From NCBI RefSeq assembly GCF_009659535.1, contig NZ_VJZZ01000006.1:1-64000 (forward strand): 64,000 bases of DNA, in the 5' to 3' direction. The notes beneath the pieces are model-generated. The model worked only from the letters and a program-made list of their open reading frames with translations. It did not search any database and was not told the DNA's origin. The position numbers and the translations under genes were made by a program. Each line of letters opens with the position of its first letter. The stretch's first letter is position 1. Source of the DNA: Aggregicoccus sp. 17bor-14. Its GTDB lineage: Bacteria; Myxococcota; Myxococcia; Myxococcales; Myxococcaceae. Shown one piece after another: positions 1-64,000 of this stretch.

Positions 1-108
1 CCGAAGCCCAAACGCAAGAAGCGCCGCGTGCCCCACGCCCAGTACCTGCGACAGGTCGCCACCTCCCGCGTCCTCGCCGCCGGCACCGTCGACTACGTCA
101 AACGATGA
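1..108 (+). CDS. C-terminal end of an unidentified protein (5' truncated by window edge)
   Basis: One frame is open from the first base to a TGA at 106-108 and gives 35 residues. It starts with a very basic stretch (PKPKRKKRR) and ends VDYVKR. This could be the tail of a DNA- or RNA-binding protein or of a transposase, but I do not recognise it. It lies 57 bp upstream of the MazF gene on the same strand. Nothing in the visible part resembles a MazE-type antitoxin, although the missing N-terminal part could change that. The reading frame rests only on its openness and GC-rich third positions. Confidence 0.3.
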   Translation, partial: PKPKRKKRRVPHAQYLRQVATSRVLAAGTVDYVKR

Positions 109-126
109 GGTTTAAAGGGGTGCCCT

Positions 127-153
127 CTGGGAGAGGGACGGGGTGAGGGATAG
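127..153 (+). repeat. REP-like repeat copy 1
   Basis: The sequence begins CTGGGAGAGGG and continues into a GGGTGAGGGAT-type block. The same two-block pattern occurs inverted at 561-592 and direct at 8176-8203. It resembles the dispersed extragenic palindromic repeats common in GC-rich proteobacterial genomes. This copy lies just upstream of the MazF gene. Confidence 0.5.
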
Positions 154-165
154 AACGCTCGCGTC

Positions 166-531
166 ATGTCGACGAACCCAGTGAACCGCGGTGACCTCTG
201 CTGGATTGCTCCAGACGACTCACGAGGCCCCGCGCCCGAGTACTCGCATCCGCACGTCGTGGTGCAGGACGACGTCTTCAACCACTCACGCATCACGACG
301 GTGGTCGTCTGCGCGCTGACGTCGAACCTGCACCGCATGACGGAGCCGGGGAACGTCCTGCTCGAGCCGGGCGAGGGGGGGCTCGCGAAGCAGAGCGTGA
401 TCGTGGTGTCGCAGATCTCCTCGGTGGAGAAGAGCCGGCTGGGCGAGCGCATCGGCTCGCTGTCGCAGGAGCGTGTGGACCAGATTCTCGCGGGCCTCCG
501 CTTCCAGCAGGCGTCGTTCTTCGGGCGGTAG
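166..531 (+). CDS. mazF: MazF/PemK-family endoribonuclease toxin, solitary
   Basis: The 121-residue product has the MazF/PemK layout. The N-terminal RGDLCWI strand carries the conserved R-G-D/E start of the SH3-like barrel. HPHVVVQDD follows, then TTVVVCALTSN with the conserved T/S-N, and a C-terminal QISSVEKSRLGERIG segment. Such proteins cleave mRNA at short motifs. Length is typical. ATG at 166 begins immediately before the recognisable fold. No antitoxin gene overlaps or abuts it. Solitary MazF is known in myxobacteria (MazF-mx of Myxococcus xanthus, proposed to pair with MrpC), and orthology is plausible but untested. REP-like repeats lie on both sides. Family call is firm; activity is not shown. 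Confidence 0.88.
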   Translation: MSTNPVNRGDLCWIAPDDSRGPAPEYSHPHVVVQDDVFNHSRITTVVVCALTSNLHRMTEPGNVLLEPGEGGLAKQSVIVVSQISSVEKSRLGERIGSLSQERVDQILAGLRFQQASFFGR

Positions 532-560
532 CGCCCTTCAGCGCTGAAGCCGCGCGAAGT

Positions 561-592
561 CATCCCTCACCCTCTCCCAGAGGGAGAGGGGA
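561..592. terminator. REP-like hairpin, possible bidirectional terminator
   Basis: A perfect 9-bp inverted repeat with a 3-nt loop (CCCTCTCCC-AGA-GGGAGAGGG, 570-590) sits between the convergent MazF and carboxypeptidase genes. Its flank CATCCCTCA matches the REP-like repeat family at 127 and 8176 in inverse orientation. There is no T-run, so terminator function is a guess from position. Confidence 0.45.
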
Positions 593-626
593 CGGCTTCG
601 CTCACTGAGAAGAATGGAAGTGAGGC

Positions 627-2273
627 TCAGTAGGCGAGCGCCCAGCGCTGCAGCAGCGCGTCCTGGAGCGCGCGCGCCTGGCTCATCCACGCGTCCGCAG
701 CCTTCTCGCGCCCCTCCTGCTCCTTGAGGTTCGCCACCGGCCGCGCGCGCTGCGCATCGCGCTGCGCGAGGTCCGAGACCAGGATGCAGAAGAGCAGCTC
801 GCGCCCCGAGGGCGTGAAGAGGTGCCCCACCATGCCGCTCGCGTAGTCCATGCTCCCGGTCTTCGCCCACACGTTGAAGGCCGTCTCCGGCTGCGTGAGC
901 CTCCCCGCGAGGGTGCCGCTCCACCCGCCCACCGGCAGCAGGGTGAAGAAGGGCCGGCCATAGGTGCGGGTGTGGCGCCGCGCGTACTCCAGCGCCTGCA
1001 CCAGCTGCCGCGGCGTGGCGCGGCTCTTCGCGTTCAGCCCCGAGCCGTTCTGCAGGCTGAAGCCCTCCCAGTTGCCCTGGGGCACGCGCGCGCGCCACCA
1101 CGCCGCGAGCGCCTCGCCGGCCGCCGGCAGCGGCACCGCCTTGCCCGTGAGCTGGCGCGCGGTGGACATCAGGAGCAGCTCCGCCATCGCGTTGTTGCTC
1201 GGCAGCAGCGTCGCCTCGGCCTCGTCGATCAACGGCGGGCCGCGCTGCGTGGAGATGGGCAGCGCCCCCTTTGCGGGCACCAGCCCCTGCGCGGGCTCGG
1301 GCAGCGTCACCCCGGCCTGCGCCGCGAAGCGCCGCAGCGCCACGGCCGCCCACGCGCTCGGCGCGCGCAGGGGCACGCGGCGCTCGCCGCTGGGCGGCAG
1401 GTCCTGCGAGAGCAGCCAGCCCTCGGGCGCGGGCGCGCGGTGCAGCCCCACGCCGTCGTCCGGGCCCGGGTACACGTCCAGCGGGCTGCGGCCGAAGGAC
1501 GGCACGGTGTAGCCCTCCACCTCGCCCGGCGCGCCCGTGGGCCGCCAGCGCACCGAGAAGCGGTCCGAGTCCACGCTGAGCGCGGAGAGCGCCGGGCTGT
1601 ACGACGCATCCTCCGCCTGCTCCGGGTCGATGGTCGGCGGCACCCAGAGGAAGGCGTCGTCGTAGAGGAAGCGGCCCGTGATGCGGGTGATGCCCGCGGC
1701 CCTCAGGGCCTGCGCGAGCGCCGCGAGCCGCGCGTAGCTCAGCTGCGGGTCTCCACTGCCGCGCAGGTAGAGGTCCCCCTTCAGCACACCGCCCGCCACC
1801 GGCCCCCGGCGCAGCAGCGCCGTGGGGAAGGTGTGCGAGGGCCCCAGCACCTCCAGCGCCGCGAGCGCGGTGAACACCTTCGCAGTCGAGGCCGGCGCGT
1901 GCAGCGTGTCCGCGCCCTGCTGCGCCACGGCCTCGTGGGTGCGCGGGTCGTAGAGGAGGAAGGAGACGCGCTCGGGCGCGAAGCCGAAGCGCTGCAGCAC
2001 CGCGGCGTCGCTCGGCGCGGGCGCGGGCGGCGCATAGGGACGCACCGCGGAGATCCGCCACGGCGGGGGCGCGGGCTTCGCGGGCGGCGGAGGCTTCGGC
2101 TTCGGCGCCTCGGCCTGGGGGGCCTCGGGCTTGGGCGCTTCGGGCTTCGGCGCTTCGGGCTTCGGGGCCTCCGTCTTCGGAGCCTCGGGCGTGGGGGGCG
2201 TGGGCCGGGGCGCCGACGTGCGGCAGCCCAGCACGAGCGCGAGGAGCACGGCCATCCATGACGCGTGACGCAT
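627..2273 (-). CDS. dacB: D-alanyl-D-alanine carboxypeptidase/endopeptidase, PBP4 (DacB) family lipoprotein
   Basis: This 548-residue S13-family penicillin-binding protein trims or cleaves peptidoglycan cross-links in the periplasm. All three active-site motifs are visible: STAK (Ser129-Lys132), SNN in LPSNNAMAE, and KTG in VWAKTGSMDYASG. The N-terminus is a lipoprotein signal ending LVLGC (Cys17). A proline-rich linker follows, made of repeated KPEAP units (about residues 27-75), probably a spacer away from the membrane. The ATG at 2273 was chosen because it places the lipobox correctly; the frame stays open far upstream only as a shadow of the neighbouring gene. It is divergent from the M49 peptidase, with about 100 bp between. 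Confidence 0.9.
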   Translation of the reverse strand: MRHASWMAVLLALVLGCRTSAPRPTPPTPEAPKTEAPKPEAPKPEAPKPEAPQAEAPKPKPPPPAKPAPPPWRISAVRPYAPPAPAPSDAAVLQRFGFAPERVSFLLYDPRTHEAVAQQGADTLHAPASTAKVFTALAALEVLGPSHTFPTALLRRGPVAGGVLKGDLYLRGSGDPQLSYARLAALAQALRAAGITRITGRFLYDDAFLWVPPTIDPEQAEDASYSPALSALSVDSDRFSVRWRPTGAPGEVEGYTVPSFGRSPLDVYPGPDDGVGLHRAPAPEGWLLSQDLPPSGERRVPLRAPSAWAAVALRRFAAQAGVTLPEPAQGLVPAKGALPISTQRGPPLIDEAEATLLPSNNAMAELLLMSTARQLTGKAVPLPAAGEALAAWWRARVPQGNWEGFSLQNGSGLNAKSRATPRQLVQALEYARRHTRTYGRPFFTLLPVGGWSGTLAGRLTQPETAFNVWAKTGSMDYASGMVGHLFTPSGRELLFCILVSDLAQRDAQRARPVANLKEQEGREKAADAWMSQARALQDALLQRWALAY

Positions 2274-2375
2274 GGGGTCGCTTGTATCGCGGGCGCGCGC
2301 CCCGTTGCAGCGGGTGCTTGGAGCCGCGCGGCGGAGAGGGGAGACTGGCGAACCTTTCCCTCGCCGGAGCCCCGC

Positions 2376-4541
2376 ATGCGCGTGAAGACCCGAGCCCTCC
2401 TCCTCACCGGCGTGCTCAGCGCCACTCCCGCCGTGGCGCTCGCCGCGCGCCAGGCCACCTCGACCGCCGCCGCCGCGAAGCCGGCCTCCGCCGCCGCGCC
2501 GCCGCGCTTCGTGCTCGCGCACGTGGGCCCGGACGCCGTCACGCAGCTGTACGCGCCGGGCGCCGCGGACCTGAGCCCGCAGGAGAAGCAGGTGGCCTGG
2601 CACCTCACGCTCGCGGCGCACGCGGGCGAGGAGATTGCCTACGATCAGCTCGGCTGGCGCCTCGTCTCGGTGAAGCAACTGCTCGAGGGCGTGTACCTCT
2701 TCGGCCTCGAGGGAAAGCCCGGCAGCGCCGCCGCCGGAAGCTTCGACGCGAAGCTCACCGAGTACCTGCTGCGCTTCTACGGCCACACCGGCAACCACGA
2801 CCAGGTGACGAGCCAGAAGTTCGTGCCCGCCTTCACCCCGGCGCAGCTCGAGGCCGCGGCGCTGCGGGCCTTTGCCGCGGGCGCCCCCTTCGGCGTCTCG
2901 GACGAGGCGGGGCTCAAGGCGTGGCTGAAGGAGCTGGGCCCCACGCTCTTCGACGCGAAGTTCGAGCCGCTGGTGACGAGCAAGGCGCCGCCCCCGGGGC
3001 AGGACCTGCTCACGGCCTCGGGCAACACGGCCTACGGGCGCGACGTGAAGCTCAAGGACCTGGAGGGCTTCCAGGAGAAGTACCCGCTCAACAGCCGCGT
3101 GGTGAAGGTGGAGGGCAAGCTGCAGGAGCGCGTCTTCCGCACCGGCACGCCGGACGGCAAGGTGGCGCCGGGCCTGTACGCGCAGGAGCTGGGCCGCGTG
3201 AACGCGCACCTCATGAACGCGGCGAAGAGCGCGCCGCCCGCGCAGGCCGAGGCCCTCAAGCGCCTGGTGCGCTACTTCCAGACGGGCGAGGCCGCGGACT
3301 GGGACGCGTACAACATCGCCTGGCTCAAGGCGGACCCGATGGTGGACGCGAACCTCGGCTTCATCGAGACCTACGTCGATGCGCGCGGGCAGAAGGGGCA
3401 GTGGGAGGCCCTGGTGAACTACCGCGACGTCGCGGAGAACCGGGTGATGCAGCTCATCGGCAGCCGCGCCCAGTACTTCGAGGACCGCATGCCCTGGCCG
3501 GAGAAGTACCGCCGCAAGGGCGTGGCGCTGCCGGTGGCCAAGGCCATCAACCTGGTGGACAGCTACCCGCAGCCGCCCGCGGGCATCAACCTGCCCAACG
3601 AGCAGCACATCCGCGAGAAGTACGGCAGCAAGAGCGTGCTGGTGGCCAACGTCATGGAGACGGCGAGCGCGGTGAAGCGCCTGCCGCTCGCGCTCGAGTT
3701 CAGCCTCACCCCCGAGGAGCGCAAGCTCGCGGAGAAGTACTCGGTGACGGCGCGCAAGTGGCTCGTCGCCTTCCACGAGGTGCTGGGCCACGCGAGCGGC
3801 CAGGTGGACCCGAAGCTCCAGGGCGCCTCGCCGAGCAAGTTCCTCAAGGAGTACGACAACACGCTGGAGGAGGCGCGCGCGGACCTGGTCGCGCTCTACC
3901 ACGCCTTCGACCCCGCCCTCACCGAGCTCTCCCCGGACGCGGAAGCCGTGGCGCGCCAGATGTACCGCGACTTCCTGGTGGAGGGGCTCACCGCGCTCGA
4001 GCGCGTGAAGGTGGGCGACGCCTTCGAGGAGGACCACCAGCGCGGCCACCACATGACGGTGAGCTACCTGATGCAGCAGGGCTCGGTGGCGCAGGTGAAG
4101 CAGGGTGGGCGCAGCTACTGGGTGGTGAAGGACTTCGCGAAGATGCGCGAGGGCGTGGGCGAGCTGCTCGGCAAGCTGATGGTCATCAAGGCCACGGGCG
4201 ACTACGCGGGCATCCGCGACCTGGTGCAGAAGTACGGCGTGAAGTTCGACCCGAAGCTGCGCGACGAGGTGGCGGCGCGCGTGAAGAAGGCGAAGGTGCC
4301 CACGGTGCTCTTCATGTCCAGCCCGCGCCTGCAGCCGGTGCTGGGCGCCGAAGGCGCGGTGGTGGACCTGAAGGTGACGCACGGCCAGCCCTTCATCGAG
4401 CAGCACCTGGAGCGCAGCCTGCTCGGGCGCCTGCCGCCCACGGACGCGACGCGCATCGCCGCGAACCTCGAGTCCTCGCCGGCGGCCCTGCGCCAGGCCT
4501 TCCGCGACCTCGGCTGGCGCCCGCCCAAGCCCGTCAAGTGA
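2376..4541 (+). CDS. Secreted M49 (dipeptidyl-peptidase III) family metallopeptidase
   Basis: The 721-residue product has a signal peptide ending near AVALAARQA and the two M49 zinc motifs: HEVLGH (about residues 467-472, the six-residue HEXXGH form peculiar to M49) and EEARAD (about 498-503, corresponding to EECRA[ED]). M49 enzymes remove dipeptides from the N-termini of short peptides. Overall length matches DPP III, but the signal peptide suggests a periplasmic or extracellular role rather than the usual cytosolic one. ATG at 2376 follows a weak GGAG. Its stop overlaps the GTG of the next gene by 4 nt (GTGA), so the two are probably translated together. Confidence 0.85.
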   Translation: MRVKTRALLLTGVLSATPAVALAARQATSTAAAAKPASAAAPPRFVLAHVGPDAVTQLYAPGAADLSPQEKQVAWHLTLAAHAGEEIAYDQLGWRLVSVKQLLEGVYLFGLEGKPGSAAAGSFDAKLTEYLLRFYGHTGNHDQVTSQKFVPAFTPAQLEAAALRAFAAGAPFGVSDEAGLKAWLKELGPTLFDAKFEPLVTSKAPPPGQDLLTASGNTAYGRDVKLKDLEGFQEKYPLNSRVVKVEGKLQERVFRTGTPDGKVAPGLYAQELGRVNAHLMNAAKSAPPAQAEALKRLVRYFQTGEAADWDAYNIAWLKADPMVDANLGFIETYVDARGQKGQWEALVNYRDVAENRVMQLIGSRAQYFEDRMPWPEKYRRKGVALPVAKAINLVDSYPQPPAGINLPNEQHIREKYGSKSVLVANVMETASAVKRLPLALEFSLTPEERKLAEKYSVTARKWLVAFHEVLGHASGQVDPKLQGASPSKFLKEYDNTLEEARADLVALYHAFDPALTELSPDAEAVARQMYRDFLVEGLTALERVKVGDAFEEDHQRGHHMTVSYLMQQGSVAQVKQGGRSYWVVKDFAKMREGVGELLGKLMVIKATGDYAGIRDLVQKYGVKFDPKLRDEVAARVKKAKVPTVLFMSSPRLQPVLGAEGAVVDLKVTHGQPFIEQHLERSLLGRLPPTDATRIAANLESSPAALRQAFRDLGWRPPKPVK

Positions 4542-5734
4542 GCCCCCGGCGCGCTCAGGGGCCCGCGGTGCGCCTCTCCCGCGAGGAGGCCGCGCGCTTC
4601 CTCGTGGGCCACCAGCACCTCGCCGCGCCCGACTTCTCCCCGGGCGTGCGCGGGGTGCGCCAGCTGCTCCTGCAACTGCGTTGCATCCAGCTGGACCCCC
4701 TGGACGTGCTGGGCACCAACGCGGACCTGGTGGCGCTCGCGCGGGTGGAGGGCCTGCGCAAGGGGGACGTGTACCGGGCCCTCTTGCCGGGCCACGCCTT
4801 CGAGCACTTCGCGAAGGAGCGCTGCCTCCTGCCCGCGTACGCCTTTCCCTACTACCGCGACCGCGCGGCGCAGGCGCCGTGGTGGCGGCTCGGGGACCGC
4901 GAGCAGCGCCTGCCCCCGCAGGTGGTGGAGCGCGTGCTGCACGAGGTGCGCGAGCGCGGCCCCGTGAGCGCCGCCGAGCTCACCGACCACGGCAGCGTGG
5001 TGCCCATCGACTGGAGCGGCTGGAAGGGCACGGGCCGGGCCACCGCGATGGCGCTCGAGGTGCTGTGGACGCGCTGCCAGGTGGTGGTGTGCGGACGCGA
5101 GCCGCGCGGCAAGCGCTACGACGTGCCGGAGCGCGCGCTGCCGAAGGTGGCCGGCGTGCAGGTGGCGCACGCGGGGAATGCGGAGGAGGCCTTCCTGCGC
5201 TGGGCGCTGCTCGAGCGCGTCGAGGCGGCGGGTCTGCTCAGCCGCGCGGGGGGTGCGCACTGGAGCATGCTCGCCCCGGTGCGCACCTCGGGGCTGCCGG
5301 ACGCGCTGGTCGCGGAGGGGCTGCTCGAGGAGGTGGAGGTGGAGGGCTCTCCGCGCCGCTACCTGGCGCCGAGGGGCTTTCGCGCGCGGCGCCACCCGGA
5401 GCCGGACGGGCGCATGCGCCTCCTCGGGCCGCTGGACCCGCTGCTGTGGGACCGCGAGCTGGTGCGCTGCGCCTTCGGCTTCGAGTACGTGTGGGAGGTG
5501 TACAAGCCCGAGCACCAGCGGCGCTGGGGCTGGTACGTGTGCCCGCTGCTGCACCGGGGGCAGCTGGTGGGAAGGCTCGAGGGGCGCGTGGAGGAGGGTG
5601 CGCTCGTGGTGAGCCGGCTGTGGCGCGAGCGGGGGCGCGGCTTCGACGAGGACGCGCTCGATGCCGCGCTCGCACGCCACGCCGAGGCGCTGGGCGCCGC
5701 GCGGGTGAAGCGCCCGCGGCGGGCGAAGGGCTGA
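4538..5734 (+). CDS. YcaQ/AlkX-type winged-helix DNA glycosylase (HTH_42 family)
   Basis: The 398-residue protein matches the YcaQ (DUF1006/HTH_42) family. E. coli YcaQ is a DNA glycosylase that unhooks interstrand cross-links. The family hallmark is visible near the N-terminus: CIQLDPLDVLG contains the Q-hydrophobic-D catalytic motif (Gln51-Asp53 with the 4538 start). YYRDRAAQAPWWRLG and LLGPLDPLLWDRELV are further typical segments, the latter being the conserved C-terminal LxPxDxLLWDR motif. I chose the GTG at 4538 because it overlaps the upstream TGA; a GTG at 4568 is the alternative. Co-translation with a secreted peptidase is unexpected and may be only genomic compaction. Confidence 0.82.
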   Translation: MSPRRAQGPAVRLSREEAARFLVGHQHLAAPDFSPGVRGVRQLLLQLRCIQLDPLDVLGTNADLVALARVEGLRKGDVYRALLPGHAFEHFAKERCLLPAYAFPYYRDRAAQAPWWRLGDREQRLPPQVVERVLHEVRERGPVSAAELTDHGSVVPIDWSGWKGTGRATAMALEVLWTRCQVVVCGREPRGKRYDVPERALPKVAGVQVAHAGNAEEAFLRWALLERVEAAGLLSRAGGAHWSMLAPVRTSGLPDALVAEGLLEEVEVEGSPRRYLAPRGFRARRHPEPDGRMRLLGPLDPLLWDRELVRCAFGFEYVWEVYKPEHQRRWGWYVCPLLHRGQLVGRLEGRVEEGALVVSRLWRERGRGFDEDALDAALARHAEALGAARVKRPRRAKG

Positions 5735-5784
5735 GCGCGCGGCTCGACCTGGCCCTGCGGGTGCGTCTAGGGTCCCGCGGCGAC

Positions 5785-7569
5785 ATGGCCCTCCCGCTCC
5801 GCCCGCTCGCCCTCGCGCTGCTGCTGCTCGCCGCCTGCTCGGACACGCCCGCGATTCCCGGCCCCGGCACGCCCACGCCGGACGCTGGAGGGCCGCCCGA
5901 GCCCGCGGCGCCCATCGCGCTCGTGCTCGCCCCCGCGCCGCCGGACGAGGGGCTCCGCGCGGACGCCCAGGGCGCGCTCACGGCGGTGGGCGAGGTGCAG
6001 CGCTACCTCGTGACCCTGGAGGGAGCGCGGGTGCTCTACTTCCAGCTCAGCACCGCGGCGCAAGGCGCGGCGTCCGGCCTGCGGCTCGGCTACTCGCTGC
6101 TGCGACCAGACGGCAGCGAGGAGCTGAGCGAGGAGGCGCCGGCGGCGGGAGCGGGGCGCCTCGCGCGCGCGCGGCTCGCACAGCCGGGCACCTACACCCT
6201 CGCAGTGCGGGCACTGCAGGGGGCCGCAGGGGGCAGCTCGCGCCTCACCTACGCGCTGCAGGTGCAGGTGCTCGAGGAGGCGGACGCGCCGGAGCCCGAT
6301 GCAGCGCCGCGCACCGTGACGCTCGCGCCCGCGAGCCTGCCTGCCGCGGGGAGCGCCACGGGGCGCCTGGAGACGGAAGGGGACGTGGACGCGTTCGCGG
6401 TGGACGTGCCCGCGCGCGGCGAGCCCACGGTGCTGCACTGGCGACTCGTGCCGCTGGGGACGGGCGGCCGCTACCCCCTGCTGCCCGTGGAGCCGGACCT
6501 CTCCGTGCGCGTGCTGAGCCGCGTGGCTCCGGGAGCAGACTGCCGTGCGGACGTGGCGGTGTGCCCGCTTGCGCCGGGAGCCTCGGCGGCGGCCCTCGCT
6601 GCGCGCGAGCAGGGCTGCGCGCTCCCCGAGCCCCTGTGCCTGCAGGCGCTGCGGCAGCAGGCCGCGGGCTTCGAGGAGCTGCGCAACTTCGAGGGCGTGC
6701 TCGCGCTGCCCCCGCACACGTCCACGCAGCGGCTCCTCGTGCAGGTGCTGAGCGCGAGCGGGCGCTGGGCGGACGATCGCGACTACCGCCTCGAGCTCTC
6801 GTGGGAGGTGGACCCGGACGAGACAGGGACGCCTCCGATGCAGACCCTGCAGCAGGACCTGCGCGCGGACGCCGGCAGCGAGCCGCCGACGGGGCAGGGC
6901 TTCGAGCTGCGCGGCACGCTGCTCGCGGGCCACGGTGCGCTGGGCTCGGAGCCCCGCGGCGTGCGCGGCCCCTCGGACTACGACGCCGTGCCCTCGGATG
7001 TGGACACCTTCGAGCTGCAGCTGCCCAATGTCCCGGCGCCGCAGGACCTCGCGTGGAAGCTCGCGTGGGATGTGGAGCACGATGCGGACGGAGGCACGCC
7101 CTACGGGCTCGCAGTGGGGCTCACCTTCTGTGACGGTGACGTGAGCGCCGGGGGCAGCGGCTGCACGCCCGTGACCACCAGCAGCCGGGGCAATCCGCTC
7201 ACGCTGCGTTACCTCGAGGCGCCGCGGGTTCCGTGGCACGCGCCCGACACCGGCGCGGGACCGCTGCTGCTCACGCGGCAGCGGGAGGACGCGCGGCTCG
7301 GCCTCACCACCACCACCCTCACCGACGAGGCCTGCGCGTGCTTCGAGCCGCGCTTCGTGCGCGGCGGCACGCTGCGCCTCCAGGTCAGCGCCGTGGGGCG
7401 CACCAGCTACGCGCCCGTGCACTACGCCGTGCGCACCGCGTGGGCGCCGTACCCGCGCAGCTTCACGCTCGGCACGTCCACGGTGAGCTGCCCTGCGCCC
7501 GTCGCCAATACGTTGCCGGACGGCGGCGTCAGCTGGAGCCCGGGCTGCGCCTTCACGCGCGAGCCCTGA
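5785..7569 (+). CDS. Hypothetical secreted lipoprotein
   Basis: The 594-residue product starts with a lipoprotein signal (ALLLLAACSD), then a Pro/Gly/Thr-rich linker. The long body contains repeated beta-rich units. Two segments, FELQLPNVPAPQD and DVDAFAVDVPARGEP, resemble the pre-peptidase C-terminal style GDVDxF domain used for protein-surface display. Several cysteine pairs (CRADVAVC, CACFEP) suggest disulfides after export. I recognise no enzyme motif. ATG at 5785 is the start that creates the signal peptide. It lies 50 bp after the YcaQ-like gene on the same strand. Confidence 0.75.
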   Translation: MALPLRPLALALLLLAACSDTPAIPGPGTPTPDAGGPPEPAAPIALVLAPAPPDEGLRADAQGALTAVGEVQRYLVTLEGARVLYFQLSTAAQGAASGLRLGYSLLRPDGSEELSEEAPAAGAGRLARARLAQPGTYTLAVRALQGAAGGSSRLTYALQVQVLEEADAPEPDAAPRTVTLAPASLPAAGSATGRLETEGDVDAFAVDVPARGEPTVLHWRLVPLGTGGRYPLLPVEPDLSVRVLSRVAPGADCRADVAVCPLAPGASAAALAAREQGCALPEPLCLQALRQQAAGFEELRNFEGVLALPPHTSTQRLLVQVLSASGRWADDRDYRLELSWEVDPDETGTPPMQTLQQDLRADAGSEPPTGQGFELRGTLLAGHGALGSEPRGVRGPSDYDAVPSDVDTFELQLPNVPAPQDLAWKLAWDVEHDADGGTPYGLAVGLTFCDGDVSAGGSGCTPVTTSSRGNPLTLRYLEAPRVPWHAPDTGAGPLLLTRQREDARLGLTTTTLTDEACACFEPRFVRGGTLRLQVSAVGRTSYAPVHYAVRTAWAPYPRSFTLGTSTVSCPAPVANTLPDGGVSWSPGCAFTREP

Positions 7570-7605
7570 GCGGCAGCGCATACCCTTGCTGCGAGGAGGT
7601 GCGAG

Positions 7606-8127
7606 ATGGCGCGAGACCGGGCACTGATGGAGGAGGCGGTGGACCTGCTGCGGATGGTGGGGCCGGTGCAGGGGCGGGGGATGTTCGGCGGCTGGGGCCT
7701 CTACCTGCATGGGCGCATGTTCGGGCTCATCGCGGAGGGACAGCTGTTCCTCAAGACGGACGAGCTCACGCGACCCGACTTCGAGCGCTCGGGCTGCCGG
7801 CCCTTCGTCTACGAGGGCGGCGGCAAGTCGATGGCGACCAGCTACTGGACGCCACCGGAGGCAGTGGCGGATGACCCTCGCGCCATCACGCCGTGGGCGC
7901 GCCGGGCAGTGGAGGCCGCCGAGCGCGCGGCGCTGCGCAAGCAGCCCAAGAAGCGAGCCGCAACAAAGCGCGCTGCAGCCGAGGCTGAGCCTGTGAAGCG
8001 CGTCGCGACGAAGAAGGGTGCTGCTCAGACGAAGCGTCCCGTCGCGAAGAATGTGCCCGCGAAGCAGGCTGAGGCCAAGCCCATCGCGCGCAGAGCGGCC
8101 ACGAAGAAGAGGGGAGGTCGCAAGTAG
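7606..8127 (+). CDS. TfoX/Sxy N-terminal-domain protein with a lysine/alanine-rich histone-H1-like tail
   Basis: Residues 1 to about 95 fit the TfoX_N fold: ALMEEAVDLLRMVGPVQGR, then MFGGWGLYLHGRMFGLI, LFLKTDE and the terminal YWTPPEAV. TfoX/Sxy proteins are tied to competence in gamma-proteobacteria, but most short homologues have no known role. The last ~70 residues are an Ala/Lys/Arg-rich tail with repeated (K/R)RAATK-like units, as in H1-like bacterial DNA-binding proteins. The ATG is preceded by GGAGGTG. It is 36 bp after the lipoprotein gene, so possibly in the same transcript. Confidence 0.85.
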   Translation: MARDRALMEEAVDLLRMVGPVQGRGMFGGWGLYLHGRMFGLIAEGQLFLKTDELTRPDFERSGCRPFVYEGGGKSMATSYWTPPEAVADDPRAITPWARRAVEAAERAALRKQPKKRAATKRAAAEAEPVKRVATKKGAAQTKRPVAKNVPAKQAEAKPIARRAATKKRGGRK

Positions 8128-8175
8128 AGCGGACTCTTCTTCCGCCGCTCACGGGCGCGACTGTCCCTTCTCTCA

Positions 8176-8203
8176 CTGGGAGAGGGAAAGGGCGAGGGAT
8201 GGG
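8176..8203 (+). repeat. REP-like repeat copy 3
   Basis: CTGGGAGAGGG followed by a GGGCGAGGGATGGG block, in the same order and nearly the same sequence as the copy at 127-153. It lies about 50 bp downstream of the TfoX-like gene stop. Confidence 0.45.
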
Positions 8204-8358
8204 CCCGCCCCGCCGTGCCCCGCGCGCGGCAGGCTCTGTGGGGGAGCCGGACGGGACGGGCTCCTGTCGCATGCGCCCAGCGCGCACGGGCACCGCCCTG
8301 CGCGACGCTCCGGGGATGCGCGAGGTGGGGGGCGGGCGAGGTGCTGCGCGCAGCTGAG

Positions 8359-8397
8359 TACAAACCTCGGGAGTTTTCAGAAGTCCCGAGGTCTGTA
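8359..8397. repeat. 14-bp inverted repeat (one mismatch), 11-nt loop
   Basis: The arms TACAAACCTCGGGA (8359-8372) and TCCCGAGGTCTGTA (8384-8397) pair at 13 of 14 positions. No T-run follows on either strand, so a classical intrinsic terminator is unlikely. It could be an operator, a small-RNA stem or the tip of a decayed element. Confidence 0.55.
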
Positions 8398-8423
8398 TCC
8401 AGGAGCGCACCGACCTGCGTCCG

Positions 8424-8439
8424 GGAGGGGTACCCCTCC
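8424..8439. repeat. Perfect 16-bp palindrome
   Basis: GGAGGGGTACCCCTCC is its own reverse complement. It lies 27 bp from the preceding inverted repeat and 7 bp from a GGAGT/ACTCC pair. The dyad symmetry would suit a dimeric regulator, but no gene start is close enough to assign a target. Confidence 0.5.
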
Positions 8440-8765
8440 GGCCGCGGAGTCGCGCACTCCTGTTCTGAGATGTCGGGGGCTTTGCGGTAGGACTTACAGG
8501 CCTCGAGGCGAGAATGGTGCTTCTCCGCGAGCGCGCCTGCCCCCGCCGAACCCGCACGCGCGTGCACTTCGGCGAAGAAGGTGCGGGACCAGCGACCCGT
8601 CTCGCCGCTCCTGCGGAAGTGGTCCCTCCCCCGAGCCTCCCCGGAGCGCCGCGCAGGCCGACGCCCGCGCGCGCTGGCCACTTACGAGAGGAACCCGTCC
8701 CGTCCGTTTCCCTTCCGAGCGCTGTCGACGTGCTCGCCCCGAAGCGACGCGTGACGGACCGCGCC

Positions 8766-9356
8766 TCAGTTGAAGGTCGCGGAGAACAGCAGGAGGAAGC
8801 TCCCTGCGTTCCAGTCCTTCGTGTCGTTGTCGCCCTTCACGTGCGTGCCGGCGAGCTCGGCGCCGATGCCCAGGCCCCACTGGTCGCCCACCCACCACTC
8901 CTTGCCGATGCCCAGGTGCAGGCCGCCGCCGTTGCCGGGGTCACCGAGCTTGTCCCCGTTCTGGGTGAGGCTGAGGCTCGTCGCCGAGATGGCACCCGAG
9001 ATGTAGAGGTTCACCGGCATGAAGTAGTAGGTGACGCCGATGCCCACGGCGCCGAAGTTGCCGTTGAGGTCGTTGTTCGTCTCGAAGGTGATGCCGCCGA
9101 TCTTCACGTCGGGGTCCGGCGTGCCGGTGCCGAACAGCTTGCCGTAGAGGATGAAGTTGCGCGTGAGGGCGCCGCCGATCTCCACGTTGAGCCCGCCCGA
9201 GCCGCCCTTGAGGGTGATGTCGTCGTTGCTGGCGCTCGTGCCGCCGAAGCCCCCCTGCAGGCGCAGGTAGAAGCCGTCGTGGGTGTGAGGGGCTCCGGAG
9301 GCCTGGGCCGCACCGGCGGCGAGCAGCAGGGAGGCGAGCAGGAGGGGACGGGTCAT
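8766..9356 (-). CDS. Outer-membrane beta-barrel-like secreted protein
   Basis: The 196-residue product has a signal peptide (LLLASLLLAAGAAQA) and alternating aromatic/small-residue strands typical of an 8-strand barrel (GFYLRLQGGFG, GVTYYFMPVNLYISGAIS). It ends FSATFN, with the terminal hydrophobic-aromatic pattern used for outer-membrane insertion. Glycine-rich turns are frequent. No specific function can be read. The ATG at 9356 follows GGAG at good spacing; an upstream ATG in the same frame lacks a signal peptide. The gene is divergent from the CHRD lipoprotein. Confidence 0.78.
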   Translation of the reverse strand: MTRPLLLASLLLAAGAAQASGAPHTHDGFYLRLQGGFGGTSASNDDITLKGGSGGLNVEIGGALTRNFILYGKLFGTGTPDPDVKIGGITFETNNDLNGNFGAVGIGVTYYFMPVNLYISGAISATSLSLTQNGDKLGDPGNGGGLHLGIGKEWWVGDQWGLGIGAELAGTHVKGDNDTKDWNAGSFLLLFSATFN

Positions 9357-9523
9357 GGTGGGCTCCGGCCTCTCCATAGGCCGGGCGCGGACGGAGGACA
9401 ACCTCTCTGCGCTGTCTGCTTCCTCTCCGTGCCCTCACCCTTCCAGACAGTCGCTGCGCCCCTCCCGCCGCCGCAGCTTCCCATGGGGAAGGTGTGCGGC
9501 GCACACCTCGAGGAGGAGGCGTG

Positions 9524-9949
9524 ATGGGACGGCGGGCAGTGGCAGCGGTACTGGGGATGCTCGCGCTCGCGGGCTGTGACAACGCGAACGAGCTGAAGGC
9601 GAGCATGACGGGCCCGCAGGAGCGGCCCACGCCCGTGGTCAGCGGCGGCACCGGCGAGGCGAAGGCCAACGTGAAGGGCAACACGGTCGTGGTGGCGGGC
9701 GTGTTCGACAACCTGACGAGCACCGCCATCGCCGCCCACATCCACGGGCCCGCGGACAAGGACACCGCGGCGCCGGTGCTCTGCGGGCTCACCGTCACGG
9801 CGTCGAGCGCCAACGGGACCAGCGGCACCATCGGCGGGACCTGCGACTTCAGCGACGCGCAGATCGAGCAGCTGAAGGACGGTCAGACGTACATCAACGT
9901 GCACACGCAGAACTATCCAGACGGGGAGATCCGCGGTCAGCTCGAGTGA
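9524..9949 (+). CDS. CHRD-domain lipoprotein
   Basis: The 141-residue product has a lipobox (LALAGCDN) followed by one CHRD domain: LKASMTGPQE at the start, AAHIHGPADKD in the middle and the signature end YINVHTQNYPDGEIRGQLE. CHRD domains were first noted in chordin. In bacteria they occur in exported proteins of unknown role. ATG at 9524 follows AGGAGGAGG at ideal spacing. Confidence 0.85.
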   Translation: MGRRAVAAVLGMLALAGCDNANELKASMTGPQERPTPVVSGGTGEAKANVKGNTVVVAGVFDNLTSTAIAAHIHGPADKDTAAPVLCGLTVTASSANGTSGTIGGTCDFSDAQIEQLKDGQTYINVHTQNYPDGEIRGQLE

Positions 9950-9988
9950 GCACGCGCGCGGACGCAGCCCGCGCACAGGGAGCTGACG

Positions 9989-10930
9989 GTGAAGGTCGCC
10001 ATTCTCGATGACTACCAGGGCGTCGCGCTCGGGCTCGCCGACTGGGAGAGCCTCGGCGCACAGGTGGAGGTCTTCCGCGCGCCCCTGCCCGAGGCCGGGC
10101 GCGCCGAGCGCCTGCGCCCCTTCGACGTGCTGGTGGCGATGCGCGAGCGCACGCCCTTTCCCGCGGCGCTGCTCGCTCAACTGCCGCACCTGCGCCTGCT
10201 CGTCACCACCGGCATGCGCAACGCCTCCATCGACGTGGCGGCCGCCCGCGCGCAGGGCATCACCGTGTGCGGCACGCGCGCAGTGGGCGCACCGGCCGCC
10301 GAGCTCACCTGGGGCCTCCTGCTCGCGCTGCTCAAGCGCATCCCCACCGAGGACCGCGCGCTGCGTGAGGGCGCGTGGCAGCTCGGGCTCACGCAGGGGC
10401 TCGAGGGCAAGCGCCTGGGCGTGGTGGGGCTGGGCAAGCTGGGCACGCAGGTGGCGCGCGTGGGACTCGCCTTCGGCATGGACGTGGTGGCCTGGAGCCC
10501 GAACCTCACGGACGCCCGCGCCGCGGTGGCCGGGGTGCGGCGCGTGGACAAGGACGCGCTCTTCGCCACGGCGGACGTGGTGACGCTGCACCTCGTCCTC
10601 TCCGAGCGTACCCGCGGCGTGGTGGGCGCAGCCGAGCTCGCGCGGATGAAGCCCTCGGCCTTCCTCGTGAACACCGCACGTGCGGGCCTCGTGGACGAGC
10701 CCGCGCTCGTGTCGGCGCTGCAGCAGGGCCGGCTCGCCGGCGCGGGGCTGGACGTCTTCTCCGTGGAGCCGCTGCCGCCGGAGCACCCGCTGCGTGCTGC
10801 GCCCCACACGGTGCTCACCCCGCACCTCGGCTACGTCACGCAGGAGAACTACGTCGTGTACTACCGCGACGCGCTCGAGGACATCCGCGCCTGGGCCGCG
10901 GGCACGCCGGTGCGCGTGCTCGAGGCCTAG
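9989..10930 (+). CDS. NAD-dependent D-2-hydroxyacid dehydrogenase
   Basis: The 313-residue product matches the D-isomer-specific 2-hydroxyacid dehydrogenase family, which interconverts 2-oxoacids and D-2-hydroxyacids. The Rossmann motif GLGKLG sits at residues 147-152. The catalytic Arg is in NTARAGLVDE, the Glu in SVEPLPPEHP and the His in TPHLGYVT. The short N-terminal substrate domain begins MKVAILDDYQ. The start is GTG at 9989. Substrate cannot be read; phosphoglycerate- or glyoxylate-reductase-like roles are possible. It is convergent with the ammonium transporter, only 6 bp away. Confidence 0.9.
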   Translation: MKVAILDDYQGVALGLADWESLGAQVEVFRAPLPEAGRAERLRPFDVLVAMRERTPFPAALLAQLPHLRLLVTTGMRNASIDVAAARAQGITVCGTRAVGAPAAELTWGLLLALLKRIPTEDRALREGAWQLGLTQGLEGKRLGVVGLGKLGTQVARVGLAFGMDVVAWSPNLTDARAAVAGVRRVDKDALFATADVVTLHLVLSERTRGVVGAAELARMKPSAFLVNTARAGLVDEPALVSALQQGRLAGAGLDVFSVEPLPPEHPLRAAPHTVLTPHLGYVTQENYVVYYRDALEDIRAWAAGTPVRVLEA

Positions 10931-10936
10931 CGCCTC

Positions 10937-12319
10937 TCACGCGAGCGAGGGCAGGGGGCCCACTGCATCGTTCGAAGGACGCACGCTCGCAGCCACCGCG
11001 TCGGGGAGCAGCGGCTGTGCAGACACCTCGCTCGCGGTCTCTCCGTGCTGGCTCAGGTCCAGCCCCTGCAGTTCCTCCTCGCGCGTCACGCGCAGGGGCA
11101 CCAGCAGGTCCACGAGCTTGTAGAGGAGGAAGGAGCCGCCGAGGCAGAAGGCCGAGACGAGCAGCAGCGCCGCGAGGTGCACGAGGAAGGTGTGCGGGTG
11201 GCCGGAGAGCAGCCCCACGTCCTTGGCCAGCACGCCGGTGAGCAGCATCCCCACCACGCCGCCCAGCCCGTGGCAGGGGAACACGTCCAGCGTGTCGTCG
11301 ATGCCGGTGCGGCTCTTCAGGTGCACCGCCACGTGGCTCACGAGGCTCGCCACCAGCCCCACGACGAGGCTCTGCCCCACGCTCACGAAGCCTGCGGCCG
11401 GGGTGATGGCGACGAGCCCCACCACCGCGCCCGTGCACGCGCCCAGCGCGCTCGGCTTGCGCCCGCGCATCCAGTCGTAGGTCATCCACCCGAGCATCGC
11501 CGCCGCCGAGGCCGTGTTGGTGGTGGCGAAGGCGAGCGCCGCCGCGCCGTTGGCCCCCAGCGCCGAGCCCGCGTTGAAGCCGAACCAGCCGAACCAGAGC
11601 ATCCCCGTGCCCAGCAGCACGAAGGGCAGGTTCGTTGGCGCGTGCGCGGCCGGTACTGCGTGGCGCTTGCCCAGCACCAGGGCACCGGCGAGCGCCGCGA
11701 AGCCCGCGCTCATGTGCACCACCGTGCCGCCCGCGAAGTCGAGCACGCCCCAGCGGCGCAGGAAGCCCTCCGGGTGCCAGGTCCAGTGCGCGAGCGGCGC
11801 GTAGATGAAGAGGCTGAAGAGCACCATGAAGAGCAGGTACGCCTTGAAGCGCACCCGCTCGGCGAAGGCGCCGGTGATGAGGGCGGGCGTGATGATCGCG
11901 AACTTCAGCTGGAAGAGCGCGAAGAGCATCAGCGGGATGGTGGGCGCGAGCGCGGGGTGCGTCTCCACGCCCACGCCGCGGAAGAAGAGGAAGGTGCGCG
12001 GGTCGCCGATGAGCCCGAGGCCGCCCACGCTGTCGCCGAAGCTCAAGCTGAAGCCCACCACCACCCAGAGCACGCTCACCACCGCCATCGCGATGAAGCT
12101 CTGCAGCAGCGTGGACACCACGTTCTTGTGCCGAACCATGCCCGCGTAGAAGAAGGACAGTCCGGGCGTCATCAGCAGCACCAGCGCCGTCGCCGTGAGC
12201 ATCCAGGCCGTGTCCGCCCCGCTCAGCGGGCCCCCCACCTGCGCCTGCTGCACCTCGGGCACACTGAGCCCCAGCACCCCCACCGCCGCCAGCGCGGCCC
12301 CCACCAGCGTCTTGCGCAT
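10937..12319 (-). CDS. amt: Ammonium transporter (Amt/MEP/Rh family)
   Basis: The 460-residue polytopic membrane protein has about eleven transmembrane helices after a cleavable or first helix. Family landmarks are present: SFFYAGMVRHKNV near the N-terminus, the two pore histidines in VVHMSAGFAALAGAL and PCHGLGGVVGMLLTG, and the cytoplasmic tail GLDLSQHGE that normally contacts the PII protein GlnK. It conducts ammonium/ammonia into the cell. No glnK lies beside it, which is unusual since amt and glnK are often paired. The start codon ATG follows a GGAGGG block. Confidence 0.95.
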   Translation of the reverse strand: MRKTLVGAALAAVGVLGLSVPEVQQAQVGGPLSGADTAWMLTATALVLLMTPGLSFFYAGMVRHKNVVSTLLQSFIAMAVVSVLWVVVGFSLSFGDSVGGLGLIGDPRTFLFFRGVGVETHPALAPTIPLMLFALFQLKFAIITPALITGAFAERVRFKAYLLFMVLFSLFIYAPLAHWTWHPEGFLRRWGVLDFAGGTVVHMSAGFAALAGALVLGKRHAVPAAHAPTNLPFVLLGTGMLWFGWFGFNAGSALGANGAAALAFATTNTASAAAMLGWMTYDWMRGRKPSALGACTGAVVGLVAITPAAGFVSVGQSLVVGLVASLVSHVAVHLKSRTGIDDTLDVFPCHGLGGVVGMLLTGVLAKDVGLLSGHPHTFLVHLAALLLVSAFCLGGSFLLYKLVDLLVPLRVTREEELQGLDLSQHGETASEVSAQPLLPDAVAASVRPSNDAVGPLPSLA

Positions 12320-12541
12320 CCTGGCCCTCCCGAGAAGACGACAAGGCCAGATTCCGCATGGGCTGAGACAAAATCAAGCTTGCGAAGGCTTATTCATCGA
12401 CAATCCACGACAGTCCGCTGGTTTCTAATGCGTCGCGTTGCAGCGCTGACGAGCCCCCGAAGCGCTCTCCATTTCCCTTGTGCGCGGGTTTCGCATGAAA
12501 TGTCGCCCGCTTCGGGCCGGACGCATCGCCAGGAGTCATCC

Positions 12542-12949
12542 ATGTCCAGCCTTGCCCTCGTGTCGCTGCTGTCGCTGCTCGCCCAGACCCCCACATCCTC
12601 GGCGTCTGAGCCCGAGCCCGAGCGAGAGGTGCACTTCGAGGCGCTCGTCTCGCTGCTCGCCGCCGGCGGAGCGGTCGAGTTTCCCCTGGGCCTGAAGGAC
12701 GGGGTGGTGCTCGAGACGGGGGTGGGCCCGGAGCTGGGCTTCTCGCTCCTGCCCTCGCACACCGGGTCCAGCTACTCCTCCGGCGGCTACACCGGCATCG
12801 GCGCGTCCATGGTGCACGTGTCGCTCGGATGGCGGCACCGCGCGGGGGAGCGCAGCAGCGTGGACCTGGGCGTGCGGGCCATGCAGTTGCTGACGCTCCC
12901 GGGCGGCGAAGCGGTGATGCTCTTCCCCCTCACGTTCGCCTTCTTCTAG
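12542..12949 (+). CDS. Small secreted protein of unknown function
   Basis: The 135-residue product begins with a signal peptide (SSLALVSLLSLLAQTP). It continues as a Gly- and Val-rich, probably beta-stranded body ending LFPLTFAFF, an aromatic terminus like that of small outer-membrane barrels. A serine/tyrosine-rich loop lies mid-protein. I do not recognise the family. ATG at 12542 has a GGAG about 10 bp upstream. It lies 30 bp before the acyl-CoA synthetase on the same strand. Confidence 0.6.
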   Translation: MSSLALVSLLSLLAQTPTSSASEPEPEREVHFEALVSLLAAGGAVEFPLGLKDGVVLETGVGPELGFSLLPSHTGSSYSSGGYTGIGASMVHVSLGWRHRAGERSSVDLGVRAMQLLTLPGGEAVMLFPLTFAFF

Positions 12950-12979
12950 GCCGCGCGCGCTCCTGCTAGAGCAGGGGTC

Positions 12980-14476
12980 ATGGCTCCCTCCTCCGTGCTC
13001 GCGCGCTGGCGCGCCCAGGTCGCCTCCTCCCGCACCGCCGTGCTCGACGCGGCCGGTGAGCACTCCTACGCCGCGCTCGATGCGCGCGCCCGCGCTGTCG
13101 CGGGCGTGCTGCTGCAGGGCCGCGCCACACTCGCGGGAGAGCGCGTGGCGCTGCTCGCGGACCCCGGCGCTCCCTTCGTGGAGGCGCTCTACGGCATCTT
13201 CCTCGCGGGTGGCTGCGCGGTGGTGCTCAGCCCGCTGCACCCGCCGGCCGAGAGCAGCTACTTCTGCGAGGACGCCGAGGTGCGTGCGCTGCTGGTGGGC
13301 GAGAGCCAGCGCGCGAAGGTGCCGCCGCTCGGCGCGGGCGTGCGCGTGCTCGGGCTCGAGGAAGCGCGCGAGGCGCCGCTCGGTGCGGTGGAGACCCAGC
13401 CCACGGACGACGACCCCGCGCTGCAGATCTACACCAGTGGCACCACCGGCAAGCCCAAGGGCGCGGTGCTCACGCACGGCAACCTCGGCGCGCAGCAGGC
13501 GGCGCTGGGCGAGGCGTGGGGGATGCGGCAGGACGACGTGCTGCTGCACTGCCTGCCGCTGCACCACGTGCACGGGCTCTCCATCGCGATGCTGGACGCG
13601 CTGGGCGCAGGGGGCTGCGTGCGCTTCGTCGCCTACGAGGCCGCGCGCGTGTGGGAGACGCTGGGCGCGTGCACGGTCTTCATGGCGGTGCCCACCATCT
13701 ACGCGAAGCTCTTCGCCGCCTACGACGCCGCGGACGAGGCCACCCGCGCGCGCTGGGCCGCTCACGCCGTGCAGCTGCGCCTCGCCACCAGCGGCAGCGC
13801 CGCCCTGCCGGTGGGGCTCGCCTCGCGCTGGCGCGAGCTCACCGGGCACATCCCGCTCGAGCGCTTCGGGATGACGGAGATCGGCGTCGCGCTGAGCAAC
13901 CCGCTGGAGCCCGGGCTCCGTCGAGCGGGCCACGTGGGCTGGCCCCTGCCGGGCGTGGAGGTGCGGGTGGTGGACGAGGGCGGGCAGGAGGCGCAGAGCG
14001 GCGAGCTGTGGGTGCGCGGCCCCAGCGTCTTTCCCGGCTACCACCGGCGCGAGGAGGCCACGCGCGCGGCCTTCGCGGACGCTGCCGGCGTGCGCTGGTT
14101 TCGCACCGGGGACACCGTGCAGCGCGAGCCGGACGGCTGCGTGCGCATCCTCGGGCGCACCAGCGTCGACATCCTCAAGAGCGGTGGCTACAAGCTGAGC
14201 GCGCTGGAGCTCGAGGAGCTCTTGCGCGAGCACCCCGCGGTGGGCGAGGTCGCGGTGGTGGGCGTGCCGGACGACGTGTGGGGCGAGCGCGTGGTGGCCT
14301 GCGTGGTGCCGCGCGCGGGCGCCGAGGCGGCCTGCACCGAGGAGGCGCTGCGCAGCTTCGCGAAGGAGCGCGTGGCGGCGTACAAGGTCCCGAAGCAGGT
14401 GGTGCTGCTGCCGGAGCTGCCGCGCAACGCGATGGGCAAGGTGGTGAAGCCCGAGCTGGTGAAGCGCCTGCGCTGA
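12980..14476 (+). CDS. Adenylate-forming acyl-CoA synthetase, malonyl-CoA synthetase (MatB/ACSF3)-like
   Basis: The 498-residue ANL-superfamily enzyme activates a carboxylate with ATP and joins it to CoA. The P-loop signature YTSGTTGKPKG is at residues 151-161. LPLHHVHGLSIAML, ERFGMTEIGVALSNP and GRTSVDILKSGGYKLSALELEE are close to the versions seen in malonyl-CoA synthetases. The C-terminal catalytic lysine region is LPRNAMGKVVK. The substrate call is inferred from these motifs only; a medium-chain acyl-CoA ligase is the alternative. Product malonyl-CoA would feed fatty-acid or polyketide synthesis. Confidence 0.85.
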   Translation: MAPSSVLARWRAQVASSRTAVLDAAGEHSYAALDARARAVAGVLLQGRATLAGERVALLADPGAPFVEALYGIFLAGGCAVVLSPLHPPAESSYFCEDAEVRALLVGESQRAKVPPLGAGVRVLGLEEAREAPLGAVETQPTDDDPALQIYTSGTTGKPKGAVLTHGNLGAQQAALGEAWGMRQDDVLLHCLPLHHVHGLSIAMLDALGAGGCVRFVAYEAARVWETLGACTVFMAVPTIYAKLFAAYDAADEATRARWAAHAVQLRLATSGSAALPVGLASRWRELTGHIPLERFGMTEIGVALSNPLEPGLRRAGHVGWPLPGVEVRVVDEGGQEAQSGELWVRGPSVFPGYHRREEATRAAFADAAGVRWFRTGDTVQREPDGCVRILGRTSVDILKSGGYKLSALELEELLREHPAVGEVAVVGVPDDVWGERVVACVVPRAGAEAACTEEALRSFAKERVAAYKVPKQVVLLPELPRNAMGKVVKPELVKRLR

Positions 14477-14574
14477 GGCGCCGGTGCGGAGGCGCCGGTG
14501 CTCCCGCGGCTACCCGGCGAGCGGGCATGCGCGCGCCGCGCCCGCGCCCGCGGGCGGGCCTTAGCTTTCTGCGG

Positions 14575-15177
14575 ATGATCCGAACTCAGCACGACGCCCT
14601 GGAGCTGGTGCGCGAGCGGCAGGTGGTGACGGAGGTGCCCACGCACGGGCCCACCTCCCTGGTGGCGGCCGTCATCGGGAGGGTGCCGCAGGGCAGCTGG
14701 CGCGAGCACGCGAAGGGCCGGCTCGTGTACCGCCTCGGCCGCCAGCTGCGCGCCTCGCCCGAGGTGCTCGCGGTGCGGCTGGTCGAGGGCAAGGTGGCCT
14801 TCGTGGACCGCGCGCTGTGGCCCGAGGTGTACCGGGTGGCGATGGAGCCGGAGCGCCGGCGCCGCTCGCTCGAGGGACTCTCGCCGCACGCGCGCGGGCT
14901 GCTCACCCAGGTGGAGCGCGACGGCGTCGTGCGGCTCGCGAAGGAGGAGGGGCCGTGGACCAAGGCGCGCGAGGCGCTCGAGGAGCGGCTGCTCGTGCAC
15001 TTCGCCGAGGCGCAGAACGAGGAGGGAAAGCACGAGGCGGTGCTGCGCGCCTGGCGCAAGTGGGCCAGCGCGCAGCTGAAGCACGAGGCGGGCCGGCTCT
15101 CCTACGACGAGGCGCTCGAGACCCTGCGCGCGGCCTGCGGCGGTGCGCCCGCGGGGCTGGGGCCCTGGGTGTTCTGA
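14575..15177 (+). CDS. Hypothetical protein
   Basis: The 200-residue soluble protein is rich in Arg, Glu and Ala and seems mostly helical in its second half. ATG at 14575 gives MIRTQHDALELVRERQVVTE. An in-frame upstream extension exists but belongs to the shadow of the preceding gene. No signal peptide, membrane segment or motif is recognised. The charged helical C-terminus (about residues 120-175) could form a coiled coil. It follows the acyl-CoA synthetase by about 100 bp on the same strand. Confidence 0.6.
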   Translation: MIRTQHDALELVRERQVVTEVPTHGPTSLVAAVIGRVPQGSWREHAKGRLVYRLGRQLRASPEVLAVRLVEGKVAFVDRALWPEVYRVAMEPERRRRSLEGLSPHARGLLTQVERDGVVRLAKEEGPWTKAREALEERLLVHFAEAQNEEGKHEAVLRAWRKWASAQLKHEAGRLSYDEALETLRAACGGAPAGLGPWVF

Positions 15178-15238
15178 GGCGGGGAGCCCCGGCTCGGGAG
15201 AGGCCGCTGCACGGGCCCCTCCCGAGCGGGATGCCGCA

Positions 15239-18223
15239 CTACGGGTTGGGCAGACCGAAGCTGGCGCCGGTGGTCGCGCTCACCCAGTCGGACAGGGTGT
15301 TCGAGTCCGTGGTGCTGATGCGCCGCACCGACGAGGCGGTCGTGTTGGTCAGGCCGGTCATGTTCACCGACACCGTCGACGCCGACGGGGTGCTCGTGTA
15401 CGTGCACAGGGCCCCGCCGCAGTCCGTGGGGAGCCACAGCCCCTCGGCCTGGGCGGCCTGGAGCTGCGCGGGGAACGCGCTGGCGGGCGTGCCGGTGGTC
15501 ACGATGAGGGGAACGGCGTCCTGGGTGGTGCCCGACGGGTCCTTCACGCGCAGCACGCGGTTTCCGTAGGTGAGGCCCGTGGTACCGCCGACCACGTCCC
15601 AGGCGGTGTCGTAGAAGGTCGGGACCTGGACCTGCGACTTGCTGGTGGTCTCGGTGACCTCGCCCGCGATGGGCGCGAGGTGCACCACGATGAGGTCGCC
15701 CGCGGCCACGACGACGTTGGGCAGCGTCGCGACGACGGTGCTCGGCGACTCCACCAGCGTGATCTTGTCCATCGTGCCGCCGCTCACCACCCGCAGCTCG
15801 ATGAGATCGTGGCTGCTCGGGAGGTTGGGGTTCAGCTCGTTGATGACCAGCTGCGCCGGCACCAGGAAGCCGGTGAAGCTGGCGCTGTTGGCCGCCGCGT
15901 CCACGCCGGCCGCGTGGGTGTCCGCCACGCTCGAGGCCACGGTGACCTGGTAGCTGGCGCTCGACACCTGCGGAGAGGTGGTGAGCTGGACCTGCTTGCC
16001 GGTGACCGTGGCGGAGCTCGCGACCAGGCCATTGGTGAGGGTGAACTGCTGGCCGCCGGCGTTCACGCTCGCAGGGTCGATGCGGCGATCGAAGGTGACG
16101 AGCACGCCGGTGCTGCTGGTGGCGGTCGCGCTGAGCACCTTGGGCGCCGGGCACGCGATGGCGAGGACCTCCGGGTCCGTCCAGGCAGAGACCTGCGCCT
16201 GGGCGTTGAAGCGCCACAGCGGCGCCGCCGTGGTGAGCGAGCAGCCCTGGGCCACGTCGAGCGAGTCCTGCACGGCGGTGGTGAGCCGCAGCTTCAGGTT
16301 CGGGCTGAGCGCGGCGACGCCGAGGGTGACGAAGCTCGCCGAGACGTGGCCCGTGCCCGCCGCGGCGAAGGCGGAGGCGACGGTGCCGCTCACCGTGACG
16401 AGCTCGCTGTCGAGCTCGTTCAGGCCCGCGACGAGGTCCTCGCTGCTCACGTCCTTGCGCAGCGCGTCCACGGAAGCCCCCGAGGAGACGACCGTGAAGC
16501 TCGCCGCGTCCAGCGCGGCGATGCGCGGCTGCGAGCCCACCGTCGCCTTGGCGGTGGCGTGGAAGGACACCGTGTCGCCCACCGTGGGCGCCGGGCTGAG
16601 GGTGGCCGGGTCCACGGCCACGAACACGGCCGGGCCGCTCTGCTCCGCCTGGAGGAAGAAGCCTGCGGGGTCGGAGGCCGCCGTCCCCGTGAGGACCTTC
16701 GTGAACGTCACGACCGCGCGCTCCACGTCCTCGGAGATGGGGCCGTCCGCGAGCGCGCGGATCTTCGCGATGCGCGCGGAGACCTCGGCGGGCGAGGGCA
16801 CGATGACGTAGGTCTCCGTGCGCACCGCCTCGGCGTTGCCGGCGAGGTCCACCGAGAAGAACTTCAGCGTCACGTTGCCGGTGAGCGAGAGGGGCGAGGC
16901 GTACAGCGGCGAGTCGCTCGTGGGCGTGCTGCCGTCCAGCGTGTAGTGCGTCGCGCTGCAGCCGCTGCCGGCCCCGTCGCTGCACGTCAGGGCCACGGAC
17001 TGCGTCCCCGTGTAGGAGCCGCTGGCGGGGCTCGCCGTGGTCGAGGGGGCGTCCGCGTCGATGACGTAGGTCTGCGTGTGCACGGTCTCGGCGTTGCCGG
17101 CCGCGTCCACAGAGAAGTACTTCACGGTCGTGTCGACCGAGACCTCGATGGCGCCGGTGTAGCGCGTGGAGGCGGTGGTCGGAGCGCTGCCGTCCACGGT
17201 GTAGTAGGTCGCAGCGCAGCCGCTGCCGCCCTCTCCGTCCGTGCAGGCCAGGGTGACGCTCTTCGCGGCGGCGTAGGTGCCGCCCGCGGGCGAGGCCGTG
17301 GTGGTGGGCGCGGCGCCGTCGATGAGGTAGCTCTCCGTGCGCACCGCCTCCGCATTGCCGGCCTTGTCCACCGAGAAGAACTTGAGCGTGGCGCTCTGCG
17401 CGACGACGACCGCGGCCGTGTACGGCGTGGAGTCACGGGTGGGCGTGCTGCCGTCGAGCGTGTAGTAGGTCGCGTTGCAGCCGCTGCCGGCGCCGTCCGT
17501 GCACGCGAGCGTGACGGCGGTGTCCCCCGCGAAGGTGCCTCCGGCCGGAGTGGCCTCGGTGGTGGGGGCGGCGCCGTCGAGCGTGTAGTCCTCGCTCGCG
17601 ACGGCGCTCGCGTTGCCCGCGACGTCCACCGCGAAGAAGCGCAGCGCGGTGCTCTGCGTCACCGCGAGGGGCGCCGTGTACGTCGGCGAAGACTGCGTCG
17701 GCGTGCTGCCGTCGGTGGTGTAGTGGATGGCGGCGCAGCCGCTGCCCGCGTCGGTGCAGGTGAGGGTCACGCTCTGCGCAGTGCGGTAGAGGCCGCCCAC
17801 GGGAGAGGCGGAGACCGTGGGGGCGGTGGTGTCCGAGGGAGACACCGCGAAGGTGTAGTGCTCGCTCTTCGCGGCCTCCGCGTTGCCGGCCACATCCACG
17901 GAGAAGAAGCGCACCGTGGTCTCGCTCGAGAGCTTCAGCGCGCTGCCATAGCGCAGCGAGGAGGTCGTCGGCGCTGCACCGTCCAACGTGTAGTAGGTGG
18001 CCGCGCAGCCGCTGCCGCTCGCGCCGTCGTCGCACTGCAGCGTCACCGTGACGCTGCCCGCGAAGCTGCCGCCCACGGGGGTGGCGCGGGTGGTGGGGGC
18101 CGTCGTGTCGGCCGATTGGGTCGGGGGAGGGGTCGGGGGCGAGCTGGAGCCGCAGGCGCTCGCGAGCTGGACCACGAGCAGTGCGGCAGCACACCGGCTG
18201 AGCCGGGAAAGCGTGGGGGTCAC
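15239..18223 (-). CDS. Large surface lipoprotein with five CHB_HEX-type repeats and a lamin-tail-like C-terminal domain
   Basis: The 994-residue product begins with a GTG start preceded by CGGAG and a lipoprotein signal ending LASACGSS. Five tandem ~88-residue units follow, each with APTT-ASPAGG, a C-x(n)-GSGC pair, a YYTLDGSTPT loop and a [RK]FFSVDxAGNAE strand, as in chitobiase/beta-hexosaminidase C-terminal-like domains. Next come an OB-like segment (VTFTKVLTGTAASDPAGFFL), an SbsA-style Ig-like unit (VLVTFDRRIDPASVN) and LVINELNPNLPSSHDLIEL, which opens a lamin-tail-like domain. Likely an exported adhesive or binding protein; no catalytic site is visible. Confidence 0.85.
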   Translation of the reverse strand: MTPTLSRLSRCAAALLVVQLASACGSSSPPTPPPTQSADTTAPTTRATPVGGSFAGSVTVTLQCDDGASGSGCAATYYTLDGAAPTTSSLRYGSALKLSSETTVRFFSVDVAGNAEAAKSEHYTFAVSPSDTTAPTVSASPVGGLYRTAQSVTLTCTDAGSGCAAIHYTTDGSTPTQSSPTYTAPLAVTQSTALRFFAVDVAGNASAVASEDYTLDGAAPTTEATPAGGTFAGDTAVTLACTDGAGSGCNATYYTLDGSTPTRDSTPYTAAVVVAQSATLKFFSVDKAGNAEAVRTESYLIDGAAPTTTASPAGGTYAAAKSVTLACTDGEGGSGCAATYYTVDGSAPTTASTRYTGAIEVSVDTTVKYFSVDAAGNAETVHTQTYVIDADAPSTTASPASGSYTGTQSVALTCSDGAGSGCSATHYTLDGSTPTSDSPLYASPLSLTGNVTLKFFSVDLAGNAEAVRTETYVIVPSPAEVSARIAKIRALADGPISEDVERAVVTFTKVLTGTAASDPAGFFLQAEQSGPAVFVAVDPATLSPAPTVGDTVSFHATAKATVGSQPRIAALDAASFTVVSSGASVDALRKDVSSEDLVAGLNELDSELVTVSGTVASAFAAAGTGHVSASFVTLGVAALSPNLKLRLTTAVQDSLDVAQGCSLTTAAPLWRFNAQAQVSAWTDPEVLAIACPAPKVLSATATSSTGVLVTFDRRIDPASVNAGGQQFTLTNGLVASSATVTGKQVQLTTSPQVSSASYQVTVASSVADTHAAGVDAAANSASFTGFLVPAQLVINELNPNLPSSHDLIELRVVSGGTMDKITLVESPSTVVATLPNVVVAAGDLIVVHLAPIAGEVTETTSKSQVQVPTFYDTAWDVVGGTTGLTYGNRVLRVKDPSGTTQDAVPLIVTTGTPASAFPAQLQAAQAEGLWLPTDCGGALCTYTSTPSASTVSVNMTGLTNTTASSVRRISTTDSNTLSDWVSATTGASFGLPNP
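16795..18112 (-). repeat. Five tandem ~264-bp coding repeats
   Basis: These encode the five CHB_HEX-like units of the surface lipoprotein. The third, fourth and fifth units are the most alike, which suggests recent duplication or gene conversion. Unequal crossing-over here would change the repeat number without breaking the frame. Confidence 0.6.
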
Positions 18224-19136
18224 TTGGATGCTCCGGGGAGTTCGAGGCGGCGCAGAGTTTCATTGCCGAGCGCTCCACTGCAAGCCTCCCACCCGAGCAA
18301 CAGAGGCCTCGCGCAGCCTCGTGCAGAACCCAGGGTGTCACCTCACGGGCGTGGGTCAGGAAGACCCCGACGAGCGGCGATGCCGAGCGCGCGCGTCTTG
18401 GCACCGAGGCCCGAGCGCAGGCGCGGCCGGAGCGCGGCCGCACGCGGAGCTCGACCGTCACGCGCGCGCGCTGCGCAGCAGGGGCGAGCCCACCCCGCAG
18501 CAAGGCCTGACGCGGCCGCGGCGAGGCCGCCCTGTGCGGGGCCCACTTCGAGCGCATCGCGCGCCGGAATGCACCCGCTTCGCGCTCCGTGGGGGCCAGG
18601 GGGCAGCACAGCGGCCGCGCGGCGCGCTCGCCACCGACCCGCGGCCGCGCGGCGGTCCGTCTGCTCGTGGGCTCCGCTGTAGGTCCGTGGCGGTGGCCCG
18701 GCAGCAGGTGACCGACAGGGGGCCCGCAGGAGCGGGGGAGCAGGCGGCCATCGAAGTTGCGGGTTGTGCGGGACTCGCGGTTGGGCGTAGTCCTGATTCG
18801 CCGAAAGCGCGTGTGGGTAGACAGCGCGCCCCTGCGACAGCAGCTTGAGGGAGGCGACATCCCCCTGCGCCTTCGCACCTGCCGGCGGCACCGAGCGCTC
18901 CCTGAGCCCGTGCCTGCAGCAGGGCGCGAGCCCGCCGCTCGCTCCCGGCGGTGCTCGCTCTCGAAATCGGTTGAATTCAAACGATCGCTCCCGCACCACT
19001 GCGGGCCTCACGGGGACGGGTAGTCGCGTCCGGTGGCGGTCCAGGCAGCACTGCGGACTCGTGGCCGGGCGTGGCGTCCAGAGGCGCAGTGGCGCCGATT
19101 CGATGGACCCCGCCCCCCCTTCCAAGGAGTCATGTG
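18224..19136. other. 913-base gene-free stretch
   Basis: Open frames exist on both strands but none has plausible start context, codon pattern or recognisable product. Some AT-richer sequence around 18965-18985 (including GGTTGAATTCAAACGATCG) may hold the promoter of the beta-helix gene downstream. I see no RNA gene or clear repeat. Confidence 0.4.
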
Positions 19137-21059
19137 ATGCAGGTTGTCTGTCCCCGTCGTCCCCGCGGCCGTGCCCGCGGCACTGCCCTTCTCCTGAGCA
19201 GCGCACTGCTCCTCGCAGCCTGCGGGGGAGGCAACATGGAGGGTGGCGACGAAACGACGTCCGACGGACTCGATACGACCGAGGCCGGACTGCGCAGCCA
19301 GACGCTCACGGCGTCGATGGTCCGCGTGAGCAAGAGCGCCGATCGGTCGAACTCGCAGCCGCTGCAGGGCGCGACGCTCACCGGCAACGTCTACATCTTC
19401 CTCCAGTCCGGCTCGGTCACCACCGCCCGGCAGGTGGAGTTCTACGCGGATGCCTCGCAGACGCCGGCCACCACCGAGACCAGCTCGCCCTGGGACTTCC
19501 TGGGCACCTCGTCCGGCGGCACGCCCAACGTCTACAACAGCGCCCTGCTCGGGGACGGCACGCACACGTTCACGGTGCGCGCTACCTTCGGCAACGGCAA
19601 GACGAGCGCCGTCACCGTGACGTTCACGGCGAAGAACGGCACCGTGCCCAACACGACGCCGACTCCCACGCCGACGCCGACTCCCACGCCGACGCCGACT
19701 CCCACGCCGACCGGCCCCCAGTTCTTCGTCTCCACCACGGGCAACGACGCGAACCCCGGCAGCGAGGCGCAGCCCTGGCGCACCATTCAGAAGGCGATGC
19801 GCTCGGCGACGGCAGGCTCCACGGTGAACATCCGCGGGGGCACCTATCCGGAGCGCCTCAGCGTGGGCGTGTCCGGCACCTCCGGCAGCCCCATCACCTT
19901 CCAGCCCTACGGCTTCTCGGGCGGCCCCAACTGCGGCGGCTACACGGGCGTCGCGTGCGGCGGCGAGAAGGTCATCCTCGACTACACCTCGCTTGGCACC
20001 GTGCGCGACGGCGTGCCCTACCTGGACATCAACGGGCGCACGGACATCCGCATCCAGGGCCTCACCTTCCAGAACTACAACACGCTGGGCGCGATGCAGC
20101 GCGGCGTCTGGGTGCACGGCGCCTCGCAGCGCGTGGAGCTGCGCAACAACCGCTTCCTGCGCATCAAGAACCCGGGCGCCTGGGACGGCACCAACGCGCT
20201 GCTCAACTTCTGGGTGGAGACGCCCGCCACCAACGTGACGGTGGCCGGCAACGAGCTCGGTGAGATCGTCTCCAACTACGGCGAGACGCTCACGCTCGCG
20301 ACGAGCAACGTGCTCATCGAGAACAACTGGATCCACGACACGGACGCCATCGGCATCAACGTGGGCCACCTCGCCTCGGGCGGCGGCCCCACCAACCTCA
20401 CCATCCGCGGCAACCTGCTCGAGTGGATCAGCCGCAAGCGTGACGGCAGCGTCTGGTACGGCAGCCAGGCGGCGTCCATCTACGTGAACGGCGCGGCCGG
20501 CTCCGTCATCGAGCGCAACACCGTGCGCGACTCCGAGTGGGCCTACGAGGTGTGCTCCGAGCCGAACTACCCGGACAGCCACGACATCGTCATCCGCAAC
20601 AACGTGTCGCTGCGCAACTACGCCGCGTTCCTCGTGGGCACCTGGTACAGCAACACCAACGGCTCCACCGTGTACAACATCAAGGTCCTCAACAACACGG
20701 TCTACGGCTCGACCCACGGCTTCGTCATCCGGCCGCACCAGAGCGCCACGGTGCAGTGGAAGAACAACCTCCTCGTGAACACGCCCACCCCGCTGGCCAA
20801 CTCGCTCAACTGGCCGCTGGGTCCCATGGACTACAACCTGTACAGCGGCAGCCCTGCCGGCCCTGACGCGCACAAGCTCACGGTGGACCCGCAGCTGACC
20901 AACCCGGCGGCGGGGGACTTCTCCCTGCGCTCCACCTCGCCCGCCGCCAACGCGGGCGACCCGGCCACCGCGACGGGTGACGTGGGCGCGGTGGACCTCG
21001 GCGGCGGCACGCGCCTCCTCGGCGGCCGCGTGGACATCGGGGCCGACGAGGTCCTGTAG
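19137..21059 (+). CDS. Secreted lipoprotein with right-handed parallel beta-helix (pectate-lyase-like) domain
   Basis: The 640-residue product has a lipobox (LLLAACGGG) and an N-terminal beta-sandwich-like part with bacterial Ig-like strands (about residues 60-170). A low-complexity Thr-Pro linker is encoded by tandem CCGACTCCCACG-type repeats near 19660-19720. A DUF1565/beta-helix domain follows, opening FFVSTTGNDANPGSEAQPW, a standard start for this fold, with many N-x-N ladder repeats. It ends VDIGADEVL, as beta-helix proteins of this class often do. It probably binds or degrades polysaccharide. The ATG follows AAGGAG. Two strong hairpins lie downstream. Confidence 0.85.
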   Translation: MQVVCPRRPRGRARGTALLLSSALLLAACGGGNMEGGDETTSDGLDTTEAGLRSQTLTASMVRVSKSADRSNSQPLQGATLTGNVYIFLQSGSVTTARQVEFYADASQTPATTETSSPWDFLGTSSGGTPNVYNSALLGDGTHTFTVRATFGNGKTSAVTVTFTAKNGTVPNTTPTPTPTPTPTPTPTPTPTGPQFFVSTTGNDANPGSEAQPWRTIQKAMRSATAGSTVNIRGGTYPERLSVGVSGTSGSPITFQPYGFSGGPNCGGYTGVACGGEKVILDYTSLGTVRDGVPYLDINGRTDIRIQGLTFQNYNTLGAMQRGVWVHGASQRVELRNNRFLRIKNPGAWDGTNALLNFWVETPATNVTVAGNELGEIVSNYGETLTLATSNVLIENNWIHDTDAIGINVGHLASGGGPTNLTIRGNLLEWISRKRDGSVWYGSQAASIYVNGAAGSVIERNTVRDSEWAYEVCSEPNYPDSHDIVIRNNVSLRNYAAFLVGTWYSNTNGSTVYNIKVLNNTVYGSTHGFVIRPHQSATVQWKNNLLVNTPTPLANSLNWPLGPMDYNLYSGSPAGPDAHKLTVDPQLTNPAAGDFSLRSTSPAANAGDPATATGDVGAVDLGGGTRLLGGRVDIGADEVL

Positions 21060-21073
21060 TCCCGCATCACCCC

Positions 21074-21106
21074 TGCGCCGGGCTCCGCGTCGCGGAGCCC
21101 GGCGCA
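21074..21106 (+). terminator. Strong GC-rich hairpin after the beta-helix gene
   Basis: A 16-bp inverted repeat, TGCGCCGGGCTCCGCG against CGCGGAGCCCGGCGCA, has one central base, so the effective stem is about 13 bp. It starts 14 bp after the stop codon. No U-tract follows; in such GC-rich genomes this form is still a likely terminator. Confidence 0.55.
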
Positions 21107-21130
21107 CCTTCGACGCTCCTGAGCACAGGC

Positions 21131-21162
21131 CGAGGGCGTGGATCGCGAGGTCCACGCCCTCG
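21131..21162 (+). terminator. Second hairpin downstream of the beta-helix gene
   Basis: A perfect 12-bp stem, CGAGGGCGTGGA against TCCACGCCCTCG, with an 8-nt loop, lies 24 bp after the first hairpin. Two hairpins in tandem suggest insulation of the downstream YidC-like gene. Confidence 0.5.
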
Positions 21163-21236
21163 TGTCGCCTTGACCCGCCCGGTTGCCTGGTTACTCCTGA
21201 GGCTCACGCAGTGAGCGCGCCGGGAGTGCGCACGAC

Positions 21237-21899
21237 ATGGGCCTGTGGACCGACTGGGTGCAGTGGGTGACGGACGCGGTGCTCGCGCTCTCCGGGCTGT
21301 ACGGCGGCAGCGTGGGGCTCGCGGTGGTGACGCTGTCCTTCGCGGTGCGGCTCGCGCTGCTGCCGCTGTCCCTGCGGCTCGCGCGGCGCTCGCGCGAGCA
21401 GCGCGCGCGCCTGGCGGCGCTGAAGCCCGAGCTCGAGGCGCTGCAGCGCCGCCTGAAGGCCGAGCCCGAGCGGCTCGCGCAGGAGACGCTCGCGCTCTAC
21501 CGCGCGCACGGCGTGGCGCCGGTGGACGGGCGCGGGCTGCTCGCGCTGCTCGCGCAGGCGCCGGTGGTGGGCGGCCTGGTGAGCGCGCTCTCGCGGGGGC
21601 GGCTCGCGGCGGGGCCCTTCCTCTGGATGGCGGACCTCGCGCGCCCGGACGTGCTGCTGCTCGCGCTGGTGGCCTGCCTCAGCGGCGCGGGCGCGGCGCT
21701 CAACCCCGACCTGCCGCGCGAGGGCCGGACGCTGATGGTGCTGCTGCCCGCGGCCCTCAGCGTGCTCTTCCTCTGGCGCGCCTCGGCGGCGCTCGGCCTC
21801 TACTGGGCGGCCTCGAGCGGCGTGGGCCTGCTGCAGTCCGCGCTGCTGCGCCGCGCTCCCGCCCGCAGTGCGCAGGGCACCGGCGGTCAGCGGCGCTGA
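21237..21899 (+). CDS. Miniature YidC/Oxa1-family membrane insertase paralogue
   Basis: The 220-residue product has the YidC/Oxa1 core: GGSVGLAVVTLSFAVRLALL as first membrane helix, then the basic cytoplasmic hairpin (LKPELEALQRRLK...ETLALYRAHGV), followed by three to four further hydrophobic helices. YidC proteins insert membrane proteins. The conserved cytosolic coiled-coil pair and the Arg in the first helix (SFAVRLALL) are present, but the large periplasmic P1 domain of Gram-negative YidC is absent. Length resembles Gram-positive SpoIIIJ. It is probably a second, specialised copy. Its last 13 bp overlap the convergent glycerate kinase gene. Confidence 0.75.
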   Translation: MGLWTDWVQWVTDAVLALSGLYGGSVGLAVVTLSFAVRLALLPLSLRLARRSREQRARLAALKPELEALQRRLKAEPERLAQETLALYRAHGVAPVDGRGLLALLAQAPVVGGLVSALSRGRLAAGPFLWMADLARPDVLLLALVACLSGAGAALNPDLPREGRTLMVLLPAALSVLFLWRASAALGLYWAASSGVGLLQSALLRRAPARSAQGTGGQRR

Positions 21900-23047
21900 G
21901 GTGCGCCCGCCGCGGAAGCGCGCGCCACCCGCCACAGCCGCGCGAGGTCCGCGGCGCGCGCCTCCAGCGCCTGCGCCGCGCCCGCCATCGCCTCCTCCAG
22001 CGAGAGGGGCCCGGGCACGAGGCTGAAGGCGGCCTCGATGCCGACGTCGTAGAGGCGCTGGTAGCCCTCGCCGAGGCTGCCCACCAGCGCGATGACGGGC
22101 ACGCCCGCCGCGCGCGCGATGCGGGCCACCCCCATGGGCGCCTTGCCGCGAAGGCTCTGCGCGTCCATCCGCCCCTCACCGGTGATGACGAGCTGCGCGC
22201 CGGCGCAGGCCTGCGCGAGCCCGGAGAGCTCCGCCACCCACTCGATGCCCGGGCGCGAGCGCGCGCCGAGGAAGGCCCGCAGCGCGAAGCCCAGCCCGCC
22301 GGCCGCGCCCACGCCGGGCTCGCTGCGGGGGTCCTCCCCCAGCGCCGCCGCCACCACGCCCGCGTAGTGCGCGAGCGCCGCGTCCAGCTCGGCCACCTGC
22401 GCGGGGCTCGCGCCCTTCTGCGGGCCGAACACCGCCGAGGCGCCGTGCGGCCCGCACAGCGGGTTGTCCACGTCCGCCATCACCTCCACCGGCACCTGCG
22501 CGAGCCGCGGGTCGAGCCCGGAGACGTCCACGCGCGCGAGCCGCGCGAGCGCCGCGCCCCCGGGAGGCAGCGCCACCCCGTGCGCATCGAGCAAGCGCAC
22601 GCCGAGCGCCTGGAGCAGCCCCGCGCCCCCGTCGTTCGTCGCGCTGCCGCCCAGGCCCACGATGATGCGGCGCGCGCCCGCGTCCAGCGCCGCGCGCACC
22701 AGCTCTCCCGTGCCGTGGCTGCTCGCGCGGGTGGCGTCGCGCGCGGCGCGCGGCACGAGGTGCAGGCCGCTCGCCGCGGCCATCTCCAGCACCGCCGTGC
22801 CGTCCGCGAGCCAGCCCCAGTGCGCGAGCACCGGCGCTCCCAGCGGCCCCTGCACCCGCTGCTGCCGCCGCTCGCCGCCCGTCGCCGCGAGCACCGCGTC
22901 CACCGTCCCCTCGCCGCCGTCCGCCATGGGGCGCAGCAGCAGCTCGGCCTGCGGGTCCACGCTCGCCCAGCCGCGCGCGATGGCGGCCGCCACCTCCGGC
23001 GCGCTGAGGCTCTCCTTGAACGAGTCGGGCGCGATGACGAGCTTCAC
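21887..23047 (-). CDS. Glycerate 2-kinase (GarK/GlxK family)
   Basis: The 386-residue protein begins KLVIAPDSFKESLSAPEVA, the family signature. It contains MADGGEGTVDAVL and GLGGSATNDGGAGLLQALG, matching glycerate kinase type I, which converts D-glycerate to 2-phosphoglycerate. Length is typical. The start is GTG, directly following the TGA of sugE with no gap (TGAGTG), so the pair forms one translated unit with sugE first. No glyoxylate or tartronate-semialdehyde genes are nearby to define a pathway. Confidence 0.92.
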   Translation of the reverse strand: MKLVIAPDSFKESLSAPEVAAAIARGWASVDPQAELLLRPMADGGEGTVDAVLAATGGERRQQRVQGPLGAPVLAHWGWLADGTAVLEMAAASGLHLVPRAARDATRASSHGTGELVRAALDAGARRIIVGLGGSATNDGGAGLLQALGVRLLDAHGVALPPGGAALARLARVDVSGLDPRLAQVPVEVMADVDNPLCGPHGASAVFGPQKGASPAQVAELDAALAHYAGVVAAALGEDPRSEPGVGAAGGLGFALRAFLGARSRPGIEWVAELSGLAQACAGAQLVITGEGRMDAQSLRGKAPMGVARIARAAGVPVIALVGSLGEGYQRLYDVGIEAAFSLVPGPLSLEEAMAGAAQALEARAADLARLWRVARASAAGAPQRR

Positions 23048-23374
23048 TCAGTCCCCCGCGCTGCTGGTGAACTTGAGCCCCACGATGGCCACGAGCAGCA
23101 GCGCGAGGAAGAGCAGCCGCGCAGGGGTCGCCGGCTCGTGGAAGAGGAAGATGCCCAGCACCGCGGCCCCGAGCGCACCGATGCCCACCCACACCGCGTA
23201 GGCCGTGCCGATGGGCAGCGAGCGCACGGCGAGCGAGAGCAGCACCATGCTCGCGGCGAGCGTGGCCGCGACGAAGAGCGTGGGCCACAGCCGGGTGAAG
23301 CCGTGGGTGTACTTCAGCCCCACGGCCCAGCAGGTCTCGAGCAGCCCGGCGACGATGAGGAGGAGCCATGCCAT
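23048..23374 (-). CDS. sugE: Small multidrug resistance protein, SugE/Gdx (guanidinium exporter) type
   Basis: The 108-residue, four-helix membrane protein closely follows E. coli SugE: IVAGLLETCWAVGLKYTHGF with the essential Glu13, then SLPIGTAYAVWVGIGALGAA. These residues separate the SugE/Gdx branch from the EmrE multidrug branch; Gdx proteins export guanidinium by proton exchange. It is the first gene of a two-gene unit with glycerate kinase. The 79-bp leader shared with the divergent gene shows no recognisable ykkC/guanidine riboswitch. ATG at 23374 is the only sensible start. Confidence 0.93.
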   Translation of the reverse strand: MAWLLLIVAGLLETCWAVGLKYTHGFTRLWPTLFVAATLAASMVLLSLAVRSLPIGTAYAVWVGIGALGAAVLGIFLFHEPATPARLLFLALLLVAIVGLKFTSSAGD

Positions 23375-23453
23375 GCGCAGGGCCGTACGGCCCCGGCGCG
23401 CCGCTGTCCACGGAAACCTTGACGGGAGGCGCGGCGAGCGACGCAATGCGCCC

Positions 23454-24704
23454 ATGCCCAGGTCCTCTGCCGAGCTCGACGTCGTGTTGTGGGGTGCCAC
23501 CGGCTTCACCGGCCAGCTCGTGGCGGAGGCGCTCGCGCGCGGCAAGCACGGCGCGCGCTGGGCGCTCGCGGGCCGCGACCGCGCGAAGCTGGAGCGGGTG
23601 CGCGAGGGGCTCTCCCGCATCGACCCCGCCTGCGCCCAGCTGCCGCTGCTCCTCGCGGACGCGCAGGACGCGGCGTCGCTCGATGCGCTCGCCTCGCGCA
23701 CGCGCGTGGTCTGCTCCACCGTGGGGCCCTACGCGCTGTACGGCAGCGCGCTGGTGGCGGCGTGCGTGCGCGCGGGCACGGACTACTGCGACCTCACCGG
23801 CGAGGTGCAGTGGATGCGGCGGATGATCGACCAGCACCACGCGGAGGCGCAGCGCACCGGCGCGCGCATCGTGCACGCGTGCGGCTTCGACTCCATCCCT
23901 TCCGTCCTGGGCACGCTGATGCTGCAGGAGCACATGCGCGCCGAGCACGGCGGCCACCTGGACGCGGTGCGCTTCTACATGGGGCGCATGCGCGGCGGCG
24001 CGAGTGGCGGCACGGTGGCGAGCATGCTCAACGCGCTCGACGAGGCCACGAAGGACCGCAGCGTGCGCCGCGTGCTGGGCAACCCCTACGGCCTGGACCC
24101 GGACCCGAAGCGCCGCGGCCCCGACGGCAGCGACCAGCTCGGCGTGCGCTACAGCGAGGAGCTGGGCAGCTGGACGGGCCCCTTCGTGATGGCGAGCGTG
24201 AACACCCGTGGCGTGCGCCGCACGAACGCGCTGCTCGGCTTTCCCTGGGGCGAGGGCTTCCGCTACTCGGAGGTGCAGGCCTTCGGGCCGGGGCCGCGGG
24301 GCCTCGCGCGCGCGAGCGCGATGTCCGCGGGCCTCGGCGCCTTCGTGGGCGCGGTGTCGGTGAAGCCCCTGCGCAAGCTCGTGCAGAAGCGGCTGCCCGC
24401 GGCGGGGCAGGGGCCCAGCCCCGAGCAGCGCGAGCGCGGCTTCTTCGAGGCGCACCTGCGCGGTGAGGGGCGCTCGGCGCGCACCGGCGAGCAGGTGCGG
24501 CTCGCGGGAAAGGTCGCGAGCCGCGGGGACCCCGGCTACGCAGCCACCGCGGTGATGCTCTCCGAGAGCGCGCTCTGCCTCGCGCAGGACGCGCTGCCCG
24601 CCGCGGGCGGCGTGCACACCGTGGGCACGGCCCTGGGGATGACGCTGGTGGAGCGGCTGCGGCGCGCGGGCATGACCTTCAGCGTGGAGACGCTCCCTGG
24701 CTAG
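23454..24704 (+). CDS. Saccharopine-dehydrogenase-like / trans-acting enoyl reductase family protein
   Basis: The 416-residue protein has an N-terminal Rossmann domain with VLWGATGFTGQLVAEAL (GxxGxxG) and AGRDRAKLE, then VCSTVGPYALYGSALV, DYCDLTGEV and HACGFDSIPSVLG. All are typical of the saccharopine dehydrogenase NADP-binding family branch that includes the mycobacterial enoyl reductase acting in trans with polyketide synthases. Substrate is unknown. ATG at 23454 was chosen over longer in-frame extensions that run into the divergent sugE. The peptidase gene follows after 9 bp, probably in one operon. Confidence 0.85.
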   Translation: MPRSSAELDVVLWGATGFTGQLVAEALARGKHGARWALAGRDRAKLERVREGLSRIDPACAQLPLLLADAQDAASLDALASRTRVVCSTVGPYALYGSALVAACVRAGTDYCDLTGEVQWMRRMIDQHHAEAQRTGARIVHACGFDSIPSVLGTLMLQEHMRAEHGGHLDAVRFYMGRMRGGASGGTVASMLNALDEATKDRSVRRVLGNPYGLDPDPKRRGPDGSDQLGVRYSEELGSWTGPFVMASVNTRGVRRTNALLGFPWGEGFRYSEVQAFGPGPRGLARASAMSAGLGAFVGAVSVKPLRKLVQKRLPAAGQGPSPEQRERGFFEAHLRGEGRSARTGEQVRLAGKVASRGDPGYAATAVMLSESALCLAQDALPAAGGVHTVGTALGMTLVERLRRAGMTFSVETLPG

Positions 24705-24713
24705 AGTCGGGCG

Positions 24714-26888
24714 ATGACCCGCCTCGTCCTCGCTGCCGCCGTGCTCCTGGGGCTCCCCGCTCTCGCCCAGCCGCAGGGCGCTCCGACCTCCTTCCTGCGC
24801 GAGCTCACCGAGACCCGCCGCTACACGGCCGGCCGGCCCATTGCGTCCACGCCCACGCCGGACGGCGGCACCGTGCTCTTCCTGCGCAGCAGCCCCACCT
24901 CCAGCGCGCTCTCGCTCTGGGCCTTCGACGTGGCGAGCGGACAGGCGAGGGAGCTGCTCACCCCGGAAGGCGTGCTGGGCGGCGTGGGCGAGACCCTCAG
25001 CCGCGAGGAGGCGGCGCGGCGCGAGCGGATGCGGGTGGGCGCGCGCGGCTTCACCACCTTCGCGCTCTCGAAGGACGGGCGGCGCGTGCTGCTCACGCTC
25101 TCCGGGCGCCTCTTCCTGCTCGAGCGCGCGAGCGGGCAGGTGCGCGAGCTGAAGGCGGCGGCCGGCGGCATCGACCCGCGCCTCTCCGCGGACGGCGAGC
25201 ACGTGGCCTACGTGCGCGGGAGCGACCTGTACCAGCTGGACCTGCGCACCGGGCGCGAGCACCGGGTGAGCCGCGGGGGCACGCCCGAGCGCACGCACGG
25301 GCTCGCGGAGTTCGTGGCGATGGAGGAGATGGGGCGCTTCACCGGCTACTGGTGGAGCCCGGACGCGCGCCAGCTCGCCTTCACCGAGAGCGACACGCGC
25401 GGCGTGGAGAAGCTCGCGCTCGCGGACCCCGCCCACCCCGAGCGCGCCCCGGAGCGCGTGCCCTACCCGCGGCCCGGCACGCCCAACGCGCGGGTGCGCC
25501 TCTTCGTCGCGCAGGCCACCGGCGGAAGCCCGCGCGAGGTGCGCTGGGACCTGGAGCGCTACCCCTACCTCGCCACGGTGCGCTGGCCCGAGCGGGGGCC
25601 GCTCACGCTGCTGGTGCAGAACCGCGCCCAGACGGAGGAGCTGCTGCTCGCGGCGGACCCGCGCACCGGCGCGACGCGCACGCTGCTCACCGAGAGGGAC
25701 CCGGCCTGGGTGAACCTGGACCAGGACTTCCCCCTCTGGCGCGAGGACGGCACGGGCTTCCTCTGGCAGACCGAGCGCAACGGCGACACGGAGCTGGAGC
25801 TGCGCAGTGCGGACGGGCGGCTCCTGCGCTCGCGGGTGGCGCCGGGGGCGGGCTTTCGCGCGCTGGTGCGCTACGTGGAGGCGGAGGACACGCTGTACTT
25901 CCTCGGCGGCCCCAACCCCACCGAGCGCTACCTCTGGCGCAGCGTGCGGGGCGGGGCGCCCGAGCGCGTGAGCCAGGAGACGCCCGCGCTCGAGAGCGCC
26001 ACCGTCACGCCGGACGGACGGGTGGTGGTGCTCACGAGCGAGAGCCCCACGCACCTGCGCCGCACGCGGGTGCTGCGCGCGGACGGCACGACTTCAGGCG
26101 AGCTGCCCTCGGTGGCGAAGGAGCCGCCCTTCACGCCGCGCCTCGAGGTGCGGCAGGTGGGCAAGGCGGGGTACTGGACCTCGCTCGTGCGCCCGCGCGC
26201 GGCGAAGCCCGGCGTGAAGCTGCCGGTCATCGTGCGCATCTACGGCGCCGCGCACCCGCTCGTGCAGCAGGGGATGACCTTGCACCTCGACTCGCAGTGG
26301 ATGGCGGACCAGGGCTACCTCGTCGTCAGCATCGACGGGCGGGGCACGTGGTTTCGCGGCCGCGCGTGGGAGCGCGCGCTGAAGTACGACTTCGTGGGCC
26401 GGCTGGACGAGCAGGTGGAGGCGCTGCGCGCGCTCGCCGCGCAGGTACCGGAGCTGGACCTCGCGCGCGTGGGCATCGAGGGCTGGAGCAACGGCGGCTA
26501 CATGGCCGCGATGGCGGTGCTCGAGCGCCCGGACGTCTTCCGCGCCGCGGTGGCGGGCGCGCCGGTGGTGGACTGGCGCGACTACGACTCGCACCTCACC
26601 GAGCGTTTCCTCGGGCTGCCGCAGGAGCACCCCGAGGCCTACGCGCGCAACTCGCTGCTCCCCGCGGCGAGCGCCCCCGGCCCCATGGGCAAGCTGCTGC
26701 TCATCCACGGCACCGCGGACGACAACGTCTTCCTCGGCCACACGCTGCGGCTGTGCGACGCGCTCTTGCGCGCGGGCAAGCCCTTCTCGCTGCTCACGCT
26801 CTCGGGCTCCACGCACATGCCCGTGGACCCGCTCTCGGTGGAGCGGCGCTGGGAGCGCACGATGCGCCACTTCCACGAGAGCCTGTAG
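24714..26888 (+). CDS. Secreted S9-family prolyl oligopeptidase, dipeptidyl-peptidase IV type
   Basis: The 724-residue product has a signal peptide (VLAAAVLLGLPALAQ). The N-terminal beta-propeller carries the DPP-IV double-glutamate loop (EFVAMEEMGRFTGYWWSPD). The alpha/beta-hydrolase domain has the triad Ser592 in GWSNGGY, Asp near 669 in GTADDNV and His701 in GSTHMPV. DPP-IV enzymes cleave X-Pro or X-Ala dipeptides from peptide N-termini, here in the periplasm or outside. The nucleophile motif has Asn where Tyr is usual (GWSYGGY); other family members vary here. It shares an operon with the upstream reductase by spacing only. Confidence 0.9.
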   Translation: MTRLVLAAAVLLGLPALAQPQGAPTSFLRELTETRRYTAGRPIASTPTPDGGTVLFLRSSPTSSALSLWAFDVASGQARELLTPEGVLGGVGETLSREEAARRERMRVGARGFTTFALSKDGRRVLLTLSGRLFLLERASGQVRELKAAAGGIDPRLSADGEHVAYVRGSDLYQLDLRTGREHRVSRGGTPERTHGLAEFVAMEEMGRFTGYWWSPDARQLAFTESDTRGVEKLALADPAHPERAPERVPYPRPGTPNARVRLFVAQATGGSPREVRWDLERYPYLATVRWPERGPLTLLVQNRAQTEELLLAADPRTGATRTLLTERDPAWVNLDQDFPLWREDGTGFLWQTERNGDTELELRSADGRLLRSRVAPGAGFRALVRYVEAEDTLYFLGGPNPTERYLWRSVRGGAPERVSQETPALESATVTPDGRVVVLTSESPTHLRRTRVLRADGTTSGELPSVAKEPPFTPRLEVRQVGKAGYWTSLVRPRAAKPGVKLPVIVRIYGAAHPLVQQGMTLHLDSQWMADQGYLVVSIDGRGTWFRGRAWERALKYDFVGRLDEQVEALRALAAQVPELDLARVGIEGWSNGGYMAAMAVLERPDVFRAAVAGAPVVDWRDYDSHLTERFLGLPQEHPEAYARNSLLPAASAPGPMGKLLLIHGTADDNVFLGHTLRLCDALLRAGKPFSLLTLSGSTHMPVDPLSVERRWERTMRHFHESL

Positions 26889-26985
26889 GCGCCCGGCGGG
26901 GGCCCATTCGCGGCCCGCACCCCGAGGCTGCTAGTGTCGCGCGCTCGACATTGGCAGCCGGCCCCCGAGGGCCGACGGGGACAGC

Positions 26986-28545
26986 ATGCATCACGGGGTG
27001 AATCGAAGCGGTGGGTGGAGCCTTCCTGCGGCGCTGGGTGCCGCGCTCCTCCTGGCAGTGGGCTGTGGCGCGGAGGGCGAGGCGGGCGCGCCGGGCACTC
27101 CTGGAGCGCCGGGCGCACCGGGGGCCACGGGCTCGCCGGGGGCCACGGGCGCGCCGGGCCCTGCGGGTCCTTCCGGCGCACCGGTGGTGACGCTCAACTC
27201 CTCCGAGCCCGCAGGGGCGCACTGCACCTTCGGCGGCACGAAGCTGGAGTTCGGACCGGACATCGACGGGGACATGCAGCTGGACCCCGGTGAGATCAAC
27301 CCAGCCCTCACCCAGTACCTCTGCCACGGCGAGCCGGGCTTCGCCTGCTGGGACCTCAACACGAACCACGCCTGTGACGTGGGCAGCGAGGACAAGGACG
27401 CGGACGGCAGCTGCACCGTGGCGGACTGCCTCGCGCCCAACGTGACCCAGTACATCCGCAACGGGACCGTCCAGCAGGCGGACTCGAGCTTCAACGTGAG
27501 CGGCTCAGGTGCCGTGGGTGGCACCTTCACGGCGGGCGATCGCGTCCGGGTGCAGACGAACAACGACGGGCTCTACAACGCGACGACGCTGCTCCAGCTG
27601 CGCGCGCCCTCGCAGCCCGGCTACCCGATCACCGACGTGCTGCGCGTGGACAACGCGAGCGGCCTCGCCGCAATCGGCCAGCTGGGCATCGGCTTCATCC
27701 CTGCCTCGGGCGATGGCACGCGGATGATGTGGCACCCCTTCAAGGCCGCGTTCCGCGCCGGCGGCGTGGACGGCAACCTCGGGCACTGGGACGACGCGAA
27801 CGTGGGCTTCTACTCGTGGGCGGGCGGCTTCAACACGCGGGCCTCGGCGAACTACAGCCTCGCCTTCGGCTACTACAACCTGGCCTCCGGCGCCTATGCG
27901 ACGGCCCTGGGCTACAACACCACGGCCAGCGGCATGGGCTCGGCGGCGCTCGGCTACCGTGTGACGGCAGACGGTGCCTACGGCGTCGCGCTCGGCAACC
28001 GCGTGAGCACCAACGGGTTCGACGGCGCCTTCGCCTGGGGCGACGGGTCCACCACGACCGTGCCCTCGAACCTGGTGACGGCGAGCAACCAGTTCGCCAT
28101 CCGCGCGGCGGGCGGCGTGCGGCTCTTCACCAACTCGGGCCTCACCACGGGCGTCAGCCTGAACCCCGGCGGCTCCTCGTGGAACGTGCTCTCCGACCGC
28201 AATGCGAAGACGGCCTTCCAGCCGGTGGACGGTGAGCAGGTGCTCGCGAAGCTCTCGAAGATTCCGCTGCAGACCTGGGTCTACAAGGCCGAGGAGCAGC
28301 AGCCGCGGCACGTGGGCCCGATGGCGCAGGACTTCCACGCGGCCTTCGGCCTCGGCCTGAACGACCGCACCATCAACAGCCTGGACATCGACGGCATCAA
28401 CATGGTCGCCATCCAGGCGCTGGAGAAGCGCACCGAGGAGCTGCAGGCGAGCACCCGCCAGGTGCAGACGCTTCAGCAGGAGGTGGAGCTGCTCAAGCGC
28501 CAGCTGGGCCGCATCGAGCAGGAGCTCGCGCGCCAGAAGCGCTAG
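26986..28545 (+). CDS. Collagen-like lipoprotein with YadA-type head repeats and C-terminal S74 peptidase/chaperone domain
   Basis: The 519-residue product starts with a lipobox (LLLAVGCGAE) and about 12 Gly-X-Y triplets (residues 27-64). A DUF7151-like unit follows (AGAHCTFGGTKLEF...YLCHG), then YadA-head-like repeats (SLAFGYYNLASGAYATALGY). An S74 domain follows, with the Ser-Lys dyad in VLSDRNAKTAF and the downstream VGPMAQDF. The end is a long coiled coil (EELQASTRQVQTLQQEVELL). S74 domains trimerise phage tail fibres and then cut themselves off. The architecture suggests a trimeric surface fibre anchored by lipid. Confidence 0.88.
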   Translation: MHHGVNRSGGWSLPAALGAALLLAVGCGAEGEAGAPGTPGAPGAPGATGSPGATGAPGPAGPSGAPVVTLNSSEPAGAHCTFGGTKLEFGPDIDGDMQLDPGEINPALTQYLCHGEPGFACWDLNTNHACDVGSEDKDADGSCTVADCLAPNVTQYIRNGTVQQADSSFNVSGSGAVGGTFTAGDRVRVQTNNDGLYNATTLLQLRAPSQPGYPITDVLRVDNASGLAAIGQLGIGFIPASGDGTRMMWHPFKAAFRAGGVDGNLGHWDDANVGFYSWAGGFNTRASANYSLAFGYYNLASGAYATALGYNTTASGMGSAALGYRVTADGAYGVALGNRVSTNGFDGAFAWGDGSTTTVPSNLVTASNQFAIRAAGGVRLFTNSGLTTGVSLNPGGSSWNVLSDRNAKTAFQPVDGEQVLAKLSKIPLQTWVYKAEEQQPRHVGPMAQDFHAAFGLGLNDRTINSLDIDGINMVAIQALEKRTEELQASTRQVQTLQQEVELLKRQLGRIEQELARQKR

Positions 28546-28567
28546 AGGGCGGGCGAAAGGGGACGGC

Positions 28568-28588
28568 CCGCAGCCTGCTGCGCTGCGG
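28568..28588. terminator. Hairpin between convergent genes
   Basis: CCGCAGC and GCTGCGG form a 7-bp perfect stem with a 7-nt loop, extended by further imperfect GC pairs. It lies in the 52 bp between the S74 lipoprotein and the TPM gene, where a bidirectional terminator is expected. Confidence 0.35.
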
Positions 28589-28597
28589 CCCGGAGCT

Positions 28598-29710
28598 TCA
28601 GTAGCTGTCGCTGGAGCCGCCGCCGCCGGAGCTGCCACCGCCGCCGGGGCTGCCACCGCCACCGCCCCAGCCGCCTCCGCCGCCTCCACCCCAGCCGCCG
28701 CCTCCGCCGCCCCAGCCACCTCCGCCGCCGAAGAAGGGCGGGAAGAACATGATGCCGCGCCGGCGCCGGCGCCCGCCGCCTCCGCCGCGGAACATGTTGA
28801 AGAGGAAGAAGGCGAAGAAGGCGGCCATGAGGCAGCCCACGCCGCCGAAGCCCGTGTCGCCCGAGGGCTCGCGCGAGGTGGGGCGCGCGGGCAGGGGCGC
28901 GGCGCCCGGCAGCGGCTGGCCGGTCACGGCGATGGCCATGGCGTTGGTGCCGTCCGCCACGGCGTCGTAGTAGCGGTTCTCCTTCAGCGCGGGCTTCACG
29001 TACTTCTGCAGGATGTCGAAGGTCTGCAGGTCGGTGAGCTCACCGCCCACGCCCTTGCCCGTCTCGATGCGCACCCGGCGCTCGCGCGGCGCGATGACCA
29101 GCAGCGCGCCGTTGTCCTTGCCGGCGCTGCCGATCTTCCAGGTGTTGAAGGCCGCGTAGGCCACGTCCTCGATGGTCTCGCCGCCCAGCGTGTCCACGAC
29201 GAAGACGGCGACCTTGAAGTCGCTCTGCCGGTCCAGCGCGTTGAGGCGCTGGTTCAGCGTCGCGCGCTCCTCGGCGCTCAGCACGCCGGCCGTGTCCGTG
29301 ACGTAGCCCTGCAGGGGCGGCGGGCGATAGGGGCCGCTCGAGGGGCGCGCCGCCTCGTCGTCCTGCGGAAGGGCCGCGGGGCCGCCGCGCGCGGCCGGGG
29401 TCTCGGCCGGGGGCGAGTCCGTCGCGGGCGTGGCACCCGGGCGCGCGTCGTCCTTGCGCCCGTCGTCAGGGGCCTGCTGCGCGCCACCGCTGCTGCGCGG
29501 CGAGGGCGGTGCCTCGTCGGGGCCTGCGGAGGCGGGGGGCGCTGCAGGGCTGCGCGGCGCCTGCGTCTCGGGACGCCGGGCCGGGGGCAGGGGCTGCAGC
29601 GAGGACTGGTTCTGCGCCTGCGCGCTCGCGGCGCCCAGGAGCAGCGCGCAGGAGAGGGCGGCGGCCGCCGCGGGGCGCGCGTGCCGCCGGGCTGCCGCCG
29701 CGAGGGCCAT
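28598..29710 (-). CDS. TPM-domain (YgcG-type) membrane protein with Gly-rich C-terminus
   Basis: The 370-residue product has a signal peptide, a disordered Pro/Ala/Ser-rich linker (about residues 35-130) and a TPM domain opening LQGYVTDTAGVLSAEERA (about 133-255), with DNGALLVIAPRERRVRIETG. One transmembrane helix (GCLMAAFFAFFLFNMF) follows, then a basic RRRRR cluster and a tail of mostly Gly, Trp and Ser ending SSDSY. TPM/YgcG proteins are usually paired with LemA, as here. Their role is uncertain: photosystem-repair phosphatase in plants, envelope maintenance in bacteria. ATG overlaps the lemA stop by 1 nt (TGATG). Confidence 0.88.
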   Translation of the reverse strand: MALAAAARRHARPAAAAALSCALLLGAASAQAQNQSSLQPLPPARRPETQAPRSPAAPPASAGPDEAPPSPRSSGGAQQAPDDGRKDDARPGATPATDSPPAETPAARGGPAALPQDDEAARPSSGPYRPPPLQGYVTDTAGVLSAEERATLNQRLNALDRQSDFKVAVFVVDTLGGETIEDVAYAAFNTWKIGSAGKDNGALLVIAPRERRVRIETGKGVGGELTDLQTFDILQKYVKPALKENRYYDAVADGTNAMAIAVTGQPLPGAAPLPARPTSREPSGDTGFGGVGCLMAAFFAFFLFNMFRGGGGGRRRRRGIMFFPPFFGGGGGWGGGGGGWGGGGGGGWGGGGGSPGGGGSSGGGGSSDSY

Positions 29711-30318
29711 CAGAAGTTCACCTTGGGGGCGGCCTGGGACTCGGGGCTGGCGCGGAAGTACTGGCGGGGCTTGAAGGTGCCGCCCGTGGCGCGCTTCACC
29801 ACCGCGCCGCCAATCTTGCCGAGCTCCGCGTTGTAGTCGGCGACGGCCGCGTTGTACTGCTCGCGCGAGCGCAGGATGCGGTTCTCGGTGCCCTCCAGCT
29901 GCACCTGCAGGCCGCGGAAGTTCTCGTTGCTCTTGAGCTCGGGGTACTTCTCCTGCACCACCAGCAGGCGGCTCAGCGCGCTGGTCAGCCCCTCCTGGGC
30001 CTTCTGGAACGCGGCCACCTTGGCGGGGTCCTGCAGGTCCTCGCCGCTCAGCTGGATGCTCGTCGCCTTGGCGCGCGCCTCGAGCACCCCGGTGAGGATG
30101 TCCTTCTCCGAGGCGGCCGCCGCCTTCACGGTGTTCACCAGGTTGGGGATGAGGTCCGCGCGCCGCTGCAGCTGGGCCTCGAGGTCCGCCCAGCGCTGCT
30201 CGCACACCTGGTCCTTCTCGATGAGGACGTCGTACTTCTGACAGCCGGGCAGCAGCGCCACACCGAGGGCGACCAGCACCGGCACCACCAGGGCTCTGCG
30301 AAGGGAAGAGGGGCGCAT
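29710..30318 (-). CDS. lemA: LemA family lipoprotein
   Basis: The 202-residue product has a lipobox-like LLPGCQKYD followed by the LemA helical domain: LIEKDQVCEQRWADLEAQLQ, RRADLIPNLVNTVKAAA, and YPELKSNENFRGLQVQLEG, which is almost the family consensus. LemA proteins are membrane-tethered helical bundles of unknown biochemical role. I prefer the ATG at 30318, which has GAGAG upstream, over the ATG at 30333 five codons earlier. It is the first gene of a two-gene operon with the TPM protein. Confidence 0.93.
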   Translation of the reverse strand: MRPSSLRRALVVPVLVALGVALLPGCQKYDVLIEKDQVCEQRWADLEAQLQRRADLIPNLVNTVKAAAASEKDILTGVLEARAKATSIQLSGEDLQDPAKVAAFQKAQEGLTSALSRLLVVQEKYPELKSNENFRGLQVQLEGTENRILRSREQYNAAVADYNAELGKIGGAVVKRATGGTFKPRQYFRASPESQAAPKVNF

Positions 30319-30482
30319 AGGGCTCTCGTGCATAGGAACTTCAAGGTAAGGACCGCGTGATGCAGGGACAATAAGCAGCCCGCGGCGCAGTCAAGGCGGA
30401 TGCGGCCAGGCGGCCGAGCGGCTCACACCCTGCTTTGGAGGTTGCGCCGGCGCGCCCGCTCCTGCAGAGAGTCCGCTTCCCG

Positions 30483-33400
30483 ATGAATCAGCACCTCGCC
30501 ACCTGGCTGCGGCCGGACGCGCTGCGCGACGCCGCGGGCGCCGCCACGTACGCGCGTGGGCAGGACTACGCGGGCGAGGGCCGAGTCGCGCGGCTCGCGG
30601 TGGAGCCCTCGGGCCTGCGCGGCGAGGTGGTGGGCACGCGGCGCTACCAGGTGCACCTGGGGGCGGACGAGGAGGGGCTGCAGGGGCTGTGCGAGTGCCC
30701 CGCGGCCCAGGCCGGCGGGCTGTGCAAGCACGCGGTGGCGCTCGGGCTCGCGTGGCTCGTGCAGCTCGAGGCCCAGGCGGAGGCGCCTGCGCACGCGCCG
30801 CGCCGCCGGGGCCCCGCGCCCGAGCCCCGCCCCAGCACCGAGGAGGCGACGGAGGCGTGGCTCGCGCTGCACGGCGTGGTGCACGCGCGCGACACCAGCA
30901 TCCGGGTGCTCGCGCAGGCGCTGGGCTCGCGCGCCCTGGACCGGCTGCAGTACCTGCTGCCGCGCGCGGCCTCCGTCGCGGACGCGGCGGCGGGCCGGGT
31001 GGCGGACTTCCTCGGGCCCGTGGAGGGCGCGCTGCTCGAGCGGCTCCACGCCTGCGCCTGGGACTGGCTCGAGGAGGAGGCGGCGCGCGTGCGCCGCGGG
31101 CTGGAGGAGGAGGGGGCCCGGGGTCGCCAGGCGCCCACCGACGCGCGCCTCCTGCCCCTCGCCGAGCGGCTGCGCGAGCTGCGGGCGCGCCTGCGCGAGA
31201 GCGCGAGCCCCCGGGCGGAAGGAAGCGAGCCCGCCCAGCGGGAGTGGAACGAGCGGCCGCCGCGCTTTCGCCTGCGCGAGACGCTGTGGGCCCTCACCCC
31301 GGGGCGCACCCGGCTGCCCGTGCCGGTGGAGGTGGTGGTGCGGCTGCCCGCGCTGATGGAGGGCAGCCCCGCGCTCAGCTGCACCTGCACGCCCGGCCTG
31401 GCCCCCTCCTGCGTGCACGCGCTCAGCGCGCTCGATGCGGCGCTGCGCGACCTCGCGGAGCCGGCGCGCGCGGGGCGCAACGCGAGCCTCGCCGAGGCGC
31501 TGGTGGAGCGGCCCTGGACGCAGCTGCTGGGCGCGCTCGAGGCCGCGGCGCACGGGGCGCCCGCGCGCGCCGGCGGTGGGCACGAGGTGACGTGGCGGCT
31601 GGAGGGCTTCGAGGGCGGGGTGCCCCGGCTCGAGCCCTACCTGCACCGACCGCGCAAGGGCGGAGGCCTCTCCGCGGGAAGCCGCCTCACGGCGCGCGAC
31701 CACGACGTGGCGCTGGAGGCGGCGCGCAGCCCCCGCGAGCGCGAGGCGCTGGAGCTGCGCCTGCTGAGCCAGAGCGCGTACGGCGAGGACGAGCGGCGCA
31801 TCGTGCTGCGGCTGCTGCGCTGTCTCGCGGGCAGCCCCCGCCTCTTCCTCTCCGAGCGCCTGGAGGCGCCGCTCGAGGTGCGCGAGCTGCCGCTGGGGCT
31901 CTCCTTCGTGGACGAGGAGGGAGGCCGCCTGCGCGTCGCGCCCGCGGTGGGCGGGCAGTCGGTGGAGCTGGATGCGCTCTTGCTCGCGCGCGAGCGCGCC
32001 CCGCGCGGCTGGCCCTGGGTGCACCTGGAGCCTCAGCTCCCGCGCCTGACGCTCATCCAGGCCGCTCCCGCCGCGGGCAGCGTGCTGGAGGCCTTGCGCG
32101 ACTACGGCGCGCGCCTGCCGGCCGAGGCGCTGCGCCCGGTGCTCGACCGGCTGGAGGCGCTGGAGAGCGCGTTTCCGCTCGCCCTGCCGCAGGCGCTGGA
32201 GGGCCGCAGCGTGCCGCCCGCCGGCACGCAGGTGGTGCGGCTGCAGCCCACGGGCGCGGGCGGCCTCACCGGCGTGCTGCGCGTGGAGCCCCTGCCCGAG
32301 GCGCCTCTTTTCCCTCCCGGCGAGGGCGCGGTGCAGGTGCGCGCCACGCGCGAGGGCGAGCGGCTCGTCACCCGCAGAGACCTGGAGGCCGAGCGCGCGG
32401 AGGCGCACGCGCTGTGCGCGCGGCTGGGGGTGAAGGTGGAGGGGGCGGACTGGGCGCTGCTCTTCGAGGACCCCACCGAGGCGCTCTCCGTGCTCGAGCG
32501 GCTGCAGGGGCTCTTGTCCCCCACCTTGCGCGTGGAGTGGCCCGAGGAGGAGCTGCGGGTGGTGGCGGCTCCTTCGTGGGCGAGCCTCAAGGTGGAGGTG
32601 CGCAAGCAGCGCGACTGGTTCGGCGTGGGCGGCGCGCTGGAGGTGGACGGCACGAAGCTCACGCTGGAGCAGCTGCTGGAGGCGGCGCGCACGCAGGCGC
32701 ACTTCGTGCCGCTCGGAAAGGGGCGCTTCATGCGCCTCACCCAGAGCCTGCGCGAGCAGCTCGGCGCCCTCGCGGACCTCGCGCACCCGACGCGCAGCGG
32801 GCTGCAGCTTTCGGTGGCCGCAGCGCCCTTGCTCGAGGCCTTCGCGGCCGCGGGCGCGCAGGTGGCGGCGCCGCCGGACTGGCGCAAGCTCAGCGAGCGC
32901 ATCGCGCGCTCGCGCACGCTCGAGGTGCCCGTGCCCGAGGGGCTGCGGGCGGAGCTGCGCGACTACCAGCGCGAGGGCTTCGTGTGGATGGCGCGGCTCA
33001 CCGAGTGGGGCGCGGGCGCGGCGCTCGCGGACGACATGGGCCTGGGCAAGACGCTGCAGGCGCTCGCGCTGCTCTTGCACCGAGCATCCCGCGGCCCCGC
33101 GCTGGTGGTGGCGCCCACCAGCGTCTGCTTCAACTGGGAGCGCGAGGCGGCGCGCTTCGCGCCGGGCCTCACGCTGCACGCCTACCGCGAGTCCTCGCGC
33201 GGGGCGCTGCTCGTGGGCCTGGGGCCGGGGGACGTGGTGGTGGTGAGCTACGGCCTCGTGGCCAACGACGTGGCGCGGCTCGCGGGCGTGCAGTGGAGCA
33301 CGCTGGTGGTGGACGAGGCGCAGGCGATGAAGAACCCGGACACGCAGCGCGCGCGGGCGCTGCGCCAGCTGCAGGCGGACGCGCGCGTGGCGCTCACGGG

Positions 33401-34391
33401 CACGCCGGTGGAGAACCGGCTGAGCGAGCTGTGGAGCCTCTTCGCGCTGCTGTTCCCGGGGCTGCTGGGCAGCCGGGACGTGTTCCGCGGGCGCTTCGCC
33501 ACGCCCATCGAGCGCGACGGAGACGGTGCGCGGCGCGCGGCGCTCGCGGCGGTCCTGCGCCCCTTCCTGCTGCGGCGCACGAAGGGGCAGGTGGCGCGCG
33601 AGCTGCCCGCGCGCACCGAGGTGGTGGTGACGGTGGCGCTCACGCCGGCGGAGCGGCGGCTGTACGACGAGTCGCGCAAGCTTGCGCTCGCGCAGCTGGG
33701 AGGGCGCGCGAGCGCGCCGGAGATGCGCATCGAGGTGCTCGCGGCGCTGACGAAGCTGCGGCTGCTCGCGTGCCACCCGCGGCTCGGGGACCCGAGGAGC
33801 GAGGTGCCCAGCAGCAAGCTCACGCGCTTCATGGAGCTGGTGCAGGAGCTGCGCGCGGAGGGGCACCGGGCGCTCGTCTTCAGCCAGTTCACGCGCCACC
33901 TCGCGCTGGTGCGCGAGGCGCTGGACGAGGCGGGGGTGGGCTACCTCTACCTGGACGGGAGCACGCCGCCCGCGGAGCGCGCGGCGCGGGTGGACGCGTT
34001 CCAGGCGGGGAGGGCGGAGCTGTTCCTCATCAGCCTCAAGGCGGGCGGCACGGGGCTGAACCTCACGGCGGCGGACCACGTCATCCACCTGGACCCCTGG
34101 TGGAACCCGGCGGTGGAGGACCAGGCCACGGACCGCGCGCACCGCATCGGGCAGGACAAGCCGGTGACGGTGAGCCGGCTGGTGAGCCAGGGCACGATCG
34201 AGGAGGCGATCGTGCAGCTGCACGCGGAGAAGCGCGAGCTCGCGCAGAGCCTGCTGGCCGGCGCAGACGGCGCTGCGGCCCTCACGGGCGAGCAGCTCCT
34301 CGCGCTGCTGCGCTTCACGGGAGCGGAAAGGGACGAGCCCGCCGCCATGCCCGCTGCCGCCTCGAAAGCGCCCAGAGATACCCTCCACTAG
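30483..34391 (+). CDS. SNF2-family helicase/translocase with two SWIM zinc fingers
   Basis: The 1302-residue product carries an N-terminal SWIM finger ([19 protein letters not shown]-x-C...C-x-H) and a second SWIM-like site, [15 protein letters not shown], around residue 300. After a long SNF2_assoc-like middle region, the ATPase core has the Walker A motif [16 protein letters not shown] box ([10 protein letters not shown]), [16 protein letters not shown], and the C-terminal helicase block [20 protein letters not shown] with [10 protein letters not shown]. Such proteins remodel or move along DNA and are linked to repair or transcription. ATG at 30483 has a better N-terminus than the in-frame ATG 48 bp upstream. 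Confidence 0.92.
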
Positions 34392-34459
34392 CCCCCGCGA
34401 GAAGGGCGGCCCGGGCGCAGGCGCCGTCTCTCGTGCAGGCCCGCAGCGCCCCGTCAGCC

Positions 34460-35638
34460 ATGCCCGGTAGCGTCTCGCCCGGGAGCCGGGCGGGAATGGG
34501 TGGAGGGGAGACGCAGGCGAAGGGGGCGGAGTGCGGGCGCAGGTACCGGAGAAGGCAACCGGAGGGCTCGGCGTTGTACGCCGCCGTGCGCGAGAATCTC
34601 GCCACGCTCATCAGCGAGGCAGACGCAGTGGGCCGCGGCCTGCCGCGCTACGTGCAGCGCGACTTCACGCGCTACCTGGACTGTGGCCAGCTGGCAAACG
34701 GCTTCGCGCGCGTGCGGTGCGAAGCGTGCGGTGACGAGCTGCAGGTGGCCTTCAGCTGCAAGGGGCGCGGCGTGTGTCCCTCCTGCAATCACGCGCTGGT
34801 GCCCGACGGAGTTTTCACTCAGGAGGGAGCCTTCGTCCCTTTGCCGCCGCCTACGCAGCCGGAGGTGGAGCGGCTTCTCGCGCGGGTGCGCCGCCGGGTG
34901 CTGGCGCTGCTGGCTGCGCGCGGGGTGCTGGAGGCAGAAGCGGAGGACGATTCGCTGGAACGCTACCGGGCCCACTCGTTGCGCGGACAGCTGGCGTTGT
35001 TGCGCCTCGACGTGCGCGCCCCTCCCCGCCAGCAGCCCCGCTGCGCCTTCTTCGAAGGCTTCAGCCTGCATGCCAACACCCACCTGCACCCGAACGACCG
35101 GGAAGGCCTCGCGCGCCTGTGTCGCTACGGGGCCCGGGGCCCCTTGGCCCTGGAGCGCTTCGAGCGCGCACCCGACGGCCGCATCGCGTACCGGATGAAG
35201 CGGGTGCTGCCCGGGGGCCGCACGCACCTGCACTTCACGGGGCTGGAGCTCTTGCGCAAGCTGACGGCGCTGGTGCCGCCGCCGCGCAGCAACCTGGTGC
35301 GCTTTCATGGCGTGTTCGCGCCAGGGGCGAGGCTGCGGGCTGCCGTGGCGCCGGTGCCCGCTTCAGCACTGGCTGCCTCGGGTGAGGCCGCCGCCGCAGT
35401 GCACGTGAAGCCGGTCGCGGCAGCCTCGCGCGCGCGGACGCCGCGCCTGGACTGGGCAGGGTTGCTGCAGCGCACCTTCGCGCTCGACGTCTTCCGGTGC
35501 ACGCGCTGCGGGGGCAAGCGCCGCGTGCTCGCCTACCTGACGCACCCCCCTGTCGTGCGGGCCATCCTCGCTCACGTAGGCGAGGCGACGGGGGTGGCGC
35601 CACTGGCGGCGGCGCAGGGCCCGCCGGGGTGGGAGTAG
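34460..35638 (+). pseudogene. IS91-family transposase with internal in-frame deletion
   Basis: The 392-codon frame has the N-terminal region and zinc finger of an IS91-type (HUH/Y2) transposase ([22 protein letters not shown]). After CPSCN it jumps straight to [13 protein letters not shown], a segment that in full-length relatives follows the catalytic His-hydrophobic-His motif. The C-terminal part is intact, including [16 protein letters not shown] and the end [16 protein letters not shown]. About 100-150 residues, including the first HUH histidine, appear to be missing at the join near 34786-34790. The frame is still open, so the deletion may be recent. It is probably inactive alone. Start could be ATG at 34460 or 34496. 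Confidence 0.8.
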
Positions 35639-35684
35639 GGCAGCGCGCAGACTCGGAGCGGGACGGGGAAGGGGCGTGGGCGTG

Positions 35685-35836
35685 CAGGGGGCGCTCGAGG
35701 CCCGAGGTGCGCCGGCCACCTGGCCGAGGACGCCGCGCGGGGGCCTCGAGGTGGGGACTTCCACGGTTGGGGAGGGCTCAACGGACACGCGCGCGGCGAG
35801 ACGCTGCGCGAGAAACGCGGGCTGTTCCTCCTATGC
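35685..35836 (+). mobile_element. IS91-like right-end repeat, copy A (full length)
   Basis: This ~150-bp sequence starts 46 bp after the transposase stop. It opens with an inverted pair CTCGAGGCCC (35694-35703) and GGGCCTCGAG (35741-35750), and ends CGCGAGAAACGCGGGCTGTT followed by CCTCCTATGC. Copy B at 43903-44058 matches along its whole length with scattered differences. Shorter relatives lie at 37222, 47341, 57679 and 61961. Position just beyond the transposase gene suggests the element's terminus. The ending GTTC is the complement of GAAC, a known IS91 target tetranucleotide. Confidence 0.7.
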
Positions 35837-36156
35837 GCCAAGCCAGTCACGGCAACGACATCGATTGGGTAATGGACTTCGCCAAGTTCGACGCCCACGA
35901 CATCAATCACGTCACAAAGGGCTCCTGGCTGCGGGCGAGTCGTGAGCTCGACGCCTGCGGACATGAGGGCTGCAAGGAGGCATCATTGCGATTCCACGAC
36001 AATGGACGCGGCACGCAGCTCGATGCGGCAGACTTGATGGAACCGAAGGAGGCGCGGCGCTCTGCGCAGTCGCCCCAGTATCCTGTCTCCTGGGAGGGGC
36101 AGCGCGCGCCGCCCCTTCCAGTGCCAGTGGCGTGGGCTTCTCAGTCCGCAGCGTAG
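35833..36156 (+). CDS. Doubtful ORF beginning at the repeat end
   Basis: A 107-residue frame opens with an ATG supplied by the end of repeat copy A. It contains ASHGNDIDWVMDFAKFDA and CGHEGCKEASLRFHDNGRG, more varied in amino acids than typical shadow ORFs. It has no good ribosome-binding site and runs 16 bp into the 3' end of the convergent RES toxin gene. It could be a remnant of a passenger gene cut by the mobile element. I do not recognise it. Confidence 0.22.
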   Translation: MRQASHGNDIDWVMDFAKFDAHDINHVTKGSWLRASRELDACGHEGCKEASLRFHDNGRGTQLDAADLMEPKEARRSAQSPQYPVSWEGQRAPPLPVPVAWASQSAA

Positions 36157-36614
36157 AGCCGCGGGTCGAAGAAGAAGGCCCGCGAGGGCCGCACCTCGAG
36201 CTTCTTGAAGTCCGCGTGGGCGGGGTTGAGCAGGAAGTTCTGCTCCTCGGGGATGATGACGGAGGGCATGGCCAGCAGGGCGGAGCGGGCCTCCCGCACC
36301 CAGGCGTTGCCAAAGGCCCGGAGCTCGGGCGGCGCGCTGACGGCCCGCCAGTCCTTGGAGAGCGTCTCGGGGTCCACCGTCTCGATGGCGCCCGCGACGG
36401 CCGCGGGCACCTCCACGGAGCACGCCGCAAACCGGCTCGGCAGGTCCTCCACGTCTGCGTGCACCAGCACCTCGAGCGCCGCGAGCGAGAGCGCGGAGGA
36501 GAGGTACACCAGGGGCGTGCCGGCGCTGTTCCAGCGGCCGCCGTACAGTCGGGCGCCCTCGCCGGTGAAGGCGGTGTCCGCCCAGCGCTCAGGGACGAGG
36601 CGCCAGAGCAGCAT
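36141..36614 (-). CDS. RES-domain toxin of a type II toxin-antitoxin module
   Basis: The 157-residue protein has the RES family order: an Arg in GARLYGGRWNSAGTPLVYLS, a Glu in SLAALEVLVH, and a Ser further on in RSALLAMPSVIIPEEQNFLL, the segment that precedes NPAHADF. RES toxins break down NAD+. Length is normal. It lies directly downstream of its Xre/MbcA-like antitoxin gene, with a 1-nt TGATG overlap, the usual antitoxin-toxin order. It sits between IS91-end copies A and F, so it is probably a mobile passenger. Confidence 0.9.
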   Translation of the reverse strand: MLLWRLVPERWADTAFTGEGARLYGGRWNSAGTPLVYLSSALSLAALEVLVHADVEDLPSRFAACSVEVPAAVAGAIETVDPETLSKDWRAVSAPPELRAFGNAWVREARSALLAMPSVIIPEEQNFLLNPAHADFKKLEVRPSRAFFFDPRLYAAD

Positions 36615-37051
36615 CAGCTGTAGACGCCGTACTGGATGCGGCCGAGCACGTGCTCCACCTGCGCTGCGCCCACGTCCACATCCAGCATGGAGAGGGGCGG
36701 CTTGCCGCCCAGGGCTCGGTTGGGCTTGCGCAGCCAGCGGTAGACCTTCTCCATGTCGCCGAGCACCTCCTCGGCCCGCACGGCGAGGCGCGCGAGCCGC
36801 AGCGCGCGCTCCGACTCCTGGGGGTTGAGCTTCTCGCCCTTCTCCTTGCGGCGGCTGAGCGAGCGGCGCGGCAGGCGCAACGAGTCCGCCGCCTCGTCCA
36901 GCGTGAGCTGCAGGCCGTCCGCCACGCGCTCGAGCGAGGCGTAGGGGAGGCCCTCACGCACCAGCTCCACGAGGTCATCCTCGTTCTTGAGGGTGGTGCC
37001 CAGCACCGTGCGGCCCCCCAGCAGCTTCGTCAGCGAATCCATCGGCGCCAT
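36614..37051 (-). CDS. Xre/MbcA/ParS-type antitoxin paired with the RES toxin
   Basis: The 145-residue protein has an N-terminal Xre-like helical region (LVREGLPYASLERVADGLQ, LPRRSLSRRKEKGEKL) and the DUF2384 C-terminal toxin-binding domain (ERALRLARLAVRAEEVLGD, WLRKPNRALGGKPPLSML). ATG at 37051 was chosen over one 48 bp upstream because it has GGGAGG 8-9 bp before it and because the upstream one lies inside a palindromic block that looks like its own operator. It probably represses its operon and neutralises the RES protein. Confidence 0.88.
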   Translation of the reverse strand: MAPMDSLTKLLGGRTVLGTTLKNEDDLVELVREGLPYASLERVADGLQLTLDEAADSLRLPRRSLSRRKEKGEKLNPQESERALRLARLAVRAEEVLGDMEKVYRWLRKPNRALGGKPPLSMLDVDVGAAQVEHVLGRIQYGVYS

Positions 37052-37071
37052 GCCTTGTCCTCCCGAACCAG

Positions 37072-37107
37072 TGGCCAAAACATAATGGCCATTTGGCAAT
37101 TTGCCAA
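37072..37107 (-). promoter_or_regulatory. Putative autoregulatory operator of the RES-Xre module
   Basis: Two TGGCCA boxes (37072-37077 and 37086-37091) are spaced 14 bp apart. An adjoining perfect 7-1-7 palindrome, TTGGCAATTTGCCAA (37093-37107), completes the block. It starts 21 bp upstream of the antitoxin ATG and is AT-rich against a very GC-rich background, as expected for an operator-promoter bound by the Xre antitoxin. Confidence 0.55.
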
Positions 37108-37221
37108 GGAGTCGTCGGGCGCAGCGCTACGTCCGGGTCTTCTTCTGGCCAGAGGCTCGCGAATGGGGCTGCCTGCTTGCCTGCTTGGCCAACGGATGCA
37201 GGTGAGACCAGGTCCGCCCTG

Positions 37222-37296
37222 TACGTAGGCGCGCCTATGCAGGTGCCACTGCGGGCGGCCGCGCGAGAAACACGGGACGTTCGTCAGATGCTCGGA
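37222..37296 (+). mobile_element. Decayed IS91 3'-end/right-end fragment, copy F
   Basis: TACGTAGGCG near 37222 and GGTGCCACTGCGGGCGGCC after it resemble the last codons of the IS91 transposase at 35573-35625. They run directly into GCGCGAGAAACACGGG (37261-37276), identical to the end motif in copy B. The ~100 bp that separate these parts in copy A are missing here. It lies about 150 bp upstream of the ABC ATPase gene. Confidence 0.5.
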
Positions 37297-37446
37297 GCAG
37301 AGGGGCCGCCGTTCATCCTGGTTTTCGACCGCTCACCACGAGAACCCGCCGCTCTTTCATCGTCCATAGGTCCGAGAAAACACGCTCGCTACTTTGACGG
37401 GACTGGCCAGCCCGGAGCCGGCCCGGACCTTCAAGGAGCGCGCGAC

Positions 37447-38355
37447 ATGCTTTCGATCAAGCAGCTTCACAAAACCTATGGCAACGGGGTGCATGCGCTG
37501 AACGGCGTCACGCTGGAGATCCCCACCGGCCTGTTCGGGCTGCTCGGCCCGAACGGCGCCGGCAAGTCCACGCTGATGCGCACCATCGCCACGCTGCAGG
37601 AGCCGGACAGCGGCAGCATCCACCTGGACGGTCGCGACGTCGTGCAGGACAAGGAGGGCCTGCGCCGTCAGCTGGGCTACCTCCCGCAGGAGTTCGGCGT
37701 CTATCCGAAGACCAGCGCGCTCGAGCTGCTGAACCACTTCGCGGTGCTGAAGGGACTGACCCGGCGCGGCGAGCGCAAGGAGGCGGTCGAAGGCCTGCTG
37801 CACCAGGTGAACCTGTGGGATGCGAGGAAGCGCGCCGTGGCCAGCTACTCGGGCGGCATGCGCCAGCGCTTCGGCATCGCCCAGGCCCTGCTCGGCGCGC
37901 CGCGGCTGGTGATCGTCGACGAGCCCACCGCCGGCCTCGACCCGGATGAGCGCAACCGCTTCCTGAACCTGCTGGCGCGGATCGGCGAGCAGGTGGTCGT
38001 GATCCTGTCCACCCACATCGTGGACGACGTCACCGACCTGTGCCCCCGCATGGCGATGATCGCGCGCGGCCAGGTCCTGGTGTCCGGCCGGCCGCAGGAT
38101 GCGATCGAGCTGTTGCGCAGCCGCGTCTGGCGCTGCCGCGTCGACGATGCCCAGCTCGACGAATACCAGCGCCGCTTCGCCGTGCTGTCGACCCGCCTGG
38201 TGGGCGGCAAGCCGCAGATCCACGTCTACGCCGAGACCCAGCCGGAGGAAGGCTTCACGCCGGTCGAACCCGGCCTCGAGGACGTCTACTTCCTCCAGCT
38301 GCGCGCCGTGCAGTCCAACCCTGCGTCGGCTCGCGGAGAGCGTCATGTGGCGTGA
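37447..38355 (+). CDS. ABC transporter ATP-binding protein
   Basis: The 302-residue ATPase has Walker A GPNGAGKS, Q-loop YLPQEF, signature SYSGGMRQRFGIAQALL, Walker B RLVIVDEPTAGLD and an H-loop in STHIVDDV. The C-terminal ~80 residues (after VLVSGRPQDAIE) are an extra domain of the type seen in ABC-2 exporter ATPases. It energises the permease encoded by the next gene, with which it overlaps by 11 bp. Codon choice (more GAT, ATC and CTG) differs from the surrounding chromosome, in line with transfer. ATG at 37447 follows AAGGAG. Confidence 0.92.
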   Translation: MLSIKQLHKTYGNGVHALNGVTLEIPTGLFGLLGPNGAGKSTLMRTIATLQEPDSGSIHLDGRDVVQDKEGLRRQLGYLPQEFGVYPKTSALELLNHFAVLKGLTRRGERKEAVEGLLHQVNLWDARKRAVASYSGGMRQRFGIAQALLGAPRLVIVDEPTAGLDPDERNRFLNLLARIGEQVVVILSTHIVDDVTDLCPRMAMIARGQVLVSGRPQDAIELLRSRVWRCRVDDAQLDEYQRRFAVLSTRLVGGKPQIHVYAETQPEEGFTPVEPGLEDVYFLQLRAVQSNPASARGERHVA

Positions 38356-41300
38356 GTTCTTCCGCTTCGACCTGCGCTACCAGCTGCGCCAGCCCCTGCT
38401 GTGGCTGGCCACGGCGGTGCTCGGGGGGATGGCCTTCGCGAGTGCCGGCAGCACCTCGGTGCGCATCGGCACGGGGCCCGGCGGCATCGGCAACGTGCAC
38501 CTGAATGCGCCCGTCGTCATCGCCAACCAGCTCGGCGTGCTGAGCATGATCTCGATGCTGCTGGTGACCGTGTTCGTCGCCGGCGCCGTGCTGCGCGACA
38601 GCGAGACCGGCATGGCTGACCTGCTGTACGCCACGCCGCTGCGCAAGCGCGACTACCTGTTCGGACGCTTCCTGGCCGGCTTTGCCGTCTGCCTGCTGGT
38701 CTTCTCCGCGATCACGCTGGCGATGATGGCTGGCGCCAGCCTGCCCTCGGTCGACCCCGAGCGGCTGGGCGCGTTCTCGCTGTGGCCCTATGCCTGGAGC
38801 TTCGGCGTGCTGGTGGTGCCCAACCTGCTGTTCGTGGCCGCGCTGCTGATGCTGCTGGCGGCCCTGACCCGCTCGATGATCGCGGTGTATGCCGGCGTGG
38901 TCGCCGTCATCGTGCTGTGGGCGGTCGCCGCGGCGCTCGGCGCTGGCAATGGCAGCGCCGGCGGCGGCGCGCCCGTGGCGGCGCTGCTCGACCCCTTCGG
39001 CGTGCGCGTGCTGGCCCGGTTGACCCGCTACTTCAGCGCCGCCCAGCTCAACACCGAGCTGCCTCCGCTCTCCGGCCTTCTGCTGGCCAACCGCCTGCTG
39101 TGGAGCGGCACGGCGCTGGCCATGCTCGGCGCCACGGTGGCGCTGTTCAGGCCGCAGCGTGCGGGTACGGCCGGCCGCCGCTTCGGGAAGGCGCAGCCGC
39201 AGGCCCCTGCCGCCGTTGCGCTGCGCGTGCCGCCGGTACCCCGCACCGCACCGCGTTTCGACGCCTGGACCGGCGCTGCCCAGGCCTGGCACCTGCTGCG
39301 CTTCGACCTGCGCAGCACCGTCCGCAGCCTGCCCTTCCTGGTGATGCTGCTGCTGGCGCTGGCCAACTTCGTCGCCAACTACTCGATCGGCGGCATGCGC
39401 TTCGACAGTGTGCCGTATCCGCTCACGCGCCTGATGCTGGAAGAGCTGATCGGCTCCACCGACGCGGTGCTGGTGCTGGTGCTGCTGTTCTACAGCGGCG
39501 AGCTGGTGCATCGCGACCGCCAGCTCAAGGTCGCCGACGTCAGCGACGCCACGCCTCTCCCGGGCTGGGTGCCGCTGCTGGCCAAGGCCGGGGCCCTGGG
39601 CGCGGTGGTGCTGGTGTTCCTGGGCGCCGGTGCGCTCGTGGCCGTCGCCATGCAGCTGTTCAAGGGTGGGGCGCCGGTGGAGCTCGGGCTGTACGTGCAG
39701 GGCACGCTGATCTCCGCCGCGTACTTCGTCATCGCAGCCATCGCGCTGCTGGCCCTGCAGGCGCTGGCCCACCACAAGTACCTGGGCTACCTGCTCGGCG
39801 CGACCCTGCTGGGGTCGGGCGACGTGCTGGGCCTGGAGCATCGCCTGCTGAGCTTCGGCTCGCTGCCGCCGCTGGCGTACTCGGACCTGAACGGCTACGG
39901 CCACTACCTGAGGGGCTGGTGCTGGTTCGCGGCGTACTGGATGCTGTTCGCCGCCGCGCTCCTGTTCCTGGCCCAGGCCTTCCGCGTGCGAGGCCCGGCC
40001 CCGGGCTGGCGTGCGCGCCTGGCTGCGGGCCTGCGCGGCCTGCGCGGCGGGAGCGGCCTCGGACTGGCGCTCAGCGTCGCCGCTCTCGCTGCGGTGGGCG
40101 GCTGGATCTTCTACAACACGAATGTCCTGAACCGCTACGAGTCGCATGACGCTGCGCTGGACAGCGCTGCCGACTACGAGAAGCGCTACCGGGGCTTCCT
40201 CGAGCTGCCGAATCCCAGCGTGACCGCGGTGCGCGCGGACGTCGCCATCTTCCCGGCCGAGCAGCGCGTCCGCATCGCGGGCAGCTACCAGCTGCGCAAC
40301 GACAGCGGTGCGCCGCTCGACACCCTGCGCATCCAGCTGGACCCGGCCGCGCATACCGAGCTCGTCCAGCTGCCGCCGCACGCGGTGGCCCTCGACGATG
40401 CCCGCCATGGAGTCCGGGTCCTCGAGCTGCGCGAGCCCCTGGCGCCAGGCGCGAGCCTGACGTTCGCCTTCAGGGTCGAAGTGGAGAGCGCGGGCTTCAC
40501 CAACAGCGGCGCGCCCGGCCCGGTGAACCAGAACGGCACCCTGTTCACGTCCGAGAGCTTCTTCCCGAAGTTCGGCTACGTGCAGGCCCGGGAGATCGAA
40601 GACCGCGCCGAACGCCGCAAGCGCGGCCTCGGCGAGCCGCACCGCATGCCGAAGCTCGACGACGTGTCCGCCCGCAGGAGCAACTACTGGAAGCTGTTCG
40701 GCTTCGACGCTGACCTGGTCGACTTCGAGACCACGGTGTCGACCAGTGCCGACCAGGTCGCGATCGCGCCGGGCCAGCTCGTGAAGAGCTGGGAAGAGAA
40801 GGGGCGCCGCTTCTTCCACTACCGCATGGACCGGCCGATCCTGCCCTTCTTCGTGTTCCAGTCGGGCCGCTGGGAGGTGGCGCAGGGTGAGTGGAACGGC
40901 GTGCCGATCCGCGTCCACCACGACCGCAAGCATGCGTACAACGTCGGCAGCATGATCAAGGGGGCCGAGCGCGCACTCGACTACGACAGCGCCAACTTCG
41001 GGCCCTATCCGTACAGGGACGTGCGCATCACCGAGTTCCCGCTGTACCAGCAGTATGCGCGCAGCTTCCCGGGCATCATTCCCTTCTCGGAGTCGCTCGG
41101 CTTCATCAGCGACCTGCGCGACCCCGGCGGCGTCGACCACGTGTTCTACGTGACGGCGCACGAGGTTTCGCACCAGTGGTGGGGCGACCAGGTCATCGCC
41201 GCGAACACCCAGGGCAGCATGATGGTGACGGAATCGGTGGCCGAATATGCGGCCCTGATGACCGTGGAGAAGGAGTTCGGCGCCGAGAAGACGCGCCATC

Positions 41301-41926
41301 TCCTGCGCTACGACCTCGACCAGTACCTGGCCGGCCGCGGCAAGGAGCTGGTGGAGGAGCAGCCGCTGGTGAGCGTGGAGAACCAGGTCTACATCGGCTA
41401 TCGCAAGGGCAGCATGGTGTTCTACCGCCTGCGCGAGGAGATCGGCGAGGCGGCGCTGAACCGCGCGCTGAAGGGCTTCGTGTCGGCGCACCGCTTCCAG
41501 ACCGGCAGCTACATCACCAGCCGGGACCTGCTGCAGGCGATCCGCGCCGAGACCCCGGCCGACAAGCAGGAGCTGCTCACCGACCTGTTCGAGCGCATCG
41601 TCCTGTACGACAACCGTGTCAGCGCGGCGGGCGCGAAGCAGCGCGCCGACGGCCAGTGGGACGTGACCCTGCAGCTCCATCTGGCCAAGCTGCAGGCCGA
41701 CGGCAAGGGCCAGGAGACGGTGCGCAGCTACGACGAGCCGGTGGAGCTCGCGGTGTTCGGTCCGGCGGGCGAGGTTCTGCTGCGCGAGAAGCGCCGGTTG
41801 GCGGGCGGCGATACGAGCGTGACGGTCACCGTGAAGGACAGGCCGGCGGAGGTGGGCGTGGACCCGTACAACCTCCTGATCGACCGCATGCCATCGGATA
41901 ACCGCAAGCAGGTCAGCGTGCAGTAG
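38345..41926 (+). CDS. ABC-2 type permease fused to an M1-family metallopeptidase domain
   Basis: The 1193-residue fusion starts with two sets of membrane helices (about residues 15-270 and 320-560), each ABC-2 permease-like (DSETGMADLLYATPLRKRDY; GELVHRDRQLKVADVSDATP), then another helix near 580. The periplasmic or cytosolic C-terminal half has the gluzincin motif HEVSHQWWGDQ (939-943) with Glu963 in TESVAEY, a spacing one longer than in classical M1 enzymes. No GXMEN substrate motif is visible; FPGIIPFSESLGF stands in its place. The protein probably moves a substrate and may process it. Gammaproteobacteria such as Xanthomonadales have similar fusions. Confidence 0.88.
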   Translation: MWREFFRFDLRYQLRQPLLWLATAVLGGMAFASAGSTSVRIGTGPGGIGNVHLNAPVVIANQLGVLSMISMLLVTVFVAGAVLRDSETGMADLLYATPLRKRDYLFGRFLAGFAVCLLVFSAITLAMMAGASLPSVDPERLGAFSLWPYAWSFGVLVVPNLLFVAALLMLLAALTRSMIAVYAGVVAVIVLWAVAAALGAGNGSAGGGAPVAALLDPFGVRVLARLTRYFSAAQLNTELPPLSGLLLANRLLWSGTALAMLGATVALFRPQRAGTAGRRFGKAQPQAPAAVALRVPPVPRTAPRFDAWTGAAQAWHLLRFDLRSTVRSLPFLVMLLLALANFVANYSIGGMRFDSVPYPLTRLMLEELIGSTDAVLVLVLLFYSGELVHRDRQLKVADVSDATPLPGWVPLLAKAGALGAVVLVFLGAGALVAVAMQLFKGGAPVELGLYVQGTLISAAYFVIAAIALLALQALAHHKYLGYLLGATLLGSGDVLGLEHRLLSFGSLPPLAYSDLNGYGHYLRGWCWFAAYWMLFAAALLFLAQAFRVRGPAPGWRARLAAGLRGLRGGSGLGLALSVAALAAVGGWIFYNTNVLNRYESHDAALDSAADYEKRYRGFLELPNPSVTAVRADVAIFPAEQRVRIAGSYQLRNDSGAPLDTLRIQLDPAAHTELVQLPPHAVALDDARHGVRVLELREPLAPGASLTFAFRVEVESAGFTNSGAPGPVNQNGTLFTSESFFPKFGYVQAREIEDRAERRKRGLGEPHRMPKLDDVSARRSNYWKLFGFDADLVDFETTVSTSADQVAIAPGQLVKSWEEKGRRFFHYRMDRPILPFFVFQSGRWEVAQGEWNGVPIRVHHDRKHAYNVGSMIKGAERALDYDSANFGPYPYRDVRITEFPLYQQYARSFPGIIPFSESLGFISDLRDPGGVDHVFYVTAHEVSHQWWGDQVIAANTQGSMMVTESVAEYAALMTVEKEFGAEKTRHLLRYDLDQYLAGRGKELVEEQPLVSVENQVYIGYRKGSMVFYRLREEIGEAALNRALKGFVSAHRFQTGSYITSRDLLQAIRAETPADKQELLTDLFERIVLYDNRVSAAGAKQRADGQWDVTLQLHLAKLQADGKGQETVRSYDEPVELAVFGPAGEVLLREKRRLAGGDTSVTVTVKDRPAEVGVDPYNLLIDRMPSDNRKQVSVQ

Positions 41927-41946
41927 GGGAGCGCCTGGCGGCGCGG

Positions 41947-42654
41947 CTACAGGCCCTTCAGCTGCCTGAACTGCGCCGCCCGTCTGCGCGACATCGGCAC
42001 CTTCAGGTCGCCGGTCAGCGTCAGCTCCATGCTGCCCGTCGCGGTCGGCGCAACCCCGGCCACGAAGTCGAGGTTGACGATCTGCCGGCGGCTCACGCGC
42101 AGGAAACGCGCCGGATCGAGGCGGGCTTCCAGCTGGTTCAGGGAGCGCAGCATCAGGGGGCGGTGCCGGTCGAAGTAGACGCGGGTGTAGTTGCCCTCGG
42201 ATTCGAACAGCATGATCTGGTCGAGCGCGACGAACCAGCAGCGTTCGCCGTCCTTGATGAAGACCTTGCCGTCCGGCGCCTGCAACCTCTCGCCCTTCGG
42301 CGCATCCGGCTGGCGCAACACCTTGTTCAGCGCATGTGCCAGTCGCTGCGGCTCGATCGGCTTGAGCAGGTAGTCGAGCGCGCTGACGTCGAAGGCGCGC
42401 AGCGCGTACTGATCGAAGGCGGTGGTGAAGATGACGGGGGGCGGATCGTCGAGCGAGGCCAGCAGGTCGAAACCGCTCCCGCCCGGCATCTGAACGTCGA
42501 GGAAGACCAGCTCCGGCGCCCGTTGATTGATCACCGCGCGGGCTTCGATCGCATTCGCCGCTTCGCCCACCACCTCGAGGTCAGGGTGCGCGGCCAGCAA
42601 GCGCCGCAGCTCGAGGCGCGCCAGGGGCTCGTCATCGACGATCAAGACCTTCAT
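41947..42654 (-). CDS. LytTR-family response regulator (AlgR/LytR type)
   Basis: The 235-residue regulator has a receiver domain (VLIVDDEPLARLELRRLL, phospho-acceptor Asp in VFLDVQMPGGSG, Lys in DYLLKPIEP) and a C-terminal LytTR DNA-binding domain (MLFESEGNYTRVYF, RFLRVSRRQIVNLDFV). It overlaps the upstream histidine kinase gene by 4 nt (ATGA), so the two form an operon. It converges on the ABC/M1 operon with only 20 bp between. This arrangement suggests it controls that operon, although no LytTR direct-repeat binding site was identified. Confidence 0.94.
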   Translation of the reverse strand: MKVLIVDDEPLARLELRRLLAAHPDLEVVGEAANAIEARAVINQRAPELVFLDVQMPGGSGFDLLASLDDPPPVIFTTAFDQYALRAFDVSALDYLLKPIEPQRLAHALNKVLRQPDAPKGERLQAPDGKVFIKDGERCWFVALDQIMLFESEGNYTRVYFDRHRPLMLRSLNQLEARLDPARFLRVSRRQIVNLDFVAGVAPTATGSMELTLTGDLKVPMSRRRAAQFRQLKGL

Positions 42655-43736
42655 GCATGCTCCTGGGGCAGAGCAACCTCGGCGACGACCCAGCCGTCGC
42701 GTTCCGCCAGCGTGCAGCAGGCGTCGGGGCCGAACAGCAGCGACAGGCGCTTGCTGGTGTTCGCCAGCCCGACCCGCGTCGAGCCGCTCGCTTCGGCCAG
42801 GCGGCCCTGGTTGGCGACCGTGAGCACGACCCGGCCGCCTGCGAGCTGCGCGCCGATGCGCAGCTCGCAGGGACCGATGCTGGGCTCGACCCCGTGCTTG
42901 ACGGCGTTCTCCACCAGGGTCTGCAGCGCCATGGGCGGAATCGGGACGGCGTCGAGCCCGGGTTCGATCTCGAAGCGCAGCTGCAGTCGGGTGTCGAAGC
43001 GGTGCTTCTCCATGCCGAGATAGGCGCTGACCGCCGCCAGCTCGTCCGCCAGCGGCACCGTCGCCACCTGTCCGGCGCGCAGGCTGTGGCGCATCATGCC
43101 GCCGAGCTGTCCGACCGCGCGCGCAGCCAGGTCAGGGTCCGCGTAGATCAGGGCGCGGATGCTGTTCAGGCTATTGAAGAAGAAGTGCGGATTGACCTGG
43201 GCCTGCAGCGCACGCAGCTCGGCGTCCTTGATGCTGACTTCGAGCTGCAGCTTCTCGAGCTCGAAGCGCAGCGCGCGCCGGCGCGCCAGCATGGTCGAGT
43301 AGCACAGGGTCCAGACCGAGAAGGTGGCGTACCACAGCAGGCAAGCGGCGATCAGGAGGCTCGGTGTCTCGGCCGGGTCGTCGAGCAGGGCGCCATGCCG
43401 GAACAGCAGATCGGCCATCACCATCACACCGGTCTGCGCGACGCTGAGAACCAGCAGGCCGCCGAGCACGCCCTTCAGCGGCGGCGCACTGGGACGGTCG
43501 ATCCAGCCGCGGCGGCGCAGGAACAAGCGCCAGCAGTGCGACAGCAGCAAGCCGCTGACCACCGTCATCGACTTGGCGAGCACGAAGCGAAACGCGGCCT
43601 CGCTCCAGCTGGTCAGGCTCGACAGCACCGCGAGCACGGCCATGCCGCCCCAGCCGCCCAGCTGGAACAGCCAGTAGTCGTGACTCGATGGGGTCGCCGG
43701 CGGAACAGCCGTGTGGAGGCGGGACGGCTGGAACAT
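42651..43736 (-). CDS. Sensor histidine kinase, LytS/YehU-like (His_kinase PF06580)
   Basis: The 361-residue kinase has about four membrane helices in the first 145 residues, a short coiled coil (FELEKLQLEVSIKDAELRAL) and the internal-kinase signature NPHFFFNSLNSIRALI holding the phosphorylated His. The ATP-binding part follows (PIPPMALQTLVENAVKHGV, STRVGLANTSKRL). Its sensor membrane region carries no recognised input domain. It is co-transcribed with the LytTR regulator. Its 5' end lies about 170 bp from IS91-end copy B, which marks the edge of this cassette. Confidence 0.93.
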   Translation of the reverse strand: MFQPSRLHTAVPPATPSSHDYWLFQLGGWGGMAVLAVLSSLTSWSEAAFRFVLAKSMTVVSGLLLSHCWRLFLRRRGWIDRPSAPPLKGVLGGLLVLSVAQTGVMVMADLLFRHGALLDDPAETPSLLIAACLLWYATFSVWTLCYSTMLARRRALRFELEKLQLEVSIKDAELRALQAQVNPHFFFNSLNSIRALIYADPDLAARAVGQLGGMMRHSLRAGQVATVPLADELAAVSAYLGMEKHRFDTRLQLRFEIEPGLDAVPIPPMALQTLVENAVKHGVEPSIGPCELRIGAQLAGGRVVLTVANQGRLAEASGSTRVGLANTSKRLSLLFGPDACCTLAERDGWVVAEVALPQEHA

Positions 43737-43902
43737 GGTCTATCTCTTCCACTGCATGGCGAGCGCCCAACAAGACCGCTCGGTGAGCCACCTGATGCGG
43801 CCGTGTCCATCTTACGGCCGCCATTCCCGAAGTGCTCGCCTCCGACTCCCTCTGGAAGCGCATCGCCCCGCGGCTGCAGGACGGGCAGGGTGCCCTGGGC
43901 GC

Positions 43903-44058
43903 ACAGGGGGGCGCTCGAGGCCCGAGGGTTGCGCCTGCGAGGCGGGCCGAGGACGCCGTGCAGTGGCCTCGAGGCGGGGACTTCCACGGTGCGGCGGGGT
44001 CAACGGACACGAGCGCGGCAAGACGCTGCGCGAGAAACACGGGCTGTTCCTCCTGTGC
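43903..44058 (+). mobile_element. IS91-like right-end repeat, copy B (full length)
   Basis: It matches copy A at 35685-35836 throughout, with the same inverted pair (CTCGAGGCC at 43914-43922, GGCCTCGAG at 43965-43973) and the same ending (CGCGAGAAACACGGG then CTGTTCCTCC). No transposase remains are adjacent. Together, copies A and B bracket the RES-Xre and ABC/M1/LytTR cassettes in direct orientation. The next gene starts 25 bp beyond it. Confidence 0.7.
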
Positions 44059-44082
44059 TCCGCTTCACGGTAGGTTGCGAAC

Positions 44083-45306
44083 ATGAACAGACAGCTGCTG
44101 TGCCTGTGGGCTGGCCTCGTCTTCTTTTTGCCGACAGCCCAGGCCGAGACGGCGTCCCCGCTCCCCGGGCGACTCAAATTGACTCACATCGCCGCTGACA
44201 CGTGGCGTGCCGAATATGCCCTTGCCGAGCCCGTGACGAGCATCGATCTCGGTCCAAAGATTGGCGAATACCGCCAACAGGCCTGGCGAATCCTGACGCC
44301 GGGAGTGGGGCTGGTGACGCTAGAGGACCAGCAAACCATCAGCGCTGGGGGCAAGGCGTTCTCGGCGTTCAGCGTCGAAGTCAGCCTCTATTTGCCCTAT
44401 GCGGAAGGGAACTACACCGCATTCGACCGCATGTCCGATGGCGGCACCGCGGTCTTCATCGGCTTCTTCACCGGCGATGCCGTGCAAGGGCGCCGCACCC
44501 GTCCCTTGCACCTGAAGGTGCAGCTGGCGGGGCTGGCGCACGAAAACGTCATTGCCCCCGATGACCGTCATCCCGACCAGCCGAGCTATGCCTATTTCGG
44601 CCCGGCGACTCCCACTCCTGCCGGTGTCGGAAAACTCATCCTCGACCCCAGGACGCCCGACTGGCTGGTCGAGCTGATGCAGGAAACCACGACGAAGATC
44701 ACGCAATTCTACAATCGCGCGTTCCAGCGTCCGTTGACCTATCGGCCCCTGATGCTCGTCTCCATTTCGGATTTCGAGACGCGGGGATTGTCAACGAAGG
44801 GGGGCGCGGTGGGGCAGCAAGTCGTGTACCGCCTGGGAGGGAAGGCCCTGCTGGGGGGCTCGGAGCAGGTGAGGAGGATCGTGACGGAATTGATCGCCCA
44901 CGAGTGGGCGCATGTCTGGCAAAACAATGTCGCCCGGGGGGGCATCGGCGGCACCGAGGCGTGGGTGCACGAAGGGGGTGCGGAGGCGATCGCCTTGGCG
45001 GGACTGCGGGGGAGCGGCCTGCTCAGTCCAGCCGACGCCGACGCCTACGCGGCCAAGTTGATCCAGGAGTGTGCGGCGCTCGAAGGCAGCGTGGAGAGCT
45101 ATCGCGGCTTCTATGCCTGCGGCTTCAAACGCTTTACCGATTACGAGCTAGGCATCTTCCCGCTTTGGAAGTCGATGATGGAGACCACCGAGTCGACCGG
45201 TGCCGTGTACTCGAGCTCGATGATCGAAGCCATCCGGGCAAGGGCCAGAAAAGCGGGCGCGTCTGCGGGCCGCGGCCAGTCGAAGCAGGCCGTCGAACAT
45301 CACTGA
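44083..45306 (+). CDS. Secreted HEXXH-motif metalloprotease-like protein of unknown family
   Basis: The 407-residue product has a signal peptide (CLWAGLVFFLPTAQAE), a beta-rich N-terminal half and a likely zinc site: HEWAH at residues 273-277, with Glu297 in AWVHEGGAEAIA, the HEXXH-X19-E gluzincin pattern. YACGFKRFTDYELGIF follows. No family name can be assigned with confidence; gluzincin-type secreted peptidases with a WVxEG segment are the closest idea. Its GC content is lower and its codon use more relaxed than the flanking chromosome, and it starts 25 bp after IS91-end copy B, so it is probably acquired. Confidence 0.7.
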   Translation: MNRQLLCLWAGLVFFLPTAQAETASPLPGRLKLTHIAADTWRAEYALAEPVTSIDLGPKIGEYRQQAWRILTPGVGLVTLEDQQTISAGGKAFSAFSVEVSLYLPYAEGNYTAFDRMSDGGTAVFIGFFTGDAVQGRRTRPLHLKVQLAGLAHENVIAPDDRHPDQPSYAYFGPATPTPAGVGKLILDPRTPDWLVELMQETTTKITQFYNRAFQRPLTYRPLMLVSISDFETRGLSTKGGAVGQQVVYRLGGKALLGGSEQVRRIVTELIAHEWAHVWQNNVARGGIGGTEAWVHEGGAEAIALAGLRGSGLLSPADADAYAAKLIQECAALEGSVESYRGFYACGFKRFTDYELGIFPLWKSMMETTESTGAVYSSSMIEAIRARARKAGASAGRGQSKQAVEHH

Positions 45307-45389
45307 CACCCCTGTGTGGGGCCTTCGGGCTACCACGTTCGTGGTGGCCCGCCGCCTCATCCCATCGGTGAGCCGGCTCTGGCCGGCGC

Positions 45390-47207
45390 TCACGCCGCGC
45401 GCAGCTCGCGAAACTGCTCGTGGTAGAGCGCGGCGAACAGCCCGCCCTGGGTGAGCAGCTCGTCGAAGGTGCCGCGCTCGACCACGCGGCCCTTCTCGAG
45501 CACCGCGATCTGGTCGGCTTCGCGCACGGTCGAGAGCCGGTGCGCGATCACCAGGCAGGTGCGGCCCCTGAGCAGCGGCTGCAGCGCCTTCTGCACCAGG
45601 GCCTCGTTCTGCGAGTCGAGCGCGCTGGTCGCCTCGTCGAGGATGAGGATCCTCGGGTTCTTCAAGACCGCCCGCGCGATCGCGACCCGCTGGCGCTCGC
45701 CGCCCGACAGCCGCGTGCCGCGCTCGCCCACCACCGTCTGGTAGCCGCCGGGCAGCTGCGAGATGAAGTCGTGGATCTGCGCGGCGCGCGCGGCGGCGAC
45801 GACCTCCTCGTCGGTGGCGTCGGGCCGGCCGTAGCGCAGGTTCTCGAGCAGCGTGCCGTGAAACAGGTACGTCTCCTGCGTCACCACGCCGATCTGCGAC
45901 CGCAGGCTCTTGAGCTTGAGCCCGCGAATGTCCTGACCGTCGAGCAGCACCCGGCCCTTCGTCGGCTCGTACAGGCGCGCGAGCAGCGCCGAGACGGTGC
46001 TCTTGCCGGCTCCCGACGGCCCCACCAGCGCGATCGTCTGCCCCGGCTTCACGTGCAGGTCGACGTCGGCCAGCGTGGGCTGCTCGCCGTATGCGAACGA
46101 GACGCCCTCGAAGCGGACGTCGCCCTCGACGCTCTCGAGCTTGCGCGCGCCGGGCAGATCGCGAATCGCCGGCTCGAGGTCGAGCACCGAGAAGACGCGG
46201 TCGAAGTACGCGTAGCTGGTGACGAGGTCCACGTGCACGCCGGCGAGCGCCGACGCCGGCGGGTACAGCCGCCGCAGCAGGGTGACGAACGCGACGAGGG
46301 TGCCGAGCGCGGCGTGGCCCTCGATCACCAGGTAGCCGCCGACCGCGAACACCATCGCCGGCCCCAGCGTCTCGAACAGCCCGAGCAGCATCTGAAACCA
46401 GCGGCCGACCAGCGTCTGCTCGAGCGAGAGCTCCATCAGCTCGCGCGACTTGGCCTCTAGGCGTTTGCGCTCGCGCTTGGCGGTGCCGAAGGTCTTGAGC
46501 AGCAGGACGCCCGAGATCGAGAGCGTCTCGGAGAGCATGCCGGTGAGCTCGCCCATGCGCTCCTGCGCCTTGCGCTTGAGCGCCTTGCGCTTCTTGCCCA
46601 CCCGCCGCGTGGGCGCGATGAACAGCGGGAGCATGCACAGCGAGACGAGCGCCAGCCGCCAGTCGAGCCAGACGATCGCGACCGCGGTGCTGAGCAGCAC
46701 GATCGCGTTCTGCACCACCTCGGTGAGCGTCTTGCTCACCGTCTGCCCCACGCCCTGCACGTCGTTGAGCACGCGCGAGAGCGGCTCGCCGGGGCGCGTC
46801 GAGGCGAAGTAGCCCATCGGCTGCTTCTGGAGCTGCTTGAAGAGGTCGACGCGCAGGTCGAACATCATGCGCTCGCCGATCAGCGACGAGAGGTAGCGCT
46901 GGCCGACGCCGAGCACGCCGGCCACGAGCGGGCCGGCGACCATCAGCGCGCACAGCACGAGCAGCTGCCGCACGTCCGCCTCGGGGATGGCGCGATCGAC
47001 GATGCGCTTGATCAACAGCGGCGGAGCGAGGTTGAGCAGCGACGCGCCGAGGATCAGCCCGACCGCGCCGGCGGCGTGCCGCGCGTAGGGGCGGCCGTAG
47101 CGCGCGATGCGCGCGAGCGTCGTGCGCTCGACCTTCTTCGGCCGCTCGTTGGGCTCGAGACGTGGCTTGTGGGCAGCGGCGGTACGCACGGCCGCCAAGC
47201 TAGGCAC
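45390..47207 (-). CDS. MsbA-like ABC exporter (fused membrane and ATPase domains)
   Basis: The 605-residue half-transporter has six membrane helices in the first ~340 residues and a C-terminal ATPase: Walker [10 protein letters not shown], signature [18 protein letters not shown], Walker [13 protein letters not shown] and H-loop IAHRLSTV. Such type IV ABC proteins homodimerise to export lipids, peptides or drugs. No accessory gene indicates the substrate. The start is GTG, after a GGCGGGG stretch. It is convergent with the HEXXH protein, 83 bp apart, and probably forms its own cassette. Confidence 0.93.
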
Positions 47208-47277
47208 CCCGCCACCGGCGCGCCCGCGCGGTGTCGGCTACCCGACGCGGCTGCCCCCCAAGCCATCACCCCTTTTT

Positions 47278-47313
47278 CTGGCGCCCGACGTGAATGGCAG
47301 GGGCTCGCGGCGC
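47278..47313 (+). repeat. 36-bp direct repeat, left copy
   Basis: It shares 35 of 36 bases with 48283-48318, including CGACGTGAATGGCAGG. Both copies are preceded by a CACCCC-type stretch. The pair flanks the single gene at 47339-48181. In one frame the sequence reads GARREWQELAAR, reminiscent of transposase N-termini, though this is only a suggestion. Confidence 0.7.
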
Positions 47314-47338
47314 TTTCGGGCGCGGGTGTCTCGCGGGG

Positions 47339-48181
47339 CTACACGGCGAAACCCGGGTTGTTCTTCCGATGCTCATGCTCCGCGCGTGTGAGCAGGAACG
47401 AGATGTAACGATCGTGCATCACTTCATCGACTCCAGGTCCGGAGCCGGCGAGTGGTTTGCCGCTTGCGATCTCGGCTGCGAGCGGCGTTGCGTGCGCACC
47501 CGGTGAACGCCGGACCAGCTCGGAGATCAGCCGGGTGAAGTTCTGCCGAGCGATCGGCGCCAGCGGCGGAGGAAGACAATCGAAGACGAACGACTCGAGG
47601 CGGATTCGCACCCGCTGTGTTTCCGCCAGGAGCTCGAGCCACGTCTGGAACGTATTGCCTGCGCTTCGCTCGGCCGCAGCCGCCTTCTGCTTTGCGTCCT
47701 GTTTCAGCTGAAACTGCTGCCGCGCGATCGCGGTCGAGGCGGTGAGCAGAGGGCTGCCGCCGACCGCGATCTTCGGTGCCGAGGACTCGTCTCGCTCGAG
47801 ACCGAGCTCGAGATTTTTCGGGAGGACCCTCGCGAGGTGGATGAACCGGATCTCCCTCCAGGAAATCGGAGCACCTACCGGGTCTCGCAGACGCAGCTGT
47901 TCGTCCGCGAGCTCGATGCGCCGAACCGACAACGCCGTCGGCGCCGGGACGCGCTGCGAGAGCGGAATCACCACCGTCGGGAAGCCCGATTTCTCCAGCG
48001 CGGCAGCAGCGCTTCGAAGCAAGGCCGCCGGAGCGTAGAGCTCGAGAAAGCCCTGGCCGGTTCGCACCGCGCGCATCGCATCGGCCTGGAGGATTGAGGC
48101 GCCGACCAGCGCGTTCGCCGCCCGGGCCACGTCCAACGGCGCGCCGTCTCGGAACAACACGATCACCGCGTCGTCAGACAT
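47339..48181 (-). CDS. Hypothetical protein in a one-gene cassette
   Basis: The 280-residue soluble protein begins SDDAVIVLFRDGAPLDVARA and has an alpha/beta first half. A helical Lys/Ala-rich segment follows (QQFQLKQDAKQKAAAAERSA), then a C-terminal part ending HEHRKNNPGFAV. I do not recognise the family. ATG at 48181 was chosen because the longer frame extends into the remains of an IS91 transposase. The gene lies between 36-bp direct repeats at 47278 and 48283, with an IS91 3'-end remnant 12 bp from its start, so it looks like a captured gene. Confidence 0.65.
   Translation of the reverse strand: MSDDAVIVLFRDGAPLDVARAANALVGASILQADAMRAVRTGQGFLELYAPAALLRSAAAALEKSGFPTVVIPLSQRVPAPTALSVRRIELADEQLRLRDPVGAPISWREIRFIHLARVLPKNLELGLERDESSAPKIAVGGSPLLTASTAIARQQFQLKQDAKQKAAAAERSAGNTFQTWLELLAETQRVRIRLESFVFDCLPPPLAPIARQNFTRLISELVRRSPGAHATPLAAEIASGKPLAGSGPGVDEVMHDRYISFLLTRAEHEHRKNNPGFAV
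47341..47374 (+). mobile_element. Possible IS91-end fragment, copy E
   Basis: GGCGAAACCCGGGTTGTTC and TTCCGATGCTC line up with the end motif of copies A, B and F (GAAAC-CGGG-TGTTC-TCC-TGC). It overlaps the last codons of the hypothetical gene at 47339, so that protein's C-terminus may be provided by the repeat. The match is short and could be chance. Confidence 0.35.
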
Positions 48182-48192
48182 GGACCGAAATC

Positions 48193-48264
48193 TACCACGT
48201 AGGCGAGGGCCTGCGGGTGGCGCCGGTGGCCGCGGCGCAGGGAGAGGTGTGCCCGCGGGGGTGA
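48193..48264 (+). pseudogene. 3'-terminal remnant of a second IS91-family transposase (copy G)
   Basis: The frame reads HVGEGLRVAPVAAAQG followed by a stop at 48262-48264. The complete 3' end at 35571-35638 reads [19 protein letters not shown] similarity (ACGTAGGCGAGG, GTGGCGCC, GCGGCGCAGGG) is clear. Only the last ~23 codons remain, and the sequence after the stop differs from copy A, so this is a separate relic of a related element. Confidence 0.7.
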
Positions 48265-48282
48265 GAAACGAGCACCCCATCC

Positions 48283-48318
48283 CTGGCGCCCGACGTGAAT
48301 GGCAGGAGCTCGCGGCGC
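48283..48318 (+). repeat. 36-bp direct repeat, right copy
   Basis: It matches 47278-47313 at 35 of 36 bases. It ends 16 bp before the stop codon of the convergent-reading hrpA gene (48335). The spacing between the repeat starts is 1005 bp, enclosing exactly one gene. Confidence 0.7.
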
Positions 48319-48334
48319 GGGTGGAGCGACTGCG

Positions 48335-51300
48335 CTAGCGCAGCGCCGCGAGGGCGGCGCCGACCTTCGCCACCGTCACCGAGACGGGCGTCGTCACCTC
48401 CGGGGCGAAAAGGGCCACGCGCAGTTCCTCGAAGGCCCACCGCAGCTCCTCCGCTGCCTGCAGGTCTCGCACGGTGGCGCGCTTGGCGAGGAAGGCCTCC
48501 CACAGGGGCGTGAAGGGCTGGGCCTTGCCCGCATCCTTGAGGGGGTTCTCCACCGCGCGTGACAGCCGCAGCTGGGCCGCGCGCAGGTAGCGCGGGTAGT
48601 CCAGCAGGCGCGAGAGGGGAATCCACTCGAGGAGGTCTGCGGGGAACAGGTGTCCGAGCTGCGCGCGGATGTCCCGCACGGCCGCACTCCCGCTCGGCCC
48701 CCGCCCAGCGGCCTTGAGTGCTGCGAGCGTCGAGGCGAGTGGCGCGGAGGTGCCCGCGACGGCCGTCGCCCAGGCCCGGGCCGCAGGCTCGATGCGCGGG
48801 GAGCCCTCCCGGACGAGCGCCTCGAAGGCCGCCTTCGTGCGGGGCAGCGGCGCACCCGGCAGCAGCCCGAATGCCTCGTCCACACTGCGCGCGAGGACGA
48901 GCGCCTTGAAGGCGTCTGCGTGGCCCCGCGCGGGCGGCGCGCCGTCCAGGGTGGGAAAGGGCGGCGGCATGCGCGCGGCGCTGACGGCCACGTGTCCGCG
49001 CGCGGCGAGCATCAGGAGCCGGCGCACCCCCGTGCGGGTGGCTGCGTCGGCGGCGGCGGCGGTCTCGAGCAGGACCAGGTCCACGGCCGCTCCCCGGTCC
49101 ACCAGCGCGGGGTAGCTGCGCAGCTCGAGCCCGCCCACCCGCCGGGTGACGAACGCGGGGAGCTCGCTGAAGGTCCACGCCGTGAGCCCCTTGCGCTCGA
49201 AGTCCGTGGCCGGTGCCGCGCTGCGCAGCGCCGTGCGTGCACGTCCCCCGTACTGCTGAATCAGTGCGTCGGCATCGCGGCTGCGCGCAAGCTCCTTTCC
49301 CCCCTCGTCCAGCACCCTGAGCGTGGTGCGCAGGTAGGGCGGCACGGCATCCGCCCGGAAGGCGCTCTCCGGCACCTCCACCCCGCACAGACGGGACACC
49401 GCACCCGCGAGCGCGGGAAGCATCGGCCCGCGGAAGGGCACGAGCTCCTTCTCGAGACGCTCGATCAGCTCCGGCAGGGGCCCCAGTGCCTTGCGCTGGG
49501 CGCGCGGCAGCTGCTCGAGCAGCGCGGTGAGCTTCTCCCGCTGCCACCCGGGGATGGTCCAGTCGAGCTCACCGGGCGCGAGCTGCGCGAGGAGCAGCAG
49601 CGGCACGCTCAGGGTGATGCCGTCATCCTCGGCCGAGGGGTCGAAGGTGTACGTCACCGGCACGGACGCGCCGTGCAGGGTGAGGACGTCCGGGTAGCGC
49701 GCCGGGGACAGACCCGGGTCGTGCGCGAGCGCATCCTCCATCGTGAGGACGAGCACGTCGGGGTCGGCCGCCTCGGCCTTGCGCCGCCAGGCCTCGAAGC
49801 CCGCTCCATCCGTCACGTCCAGGGGGACGCGCTGGTCGAAGAAGTCCGCCACCGCGTCCTCGTCGAGGAGCTCGCTGCGCCGGGCCTTGTCCCGCAGGAC
49901 GGCCACGCGCTCCAGCACCTGGCGGTTCCGCTCCTGGAAGGCCCCCTTGGTGCGGTACTCGCCGCTCACCAGGGCATGCTCGAGGAACATCCACCGGGCC
50001 TGGGCCGCGTTCGTATGGGCGAGGGGCACGGGCCGGTCCTTGAAGACCTGGAGCCCGTAGAGGGTCGCGCTCTCCTTCACCACCGCGCGCGCGGACTTCT
50101 CCGACCAGTGCGGGTCCGAGTAGCTGCGCTTGAGCAGGTGAGGGGCCGCCGCCGCGAGCCACGCCGGGTCGAGCTTCGCCGCCGTGCGCGCGAACAGCTG
50201 GGACGTCTCCACGAGCTCGAAGGCCATCACCCAGCCCGGGGGCTTCCTCGCGAGCGCCGACGAGGGGTGCAGCATGAAGCGCGTCTGCTTCGCGCCCGTG
50301 TAGTGGCGCTGCTCCGGGTTCCACTGGCCGATGCGGGACAGGAGCCCGGTGAGCAGCGCCTGGTGCAGGGCGTCTCCGGGGGCCGGGGCGCCCTTGCCCT
50401 TCCGCGGCAGGCGCAGCTCGCGCACGGTCTCCTCGAGCTGGCGCTGGACGTCCCGCCACTCGCGCACCCGGAGGAAGGACAGGAAGTTGTCCCGGCACAC
50501 GCGCCGCAGGTGCGACGTGCCCCGCGCCTCCGCCTCGCGAACGAAGGCCCACAGCTTGAGCAGCCCCGTGAAGTCCGAGCTCTCGTCGCGGAAGCGCCGG
50601 TGTAGCTCGTCCGCCTTCTGCGCGAGCTCGCGGGGCCGCTCTCGCGGGTCCTGCAGGTTGAGCGCCGCGGCGACGATGAGCACCTCGTCCAGGCAGCCGT
50701 ACTCGGCACCGGCGAGGATCATCCGCGCGATGCGGGGGTCCACCGGGAAGCGCGCGAGCTGGTGCCCCAGCGGCGTCAGGGTGCGCTCCTTGCCCTCGAT
50801 GGCCCCGAGCTCCTCGAGCACCCGCCAGCCCTCCGCGATGGCCTTCGACTGGGGCGGGTCGAGGAAGGGGAAGTCCTCGACGTCACCGAGGTCCAGGGAC
50901 TTCATCCGCAGGATGACGCCCGCGAGCCCCGTGCGCTTGATCTCGGGATCGGTGAAGGCGGGCCGGGAGGTGAAGCCCGCCTCGTCGTAGAGGCGCACGC
51001 AGATGCCCTCGCGCACGCGGCCGCAGCGCCCCTTGCGCTGGTCGGCGCTGGCCTGGGAGATGGGCTCGATGTGCAGGCGCGTGGTGCCCGAGCGCGGATC
51101 GTAGCGCGACAGGCGCGCCACGCCCGTGTCCACCACGTACACGATGCCCGGGAGGGTGACGGAGGTCTCGGCGACGTTGGTGGCGAGGATGACCCGGCGC
51201 TCGGGGATGCTGGCGAAGACGCGCGACTGCTCGGCGGCGGAGAGGCGCGCATAGAGCGGCTGCACCACCGTGCCGCGGAGCGAGCGCGCGTTGAGGGCGC

Positions 51301-52042
51301 TCTCGGTCTCGCGGATCTCCCGCTCGCCGGGGAGGAACACGAGCACGTCCCCGTCCGGGTCGAGCGAGAGCACGTTCGCCACCGCATCGGCGACGGCGTC
51401 GGGGAGCTCGGCCTCGTCGGGGGGCGGCTCGTAGAGCACGTCCACCGGGAAGGTGCGGCCCTCCACCTGGATGACCGGCGCTCCCCCGAAGAACCGGGAG
51501 AAGCGCTCGGTCTCGATGGTGGCCGAGCTCACCACCACCTTGAGGTCGGGGCGCTGGGGGAGGAGGCGCTTGAGCCACCCGAGCAGGAAGTCGATGGTGA
51601 GGCTGCGCTCGTGGGCCTCGTCGAGCACGATCGTGTCGTAGCGGCGCAGGAGCGGGTCGCTGTGAATCTGCGCGAGCAGGACGCCATCGGTCATGAACTT
51701 CACGGCCGTGCTCCGGGTGGAGCGGTCCTCGAAGCGGATCTGGTAGCCCACGTCCGTGCCCAGCTCGGTGCCGAGCTCGCGCGCCACGCGCGCCGCCACG
51801 CTCGTCGCGGCGATGCGCCGGGGCTGGGTGACGCCAATCTGGCGCGGGCGGCCGCGCCCCATGGCGAGCAGGACCTTCGGCAGCTGCGTCGTCTTCCCCG
51901 AGCCCGTGGCTCCCGCGACGATGACCACCTGGTGGGCGCGGATGGCCTGGGTGATGTCCTCCACCCGCGCGGAGATGGGGAGCTCGGGGGGGAAGCGCAG
52001 GAGGGGCCCGCTGCCGGGGGGGATGGGCGAGTCGCCGGACAT
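48335..52042 (-). CDS. hrpA: ATP-dependent RNA helicase HrpA (DEAH box)
   Basis: The 1235-residue enzyme has Walker A GATGSGKTTQ, DEAH in VLDEAHERSLTIDFLLGWLK, SAT in VVVSSATIE, then TNVAETSVTLPGI and QRKGRCGR, the full DEAH-helicase set. Helicase-associated and OB-fold regions follow, then a ~600-residue C-terminal extension. Length separates HrpA (~1300) from the shorter HrpB. In E. coli HrpA acts on stalled or collided ribosomes. Codon use matches the chromosome, so this gene is probably native even though IS91 relics lie at its 3' end. ATG at 52042 was preferred to a GTG at 52060. Confidence 0.93.
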   Translation of the reverse strand: MSGDSPIPPGSGPLLRFPPELPISARVEDITQAIRAHQVVIVAGATGSGKTTQLPKVLLAMGRGRPRQIGVTQPRRIAATSVAARVARELGTELGTDVGYQIRFEDRSTRSTAVKFMTDGVLLAQIHSDPLLRRYDTIVLDEAHERSLTIDFLLGWLKRLLPQRPDLKVVVSSATIETERFSRFFGGAPVIQVEGRTFPVDVLYEPPPDEAELPDAVADAVANVLSLDPDGDVLVFLPGEREIRETESALNARSLRGTVVQPLYARLSAAEQSRVFASIPERRVILATNVAETSVTLPGIVYVVDTGVARLSRYDPRSGTTRLHIEPISQASADQRKGRCGRVREGICVRLYDEAGFTSRPAFTDPEIKRTGLAGVILRMKSLDLGDVEDFPFLDPPQSKAIAEGWRVLEELGAIEGKERTLTPLGHQLARFPVDPRIARMILAGAEYGCLDEVLIVAAALNLQDPRERPRELAQKADELHRRFRDESSDFTGLLKLWAFVREAEARGTSHLRRVCRDNFLSFLRVREWRDVQRQLEETVRELRLPRKGKGAPAPGDALHQALLTGLLSRIGQWNPEQRHYTGAKQTRFMLHPSSALARKPPGWVMAFELVETSQLFARTAAKLDPAWLAAAAPHLLKRSYSDPHWSEKSARAVVKESATLYGLQVFKDRPVPLAHTNAAQARWMFLEHALVSGEYRTKGAFQERNRQVLERVAVLRDKARRSELLDEDAVADFFDQRVPLDVTDGAGFEAWRRKAEAADPDVLVLTMEDALAHDPGLSPARYPDVLTLHGASVPVTYTFDPSAEDDGITLSVPLLLLAQLAPGELDWTIPGWQREKLTALLEQLPRAQRKALGPLPELIERLEKELVPFRGPMLPALAGAVSRLCGVEVPESAFRADAVPPYLRTTLRVLDEGGKELARSRDADALIQQYGGRARTALRSAAPATDFERKGLTAWTFSELPAFVTRRVGGLELRSYPALVDRGAAVDLVLLETAAAADAATRTGVRRLLMLAARGHVAVSAARMPPPFPTLDGAPPARGHADAFKALVLARSVDEAFGLLPGAPLPRTKAAFEALVREGSPRIEPAARAWATAVAGTSAPLASTLAALKAAGRGPSGSAAVRDIRAQLGHLFPADLLEWIPLSRLLDYPRYLRAAQLRLSRAVENPLKDAGKAQPFTPLWEAFLAKRATVRDLQAAEELRWAFEELRVALFAPEVTTPVSVTVAKVGAALAALR

Positions 52043-52152
52043 GGTCGCAGGGCCTACCACCGATTGGCGCTCGCGAGCGCGGCCGAGAGCTCGGCGAGCG
52101 ACTGCACGCGCCGAGGCTGCCTACCCGATAGCGGGAGGGCATCCTGCCGCGT

Positions 52153-53988
52153 ATGGTCACTCCGATGACTCCTGACTTCGCGGCGCGGCTCACCCAGGCC
52201 CTCCCTCGCATCCTCCGTGCGTTGCCCGATGACTGGGACCACCGCGCGACGACGTACGACCTGTTCCGCTTCGATTCCGACACGGCCTTCGGGGCGCGCT
52301 TCGAGGCGGCGCTCGGCGACATCGCCGGGCTCGACGAGCCGCGCCAGCTTCGCGAGCGGCTCGCCGCGGTCGGCCTTCCGTTCGACTACGCTCGCCTCGG
52401 TCAGCCGCTGTCGACCGTGCTCGAGATGTACGTGCAGTCGCGCACGAACGCCGCGCGCGTGTTCTCGTTCGCGTCGGTGACCAAGCCGTGGCTGTCGGTG
52501 ATCGAGTCGCCGAAGCGCACGCTGCCGGTCCGCATCTATGCGCGAGGCGCGCTGCGCTTCTCGCCGAAGGGCGTCGAGGTCCACGAGCGGTGGGGTGGGG
52601 AGCTGCCGGCGCGCAGCCCCGACGTGCTCACGGTGCTCGTCACCGAGGAGCCGTTCACCGGTGACGTGCAGGCCAGCGCGGCCGATGCGATCTGCTACCC
52701 GGTACCGAACGGCGGCATGCTCCTCATCCGCGACGCGTCGCGCATCGATCCCTACGGCATCCAGCTGATCCGCAAGCGCACGCTCTCCGCGCTGCTTGCC
52801 GCCGATGCACGCGCGGAGCTGGAGCGGATCGCCGGGCTCGCGCCGACCGCCTTGCCCGAGGCGACGCCCGCCGAGTGCGACGCCGCGCTGCAGCGGCTGT
52901 TCCCGCAGATTCGAGAGAGCCTGTACTACTGCACCGGCCTCGCTGCGGAAGCAGCGGTGTTCACCGCCGTCGGCGACGTGCTCGGTCCGGTCACGCTCTT
53001 CTACGCACAGAACGGCTACGGCGGGACGGGCCAGCTGATCGCGGACCTCCTCTCGCGCGCCGGGGTGCTCCAGCCGCGCCCCCTCGAGGTCATCGGTCGC
53101 GACGCCGCCGGGCGTCCCGTCACGCTCGTCGAGCGGGTGCTCGCGTCGCTGGCTGCTCACGAGGGTGCGGCCTGCCTCTTTCTTGAGACGCCGACGAACC
53201 CCGAGCTCCAGGTGCACGACTTCCCGGCCTTGATGGCGGGGCTGCGCGCGTACCAGGCGCGCACGGGCAAGCAGGTGCCGGTGATCGTCGACACCACGCT
53301 CGCTCCGCTCTATCCGATCTTCGCGAAGGACTTCGCCCAGGACTGGCCGTTCATCCTCGTGAAGAGCGGCTCGAAGTACTTCACCAAGGGCAAGACCACG
53401 CTCGGGGTGGTCGCGTGCGCGGACCATCCGGTCGCGCGCCAGATCGTCGCGCGGGCCCGCGAGCTGGGGCAGGGCGCCGACTCGTTCGCGCGCCCGGCGC
53501 AGCTCGCCGAGCTCCGCGCGGGGCTCGAGGACCTGCGGCCGCGCATGGCCACGATCAGCGCGAACACCATCCGGCTGGCCAACGGACTGCGCAGTGCGCT
53601 CCGGGCGCGGGGGCACGAGGTCACGCTGTACGCGATCTCGGAGGCGCAGGTGGCCGAGGGGCTCGCGAGCGGCATGCTGTCGTTCTACCTGCCGCCGGCG
53701 CCGACCACGCACGCCGACCTCGTCGACGAGTTCGTCGCGTATCTGCTCGAGCACGCGCCGAAGCTGGTGAAGAGCCGCGTGAGCTACGGGCAGTCCGTCG
53801 GCGACGGCAGGCCCGACTACTTCTACGTGATCAACCCGGAGGAGTCGACGCAGGGCGCCCTCTCCGCCGAGGTCAAGAACGCGCAGAAGCACGACAACGT
53901 CCAGATCTGCCGCATCTCGGTGCCCGAGCACGCGGACGTCGACGGGCTCCTCGCCGCGATGGACGGCTTCTTCGCGCTCAAGTACTGA
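52153..53988 (+). CDS. PLP-dependent Cys/Met-metabolism-type enzyme with ~250-residue N-terminal extension
   Basis: Residues ~255-611 follow the cystathionine gamma-synthase fold: YYCTGLAAEAAVFTAVGDVL, YAQNGYGGTGQLIADLL, CLFLETPTNPELQVHDFPAL, VIVDTTLAPLYP and LVKSGSKYFTKGKTTLG, where Lys408 would bind PLP. Such enzymes catalyse gamma- or beta-elimination/replacement on Cys, Met or homoserine derivatives. Residues 1-250 (RATTYDLFRFDSDTAFGARF, RIYARGALRFSPKGVEVHER, AICYPVPNGGMLLIRDASRI) have no counterpart in standard family members. Total 611 residues versus the usual ~400. The gene is divergent from hrpA across 110 bp. Confidence 0.8.
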   Translation: MVTPMTPDFAARLTQALPRILRALPDDWDHRATTYDLFRFDSDTAFGARFEAALGDIAGLDEPRQLRERLAAVGLPFDYARLGQPLSTVLEMYVQSRTNAARVFSFASVTKPWLSVIESPKRTLPVRIYARGALRFSPKGVEVHERWGGELPARSPDVLTVLVTEEPFTGDVQASAADAICYPVPNGGMLLIRDASRIDPYGIQLIRKRTLSALLAADARAELERIAGLAPTALPEATPAECDAALQRLFPQIRESLYYCTGLAAEAAVFTAVGDVLGPVTLFYAQNGYGGTGQLIADLLSRAGVLQPRPLEVIGRDAAGRPVTLVERVLASLAAHEGAACLFLETPTNPELQVHDFPALMAGLRAYQARTGKQVPVIVDTTLAPLYPIFAKDFAQDWPFILVKSGSKYFTKGKTTLGVVACADHPVARQIVARARELGQGADSFARPAQLAELRAGLEDLRPRMATISANTIRLANGLRSALRARGHEVTLYAISEAQVAEGLASGMLSFYLPPAPTTHADLVDEFVAYLLEHAPKLVKSRVSYGQSVGDGRPDYFYVINPEESTQGALSAEVKNAQKHDNVQICRISVPEHADVDGLLAAMDGFFALKY

Positions 53989-54034
53989 CGCGCGGTTCAT
54001 CGTGGCTCAGCACGCCTGGGCCTGCGGCTGTCGC

Positions 54035-56608
54035 TCAGTCCGAGGAGCGGTCGAGGAGGCCCTCGCGCCGGGCGATCGTGGCCGCCTGGGTGCGCGACCC
54101 CGCCTCGAGCTTGCTCAGGATCGCGGACACATGATGGTCGATGGTCTTGGGGCTGACGAACAGGCGCCGCCCCAGCTCCTTGTTGCTCAGGCCTTCGTGC
54201 AGCAGCGCGAGCACGTCCATCTCCCGCCGGGTCAGGCCGAAGCGGTTCGCGCGCGTGGACGGGCGAGGCCCGCGCGGCAGGCCCCGCAGGCCGCGCGCCC
54301 CGAGCTCCACGCGGGCGCGGCTCGCGGACGCTGCCGCGCCCAGCACGTCCAGCAGGGCGAGCCCCGCGCGCGCCGCGGCCTCATCGCCCTCCAGCAGCGC
54401 CAGCGCGCGCGGGTAGGGCATGCCGAGCTGGGCCCATCGGGCGGCCGCGCCCTCCCAGTCACCGTCGGCGAGCAGGCGGTGCGGGGGCGGTAGGCGAGCG
54501 CGCTCGAAGCGGCTCGCGTCTGCGCCGAGCTTGCGGGTCCAGAACCACAGCGAGCCGGTCAGCCACGCGCTCGTCTGGTCCGGGAACCGCGTCACCGCCT
54601 CGTCGATCAGCGCGAGCGCAGCGTCGCGCCCCTCCTGGCGGATCCACGCCCGCTCGGCCATCACCTCCGCATAGGCGAGATAGCGCGGCGCCTCGCGCCC
54701 GGTGAGCATGTGCTGGGTCAGCTCGGCCAGCGGCTCATCCGCATCCTCGCCGCGACGGATGCGCAGCGTCGCCAGCGCGAGTGCGGCCGGATGGTGGGCG
54801 ATGGGGCCGGTCGCACGATTGTCGAGGACGCGCAGCGCCGTCTCGCCGGCCTCGTCCCACTCACCCTTCGCGAGCAGGACCAGCGCCTTCGTGCCGCAGA
54901 GGTAGTCGCGCAAGACGTCGAGATCGCGATCCTGGCAATAGGAGATTCCCTCGTTGGCGTTGGCGAGCGCCTCCTCCAGCGACAGGATGAAGGCGGCACA
55001 CGAGGCCCGGGTGATCAGGATGCGCGCCACCTCGAAGTCGCAGTTCGGGAGCCCGCGCGCAATCCGGAGCGCCGCGTCGAGCGTGGTTCTCCGGCGCTCC
55101 GGATCGACGTGGCACAGCGCGGCCCCGACGTTGTTCATCGCATGGACGACGATCTCCTTGCGGCCGAGCCGCTCGGCCATGGCGATCGCCCGCTCGCCCC
55201 ACTCGACCGCCCGCGCGGGCTCGTCGGCGAGCATCGCGAGCTGTGCGACGTTCGAGCAGGCCATCGCCAGCGTCGCGGACTCGCCCAGCGGCTCCAGCGC
55301 GGCAACCGCCCTGGCGGCATGGTCATCGGCCGCCTGGCGGTCGCCGTTCAGGTAGTGGAACCGTGACAGCCATCGCAGCGCGTCGCCCGCGCGCTCCTCA
55401 TCGCCGGCGGCGGTGAACAGGTCGTGCGCGCGGTTCATGGTCTCGATCGCCTCGGCCAGGCGGCCAGTGACGTGAAGCTCGCTGCTGAGCGCGCTCCAAT
55501 AGGCCGCGGCTTCGACGGCGGGCAGCCCGTCGACGTACGGCTCCATCGCACGCCATGACTGTGCCGCTTCCCGGTGGGCGCCCGCCGCGCTCGCTGCGCG
55601 CGCGGCCTCCGGCGCAAGGGCCCGGATCGCGCGGCGGTCCTGCGCCGCGATGGCGTGGTGCAGGCGCCGGGCTGCGCTCGCGCCCGAGCGCTCGAGCAGC
55701 TCCAGCGCGCGGGCGTGCAGCGCGTGGCGTTGGAGCGGGTCGAGCGCGTCCTCGACCGCGCGGCGTGTCAGCTCGTGCCGAAACGCGTAGCCGTCGCCGT
55801 CGCTGACCAGGAGCCCGCTGGCCAGGCAGGGGGCCATCGCTTCGGCGCGGACGCCCGCCGGAGCGAGCGTGGCCACCCCCACGCGCCCCGGGAACACCGA
55901 GCACTGATTGAGCGCGTCGCGGGCCGGCTCCGGGAGCGCGTCGGCCCTGCCCAGCACCATGTCCGCAATCGAGGCGGGCTGTCTGCCCTTGCTGGCCAGC
56001 AGCTCGTTGACGAGCAGGGGATTGCCGCCGGTCAGCGCGTGCACCTCCACCCCGTACACGCCCCTGCGCACCGACAGCTGGGCCACCGCCGCCGGGCTCA
56101 GGCGCGGCAGGTCGAGGCGCGTCCGGAGCTCGGCCGGGATGTCGTTGGCGACGCGCCGAAGCTGCGAGCGGCTGGCGGCGTCGTCGTCGCGCGAGGTGAT
56201 GACCACGAGCAGGGGCCTGCCCGCGAGACGCCGCCCCATGAAGCGCAGGAAGTCCATGCTGGCTTCGTCGGCCCAGTGCAGGTCCTCGATGAGCACGACG
56301 GTCGGCGCCGCGCACAGCTCGTCGAGCGCATCGGCGAACAGCGCCAGCCTTGCTCTGTCCGCGGCGCCCCGCCACGCCGAGAGCCCGAGGTCTTGAAGGA
56401 GCACCAGCGCCTCGGGCGTGCTCAGGTCTTCGCACGCCGCGGTGTAGAGGCGCGCCGCCCCCCTCGCCTGCTCGGCGAACGTGCGGAGCAGGCTGGTCTT
56501 CCCGATCCCCGCCTCGCCTACCACGAGGACCATCCCGCCTCGAGAGGCCAGCGCCTGCTCGAGGCCGGCCCTCAAGGCGCTCAGAAGCGGTTCACGTTCC
56601 AGGAGCAT
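54035..56608 (-). CDS. Large AAA-ATPase LuxR-family transcriptional regulator (LAL type)
   Basis: The 857-residue regulator has an N-terminal AAA domain (Walker A GEAGIGKTS at 31-39; Walker B VVLIEDLHWADEAS), a long TPR-like helical middle and a C-terminal LuxR helix-turn-helix (GLTRREMDVLALLHEGLSNK, LGRRLFVSPKTIDHHV). LAL/MalT-like proteins activate target genes after binding a ligand and ATP. It is divergent from the diiron protein at 56735 with 126 bp between, so that gene is the likeliest target. Composition is more relaxed than the core chromosome. Confidence 0.92.
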   Translation of the reverse strand: MLLEREPLLSALRAGLEQALASRGGMVLVVGEAGIGKTSLLRTFAEQARGAARLYTAACEDLSTPEALVLLQDLGLSAWRGAADRARLALFADALDELCAAPTVVLIEDLHWADEASMDFLRFMGRRLAGRPLLVVITSRDDDAASRSQLRRVANDIPAELRTRLDLPRLSPAAVAQLSVRRGVYGVEVHALTGGNPLLVNELLASKGRQPASIADMVLGRADALPEPARDALNQCSVFPGRVGVATLAPAGVRAEAMAPCLASGLLVSDGDGYAFRHELTRRAVEDALDPLQRHALHARALELLERSGASAARRLHHAIAAQDRRAIRALAPEAARAASAAGAHREAAQSWRAMEPYVDGLPAVEAAAYWSALSSELHVTGRLAEAIETMNRAHDLFTAAGDEERAGDALRWLSRFHYLNGDRQAADDHAARAVAALEPLGESATLAMACSNVAQLAMLADEPARAVEWGERAIAMAERLGRKEIVVHAMNNVGAALCHVDPERRRTTLDAALRIARGLPNCDFEVARILITRASCAAFILSLEEALANANEGISYCQDRDLDVLRDYLCGTKALVLLAKGEWDEAGETALRVLDNRATGPIAHHPAALALATLRIRRGEDADEPLAELTQHMLTGREAPRYLAYAEVMAERAWIRQEGRDAALALIDEAVTRFPDQTSAWLTGSLWFWTRKLGADASRFERARLPPPHRLLADGDWEGAAARWAQLGMPYPRALALLEGDEAAARAGLALLDVLGAAASASRARVELGARGLRGLPRGPRPSTRANRFGLTRREMDVLALLHEGLSNKELGRRLFVSPKTIDHHVSAILSKLEAGSRTQAATIARREGLLDRSSD

Positions 56609-56734
56609 GGAGCGTCAATCCCGGGAAGGTGCGGGCGGCAAAATGGGGAGTTCCGCCCGCCAAGATGGGCAGTCGCTCCGATGGCCGCCATCGCACGGGG
56701 GCGCATCCTCCAGGCCTCACCCAAGGAGCGCACC

Positions 56735-57640
56735 ATGTACCACCACTTCGATTACGAGCAGACGCTGGCCGCCTCGCTGCGCGGGGCCTGGAACCTGGAC
56801 GACGTGCTGAGGCAGGACCAGGAGCTCGACTTCTCGAGGAACTTCATGCCCGAGAGCCTGGCCCGGACGGCCGCGCTCGAGATGCTCGACGCGCGCGAGC
56901 AGCGGTTGCTCAACCAGCTTTCGGCCAACCAGTACCTGGCGATCTTCGGCATCGTCGAGGAATTCATCGTCCCGTTCCTGCTCGATCATGCGCGCCCCGA
57001 GCTGCGCGGCGACGACTACCGGGTGCGCTCGCTCCTCAACTTCGCCACCGAGGAGGCCAAGCACATCCACATGTTCAAGCGCTTCGCCGCGGCCTTCACG
57101 CGCGGCTTCCCGACGAAGCCGCAGCTGATCGGCCCCTCCGAGGCGATCGGCGCCGAGGTGCTGCGCCACGACGCGCTCACGGTGGGGCTCGTCATCCTCA
57201 TGATCGAGTGGATGACCCAGCAGCACTACCTCGGCTCGATCAAGGACAACGGCGACATCGACCCGCTGTTCAAGCGGCTGATGCGCAGCCACTGGATCGA
57301 GGAGGCCCAGCACGCCAAGCTCGACACGCTGATCGTCGACGCGCTCGTCGAGAGCCGGGGCGACGTCGCCTGGGACGCGGTCATGGACGCGTTCTTCGAG
57401 ATCGGCGGCTTCCTCGACAGCGGGCTCGCCGCGCAGGCCGCCTTCAACGTGGATGCGCTCGAGCGGCTGACCGGCAAGCGCTACGCCGAGCGCGACGCGA
57501 TGATCAAGCAGCAGCACCAGGCCGCCCGCTGGACGTACATCGGGTCGGGCATGGTGCACGAGAAGTTCATCGCCACGCTCGACGCACACTCGCCGCTGGC
57601 TGCCCGCCGCATCGCGGAGGCCGCACCGATGTTCGCCTGA
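56735..57640 (+). CDS. Ferritin-like diiron protein of unknown substrate
   Basis: The 301-residue helical protein has two EXXH motifs, E107-A-K-H110 (ATEEAKHIHMFKRF) and E190-A-Q-H193 (SHWIEEAQHAKLD). Further Glu residues at 76 (GIVEEFIVP) and 158 (LMIEWMTQQH) sit correctly to make the six-ligand di-iron site of ferritin-like oxygenases. AurF-type N-oxygenases and related diiron oxidases share this layout, but I cannot name the substrate. ATG follows AAGGAG at ideal spacing. It is divergent from the large LuxR regulator. IS91-end copy C lies 38 bp after its stop. Confidence 0.75.
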   Translation: MYHHFDYEQTLAASLRGAWNLDDVLRQDQELDFSRNFMPESLARTAALEMLDAREQRLLNQLSANQYLAIFGIVEEFIVPFLLDHARPELRGDDYRVRSLLNFATEEAKHIHMFKRFAAAFTRGFPTKPQLIGPSEAIGAEVLRHDALTVGLVILMIEWMTQQHYLGSIKDNGDIDPLFKRLMRSHWIEEAQHAKLDTLIVDALVESRGDVAWDAVMDAFFEIGGFLDSGLAAQAAFNVDALERLTGKRYAERDAMIKQQHQAARWTYIGSGMVHEKFIATLDAHSPLAARRIAEAAPMFA

Positions 57641-57678
57641 AGCGACCCGCAGGAGGGGCGGGAGGGGGCCCCGCGCGC

Positions 57679-57737
57679 AGGGGTGCTCTTGGCCCGAGGT
57701 GCGCCTGCGACCTGGCCGAAGACGTCGTGCGGTGGCC
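57679..57737 (+). mobile_element. IS91-like end fragment, copy C
   Basis: GGCCCGAGGTGCGCCTGCGA through GTCGTGCGGTGGCC matches the first part of copies A, B and D. It stops at 57737, exactly where the stop codon of the ASCH gene begins (57738). The remaining half of the repeat is absent, which suggests a junction or deletion at that base. Confidence 0.6.
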
Positions 57738-58184
57738 CTATTGCGCGAGGATGCGCCGCTCGACGTCGGGTGGCACACGCCAGAGCTTGTGCATGCCGCG
57801 GCAGGGCACGGGCTCCCGGAGCACGACCAGGTCCGAGCAGACCCAGCCAAAGCTGCCGAAGAACCAGGGCGAATCGTGCAGCGAATCCGTGGGATCGAGC
57901 GCGTCCCGCCGTAACACGCGCGCAATCCGGACCGTCCCGATGATGGCGCCCTTCACGCTGCGGGCGCGGTGCAGGTGCGCGGCGATCACGTCGGGCGGAA
58001 CACCGTCCGCCGCGGCGAGCCGCGCGACCTCCGCGGCGCCTTCGTCGTCCCACTTCAGCCCCGAGTGGATGGCAATGCGCTCGCCGACCACGCGCGCCGG
58101 GGGTGGCCATTCGCGGTTCTCGATGGGCTTCCCCAGGTGCAACAGCGCCGTGTCCCACGGCCGCCAGAAGGTCAGTGCGAGCAT
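57738..58184 (-). CDS. ASCH-domain protein
   Basis: The 148-residue protein begins LALTFWRPWDTALLHLGKP and ENREW, with RIAIHSG and GAIIGTVRIARVLR further on. These are typical of ASCH (PUA-like beta-barrel) domains of the WRPW...E-R-W class, which bind RNA and may act on modified nucleosides such as N4-acetylcytidine. It ends GMHKLWRVPPDVERRILAQ. The stop abuts IS91-end fragment C. The neighbourhood gives no further hint of function. Confidence 0.75.
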   Translation of the reverse strand: MLALTFWRPWDTALLHLGKPIENREWPPPARVVGERIAIHSGLKWDDEGAAEVARLAAADGVPPDVIAAHLHRARSVKGAIIGTVRIARVLRRDALDPTDSLHDSPWFFGSFGWVCSDLVVLREPVPCRGMHKLWRVPPDVERRILAQ

Positions 58185-58211
58185 CGGAGCTCGGGGGAAC
58201 GCGAGGGACCG

Positions 58212-58355
58212 TCAGCTGCAGCTGGCATTGAGCGGCGCGAACGTGGCTCCGTTCCACGAGGCCGGGCAGGACGTGACGCCGCTCGTCGCCGCGACTCCGC
58301 CCGACGCCTCGGTGCCGCCCGGGCGGATCGCCGCCGACCAGAGACCGTGGATCAT
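58212..58355 (-). CDS. Doubtful small ORF
   Basis: A 47-residue frame starts IHGLWSAAIRPGGTE and ends CPASWNGATFAPLNASCS. It has two cysteines and no ribosome-binding site I trust. It may be the tail of a decayed secreted-protein gene, since the frame stays open upstream into the neighbouring lipoprotein gene. I cannot recognise it. Confidence 0.2.
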   Translation of the reverse strand: MIHGLWSAAIRPGGTEASGGVAATSGVTSCPASWNGATFAPLNASCS

Positions 58356-58423
58356 GAACGCCTCATCGACCAGTCGAAGGGGTAGGGGACGGTACCCGGT
58401 TCCGTGCGCCGGGCGAAGCCGCG

Positions 58424-58663
58424 TCAGTCGCTGCTCTTCTCGGAAGAGGGCGCGGCCGACGAAGCCTGCGAGTCCGGGTCCTGGCGGTACGGTGAAGGCA
58501 GAGGCCGGTCTCCCCGGGGCGGCGGTGGCCGGCTCGGCGGGACACCCCCCGTGAGCGCTGCATCCAGCACCTTGATTGTCGCGTCGGCCATCGCAGCCGT
58601 GCACCCGGGGGCGAGCGTGAGCAGGCAGAGCAGCGCGGCGGTGCGGGTGGCTCGAGGGGACAT
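58424..58663 (-). CDS. Small lipoprotein
   Basis: The 79-residue product has a clear lipoprotein signal (RTAALLCLLTLAPGCTAA), a short helix (ADATIKVLDAALTGG) and a Pro/Ser-rich, likely disordered tail. No known family. Its stop is followed by gene-poor sequence, and it diverges from the macro-domain gene, with about 115 bp between. The signal peptide is the main support. Confidence 0.5.
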   Translation of the reverse strand: MSPRATRTAALLCLLTLAPGCTAAMADATIKVLDAALTGGVPPSRPPPPRGDRPLPSPYRQDPDSQASSAAPSSEKSSD

Positions 58664-58779
58664 GGCGCAGCGACGCTAGCGCCGCACTCCCCGCGAGTCC
58701 ACGCGACCCCTGCGCGTCCCACGCGCGAAGCGCCGGCGCCCCGGACAGGCCCTTCCCTCGGAGGCGCGGCTGGCACACC

Positions 58780-59436
58780 ATGCGGCCTCTCCCGCTCTCC
58801 CCGGAGCCCCTGGTGTCCACGACCCGTCTCGTCCTCTGTGCGCTCGAGCCCGCGCTCGCCTCGGCCTGGGAGGAGGCGTGCGGAGGGCTCGACTTCGTCA
58901 CCGTGCACCGCGGCTCCATCCTGGAGGTCTCCGCGGACGCGCTGGTGAGCCCGGCGAACAGCTTCGGCTTCATGGCCGGCGGCATCGACGCGGCGTACGT
59001 GCGGCACTTCGGTCCCGAGCTGCAGGCGCGCGTGCAGCGCATGATCCTGGAGGAGCACCACGGCGAGCTGCTCGTCGGCGCGGCGGGGCTCGTGGAGACG
59101 GGCAACGAGCGCACGCCCTGGCTCATCGCGGCGCCCACGATGCGCGTCCCCGCGCCCCTGCCAGCAGACTCGGTGAACGCATACCTCGCGGCGCGCGCGG
59201 TGTTCCTGCTGCTCGAGCACGGGCGCATGCGCTCGGGGCTCACGCGCGGGCCGCTGGTGAGCGAGCGCATCCGGACGGTGGCGATGCCCGGGCTGGGCAC
59301 GGGCGTGGGCGGGATGCCGGCGCGGGTGTGCGCGCGTCAGGTGCGCGCGGCCATCGACGACGTGCTGCTCGGCGGCCTGAAGCTGCCGGCGAGCGGCGCG
59401 GAGGCGGCCGAGCGGCACCGCGTGCTCGCGCGCTGA
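58780..59436 (+). CDS. Macro-domain protein
   Basis: The 218-residue protein has the macro-domain core: VHRGSILEVSADALVSPANS, then FGFMAGGIDAAYVRHFG, GLVETGNERTPWLIAAPTM and, near the end, RTVAMPGLGTGVGGMPARV. Macro domains bind or hydrolyse ADP-ribose and its derivatives. Asn in SPANS and the glycine loop MAGGID match the ligand-binding positions. ATG at 58780 is supported by GGAGG about 18 bp upstream, which is somewhat far. A start nearer residue 13 (GTG) is possible. Confidence 0.87.
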   Translation: MRPLPLSPEPLVSTTRLVLCALEPALASAWEEACGGLDFVTVHRGSILEVSADALVSPANSFGFMAGGIDAAYVRHFGPELQARVQRMILEEHHGELLVGAAGLVETGNERTPWLIAAPTMRVPAPLPADSVNAYLAARAVFLLLEHGRMRSGLTRGPLVSERIRTVAMPGLGTGVGGMPARVCARQVRAAIDDVLLGGLKLPASGAEAAERHRVLAR

Positions 59437-59604
59437 GGCCCGCGCCGTCCAGGCTTCCGGCGCGCGCTCGAGAGCCTCGCCCATCCGCCGTGCCCTGGGG
59501 CGTCGGCCGCCAGCCCGCACCCACATCGCCCCGGATGTAGGGCGCAAGTGCCTCCGGTCCCCACCTGTATTTCATTGCATTGAACATTTACAGTCTTCGT
59601 GCGC

Positions 59605-59619
59605 CTCGAATCATTCGAG
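59605..59619. promoter_or_regulatory. Putative operator: 7-1-7 palindrome upstream of the collagen-like gene
   Basis: CTCGAATCATTCGAG is a perfect inverted repeat with a one-base centre, about 68 bp before the start codon at 59687. Immediately upstream is a locally AT-rich block (TTTCATTGCATTGAAC, near 59570-59587) that may be a promoter. No regulator is known. Confidence 0.35.
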
Positions 59620-59686
59620 ACGCGCCGAGCGCAAGTCCGCGTCTCCGGGGCCGTCCCCGAGCGCGTAAACGCGAAAGTGAGATGGG

Positions 59687-61921
59687 ATGAACCGGGGAAC
59701 TCCGAGGGCCCTGCTGGGGCGAGTCGTGCTGCTGTCCGCCGCGCTGGCCATTACCGCCTGTACGCAGGGTCCCGCCGGAGCCGAGGGGAACGGGGGGCCC
59801 GCGGGTCCTGCTGGCCCCGCCGGCGCCAAGGGGGACCCGGGCGCTGCAGGCGCTGCGGGCGCTGCGGGCAGCAACGGGCAGAACACGGTGACGCGCACCA
59901 CGCCCGAGGACCCGGGCGCACACTGCGTGAGCGGCGGCTTCCGGGTGGACATGGGCCTCGACGCCAACGCCAACGGCGTCCTCGACGACGCGGAGCGGAA
60001 CGCGGCGCTCACGAACTACCTCTGCAACGGCCTCGCGGGCCCGCAGGGCGGGACCGGCCCTCAGGGCGCCCCGGGCCCGAGCGGCATCACGACGTTGGTG
60101 CGCACCACCTCCCAGGCGCCCGGCGCGGACTGCGCCACGGGAGGCCTCAAGGTCGAGTCCGCGCTCGATGCCAACGCCAACGGCAACATCGACCCGGGTG
60201 AGGTGATCGACTCGGCCACCCGGTACGTGTGCAACGGCTCCCAGGGCGTCATGGGCCCGATGGGGCCTCAGGGCGCGACCGGGGTGCAGGGGGCTGCGGG
60301 GCCCAAGGGTGACGATGGTGCCACCGGGCCTGCAGGTCCGCAGGGCGCGACCGGCGCAACGGGCGCGACCGGCGCCCAGGGCCCGCAGGGAGCCACGGGC
60401 GCTACCGGTGCCACGGGCGCTACCGGTGCCACGGGCGCTCGCGGGAGTGACGGCACGTCCACGCTCGCGCGCACCTCGCCCGAGGCGCCTGGCGCGAACT
60501 GCGCCACCGGCGGCGTGAAGCTCGAGTTCGGTCTCGACTTCAACGGCAACGGCACGCTCGATACCGGCGAGCTCGACCTCGCGGCCACCCGCTTCGTGTG
60601 CAACGGCGCGCAGGGTCCGCAGGGTGCCACGGGTGCTACCGGCGCGACGGGCGCCACGGGTGCAAGCGGCCTCAATGCGGCGTTCTCCACCACGGCCGAG
60701 GCCCCAGGCCCCAACTGCGCCACGGGCGGCGTGAAGCTGCAGAGTGGCCTGGACGGCAACGGAAACGGCACGCTGGACGCAGGTGAGGTGATCGCGGCGC
60801 ACACGCGCTACGTGTGCAACGGCGCGCAGGGCCCCCAAGGAGTGCAGGGCGCTCAGGGCCCCGCCGGCGCCACGGGCGCGACGGGCGCGCAAGGCCCCGC
60901 GGGCGCGACGGGCGCGCAAGGTCCTCAGGGCCCGGTCGGCGCGACGGGTGCGACGGGCGCCACCGGCGCGACGGGCGCGACCGGCGCCACCGGTGCGACG
61001 GGTCCGCAGGGTCCGGCCGGCACGTTGGGCATCTTCGGCGACGGCTCGTCCGGGGCGCTGACGGTGAGCAGTCCGCTGGACCTGACCACGCCCGCGGGAG
61101 TCAACACCCTGCCGGGTGGGCTCAACATGCAGTACACGGACATCACCATCTCCAGCACCCTCGTCGTGCCGAGCGGGACCGTGCTGCGCGCCACCGGTAA
61201 CGTGAACGTCACGGGGACGGGCAGCATCGTCGTGGCGCCGGGCGCGCAGGACAACGGCACGGCGCGGCCGCTCGCAGGCGTCGCGCTCTCCGCGGCGAGC
61301 ACTCCCGTGGGCGGCGTCGGGTTGGGAACGATCCAGGCCAGCCGCGCGTTCGTGGCCGGCCTCCTCGGCGGCGGTGCGGGCGCCCGGCCCACCAACAACG
61401 TCACCGGCTCAGAGGGGGGCGGCGCGTTCACGCTCCTGGCCCGGGGCAACATCACCGTCGCCTCCGGCGCCATCATCAACGCGAACGGCCGCGCTTCGGT
61501 GAACCTGAACACCGCGGGGCTGGGCATCACGGGCGGCGGCGGCGGTGGCGGCGGCGTGGTGGCCCTGCTCGCCAAGGGCACCGTCACCGTGGCGGGGACC
61601 ATCCAGGCCAACGGCGGCGCGGGTGCGTCCGGCTTCGACGGCAACGGCGGCAACGCCGAGGGCGGCGGCGGCGGCGGTGGCGGCGGCATCGTGGCGCTGC
61701 TCGCCTCGGCCACGCCGTCCGTCACGGGCTCCATCCAGGTGAGCGGCGGCGCGGCCGGCGCCAACGCGGGCGCCAGCGCGACCATCAACCCGGGCGGCGG
61801 CGGTGGGGCCTGCGGTGGCAACGGCGGAGCGGCGGGGCAGACCACGTCCACGGTCTCGGCCGGCGCCTCGGGGTACTCCTTCAACATCGTGGTGCCCAGC
61901 CCCGAGAACCTCTACCGCTAG
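59687..61921 (+). CDS. Collagen-like lipoprotein with four DUF7151-type domains
   Basis: The 744-residue product begins with a lipoprotein signal ([12 protein letters not shown]) and then alternates Gly-X-Y stretches with four ~50-residue units of the form GA-C-xTGGxKx-G-D-N-NG-LD-GE-YVCNG (DUF7151-like, one disulfide each). The triplets are dominated by GAT, GPQ and GPA. After the last collagen block (about residue 445) comes a Gly-rich beta domain with [16 protein letters not shown]-type repeats, ending PSPENLYR. It is probably a surface filament or adhesin. Start ATG at 59687; the upstream GTGAGATGG gives a weak ribosome site. Confidence 0.88.
60333..61020 (+). repeat. Tandem 9-bp Gly-X-Y coding repeats (interrupted)
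   Basis: Blocks of near-identical 9-bp units such as GGCGCGACG and GGTGCCACG run at about 60333-60446, 60617-60671 and 60860-61020. Each encodes a collagen triplet (mostly Gly-Ala-Thr). Slippage here would lengthen or shorten the triple helix without a frameshift. Confidence 0.65.
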
Positions 61922-61960
61922 TCTGCCGGCGGGCCGGGGCGCGCACGCAGCCCCGGCCCG

Positions 61961-62020
61961 CGAGGCCCGAGGTGCGCCTGCGAGGCGGGCCGAGGGCGTC
62001 GTGCGGTGGCCTGGAGGCGG
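61961..62020 (+). mobile_element. IS91-like end fragment, copy D
   Basis: CGAGGCCCGAGGTGCGCCTG through GTGCGGTGGCCTGGAGGCGG matches the first part of copy B, with a few substitutions. It lies 40 bp after the collagen-like gene. The second half (CGCGAGAAACACGGG) is not found nearby. It is the rightmost copy seen in the window. Confidence 0.55.
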
Positions 62021-62195
62021 GCGGCTGCTCGGAGGCCTGCTGGGCGGCCCATAGGTTGAGAAGCGCGGCGAAATAGGCGAGGGAGGGCGCTGTTGCTGGC
62101 GCAACCTGCGGCCCGGTGGGGCCTCTGAGCGAAAGCCAGTCCCCTCTGGCGTGGCGCAGGTGCGCTGCGCTCCCACACCTCCGAGTGAATCTCCT

Positions 62196-64000
62196 ATGTC
62201 CCTGAAGAACCTGCCCCAGCGCCTCGAGCTCGGCATGGGCGGCGTGGCGGCGCGCTTCCACCGCCACCCCTTCCTCGCGCTCGCCATCGCGGCGCTGCTC
62301 ACGGGCCTGGGGGTCTTCGGCGCGCGCCACCTCACCCTCAACGCGGACCTGGTGAGCCTGCTGCCGCGCTCCTTCGAGTCGGTGCAGGACATCGACAAGC
62401 TGCGCCAGCGCTTCGGCGGCATGGGCTACGTGGTGGTGGTGGGGCAGGGCGCGGCGCCCGAGCAGCTGCAGCAGTTCGCGGAGGACCTGGCGCCCAGGCT
62501 CGCGGCCCTGCCGGACGTGCGCTTCGTGGACTACAAGCGGGCGAGCGGCTTCTTCGCCGACCGCGCGCTCTACTACCTCGAGCCCGAGGACCTGAAGGCC
62601 GTCGAGACGCGCATCGACGACCGCATCCACTACGAGCTGCTCGCGCGCAACCCGCTCTTCGTGCAGCTGGACGACGAGCCCGCGCCCCCGCTCGACTTCA
62701 CCGACATCCAGCAGAAGTACGGCGGCAGCGCGCAGAGCCGGCTCAGCGGCAAGGGCGAGACCTACTACCTGGACCGCGAGAACAGGGTCATCGTGCTGCT
62801 GGTGAAGCCGAAGGGGACCTCGGCGGACCTGGGCTACGCGAAGCAGGTGGTCACCAAGGTGGACGCGTTCCTGAAGGCGCAGGACCTGTCGAAGTACGGG
62901 CCCGGCTTCAGCACTGCCATCACCGGCACCTACAAGAAGAAGGTGGACCAGCAGAAGGAGATCACCGGGGACCTGGCGCGCGCCTCGACCATCGCGTCGG
63001 TGCTGCTGCTGCTCTACCTCTGCTTCCACTTCCGCAGCGCGCTCGCGGTGCTCTTCACGCTGGTGCCGGTGGGTGCGGCGCTCGCGTGGACCTACGGCTT
63101 CGTGGGGGTGGCGTACGGGCAGGTGAACCTGCTCACGGGCTTCCTCGGCGCCATCCTCGGCGGGCTCGGGGTGGAGCACGGCATCCACCTGTACGGGCGC
63201 TACACGGCGCTGCGCACCGAGGGCATCCTCGCGGAGGACGCGACGCGCGAGGCCTTCCAGCACACCGGCTTCAGCGCGCTCATCAGCGCGATGGTGGCGG
63301 CGCTCACCTTCCTCAGCCTCGCCATCAGCGAGTTCAAGGCGTTCCGCGAGTTCGGCGTCATCGCCGCGGTGGGCATGGTCGTCGCGGTCGCCGCCTACGT
63401 GCTCATCCTGCCGGCGCTGCTGGGGCTCGCCGCGCGCGCAGGCTGGAAGCCGCGGGGAGGGCGCGGGCACGAGGGGGCGAATTCCGAGATCGCCCGCTGG
63501 CTGCCGCGCCTCTACCGCCCGGTGACGCTGGTGATGGGGCTGCTCGTGCTGGGGCTCGGGGTGGCGGCGGCCAAGGTGCGCTTCAACTACGACTTCAGCG
63601 CGCTGGACGACGTGAGCCTGGAGTCGGTGAAGCTCGACAAGAAGGTCGACCCCATCCTCGGCTACTCGCAGACGCCGGTCATCGTGCTCACCGACACGCC
63701 GAAGCAGGAGCGCGAGGTGGTGGCGCGGCTGCAGGAGCGCAAGCGCCAGCAGGGCAAGGACTCGGCCATCGACTTCGTGGCGGCGCTCGAGGACCTGGTG
63801 CCGCAGGGGCAGCAGGAGAAGCAGCAGATCCTCCAGCGCATCCGCGCGCAGCTGCAGAAGGTGGACCCGGCCACGCTGGACCCCGCGGCGCGCCGCAGCT
63901 ACGAGCAGGCGCTGCGCAGCACCGGGGCCGAGCCCTTCACGCGCGCGGACATCCCGGCGAGCGTTCGCCGCCAGTTCGAGGGCTCCGGGGGCGAGGCCTC
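62196..64000 (+). CDS. MMPL/RND-superfamily transporter (3' truncated by window edge)
   Basis: The frame is open from ATG at 62196 to the window end (601 codons). It has the RND layout: a first helix (FLALAIAALLTGLGVF), a long periplasmic loop with NADLVSLLPRSFESVQDID, then a five-helix bundle beginning ASTIASVLLLLYLCFHFRSA with GFLGAILGGLGVEHGIHLYG, and a second loop opening FNYDFSALDDVSLESVKL. Members export lipids, hopanoids or other hydrophobic compounds. Start is preceded by CCGAGTGAATCTCCT. Substrate unknown. Confidence 0.88.
   Translation, partial: MSLKNLPQRLELGMGGVAARFHRHPFLALAIAALLTGLGVFGARHLTLNADLVSLLPRSFESVQDIDKLRQRFGGMGYVVVVGQGAAPEQLQQFAEDLAPRLAALPDVRFVDYKRASGFFADRALYYLEPEDLKAVETRIDDRIHYELLARNPLFVQLDDEPAPPLDFTDIQQKYGGSAQSRLSGKGETYYLDRENRVIVLLVKPKGTSADLGYAKQVVTKVDAFLKAQDLSKYGPGFSTAITGTYKKKVDQQKEITGDLARASTIASVLLLLYLCFHFRSALAVLFTLVPVGAALAWTYGFVGVAYGQVNLLTGFLGAILGGLGVEHGIHLYGRYTALRTEGILAEDATREAFQHTGFSALISAMVAALTFLSLAISEFKAFREFGVIAAVGMVVAVAAYVLILPALLGLAARAGWKPRGGRGHEGANSEIARWLPRLYRPVTLVMGLLVLGLGVAAAKVRFNYDFSALDDVSLESVKLDKKVDPILGYSQTPVIVLTDTPKQEREVVARLQERKRQQGKDSAIDFVAALEDLVPQGQQEKQQILQRIRAQLQKVDPATLDPAARRSYEQALRSTGAEPFTRADIPASVRRQFEGSGGEA

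Follow-up and report, generated by a model that had tools for sequence, protein, structure and literature searches.

The locus analysed here raises the question of why a bacterial lipoprotein ends in a chaperone domain of the type known from phage tail fibres, and whether such a protein is a fibre of the cell or a piece of a phage. The gene lies in a window of 64,000 nucleotides from Aggregicoccus sp. 17bor-14 (contig NZ_VJZZ01000006.1), and its product, termed P0001, is real and explained by homology: it is a probable S74 fibre held by lipid and by a stalk of collagen and DUF7151 (Table 1).

Table 1. Features of P0001 and of a second gene of the same window with a similar stalk.
Feature	Positions	Strand	Residues	Basis
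P0001, whole gene; predicted trimeric-fibre lipoprotein with S74 end domain	26986..28545	+	519 aa	open frame
Signal peptide ending in lipobox LAVGC, predicted lipid site Cys27	26986..27066	+	1-27	sequence
Collagen, 13 Gly-X-Y triplets immediately after Cys27	27067..27183	+	28-66	
DUF7151 unit (Cys pair, acidic loop)	27199..27324	+	72-113	Pfam PF23657
Cys-rich acidic module, CWDLN..N..CD..ED.DADGSC...DC	27346..27429	+	121-148	sequence
MMWHPFKAAFRAG motif ahead of head	27724..27762	+	247-259	relatives' conservation
YadA-type head, about five 14-residue repeats	27835..28044	+	~284-353	Pfam, period, PDB profiles
S74/ICA intramolecular chaperone core	28192..28347	+	403-454	Pfam, fold, dyad conservation
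Dyad codon, Ser403	28192-28194	+	403	
Dyad codon, Lys408	28207-28209	+	408	
Long C-terminal helix (coiled coil) of S74 domain	28378..28539	+	465-518	structure model
Collagen lipoprotein with four DUF7151 units, stalk like that of P0001, separate gene	59687..61921	+		profile and alignment

The original prediction had read Gly-X-Y triplets, a DUF7151-like unit, YadA-type head repeats, a lipobox and a phage-type S74 chaperone with a Ser-Lys dyad from the letters, and all of these parts were recovered, the lipid anchor as a putative one. The collagen Pfam model reached 26.7 bits (E 4.6e-6), 0.5 bit under its cut-off of 27.2, and despite this score the Gly-X-Y run is far from chance, with 13 perfect triplets in the protein, whereas none of 20,000 shuffled versions had more than 7. 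The DUF7151 match is above the Pfam cut-off (E 5.6e-9). What had been overlooked is the Cys-rich acidic module behind it, for which no Pfam model gave a match in P0001 and a search for phage relatives found none; the protein contains seven cysteines, all within residues 27-148, namely the lipid cysteine and six in the DUF7151 unit and this module. A beta region follows in order after the module and ahead of the head, and many positions of the MMWHPFKAAFRAG motif are invariant in eight relatives and at least 90% conserved in 40 relatives. In the head, YadA_head (PF05658) scored 33.9 bits against a cut-off of 25 (E 3.9e-8; best stretch 300-324), and the period is 14 residues, as lag 14 gives 29 identities in 77 and the other lags from 10 to 19 give 2-12. 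The profile of the head family matched the BpaC, YadA and UspA1 heads in the PDB (7o23, 9.1e-30; 1p9h, 1.2e-14). A single-sequence search of the PDB with P0001 placed 8zxl on top, which was set aside as a low-complexity match to collagen, and an NCBIfam search with P0001 gave nothing close to a cut-off.

The Peptidase_S74 model matched with 47 bits against a cut-off of 22 (E 3.2e-12), and P0001 scored 50.8 bits in an S74 profile search of the genome. The single-chain model of the full-length protein was poor (pLDDT 60.1, pTM 0.45, stalk below 50), and its Foldseek matches, with the MyRF ICA domain as the best at E 0.45, point only to the S74 end. The model of fragment 371-519 had a pLDDT of 93.5 and shows an ICA fold that ends in a long helix, and its best Foldseek match was the MyRF ICA domain (probability 1.00, E 1.8e-3). 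The four best VIA-align matches of this fragment are the ICA structures 7dc3, 3gw6, 3gud and 4uw8, with Z scores of 6.7, 6.0, 5.7 and 5.3 versus 4.5 for the best unrelated helix, all of them below 8, a range in which, as the tool itself warns, matches may arise by chance. The coiled coil that had been proposed to stand behind the lipobox exists, not as a separate part but within the S74 domain, of which it is the final helix.

The dyad residues Ser403 and Lys408, spaced by five, are kept in all 79 homologues with letters at these positions in set A3 (80 rows, one gap), which is made up of P0001 and of 79 loci selected for similarity from the matches listed, as well as in 47/47 members of A5 and 14/14 of A2. 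Ser....Lys is also present in 76 of 78 additional S74 ORFs from the host's order; a script found 72 of these, and four more (L234, L235, L236 and L238) were assigned by eye from six printed tails. It is absent from L232, which has a Cys, and from L237. According to the reports on T5 and MyRF, the former is cut at Thr1263|Ser1264 with Lys1269 and the latter at Pro586|Ser587 with Lys592, and cleavage needs correct trimer formation in both (PMC4690869, PMC8326128). By analogy with this Ser/Lys spacing, P0001 would be cut at Leu402|Ser403, inside the VLSDRNAK motif and not between the motif and the head repeats as had been suggested, and the products would be a lipid-anchored part of 376 residues and a chaperone of 117 residues. 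The trimerization of P0001, the folding role of its S74 domain, and autocleavage are likewise predicted from homology to the solved relatives.

At the other end, the signal peptide terminates in a lipobox cysteine, as in bacterial lipoproteins, and LAVGC fits the classical lipobox rule; lipidation is predicted from this pattern. Gly26-Cys27 is invariant in 8/8 aligned relatives (A1), and a regular expression found a lipobox in 36 of the 37 head-type S74 homologues of the host's order. P0001 has Gly at sorting position +2 and Ala at +7. The +2 residue is never Lys in the 37 homologues, and +7 is Ala in only eight of them and is therefore not a conserved sorting signal. For Myxococcus xanthus, a sorting study gives Lys at +2 in 8/12 inner-membrane lipoproteins and Ala at +7 in 7/10 matrix lipoproteins, and states that FibA A27D was kept out of the matrix (PMC3222651). 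The +2 and +7 letters of P0001 and the +2 residues of its relatives speak for the outer membrane or the matrix over the inner membrane, and for nothing beyond that; surface exposure and an adhesive role are a guess.

The model that we favor, and consider somewhat probable, is that P0001 is an outer-membrane lipoprotein that forms a short homotrimeric fibre, in which the S74 domain registers the chains and then cuts itself off, and the lipid-tethered YadA-type head remains for adhesion. P0001 would be exported by Sec and lipidated at Cys27, and three chains would meet at the C-terminal S74 domain, the helices of which would form a trimeric coiled coil and thereby set the register of the adjoining triple-stranded head. 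With the head properly wound, Ser403 would use Lys408 as its activator to cut the Leu402-Ser403 bond and release the 117-residue chaperone. In the remaining fibre, three chains of 376 residues would each be held by a lipid; next would come the collagen stalk of 13 triplets, which the two disulfide-rich acidic modules would stiffen, and at the tip the YadA-type head, which would adhere to matrix, kin or prey.

The most serious competitor of this model differs from it in location: the same trimeric, self-cut lipoprotein could reside on the periplasmic leaflet of the outer membrane and serve as a structural spacer and not as a surface adhesin. We regard this as unlikely, though not to be dismissed lightly. 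Lol sorting delivers lipoproteins to the inner leaflet by default, the outer membrane would be a difficult barrier for a folded and disulfide-bonded trimer, with six cysteines besides Cys27, and directly beside the gene no dedicated exporter was seen. On the other hand, most of the ten best PDB profile matches of the head family are named adhesins or surface proteins, the +7 Ala of P0001 fits matrix sorting (PMC3222651), and the MAT fibres of Bdellovibrio, some of which have the same S74 end, are surface-displayed (PMC10769870).

Two further readings question the cut and the cellular nature of the fibre, respectively. That the S74 domain is a permanent trimerization cap that no longer cuts is improbable in our opinion; seven A1 relatives have Cys-Thr before the serine and P0001 has Val-Leu, but Ser and Lys are invariant in the head family, and the residue preceding the serine is not fixed, because the cut follows Pro in MyRF and Thr in T5 (PMC4690869, PMC8326128). 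Still less credible, and indeed very improbable, is that P0001 is what remains of a phage tail or injection system, or a part of one that has been domesticated. PHROGs profiles of tail fibres and virion proteins match the head and the S74 domain (phrog_8003, 7.4e-10; phrog_1980, 1.8e-9), and tail-fibre-like S74 ORFs without signal peptide occur in the host's order (17/78). However, P0001 has a signal peptide with lipobox, in the tree its head/S74 half falls together with genes of Myxococcaceae (SH-aLRT 83), its nearest neighbors, coding for a DPP IV-type peptidase, TPM and LemA, include no phage gene, and only eight phage records match it, with at most 34.5% identity over residues 318-486.

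A bacterial fibre with a phage-type chaperone had been considered unusual, and this view did not hold: of the 587 matches listed from a pattern search of bacterial and archaeal genomes, 557 encode relatives, and the Bdellovibrio MATs have been published (PMC10769870). Among the matches listed, the loci of relatives belong to Myxococcota, Bacteroidota, Gemmatimonadota, Planctomycetota, Chloroflexota, Verrucomicrobiota and others, and YadA-head/S74 proteins are spread across many phyla; viral contigs contributed 35 candidate loci. Pfam found S74 in 79 of the 80 members of A3, YadA_head in 49, collagen in 12, and DUF7151 in P0001 only. None of the six proteins flanking P0001 was found beside 24 homologue loci, and neither was a secretion partner; a promoter and terminator scan at P0001 gave nothing useful. 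Downstream of P0001 and convergent with it, a TPM-domain protein with a long Gly-rich tail (28598-30333, minus strand) stands beside LemA, an ordinary pair. The genome has no second S74 gene (one match in the profile search) and a single YadA_head locus, and therefore no local fibre repertoire as in Bdellovibrio.

In the host's order, S74 occurs in 63 of 145 genomes (92 matches) and DUF7151 in 96. The 92 S74 ORFs comprise 14 that were seen first and 78 that were fetched later, the latter being 37 of the FRAG-head type, 17 with an HTHxG start and no signal peptide, and 24 others, among them Cys-rich lipoproteins with Gly/Ser linkers. Collagen of at least five triplets is present in 19 of the 37 head-type proteins, and the Myxococcaceae have dozens of lipobox versions of the head/S74 protein, about half of them with collagen. 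The combination of a collagen/DUF7151 stalk with an S74 head is found in one of the 92 ORFs, P0001, a count based on a DUF7151 pattern that finds P0001, is negative in the 78 and can miss diverged units, and on the absence of the unit from the 13 other rows of the A2 alignment. The stalk modules are absent from most relatives, and therefore stalk and head need not act together. A shorter Cys-Gly-Gly...Cys-Asn/His-Gly unit lies between collagen runs in L162, L163 and L199. In eight Myxococcota lipoproteins (L012-L015, L186, L187, L224, L226) with a Gly/Ser-rich linker and a Cys-rich domain, S74 follows directly after a CAPxC-type motif, and there are no head repeats. The S74 proteins without signal peptide (L173, L175, L189, L215, L225 and others) start like MSDPFYPAKSGDPILADTWNNMQ and carry HTHxG, and this type (17/78 ORFs) resembles the tail fibres found in phages or in injection systems. 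One record titled Comamonas sp. KCTC 72670 (L054, BNCN01000001.1) contains a copy that falls within the Myxococcus rows of the tree and is probably mislabelled.

With respect to origin, P0001 joins two local families, because its stalk resembles collagen/DUF7151 lipoproteins and its head/S74 half resembles Myxococcaceae lipoproteins. The stalk shares 48% identity over 91 aa with a 744-aa protein of the same window; with a collagen/DUF7151 lipoprotein on contig C2, the identity is 40% over 88 aa. The former is a lipobox protein in which four DUF7151 units (8.2e-61) alternate with collagen, and its C-terminal half is Gly-rich. Copies of the Cys-rich acidic module (CWDLN.N...ED.N.DG...DC) also lie within or next to collagen in L240 and L241, from two other genomes of the host's order. 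For the head/S74 half, the closest resemblance is to the head/S74 lipoproteins of Myxococcaceae (up to 58% over 250 kept columns), and this half joins them in a tree from which rows L071 and L097 were left out, as the script's pattern found no S74 motif there. The support is only 83 (SH-aLRT) and the position is outside their starred 99% clade, and therefore this half may have been acquired by a separate transfer. Our tentative and rather doubtful generalization is that Myxococcaceae carry on their surface a family of lipid-tethered, self-trimming recognition fibres, which parallel the MATs in function and are independently anchored, and in which S74 registers the lipid-proximal collagen as well, and that P0001 would be a recombinant with stalk swapping in progress.

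Surface-displayed, self-cleaving S74 adhesins are already known from the Bdellovibrio MATs, and the less usual aspect is the exact domain mix of P0001; in the open-licence PMC literature, we found no paper on this combination or on DUF7151, and Myxococcus S74 fibres may figure among the other bacteria in the supplementary tables of PMC10769870. If our model is true, lipoprotein anchoring would be a second bacterial route to surface fibres via a phage-type self-cleaving chaperone, and a testable set of candidates for recognition fibres of the Bdellovibrio kind would become available in myxobacteria, which are predators too. For makers of recombinant collagens, a short collagen whose register is set by a removable C-terminal clamp would be relevant as well.

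Among the known systems, the Myxococcaceae proteins L003-L009, L039-L053 and L085 share with P0001 a signal peptide with Cys, the FRAG motif, a YadA-like head and S74, and the alignments cover 330-413 columns at about 43-48% identity, but these lipobox/head/S74 proteins have no DUF7151, and they carry additional head repeats and Cys pairs that are absent from P0001. Fibres and spikes of phages with S74, such as T5 pb1 and the K1F endosialidase, have the same ICA fold and Ser-Lys dyad, whereas they are virion parts with other receptor-binding domains and no lipid anchor. The closest viral S74 folds, A0A481ZDH5 and A0A481ZG68 of Pithovirus, are giant-virus proteins, and their names designate them as collagen-repeat or YadA-head proteins. 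The head of 14-residue repeats is shared with YadA-type trimeric autotransporters, but P0001 is not a type Vc autotransporter, because the C-terminal YadA anchor barrel was not found among Pfam matches up to E 10 and the C-terminus consists of S74 and its helix; with the lipid anchor at the N-terminus, the orientation is reversed. A probable functional parallel is provided by the Bdellovibrio MATs, as described in PMC10769870. These are exported trimers of a predatory bacterium with the N-terminus thought to be at the cell, and 13 of the 21 end in S74 with SDxxxK; Bd3182, the one tested, self-cleaves at the S74 Ser, S782A blocks this, and all C-terminally tagged MATs tested were detected on the surface. 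MATs such as Bd3182 and P0001 are alike in signal peptide, mosaic architecture and C-terminal S74 with SDxxxK. All 21 MATs have a beta-rich domain of ~130 aa right after the signal peptide, where P0001 has lipobox and collagen, and the tip of Bd3182 is beta-helical, that of P0001 a YadA-type head. P0001 is not filed as a MAT because it is without the MAT N-terminal domain, a distinction of anatomy alone, and it probably works like one.
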